Shown here one piece after another: positions 1-9,691 of a stretch of 9,691 nt of DNA (position 1 is the first letter of the stretch; every line of letters begins with the position of its first letter). Position numbers and translations under genes: made by a program. The stretch covers positions 1 to 9,691 of the forward strand of contig JASHXW010000243.1 in NCBI GenBank assembly GCA_030043395.1, given 5' to 3'. This DNA comes from Streptosporangiaceae bacterium (lineage in GTDB: Bacteria; Actinomycetota; Actinomycetes; Streptosporangiales; Streptosporangiaceae). The notes beneath the pieces are model-generated. The model worked only from the letters and a program-made list of their open reading frames with translations. It was not told where the DNA came from and made no database searches.

Positions 1-83
1 CGCTGGTCGCGTACATGCGCAGGATCAAGACCGCGGCCGCGGAAGCGGCGGGAGCCCCTGCCCAAGCGATGAAGGTGGGCTGA
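1..83 (+). CDS. C-terminal end of an unidentified protein (partial)
   Basis: The frame beginning at base 3 is open from the window edge to a TGA at 81-83 and gives 26 residues ending in AGAPAQAMKVG. It is basic and Ala-rich (YMRRIKTAAAEAAG), as in the cytoplasmic tail of a transporter or an unstructured C-terminus. Too little is present to name the family. The next gene starts one base after this stop, so the two are almost certainly in one operon. Since that neighbour is a small membrane protein, a multi-helix transporter partner is possible, but this is inference. GC-rich third positions in this frame support it being coding. Confidence 0.6.
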   Translation, partial: LVAYMRRIKTAAAEAAGAPAQAMKVG

Positions 84-84
84 A

Positions 85-297
85 ATGCTTAGCTGGATCA
101 GGTCCTTGGGGCTCTTCGCGTATGACTTCGTCATCGGCGACGACTGGTGGCTGGCAGCCGGGGTCGTGATCGGACTGGCTCTTACCTACGCGCTCAGTCA
201 CGGGGCCGGCATCGCCGCCTGGTGGCCAGTACCAGTCCTGCTTGCCGCGCTGCTGCCGGTCAGCCTGTGGAAGGCGGTTCGCAAGGCCAGCCGTTAG
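85..297 (+). CDS. Small two-helix membrane protein, function unknown
   Basis: This is a 70-residue protein with two predicted membrane helices (about residues 22-38 and 44-62), a short amphipathic N-terminus (MLSWIRSLGLF), an acidic patch with two tryptophans before helix 1 (GDDWW), and a basic C-terminus (WKAVRKASR). The positive-inside rule suggests that both ends face the cytoplasm. The ATG lies one base after the upstream stop, with AAGG about 9 bases before it, so translation is probably coupled to the upstream gene. A small protein in this position is often an accessory or stabilising subunit of the upstream membrane protein, but I do not recognise the family. Its TAG stop overlaps the stop of the convergent ChrB-like gene. 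Confidence 0.7.
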   Translation: MLSWIRSLGLFAYDFVIGDDWWLAAGVVIGLALTYALSHGAGIAAWWPVPVLLAALLPVSLWKAVRKASR

Positions 298-845
298 TGC
301 CCATCGGCTTCTTCGGCGTAGACCCGGGCGGCGTATTCCTCCAGGCTGTGCTCGCAGCCGGCGATCGCCTCCTGCGCCGCCTGCTTGCCTGAGGCCCCGA
401 AGACGTCCCGCTCGGCGACCTTGGCCAGCCAGTTCTTCAGCTTGACCAGGTCGACCTCGTTCTCCTCGAGTTCGGCGTAGGTGAAGTGCTCCTCGGCGTA
501 CTCCTTGCGAACCTGCGCAAGGAAGTCCTCGCACTTGTCGACGATTTCCTCGTACTCGTCGTCCCTCGCCGCCTGGAAAGCCGCAAGGACATCCTGCTCG
601 CCGGCCATGACCGAGCACGACAGCAGCACTGCAGTGCCGGACATGTCGAGTATCTCGCTGCGCAGCTTGCGCAGCGCCCGCTCCGCGGCCGTGCTGGCGG
701 GCAGCGCGGCCGCGGAGTTCTGCAGGTAGATCGCACCCAGGCTCTTCAGCCGTCGCCAGACGGCCGCGCGCAGCCTGGTCGGCTCGGACGGCACCCGGTA
801 GATCAGCACCAGCCATCCGCTGCCCTGGGCGCCGGTCGGGTTCAC
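294..845 (-). CDS. ChrB N-terminal-domain protein (chromate-resistance type)
   Basis: From the chosen GTG the protein has 183 residues. It opens with the block typical of the ChrB N-terminal domain: WLVLIYRVPSEPTRLRAAVW (residues 11-30), then RRLKSLGAIYLQNSAAALP and later MSGTAVLL (about 69-75). The rest is a charged, probably coiled helical region (residues 85-180). Full-length ChrB, a chromate-responsive regulator, is about 300 residues and has a second C-terminal domain. That domain is missing here, as in many actinobacterial stand-alone homologues, so a chromate role is uncertain. A GTG at 887 would extend the protein by 14 residues but would overlap the MHYT gene by 35 bases; the GTG at 845 lies 7 bases after the MHYT stop and puts the conserved block near the N-terminus. 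No clear Shine-Dalgarno is visible at either start, which suits reinitiation after the MHYT gene. No chrA-like transporter is in the window. Confidence 0.8.
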   Translation of the reverse strand: MNPTGAQGSGWLVLIYRVPSEPTRLRAAVWRRLKSLGAIYLQNSAAALPASTAAERALRKLRSEILDMSGTAVLLSCSVMAGEQDVLAAFQAARDDEYEEIVDKCEDFLAQVRKEYAEEHFTYAELEENEVDLVKLKNWLAKVAERDVFGASGKQAAQEAIAGCEHSLEEYAARVYAEEADGH

Positions 846-852
846 GCCGTCA

Positions 853-1713
853 TCATCGCAGGCGCGTCGGCGGCCTCTGCTGGCCACGCCCGGGGGCAGA
901 AGAGACGATGACGGGGTCCACCGCCACCGGAGGCTGAGCGCGGATGTCCTCGATCCTGCGTTGCAGTTCCTTCTCCTCGTTCAACTCGTCCTCGCTGGGC
1001 GACAAGGCGATCGTCGCGGTGAGCACGAAGGTAATCACGCTCACGCCGATGATCAGCGGCAGCAGGAAGGCCTCGGCGTTGGCGCCACCCATCGCCATCG
1101 GCGCGCCATCGGGCGGGTAGACGTGCATCGCGGCCATGCCGGTGTAGTGCATGCCGCTGACTGCGACGCCCATGATCGCCGCCGCGCCAACCGTCGGCCA
1201 GAAGCCGCGCAGCCACAGCGCCGCCCACAAGGCCGCGGTGGCCGCGATGATCGCGATCAGGATGGACACCCCGAACAGCAGCGGGTCGTAGCTGATCCGC
1301 GCGGGCATCCGCATCGCGGCCATGCCGGAGTAGTGCATCGCGGCCACGCCGAGGCCGGTGATCACGCCCGCTAGCAGCAGCGACCGTACATTCGGCGTGC
1401 CCAGGCCGACAATCAGCAGGCCGATGAGCACGAAAGCGACAGCCAGGAACATGCTGCCGAGCGTGACCGGAACGCTGTACCTGATGGTCTCGCCCGGGAT
1501 CGTGAAGCCGAGCATCGCGATGAAGTGCATCACCCAGATGCCGGTGATGCCGATCGAGACAGCGGCGACGATCAGCCAGCGGACACGGGAGGCACCACTG
1601 CTCGCCCGGGAGCGCGTTGTGCAGCGCAATCCGAGGAAAGCGCCCAGAAATGACATCAGGTAGCCGAGGGCTGGCGTTAGCAAGCCATAGGAAAAGTTAT
1701 GAACGTGAAGCAT
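853..1713 (-). CDS. MHYT-domain seven-helix membrane sensor protein
   Basis: This 286-residue integral membrane protein has three copies of the MHYT signature: MHFIAMLGF (62-70), MHYSGMAAM (126-134) and MHYTGMAAM (188-196). About seven hydrophobic segments are seen (8-28, 44-66, 82-103, 110-130, 145-168, 175-197, 216-237), followed by a charged cytoplasmic tail with a possible short coiled coil (EDELNEEKELQRRIEDI, 241-257) and a Pro-rich end. The MHYT domain has been proposed to bind a metal, probably copper, through its Met and His residues and to sense a diatomic gas. This protein has no GGDEF, EAL or kinase domain, so its output is unknown; the tail may contact a partner. An ATG at 1713 is chosen because a GGAG at 1723-1726 stands 9 bases before it and LHVHNFSYGLLTP is the usual N-terminus. 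It is probably cotranscribed with the ChrB-like gene 7 bases downstream. Confidence 0.9.
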   Translation of the reverse strand: MLHVHNFSYGLLTPALGYLMSFLGAFLGLRCTTRSRASSGASRVRWLIVAAVSIGITGIWVMHFIAMLGFTIPGETIRYSVPVTLGSMFLAVAFVLIGLLIVGLGTPNVRSLLLAGVITGLGVAAMHYSGMAAMRMPARISYDPLLFGVSILIAIIAATAALWAALWLRGFWPTVGAAAIMGVAVSGMHYTGMAAMHVYPPDGAPMAMGGANAEAFLLPLIIGVSVITFVLTATIALSPSEDELNEEKELQRRIEDIRAQPPVAVDPVIVSSAPGRGQQRPPTRLR

Positions 1714-1722
1714 TACGGCGAT

Positions 1723-1726
1723 CTCC
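1723..1726 (-). promoter_or_regulatory. Ribosome binding site of the MHYT gene
   Basis: GGAG on the minus strand, 9 bases before the ATG at 1713. It decides the start against the longer frame beginning at 1830, which would run into the neighbouring S51 gene. Confidence 0.7.
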
Positions 1727-1786
1727 AAGTGGGGGACAAGAGGCGAGCTTACTCTCCCAAATACGCCGTGATCCGGATAACCGGCA

Positions 1787-2521
1787 CTAGAGCAGCTGTC
1801 TTGTGGGCAGTTCGACTTCGATTGCGGCATCGTCCCCTGCGGGGGTCACCCGATAGCCGCGCGCAGCAGGCCGGTCGGCCACGATCTCGGCGAGCTCGTC
1901 GTCGGCATAGTGCGCGGCCGCTCCGTCGTCGCAGGCAATGCCGGCAGGCAGCGCAGCCTTGCCGATGAGCGACTGGAACAGCGGCCGCCGCTGCGGCTCG
2001 GAGTTGTAGTGCGGGCAGTAACTGCCGCCGATCAGGCCGATTCCCTCGGTGTACGGACGCAGGTCCGGGCCGAAGGAATCCGTTGTCCCGCCCGCAAACC
2101 AGCAGATCGCGCCAGCGCTGACGCCGGACAGCACAACGCCGGCCTGCCACGCCTGGCGCATCACCTGGTCGATGCCGTGCACTCGCCAGACGGCGAGCAT
2201 GTTGGCCACGCTGCCGCCACCGACGAATACGAGGTCCTGCGAGAGCAGCAGGTCGGCCGGGTCGCTGACGTTCGGCATCGGGAACAGCCGCAGGTGCCTG
2301 ATCCTGCCCGAGACCGGCGCGAGCAGCTCGTACATCCGCAGGTACGCGCCAGGGTCATCGGCCGACGCCGTGTTCAGCACGCATGTCTTCGGCGCCTGAG
2401 CACCAGTCAGCCTGGCCGCAAAGGCCAGCAGGGGCGCAGGGCTGTCGGAGGTGGCGACCATGTCGCCGTCACGGCGCAGTCCCCCGATGGCCAGCACATG
2501 CCGCCGCCCGTCACCAGCCAC
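1787..2521 (-). CDS. Peptidase S51 (dipeptidase E-like / class I amidotransferase fold) protein
   Basis: This 244-residue cytoplasmic protein has the S51 family landmarks: HVLAIGG near the N-terminus, FVGGGSVANMLAVWR (99-113), and the nucleophile elbow GVSAGAICWF (133-142) with the predicted catalytic Ser at 135. PHYNSEP (170-176) supplies a candidate active-site His, and IACDDGAAAHYADDE (196-210) matches the family's C-terminal strand region. Family members include alpha-aspartyl dipeptidase PepE and cyanophycinase. The length and motifs fit the actinobacterial PepE-like group, and the exact substrate cannot be read from sequence. I chose the GTG at 2521 over the TTG at 2527 because a TANNNT hexamer (2528-2533, minus strand) ends exactly six bases before it, the spacing typical of leaderless genes. 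It is transcribed divergently from the HIT gene. Confidence 0.85.
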   Translation of the reverse strand: MAGDGRRHVLAIGGLRRDGDMVATSDSPAPLLAFAARLTGAQAPKTCVLNTASADDPGAYLRMYELLAPVSGRIRHLRLFPMPNVSDPADLLLSQDLVFVGGGSVANMLAVWRVHGIDQVMRQAWQAGVVLSGVSAGAICWFAGGTTDSFGPDLRPYTEGIGLIGGSYCPHYNSEPQRRPLFQSLIGKAALPAGIACDDGAAAHYADDELAEIVADRPAARGYRVTPAGDDAAIEVELPTRQLL

Positions 2522-2527
2522 GGCCAA

Positions 2528-2533
2528 ACGCTA
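2528..2533 (-). promoter_or_regulatory. Leaderless -10 element of the S51 gene (TAGCGT)
   Basis: TAGCGT on the minus strand fits TANNNT and is followed by exactly six bases and then the GTG at 2521. In actinobacteria this arrangement marks a promoter whose transcript begins at the start codon. No convincing -35 element and no Shine-Dalgarno are visible. It shares two bases with the opposite-strand -10 element of the HIT gene. Confidence 0.55.
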
Positions 2534-2537
2534 CCGT
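2532..2537 (+). promoter_or_regulatory. Leaderless -10 element of the HIT gene (TACCGT)
   Basis: TACCGT fits TANNNT and ends six bases before the GTG at 2544. No Shine-Dalgarno is present in the six bases between. The predicted transcription start is at or next to the start codon, so the HIT mRNA is probably leaderless. It overlaps the divergent -10 element by the bases TA at 2532-2533. Confidence 0.55.
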
Positions 2538-2543
2538 GCGTAG

Positions 2544-2996
2544 GTGACCGACTGCACGTTCTGCGCCATCGCTGCCGGGACAACTCCAGCGCATGTCGTC
2601 CTGGCCTCTGAGCAAGTTGTCGCGTTCCTGGATGCGCGCCCGGTTTTCAAGGGTCATGTTCTGGCCGTCCCCCGCGAGCACGTCGTGACTCTTCCCGATC
2701 TGCCCGACGAGCTGCTCGCGCCTTTCTTCGGCGCCGTCCGGGCGATCAGCGCCGCCCTTCCCGATGCCCTTGGCGCGCAGGGGACATTCGTCGCCATCAA
2801 CAACGTCGTCAGCCAGAGCGTCCCGCACCTGCACGCCCATGTCGTGCCGAGGACCCGGGGGGATGGCCTGCGTGGCTTCTTCTGGCCCAGGCAGCGCTAC
2901 GCCGACGACGAGGAAGCGCAGGACTATGCCAGCCGCATCCAGGCGGCCCTGAGCGCCAATCCGCGGCTGTTACGCCACGAGCGAAATGACCAATGA
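2544..2996 (+). CDS. HIT-family nucleotide hydrolase
   Basis: A 150-residue histidine-triad protein. The defining motif is HLHAHVV (95-101), with the catalytic and binding histidines at 95, 97 and 99. The N-terminus has CTFC (4-7), the Cys pair that in many HIT proteins binds zinc together with downstream histidines. FLDARPVFKGHVLAVPREH (28-46) is the usual nucleotide-pocket region. HIT proteins hydrolyse phosphoramidate or dinucleotide bonds in nucleotides (Hint- or Fhit/ApaH-like). The substrate here is not known. It is a full-length cytoplasmic enzyme. The GTG start is supported by a TANNNT element six bases upstream. Its TGA overlaps the ATG of the next gene as ATGA, so the two are translationally coupled. 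Confidence 0.92.
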   Translation: MTDCTFCAIAAGTTPAHVVLASEQVVAFLDARPVFKGHVLAVPREHVVTLPDLPDELLAPFFGAVRAISAALPDALGAQGTFVAINNVVSQSVPHLHAHVVPRTRGDGLRGFFWPRQRYADDEEAQDYASRIQAALSANPRLLRHERNDQ

Positions 2997-3433
2997 GATA
3001 CATCGGGTTTACCCTGGAAGGCATGGCGGAGTGGTGGTCAATCGAGGTATTCGACTCCGAGCTGCAGGCGGCGCTGCGCTGGAAGGACTCCTACCGCACC
3101 TCGCTCGTCGAGTCCGCCATCACTACTGGCGCTGTCGAGTGGGCCTGGATCGAGCACCGCAATGGCGTGGTTTTCGAGGTTTGCTTCGCCGATGAAGCCA
3201 GGTGGGAGGCCTTTCGCGGGCTCCCGGGCGTGCAGGCGGCGCTCGACGCGGTACCTGACCCGGTAAACGGCGTGCTCGTCTACCGGGGCCGTGGCGGTTC
3301 CGCGGGATCGCGTAATCCCAGGCGCCCGCGGCCCTCGGCTGGAGCGGGGGCAATCGAGCTCCCCGAGCCCGTCGAGCAGCGACGCCTGGACCTCGCCTCT
3401 GCCGAGCAGCCCCTGGAGCCTGTCGCGCTCTGA
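2993..3433 (+). CDS. Conserved actinobacterial hypothetical protein (WWSIEVF type)
   Basis: A 146-residue protein that I recognise only as a type of conserved hypothetical found next to HIT genes and similar in actinomycetes. Residues 1-100 look like a compact alpha/beta domain rich in aromatics (MAEWWSIEVFD at 11-21, WAWIEHRNGVVFEV at 50-63) ending in AALDAVPDPVNGVLVYRGRGG (82-102). Residues 103-146 are Pro/Arg/Glu-rich and probably disordered. There is no signal peptide or membrane helix. The ATG overlaps the HIT stop (ATGA) and there is only a weak upstream ribosome site, so it probably depends on translation of the HIT gene. This suggests a linked role, but no function can be assigned. 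Confidence 0.8.
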   Translation: MRYIGFTLEGMAEWWSIEVFDSELQAALRWKDSYRTSLVESAITTGAVEWAWIEHRNGVVFEVCFADEARWEAFRGLPGVQAALDAVPDPVNGVLVYRGRGGSAGSRNPRRPRPSAGAGAIELPEPVEQRRLDLASAEQPLEPVAL

Positions 3434-3490
3434 CCGTCCACAGTTGCGCCCCGCGTCGCACGGCGGCGCCGGCCGGTGCAGGATGTGAGG

Positions 3491-4081
3491 ATGAGCACCA
3501 CAGCCTCCGCCGACGCGATGCTCTCGGCGATCGAGCGAAGCGGCTACTATCCGGGCATTGTCGCTGACGCGGTCTCCTTCGCGGTCGGTTCCGAGCAGGT
3601 CGTCTCGTACTTTGTCCATCAGGACGCGCACTTCGATCCAGGCATGGAAGTGCGGCGCCATATGACCGTCCTCGCGCTGACGCCGACCAGGCTCGTCTAC
3701 TCCCACACCGATGAGTTCCCGGCCGAGGAGAACGTGCCTGACTCCCGGCCGCAGGCGGAGACGTCGACCGAGACGATTCACTGCTCGCGGATCTCCACGG
3801 TCGCCCTGACCAGGGTGATCCCGGACCCGGATAGGTACCAGCGCGGGCGGACGATGCCGTCCGAGATCGTGCTCACTATCGGCTGGAACTCGATCAGGCA
3901 CGTAGAGCTCGAGCCAGCGCAGTGCGCCGACGAGAACTGCGAGGCCGATCACGGCTACTCCGGGGTGCTGACAGCCGATGACGTGACCATGCGGATCAGC
4001 GAGGCCGCGGACGGCCGCGACGCCGTGGCGCAGATGCTGGCTTTCGCGGAGGCGCTGACGGCGTCGACGAGCCGCTCATGA
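3491..4081 (+). CDS. DUF5998-type protein
   Basis: A 196-residue cytoplasmic protein with features I associate with DUF5998 of actinomycetes: SAIERSGYYPGIVADAV (12-28), a SYFVHQDAHFD segment (39-49), VRRHMTVLALTPTRLVYSHTDE (54-75), and a cysteine/histidine cluster CADENCEADHGY (145-156) that could bind a metal. No function is established that I know of. The GTG at 3476 would add five residues. The ATG at 3491 is preferred because translation then starts at the usual MSTT-like N-terminus, and CAGGAT at 3479-3484, six bases upstream, resembles a degenerate leaderless -10. The stop overlaps the next ATG (ATGA at 4078-4081), coupling it to the phosphodiesterase-like gene. The same gene pair is, to my recollection, conserved in streptomycetes. 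Confidence 0.82.
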   Translation: MSTTASADAMLSAIERSGYYPGIVADAVSFAVGSEQVVSYFVHQDAHFDPGMEVRRHMTVLALTPTRLVYSHTDEFPAEENVPDSRPQAETSTETIHCSRISTVALTRVIPDPDRYQRGRTMPSEIVLTIGWNSIRHVELEPAQCADENCEADHGYSGVLTADDVTMRISEAADGRDAVAQMLAFAEALTASTSRS

Positions 4082-5214
4082 CCACTGGCACGGTCGAGCC
4101 CACGCTGCCGCGGTACGCGGAATCCAGCCTGGACGCCCTGGCCACGTCCGTCCTGGCGTCGCTTGGCATTCCGGACGAGCCGAACCCGCTTGAGCTTGCC
4201 CCGGCCGAGCGCGTGTGCCTGCTGGTGATCGACGGCCTGGGCTGGGACCTGCTGCGCGGCCATCAGGCCGCGGCGCCGTTCTTGTCGGAGCTGGCGATGA
4301 CCTCGGCGCCGCTCACTGCTGGATTCCCTGCCACGACGGCGACCAGCCTCGGAACCCTCGGCACCGGGCGCCCGCCTGGCCAGCACGGACTCCTCGGGTA
4401 CCAGGTCGCGGTTCCCGGCTCCGGGCGCCTGCTGAATGCGCTGCGCTGGGACAACTCAGTCGATCCCGTCCAGTGGCAGCCTGGGTCGACGATCTTCCAG
4501 CGGGCAGCCAGCGCAGGCGTCAGGGCGTCGCGGGTCGCCCCTGGGGCGTTTCGCAATTCAGGATTGTCGGTCGCCGCGATGCGTGGCGCGGACTACGTTT
4601 CGGCCGAGACGCTCGGCGCACTGGTGTCCCGGACGGTCAGCGCGCTCGCCGACGACTCGCCGTCCCTGGTCATGACCTACTACGGCGACCTCGATGCCAC
4701 TGGTCACGTGCTCGGCAGCCTGTCCGACGCTTGGCAGTACCAGCTCGCCCATGTCGACAAGCTCGCCGAGCAGCTTGCCGGGGCGCTGCCGCATGACACG
4801 GTCTTGCACATCACCGCCGACCACGGCATGGTCGACGTCCTGGCCGCTGACCGGATCGACGTGGATTCCATCCCGGCCCTCCGCGACGGGCTGGCGCTGC
4901 TCGGCGGCGAGCCGAGAGCCCGGCACCTTTACTGCCAGCCGGGGGCGGCCGACGACGTCCTCATCACCTGGAACGAGGTGCTCGGCGATCGTGCCTGGAT
5001 TGCCGGGAGGGAGCAAGCCGTGGCCGACGGGTGGTTCGGCCCGGTGGACAGCAGCCTTCTCGACCGGATCGGCGACGTCGTCGCAGCCCCGTGCGGCCCC
5101 TGGGCGATCGTGGCCTCCCGGGCCGAGCCCCGTGAGTCCGCGCTGGTCGGCATGCATGGCTCGCTGACGCCCGCGGACCAGCTCGTGCCGCTGCTGACGA
5201 TGACGACGGGCTGA
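4078..5214 (+). CDS. Alkaline-phosphatase-superfamily phosphodiesterase (nucleotide pyrophosphatase-like)
   Basis: A 378-residue enzyme with the metal-site pattern of the type I phosphodiesterase/nucleotide pyrophosphatase group: LLVIDGLGWD (48-57, Asp52), PATTATSLGTLGTG (84-97, with Thr86 or Thr87 as likely nucleophile), YYGDLDATGH (201-210, Asp204/206 and His210), ITADHGMVD (245-253, Asp248-His249) and MHGSLTP (359-365, His360). All expected zinc ligands are present, so it should be catalytically active. No signal peptide or membrane segment is seen, so it acts in the cytoplasm. The substrate is unknown and could be a nucleotide sugar or another phosphodiester. The start overlaps the DUF5998 stop by ATGA and there is no strong ribosome site, so translation is coupled. 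Confidence 0.9.
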   Translation: MTTGTVEPTLPRYAESSLDALATSVLASLGIPDEPNPLELAPAERVCLLVIDGLGWDLLRGHQAAAPFLSELAMTSAPLTAGFPATTATSLGTLGTGRPPGQHGLLGYQVAVPGSGRLLNALRWDNSVDPVQWQPGSTIFQRAASAGVRASRVAPGAFRNSGLSVAAMRGADYVSAETLGALVSRTVSALADDSPSLVMTYYGDLDATGHVLGSLSDAWQYQLAHVDKLAEQLAGALPHDTVLHITADHGMVDVLAADRIDVDSIPALRDGLALLGGEPRARHLYCQPGAADDVLITWNEVLGDRAWIAGREQAVADGWFGPVDSSLLDRIGDVVAAPCGPWAIVASRAEPRESALVGMHGSLTPADQLVPLLTMTTG

Positions 5215-5273
5215 ACTCCTGCCGACGAACGGGCCGATAGGACCTAACCAGCGGGTAGCCGGGCCCTGGCCCC

Positions 5274-5284
5274 GCGGTAACCGC
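5274..5284. promoter_or_regulatory. Perfect 11-bp palindrome GCGGTAACCGC
   Basis: GCGGT-A-ACCGC is a perfect inverted repeat around one central base, between the phosphodiesterase stop and the DnaA-box cluster. It is a plausible dimeric regulator site, although palindromes of this length also occur by chance in GC-rich DNA. Confidence 0.3.
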
Positions 5285-5296
5285 AACCTGGCCGCC

Positions 5297-5316
5297 GGCT
5301 GGACGCTGGCTGGACG
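5297..5316 (+). repeat. Tandem GGCTGGACG repeat with 11-bp period
   Basis: GGCTGGACG occurs at 5297-5305 and again at 5308-5316, separated by CT. The 11-bp period is about one helical turn, so two bound monomers would lie on the same face of the DNA. It stands about 30 bases before the DnaA-like boxes and resembles a minimal iteron or operator pair. Confidence 0.5.
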
Positions 5317-5335
5317 AAACGTAGCGACTCGCCTG

Positions 5336-5436
5336 TTGTCCCCTGTTTGTCCACAGGCGACTCCGGGAACTGCACCACATCCTGACCAGTTATGCACAGA
5401 ATCCGCGAGGTTCTCCACAGTGACGAGTAATCCACA
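5336..5436 (+). promoter_or_regulatory. Cluster of DnaA-box-like nonamers
   Basis: Four nonamers lie on the same strand: TTGTCCACA (5347-5355, the actinobacterial consensus), TTATGCACA (5390-5398, fitting the classical TTATNCACA), TTCTCCACA (5411-5419) and TAATCCACA (5428-5436). A degenerate TTGTCCCCT precedes them at 5336-5344. The third box directly abuts the sulfurtransferase GTG at 5420 and the fourth is inside its coding sequence. The first box is also flanked by CCTGT/ACAGG arms (5342-5346, 5353-5357). Such clusters bind the initiator DnaA. Outside oriC they can titrate DnaA or regulate a promoter. No dnaA or dnaN gene is present, so this is not the standard oriC context. Confidence 0.6.
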
Positions 5437-6319
5437 GGCTAACGCCGGAAAAGGGCCCCTGATCAGCCCCGCGCAGCTGGCCGAGCAGCTCGGTTCACAA
5501 GCCGCGCCGGCGCTGTTCGACGTGCGCTGGCAGCTCGGCGGACCGCCGGGAGTCAAGGCTTACCAGGCCGGCCATCTGCCCGGCGCCGCCTTCGTCGACC
5601 TAGACCAGGACCTAGCCGGCCCGCCCGGCTCTGGCGGTCGGCATCCCCTGCCCGAGCCAGCTGTCTTCGAGCGGGCGATGCGCGCGGCCGGGCTGCGAGC
5701 CGGGCAGCCGGCGGTTGCCTATGACGGCGGCGACTCGACGATCGCGGCCAGGCTGTGGTGGATGCTGCGGCACTACGGGCACCACGCCGTCCAGGTGCTT
5801 GACGGCGGATTCCGGGGCTGGGTAGCGGCGGGCCTGCCGGTGACGACGGACGTTTCGCAGCCGCGGCGCGGGGACTTCGTGGTCAGCGTGCCCGGCTCAC
5901 TTGCCGTCCTTGACGAGGCCGGCGCCGCCAGGCTGGCCAGGTGCGGCTTCCTGCTGGACGCAAGGCCGGGGGAGCGCTACCGCGGCGAGGTCGAGCCCGT
6001 GGACCCGGTGGCGGGCCACATCCCCGGCGCTATCAGCGCGCCGACGAGGGAGAACGTGCGGTCCGACGGCACCTTCCTGACGCCTGAGGAACTGCGCGGC
6101 CGATTCGCTGCGCTCGGCCTGCCGGCCGGCGCCCAGCCGGCGGCGGCGCCCGACGGTAGCTTGCTGATCGGGGCGTACTGCGGCTCGGGCGTCACCGCTG
6201 CCCATGAGATCCTGGCGCTCGAGCTCGCTGGGCTGCCCGCAGCGCTCTACGTTGGCTCCTGGTCAGCGTGGACCGCCGACCCGGCAGGCCCTGTGGCGAC
6301 CGGCTCAGACCCTGGCTGA
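5420..6319 (+). CDS. sseA: Thiosulfate/3-mercaptopyruvate sulfurtransferase (two rhodanese domains)
   Basis: A 299-residue tandem rhodanese protein. The first domain (about 13-145) is the inactive structural copy, with LFDVRW (32-37), AGHLPGAAFVDLDQDL (50-65) and YDGGDSTIAARLWWMLRHYG (101-120), where Asp replaces the catalytic Cys. The second domain (about 160-290) has LLDARPGERYRGE (178-190), GHIPGAISAP (199-208) and the active loop YCGSGVTAAHE (253-263), with catalytic Cys254. CGSGV favours the 3-mercaptopyruvate type over a strict thiosulfate rhodanese, but paralogues vary. The GTG at 5420 gives a normal-length protein and has GAGG at 5407-5410, 9 bases upstream. The frame is open back to a TTG at 5336, but that extension is built from the DnaA-box region and is not protein-like. 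Two DnaA-like boxes straddle its start codon. Confidence 0.9.
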   Translation: MTSNPQANAGKGPLISPAQLAEQLGSQAAPALFDVRWQLGGPPGVKAYQAGHLPGAAFVDLDQDLAGPPGSGGRHPLPEPAVFERAMRAAGLRAGQPAVAYDGGDSTIAARLWWMLRHYGHHAVQVLDGGFRGWVAAGLPVTTDVSQPRRGDFVVSVPGSLAVLDEAGAARLARCGFLLDARPGERYRGEVEPVDPVAGHIPGAISAPTRENVRSDGTFLTPEELRGRFAALGLPAGAQPAAAPDGSLLIGAYCGSGVTAAHEILALELAGLPAALYVGSWSAWTADPAGPVATGSDPG

Positions 6320-6355
6320 GTATCCCGATAGCACCTCCTGAATGGCCCGGGTTCC

Positions 6356-6862
6356 TTACCACCGCGATCGCCAGAGCAGGTCACGCCGGATGGCTAGGAC
6401 TAGCCAGGTCATGGCGCCGGCCACGAGGGCAAGCCCGGCTGGATCCGGGCCGAGGACCCGCAGGGCAGCCGTGGCGGCCGCTCCCGCGGCCACGAGCGTG
6501 AGCGCTATCCGGAACGGGCGGCCGCGAGCCCGGCGCCGCGCGGCGCGGGCTAGCTGGCGGCTGATGGTCATGAGCTTCGGCCGGGCGATCGCGGTGCTGG
6601 CCGGCCGGCCATCGGCCGAGGAGCTGGCCCGCGCCTGCTGACGGCCTGCCGCTGTCCGGAGCATGCTGTAGGCGGCCGCCGCGTCCGCGAACCGGTCAGG
6701 GTCTCCGCCGTCATCGCGGTCAGGATGCGTCAGGGACGCCACCCGGCGCCAAGCCGCGCGCACATCGTGGTCAGTGAGCTCGGCCTCGCGATCCAGGCCA
6801 AGCACCCCGAACACCTCGGGCGGGTCCGGGCGAGGCGGCAAAGGACCGCGCGGCCTGATCAT
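6356..6862 (-). CDS. Membrane-anchored J-domain protein (DnaJ-like co-chaperone)
   Basis: A 168-residue protein with an N-terminal J domain (about 15-72): PPEVFGVLGLDREAELTD, then AAWRRVASLTHPDRDDGG with the essential HPD tripeptide at 46-48, then FADAAAAYSMLRTA. There is no Gly/Phe region or zinc finger, so it is a class C J-protein. A basic linker (about 95-117) precedes two hydrophobic segments (about 118-137 and 141-158) that should form a membrane hairpin, placing the J domain in the cytoplasm. Its ATG overlaps the ATPase stop (TCAT at 6859-6862) and a GGAG lies 8 bases upstream, so it is coupled to the ATPase gene. It probably recruits DnaK to the membrane, perhaps to remodel the adjacent ATPase complex; this is inference from context. 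Confidence 0.85.
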   Translation of the reverse strand: MIRPRGPLPPRPDPPEVFGVLGLDREAELTDHDVRAAWRRVASLTHPDRDDGGDPDRFADAAAAYSMLRTAAGRQQARASSSADGRPASTAIARPKLMTISRQLARAARRRARGRPFRIALTLVAAGAAATAALRVLGPDPAGLALVAGAMTWLVLAIRRDLLWRSRW

Positions 6863-8754
6863 CGTGGCGGCTCCGGCCCGAACGCAGCGTCGAGTACCGA
6901 GCTGACGTCGGGCAACTCAGTGATCGGCATGACTGCCGAGTCGTCGTGCCCGCGTTGCTTGCTGCGAGGATGGGCTAGCTCAGCAGGTTCCGCCTGGGCC
7001 GCAGCGCCACCCGCTGCCGCGGCGGCGTCGTCCGCCGTCAGTCGCTTGACCTGGATGTAGCTGACGCCGCCGCGGCAGATGTAGGCAGTCTGAAGGTCCT
7101 CGAAACGACGGGCCCGGTTCGAGTCGACCACCGGCTCGTCCCGCAGGCGTGAGCTACCCTGCCGGGCCCAGGTTCCGAATCGCCCGATCCGCCTGGTCGT
7201 TTCGATGACCCTTCTGCTTCCCGCCAGGGCGGCGACCGGCTCCGGCTGCGGGGTGCGGAGCAGCCAGACACCGCCGTCCGCTGCGTTCACGACCCGCTTG
7301 CGCTCGTCGTCCGTCTCGCCGAGTCCCTGCCACGACTGCACGCTGACCTGCACGGCGAGGCCGAGTGACCGCGCGCGCTCGCAGAGGTCGCGGATGGTCA
7401 GCCGCCGGCTGACCGCGCTGAACTCGTCGACGGCCAGCAGGATCTGCCGCTGCGCTCCGCGCACGATGAAGCTATCGATCAGCTCGACGATCGCCTTGGC
7501 CTGAACCTCGGCGGCAGCGATCTGATCGATTCCCTCCAGGATGCAGTACCAGGCGTCCGCACCGGCGAACTCGCCGGGCCCGTCGAAGCCGGGGCCCAGC
7601 CGCCCGAACAAGGTTCGCAGTCGCATCGACACATCGGTCAGGTGCCGGGCGGCCCCTCTCAGGTCAGGCTCGAGTGGCGAGGCCGACCACGCGGCGTACT
7701 CGGCTTCCAGCCACCCCGGCGCGAGCCTGAGGAGCAGCTCAGCCGAACTGGCCGGCGGCCCGGACGGCGCTTCGGCGGCCAGCCCGATCAGGGCCTGCAT
7801 CATGTCCTTGTAGTAGGCGGCTGCTCCTGTTCCGTGCTCGACCAGCTCGACGAGCTTGGTCGTTAGCTCGCGGGGCGGCAGCGACCACAAGGACAGGCTG
7901 TTCTCGTCGGGCCAGACGGCGACCCTCGCGCCGAGCGCGCCCATGATCCGGCGGAACCGCTCAGCGGTCTCCCTGGCCTGCGCGCCGCCCTTGCAATCCA
8001 CCACGATGAGGAGCGGCCGCAGCGCCGCCCCGGCTGCGTGCTTGCGCAAGCCGGCCAGCATGAACGCGGCCCACATGCGGAGCATGAGCGTCGTCTTGCC
8101 TGCGCCTGTCGTTCCGAGCATGACCTGGTGCGTTCGCATCAGATCGAAGCCCAGGGCCGCGATCGGCACGGGACGGTGACCGACGGTCCTGATGACAGCA
8201 CCGAGCACGATGAGGTCGCTGCTCGTCACCAGTGGCACTGAGCCTGGCGCGGAGATCCTGCCCTTGGCCGCCCGAACCTGACGGCTCCACTGACGCTGGT
8301 CGAAGTTGACTGAGGCGGCAGGGGAGAGCCCGCCTGTGCCGGACTCCATGGCGCCGATCCGCCGCGACCAGATCAGCGCGCCCGCCAGCAGCCCGACGGG
8401 GATCGCCGGCGGCGCGACCGTCGCCGCCGCGCGGAGGTAGGCGCCTGCGCGGGTCAGCCGCCAGAACGTGAGCCACGCATGGTACGGCGCGGTGAGCAGG
8501 CTCATCCAGTCGTGCGTGCTCAGGCCCGTCGCGACCAGCCACACTGCGATCATCGGCCCGCACCAGGCGGCGGCCAGCGCCAGCCGCCGGGGGAGCCAGC
8601 CACGCCAGGAGGCCATGGTCACCGCACCCGCTGCGATCACCGAAGCGGGTGCCGCAGCTACCGCCAGGGCCGCCATGACGGCGCATCCCGTCCCGAGCAG
8701 CGCCGCCCGTGCGATCGGGTGCGCGGCCGCGCCGCTGAACCCGTGCCGGATCAT
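6859..8754 (-). CDS. Membrane-anchored FtsK/TraB/VirD4-like DNA-translocase ATPase
   Basis: A 631-residue protein. The N-terminal part (about 13-130) carries roughly four hydrophobic segments (13-33, 34-48, 58-78, 113-130). The ATPase core follows: Walker A GTTGAGKTT (214-222) after THQVMLG, a VVDCKGG motif (251-257) like the DxKG motif of the FtsK/VirD4 class, and Walker B ILLAVDEFSAV (438-448, Asp443-Glu444). SVQSWQGLGE (471-480) and ADGGVWLLRTPQ (492-503) match sensor and arginine-finger-like regions of conjugative coupling ATPases. The C-terminal 60 residues are Ala/Pro-rich and acidic. No FtsK gamma winged helix is seen. It is predicted to pump DNA or protein at the inner membrane, as TraB or a T4SS coupling protein does. 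The ATG at 8754 overlaps the upstream stop (TCAT). The frame is open to 8880, but that extension overlaps the preceding gene by 130 bases. Confidence 0.85.
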   Translation of the reverse strand: MIRHGFSGAAAHPIARAALLGTGCAVMAALAVAAAPASVIAAGAVTMASWRGWLPRRLALAAAWCGPMIAVWLVATGLSTHDWMSLLTAPYHAWLTFWRLTRAGAYLRAAATVAPPAIPVGLLAGALIWSRRIGAMESGTGGLSPAASVNFDQRQWSRQVRAAKGRISAPGSVPLVTSSDLIVLGAVIRTVGHRPVPIAALGFDLMRTHQVMLGTTGAGKTTLMLRMWAAFMLAGLRKHAAGAALRPLLIVVDCKGGAQARETAERFRRIMGALGARVAVWPDENSLSLWSLPPRELTTKLVELVEHGTGAAAYYKDMMQALIGLAAEAPSGPPASSAELLLRLAPGWLEAEYAAWSASPLEPDLRGAARHLTDVSMRLRTLFGRLGPGFDGPGEFAGADAWYCILEGIDQIAAAEVQAKAIVELIDSFIVRGAQRQILLAVDEFSAVSRRLTIRDLCERARSLGLAVQVSVQSWQGLGETDDERKRVVNAADGGVWLLRTPQPEPVAALAGSRRVIETTRRIGRFGTWARQGSSRLRDEPVVDSNRARRFEDLQTAYICRGGVSYIQVKRLTADDAAAAAGGAAAQAEPAELAHPRSKQRGHDDSAVMPITELPDVSSVLDAAFGPEPPR

Positions 8755-9470
8755 GAGCCTGCGGCTAAGGGTGCTGGTGGCGCCGCGGCATCGGGCAGGG
8801 GGCGGACCAGGATCCGCGCTGCTAGGCCGCCAAGGGCGGACCTGGCCCTGACGACCACTGGCTTGGCGTCGTGCGAGCACACGTAAAGCGCCCGCGAGTG
8901 AATTGGCGGCTGCCCGGGCACCCGGACGCGTGCTGGCGGGCAGCCGTAGTCTCCCGTGCGAGTCAGCAGCTCACGCATGATGGCCACCGTCCTGTCGACG
9001 GTCTTCGGAGTCAGCTCGGCTTCTATCGCCCAGCATTCGCCTGCCCACTCGTGCGGTGTCAGTTCCGGCCAGAACAGCTGCCCGTCGGGGATGTGCTCGC
9101 GCGCCCCGACCGGGCGGCCGAACTGCGCGCGGATTCTGCGCTCGCTACGCCAGTACGCCCGGCCGGCCGCATACTCCGGAGCCGCCTCGAGCGCGAGCCG
9201 GCTGGCGACGACCGCACGCAGGTGCGCCAGCCTGGATAACCCGGGAGCAGAAGCCTTGTACGGCAGGCCGCACGCCTGCAGGCCGGCCTCAGTAAGCCAG
9301 ACCCAGCGCTGGCCTGGCCCGAGCCTGGCTGCCGCGGCCCAGCCCGCTTCCCGCCAGCGTGTCAGTACCTTCGCGGCATGGCGCGGGCTCGCGCCGAGCA
9401 CGATGGCCAGCTGATCGACCTGCAGGCCGTACATCTCGCCGGTAAAGACCAGGCCATCGGACCGGATCAC
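8751..9470 (-). CDS. Replication-relaxation-like winged-helix protein with PD-(D/E)xK-like residues
   Basis: A 239-residue protein. The N-terminal third (about 8-70) reads as a winged helix: GEMYGLQVDQLAIVLGASPRHAAKVL forms the helix-turn-helix, followed by a wing ending VWLTEAGLQACGLPY. The central part has WRSERRIRAQ (107-116), HIPDGQLFW (126-134) and WAIEAELTPKTVDRT (147-161). The order Glu110, Asp129, Glu150-x-Glu152, Lys156 resembles a PD-(D/E)xK nuclease core. The C-terminus (about 195-225) returns to beta-strand-like sequence (ALYVCSHDAKPVVVRA). I recognise it as like the replication-relaxation family of actinobacterial plasmids and integrative elements. It probably binds DNA next to the ATPase and may be a nuclease, but catalysis is unproven. 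The GTG at 9470 is the only upstream start; GGAG lies just 2 bases before it, which is close for a normal ribosome site. Confidence 0.78.
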   Translation of the reverse strand: MIRSDGLVFTGEMYGLQVDQLAIVLGASPRHAAKVLTRWREAGWAAAARLGPGQRWVWLTEAGLQACGLPYKASAPGLSRLAHLRAVVASRLALEAAPEYAAGRAYWRSERRIRAQFGRPVGAREHIPDGQLFWPELTPHEWAGECWAIEAELTPKTVDRTVAIMRELLTRTGDYGCPPARVRVPGQPPIHSRALYVCSHDAKPVVVRARSALGGLAARILVRPLPDAAAPPAPLAAGS

Positions 9471-9521
9471 ATCTCCATCACACCACGCTCACGCAAGACC
9501 TGGCCTGTTCCAAGGCTTCTG

Positions 9522-9691
9522 ATGCAACACGGGTGCCGGTGCTGGTGCGAGCGGAGCGCGTACTGCACAATGTGCGTGGAACATCTGTGGCAACGCCCGG
9601 CAATGGCGCTGGCGCCTATCTGCCAGATGGCCGAGATTCGTTGGGGAAGACGCAATCTCGTCGGCTGGCAGGGAGGTCTAGTGGCCGTACG
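9522..9691 (+). CDS. Possible Cys-rich protein or start of a divergent gene (partial, runs off the edge)
   Basis: From an ATG at 9522 the frame stays open to the window end (56 residues). It begins MQHGCRCWCERSAYC and continues TMCVEHLW. Cysteines at 5, 7, 9, 15 and 18 and a His at 21 would suit a zinc- or cluster-binding site. The ribosome site is weak (AAGG, 6 bases upstream). A stronger signal lies further along in the same frame: AGGGAGG at 9670-9676 followed after four bases by a GTG at 9681. The real gene may therefore start at 9681, with 9522-9680 as leader. I do not recognise the family. The antisense frame is also open, so coding status is uncertain. Confidence 0.3.
   Translation, partial: MQHGCRCWCERSAYCTMCVEHLWQRPAMALAPICQMAEIRWGRRNLVGWQGGLVAV
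9565..9575. promoter_or_regulatory. Perfect 11-bp palindrome GCACAATGTGC
   Basis: GCACA-A-TGTGC is a perfect inverted repeat about 95 bases before the start of the minus-strand operon and 106 bases before the + GTG at 9681. The position suits an operator shared by divergent promoters, perhaps bound by the winged-helix protein of the operon itself (inference). Confidence 0.35.
9632..9660. repeat. Inverted repeat CGAGATT / AATCTCG
   Basis: CGAGATT at 9632-9638 is matched by its exact reverse complement at 9654-9660, with a 15-base spacer. The spacer is long for a terminator stem and no T-tract follows. A two-half-site operator or a transfer or recombination site is more likely. It ends 20 bases before the GTG at 9681. 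Confidence 0.4.

Follow-up and report, generated by a model that had tools for sequence, protein, structure and literature searches.

A chromosomal actinobacterial operon joining a relaxase candidate, a coupling-protein-like ATPase and a J-domain protein as a possible domesticated mobilization core

Conjugation cores are regarded as tools of mobile elements. What could such genes be doing in an operon that sits on the chromosome of some soil actinobacteria, usually at the same place, and that also codes for a membrane J-domain protein? We addressed this question starting from one stretch of DNA of 9,691 nucleotides (hereafter the window; contig JASHXW010000243.1 of assembly GCA_030043395.1, Streptosporangiaceae bacterium). 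The explanation that we favor, to which we give roughly even chances, is a domesticated chromosomal mobilization core, made of a MOBC/PF13814-like relaxase, a VirD4/TrwB-like pump and its own J-protein, that probably serves its host; DNA nicking, DNA pumping, DnaK recruitment, origin and task are what we infer from these parts. Among the options left by the original prediction (a DNA transfer or uptake machine, a domesticated conjugation remnant or a defence system), the domesticated remnant thus becomes the best reading, with defence retained as a rival. The open-licence literature that we searched contained no description of this operon, no J-domain protein linked to conjugative transfer together with a coupling protein, or to a mobile element with a relaxase, and no coupling protein and relaxase reported together in Streptosporangiaceae.

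Table 1. Features of the window, with positions counted from its first nucleotide.
Feature	Position	Strand	Basis
Rhodanese/sulfurtransferase gene, flanking, convergent	5420..6319	+	
Gene 3: J-domain protein, C-terminal hydrophobic segments	6356..6862	-	
HPD motif of the gene 3 J domain, residues 46-48	6719..6727	-	
Gene 2: putative membrane-anchored translocase ATPase, HerA/VirD4 class, best Foldseek match TrwB	6859..8754	-	
Walker B residues D443 E444 of gene 2	7423..7428	-	
Walker A motif GTTGAGKTT of gene 2	8089..8115	-	
Gene 1: MOBC/Replic_Relax-type relaxase candidate; winged helix at residues 1-71, then nuclease-like domain	8751..9470	-	
Candidate catalytic residues E110, D129, E150, E152 and K156 of gene 1	9003..9143	-	67-sequence alignment
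Divergent intergenic region, gene 1 to DUF3145 gene; blocks conserved in aligned loci	9471..9680	.	
Start of DUF3145 gene, flanking, truncated by the window end	9681..9691	+	

The three frames were confirmed on the minus strand (Table 1) and code for proteins of 239 (gene 1, with a GTG start), 631 (gene 2) and 168 amino acids (gene 3). In agreement with the predicted coupled operon, both internal junctions are ATGA overlaps of 4 bases, and such overlaps recur in related loci. Of the 17 loci having both genes (window included), 11 show an overlap of exactly 4 bases between genes 1 and 2, the starts being set by a script that chose an implausible one in some of the other six; of the 20 loci (window included) whose sequence continues for 150 bases or more beyond the ATPase, 15 have a 4-base overlap between genes 2 and 3. 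In the favored reading, the three proteins would be made together by translational coupling. A first contig scan with a single protein query confirmed no relative; protein searches at E≤1e-3, with about 8000 candidates scored in each, found at least 1831, 1542 and 1323 relatives of genes 1, 2 and 3, respectively. The family search was limited to three scored candidates for each genome, many of these genomes being incomplete MAGs, and loci L049-L077, largely from the same genomes as L001-L021, were counted once. Upstream of gene 1, a 74-aa frame (9691-9467), which runs off the window edge and overlaps gene 1 by 4 bases, was rejected as a fourth gene because this region is the divergent leader of the DUF3145 gene, whose GTG start was placed at 9681. 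The intergenic region possibly carries, just before that start, the -10 element of a leaderless mRNA, and no oriT-like repeat was recognised in it.

Although the original prediction saw no relaxase in the window, this appears wrong or incomplete, since gene 1 is a candidate for just such a protein, a relaxase of MOBC/PF13814 type. Its model contains a MarR-type winged helix (pLDDT 91), in the N-terminal position expected of these relaxases, followed by a nuclease-like second domain, which bears out its earlier description as a winged-helix/nuclease-like protein. In an alignment of 67 sequences, Nocardia proteins among them, the five candidate catalytic residues are invariant, and 32 of these 67 proteins match PF13814 at E≤0.01 (best E 9.4e-6), with no match for the protein of the window itself; PF13814 also figures in the precomputed annotation of one relative (P0213). 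Four residues (H83, W107, D129 and E150) are common to five canonical PF13814 proteins too, whereas E110 and K156 are not common to all of them. D129 and E150 are kept in 14 of 14 aligned proteins, the five canonical ones included, and the position of E152 holds E or D, so that the conserved D ... E-x-(D/E) set of canonical PF13814 proteins is present in the second domain of gene 1. By analogy, this domain may be a PD-(D/E)XK-like nuclease, and the acidic/lysine set would be catalytic and support DNA nicking. Structural match lists were filled by the winged helix, with FokI matched at a Foldseek E of 5.8e-3, and the VIA list effectively covers only residues 1-71, for which reason its absence of nucleases carries no weight. 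Profile comparison with PF13814 was weak. When the gene 1 profile was aligned with the frames of CloDF13, among which no mobC was recognised, and with those of five canonical PF13814 loci, all hhalign probabilities were below 4%. NCBIfam gave no match for gene 1. Upstream of the canonical PF13814 genes, a Walker-A frame was found by pattern in three of five loci and a P-loop by eye in a fourth (L094); we read these frames as probable coupling proteins.

Gene 2 agrees with the membrane pump announced for it and is of FtsK/TraG type. It combines Walker A and B motifs with three predicted hydrophobic segments (residues 24-42, 58-76 and 110-128), that is, an N-terminal membrane anchor as in coupling proteins, and the first 33 rows of the Foldseek PDB search with its model are all TrwB (E from 4.8e-10). 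The model thus has a coupling-protein motor fold. By VIA-align, HerA, VirB4 and DndH chains score as well as TrwB or better, so that these scores do not fix the branch. Its Pfam score lies just below the TrwB_AAD_bind cut-off (20.4 vs 20.5), NCBIfam returned only rows far under cut-off, and PDB sequence searches gave nothing useful. Most of its best structural matches are DNA translocases, and it may be a DNA pump. The idea that the window copy came from a plasmid or phage was rejected: gene 2 matched no phage sequence, and its one plasmid match was weak (25.5% identity over 57%). Among Nocardia relatives, gene 1 had no plasmid match and gene 2 a single partial one.

The third protein has a J domain (PF00226, 30.1 bits vs a Pfam cut-off of 27.8) with its HPD motif and two C-terminal hydrophobic segments (residues 119-137 and 140-158), through which it could recruit DnaK at the membrane. 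Of the 23 related loci with room for a J gene, 20 carry one downstream of the ATPase (18, plus one displaced, plus L085; absent in L007, L082 and L083), in a survey that displayed a downstream frame only if it had an HPD inside or a start at -4 or -1, and that left out L008 (118 bases), L011 (45 bases) and L084 (J start at the contig end) for want of room. The widespread absence that would have spoken against a distinct module did therefore not appear. Nevertheless, none of 27 Nocardia loci has a J match and two other actinobacterial genomes have a different frame in third position, which in the one tested (L087) is an M48-type peptidase. The idea of a dedicated membrane J-protein holds, but the gene 1-gene 2 pair also occurs with no J match beside it.

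A DUF3145 and/or rhodanese neighbor occurs in 18 of 22 loci. Of the 16 loci whose sequence extends 1.3 kb or more upstream, 10 have DUF3145 within 3 kb, and of the 18 that extend 1.4 kb or more downstream, 12 have rhodanese; the shared site is usual, not universal. Gene 2 distances correlate with those of four flanking genes (Mantel r 0.58-0.83), and the module is mostly inherited together with its neighbors. All three module genes are under purifying selection, with dN/dS of 0.11-0.47 (six pairs) vs 0.06-0.36 for the flanks. In module-less relatives, a sigma/CHAT cassette occupies the DUF3145-rhodanese interval in 8 of 10 loci, a non-random sample chosen for having both genes close together on one contig. 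No integrase was recognised in the window or beside the usual-site loci, and these have no other transfer genes beside the module, contrary to what an ordinary conjugative element would present. Since no integrase accompanies the usual site and inheritance mostly follows the neighbors, we consider host service probable. In the favored core reading, gene 1 would bind and nick a chromosomal site, a membrane hexamer of gene 2 would pump the processed DNA, and gene 3 would bring DnaK to the pump, so that the relaxase-DNA complex or the motor could be freed or remodelled. The gene 1-gene 2 pair would most likely derive from an integrative mobilizable element.

A different function, tentative but worth consideration, is a defence system in which nuclease and HerA-like translocase together recognise foreign DNA at the membrane and destroy it, the J-protein acting as sensor or assembly factor. 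Against it speak the N-terminal hydrophobic segments of gene 2 and the first place of TrwB in Foldseek, the distances that track flanking genes, and the MADS protein set, of which only mad8 is matched, by gene 2, and nothing by genes 1 and 3. In addition, the available part of PMC5357655 describes PF13814 relaxases paired with coupling proteins in mobilizable elements.

We regard as improbable a split, fully chromosomal DNA-transfer machine, in which the operon would feed an unlinked, nearly family-wide VirB4/VirB6/TcpE-like channel of the cmd operon kind, chromosomal DNA would move between hyphal compartments or mates, and the J-protein would bring DnaK to the pump, where the relaxase would be stripped off the DNA. 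A VirB4-like ATPase gene occurs in 118 of 120 family genomes, elsewhere than the module in the carriers read, and no channel gene was seen beside the module at the window locus or the related loci examined. As the site is usual and not universal, and as carrier G195 has no VirB4-like match, our confidence in the domesticated core was lowered slightly and is moderate, that in the split machine was likewise lowered and is low, and two of the rivals were given more weight.

It is doubtful that the operon is instead a remnant or slow mobile element, having lost its integrase in most genomes and either kept by chance or still moving occasionally. Mobile-looking cousins do exist: in L085 a large serine recombinase sits some 1 kb away from genes 1, 2 and J, in L088 a serine recombinase accompanies a relative of gene 2 alone, and the Nocardia loci belong here too. 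The other genomic settings of L013, L014 and L082-L085, and the missing J gene in L007, L082 and L083, also speak for this reading. However, such a remnant fits poorly with purifying selection on all three genes, with usual neighbors recurring in diverged genomes, and with genes retained in L006 and in L012, the locus of the cultured soil bacterium Trebonia kvetii, despite being split by inserted DNA. Very improbable, finally, is a protein-handling machine whose pump moves or unfolds proteins handled by the J-protein, or elsewhere by the M48 protease, with gene 1 as a mere regulator: both third-position types belong to protein quality control, but the invariant acidic/lysine set is unexpected in a plain regulator and the pump resembles mostly DNA translocases.

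If the domesticated core is confirmed, it would represent a conjugation core that the host has retained and taken over for cell biology, its relaxase and coupling protein being joined by a membrane J-protein of their own. It would also offer a handle on the unfolding or release of relaxases at the coupling protein, and on a possible part of DnaK in this process. Surveys may miss such cores: in the available part of a 2011 survey of actinobacterial ICEs, MOBF was the only relaxase family looked for (PMC3218068).

Among known systems, the available parts of the sources describe streptococcal IMEs with a PF13814/MobC relaxase (the label given to PF13814 in PMC5357655), a VirD4 coupling protein and a serine integrase (PMC5357655, PMC12479173), a combination that defines their class 8 (PMC5357655). 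The operon resembles this class in its PF13814-type relaxase candidate next to a VirD4-type pump, and in the serine recombinase of L085, but differs by the missing integrase at usual-site loci, the shared neighbors in place of the variable insertion site of IMEs and AICEs, the added J-protein and the inheritance mostly with its neighbors. MOBC relaxases are PD-(D/E)XK-related according to the accessible portion of PMC12857230, and TraX of pAD1, compared by description only, likewise carries a winged HTH at its N-terminus, along with a domain in which a nuclease-like set of residues is conserved; by contrast, no oriT direct repeats were recognised at our operon, where nicking by gene 1 is presumed. 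With TrwB/VirD4, gene 2 shares its best Foldseek matches, membrane segments and Walker motifs, yet identity is only 14-15%, the Pfam score is just short, and HerA-class chains are equal by VIA-align. The Thermus ICE protein TdtA, which acts with a NurA-like nuclease in DNA donation, similarly joins a translocase to an associated nuclease, but belongs to a self-excising element for which the part of PMC5365140 at hand mentions no J-protein. Streptomyces TraB/Spd and AICEs provide an actinobacterial membrane pump with membrane partner proteins; they differ in that, as far as the available text of PMC12857230 and PMC3218068 goes, TraB resembles FtsK/SpoIIIE, transports dsDNA and is carried by plasmids or AICEs. 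Lastly, cmdABCDEF of Streptomyces coelicolor, set beside the operon by description only (PMC2782261, in part), is a channel-type cluster and not a relaxase-pump pair, but offers a precedent for a chromosomal VirB4-like membrane cluster, one that affects sporulation and chromosome segregation.

We interpret the operon formed by gene 1 (a winged-helix/nuclease-like relaxase candidate), gene 2 (a membrane HerA/VirD4-class pump ATPase) and gene 3 (a membrane J-domain protein) as a domesticated mobilization core that includes a dedicated J-protein, the best-supported reading, which we hold with moderate confidence; the main rival, that it is a defence system, appears rather unlikely. The three minus-strand frames of the original prediction were borne out, with an ATGA overlap at each of the two module junctions. 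To the left, the window has chromosomal genes (MHYT, peptidase S51, HIT, DUF5998, phosphodiesterase, and rhodanese), and at its right edge a DUF3145 gene begins. The segment between gene 1 and DUF3145, aligned for ten loci, carries elements (a TG-rich one immediately preceding the GTG start) that, judged from sequence, hint at a leaderless mRNA.

Coordinates of the module and of features observed in the window and in related loci
Feature	Location	Coordinates	Observation
Gene 1	window, minus strand	9470-8751	
Gene 2	window, minus strand	8754-6859	
Gene 3	window, minus strand	6862-6356	
Intergenic segment	window	9471-9680	conserved blocks and TG-rich element immediately 5' of the GTG start
Insert	L006	11863-13700	extra frames between pump and J-protein; all three module genes retained
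Insert	L012	5704-9900	extra frames between gene 1 and pump; all three module genes retained
Mobile-looking cousin	L085	261-5978	gene 1-gene 2-J; large serine recombinase ~1 kb upstream
VirB4-like cluster	L105, chromosomal	4409-13867	NlpC/P60-SLT, VirB6, VirB4/TcpF-like, TcpE

Protein searches (~8000 candidates scored in each) retrieved at least 1831, at least 1542, and at least 1323 relatives of genes 1, 2, and 3, respectively, at E ≤ 1e-3. Scanning genome contigs with a gene 2 profile yielded 48 loci: L001-L021, assigned to the family of Trebonia (two labelled Nocardiopsis/Nocardiopsaceae), and 27 from Nocardia (L022-L048). Gene 1 lies upstream of gene 2 in 27/27 Nocardia loci and in 17 of the 22 loci comprising L001-L021 and the window; in the other five (L009, L015, L016, L018, and L020) the contig starts within or just ahead of gene 2. 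Gene 3, assessable in 20 of these 22 loci, immediately follows gene 2 in 18, is displaced by ~1.6 kb in L006, and is absent from view in L007; among three additional loci, it was found in L085 and not seen in L082 and L083 (total 20/23). The L012 insert includes a frame that reads as sulfatase-like.

Gene 3 combines a J domain with C-terminal hydrophobic segments, at least one of which occurs in 15/15 J-proteins tested. In L086 and L087, which have a common chromosomal setting unlike the usual site, the gene 1-gene 2 pair is followed by an HEAGH-bearing frame in place of the J-protein (Pfam M48 in L087, E 1.4e-12). The third frame of Nocardia L022 matches nothing in Pfam and contains a single hydrophobic segment. 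In Nocardia (L022-L048), the pair sits within a recurring element that may represent a family of integrative or plasmid-like elements and that comprises a small HTH protein, a third membrane frame, and coiled-coil-like and DUF2637-like HTH proteins. In L022, an excisionase-like HTH_17 protein occurs together with a protein weakly resembling DUF2637, and frames that recur in some of the Nocardia loci resemble, by our reading, an integrase, a serine recombinase, and ParA. The mobile-looking L085 has a 4-base overlap ahead of J.

DUF3145 occurs within 3 kb upstream in 10/16 loci whose upstream sequence extends for 1.3 kb or more (not in L006, L008, L012, L013, L014, and L021), and rhodanese within 5.1 kb downstream in 12/18 having at least 1.4 kb downstream (not in L004, L005, L007, L013, L014, and L015). 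One or both neighbours flank 18/22 loci and neither is found beside L008, L013, L014, L015, or L082-L085, counts that leave out the DUF3145 start of the window, recognised by eye. Therefore, the module has a usual site, with exceptions. Past DUF3145, FabF or AccD genes occur in L001, L003, L004, L005, and L017; in Trebonia, DUF3145 lies ~15 kb from gene 2 on one contig.

Gene 2 was found in 25/341 genomes of the family of Trebonia, 14/297 sampled from the order, and 4/396 sampled from the phylum, Trebonia being included in all three counts. In ten module-less family genomes (L095-L104), chosen for the closeness of DUF3145 and rhodanese, the interval contains a sigma-70-family factor and a CHAT/TPR protein (8/10) and an S8 protease (6/10); sigma-70/CHAT/S8 queries had no match in module loci. 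This suggests a slot with an exchangeable cassette.

Among loci possessing the respective neighbours, gene 2 protein distances correlate with those of rhodanese (r 0.58, n=12), phosphodiesterase (r 0.69, n=10), DUF5998 (r 0.83, n=8), and DUF3145 (r 0.63, n=10; p ≤ 0.0004 for each). Gene 1 distances correlate with rhodanese (r 0.69, n=8) and phosphodiesterase (r 0.58, n=7) and not with DUF3145 (r 0.20, p 0.18); J distances correlate with rhodanese (r 0.60) and DUF5998 (r 0.70) and not with phosphodiesterase (r 0.26, p 0.07) or DUF3145 (r 0.05, p 0.44). In six pairs, dN/dS was 0.11-0.47 for module genes and 0.06-0.36 for flanks. These sequence comparisons fit mostly vertical descent under purifying selection.

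The gene 1 model (pLDDT 91) predicts a MarR-type winged helix at residues 1-71, beyond which E110, D129, E150, E152, and K156, among others, are invariant in a 67-sequence alignment. TraX presumably shares this residue pattern. PF13814, whose relaxases are termed MobC in PMC5357655, is matched by 32/67 aligned proteins. Adding five canonical members of PF13814, encoded in genomes G342 and G741, to the alignment left H83, W107, D129, and E150 invariant; the canonical proteins have D at the E152 position and do not all retain E110 and K156. Against a relaxase reading, gene 1 of the window itself does not match PF13814, and the profile comparison was weak. MOBC relaxases are PD-(D/E)XK-related, and TraX has an N-terminal winged HTH, according to PMC12857230 and PMC6499999.

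A VirB4-like ATPase (PF12846) was detected in 12/12 carriers tested and 118/120 family genomes; one of the two family genomes in which it was not found, G195, is a carrier. Because this ATPase is present with and without the operon, we treat a connection between them as a hypothesis only. TraG-D_C matches occur in 7/12 carriers and 3/8 non-carriers; therefore, some genomes have other coupling-type proteins. VirB4-like and TrbL proteins adjoin in G342. In genome G001, the VirB4-like ATPase (TcpF match E 9e-70, yet under the TcpF curated cut-off) clusters with NlpC/P60-SLT, TrbL/VirB6, and TcpE proteins, and the sole TraG-D_C match lies on a different contig. The G001 cluster resembles, by description rather than by sequence comparison, the cmd operon of Streptomyces, for which PMC2782261 reports effects on sporulation and on the segregation of chromosomes.
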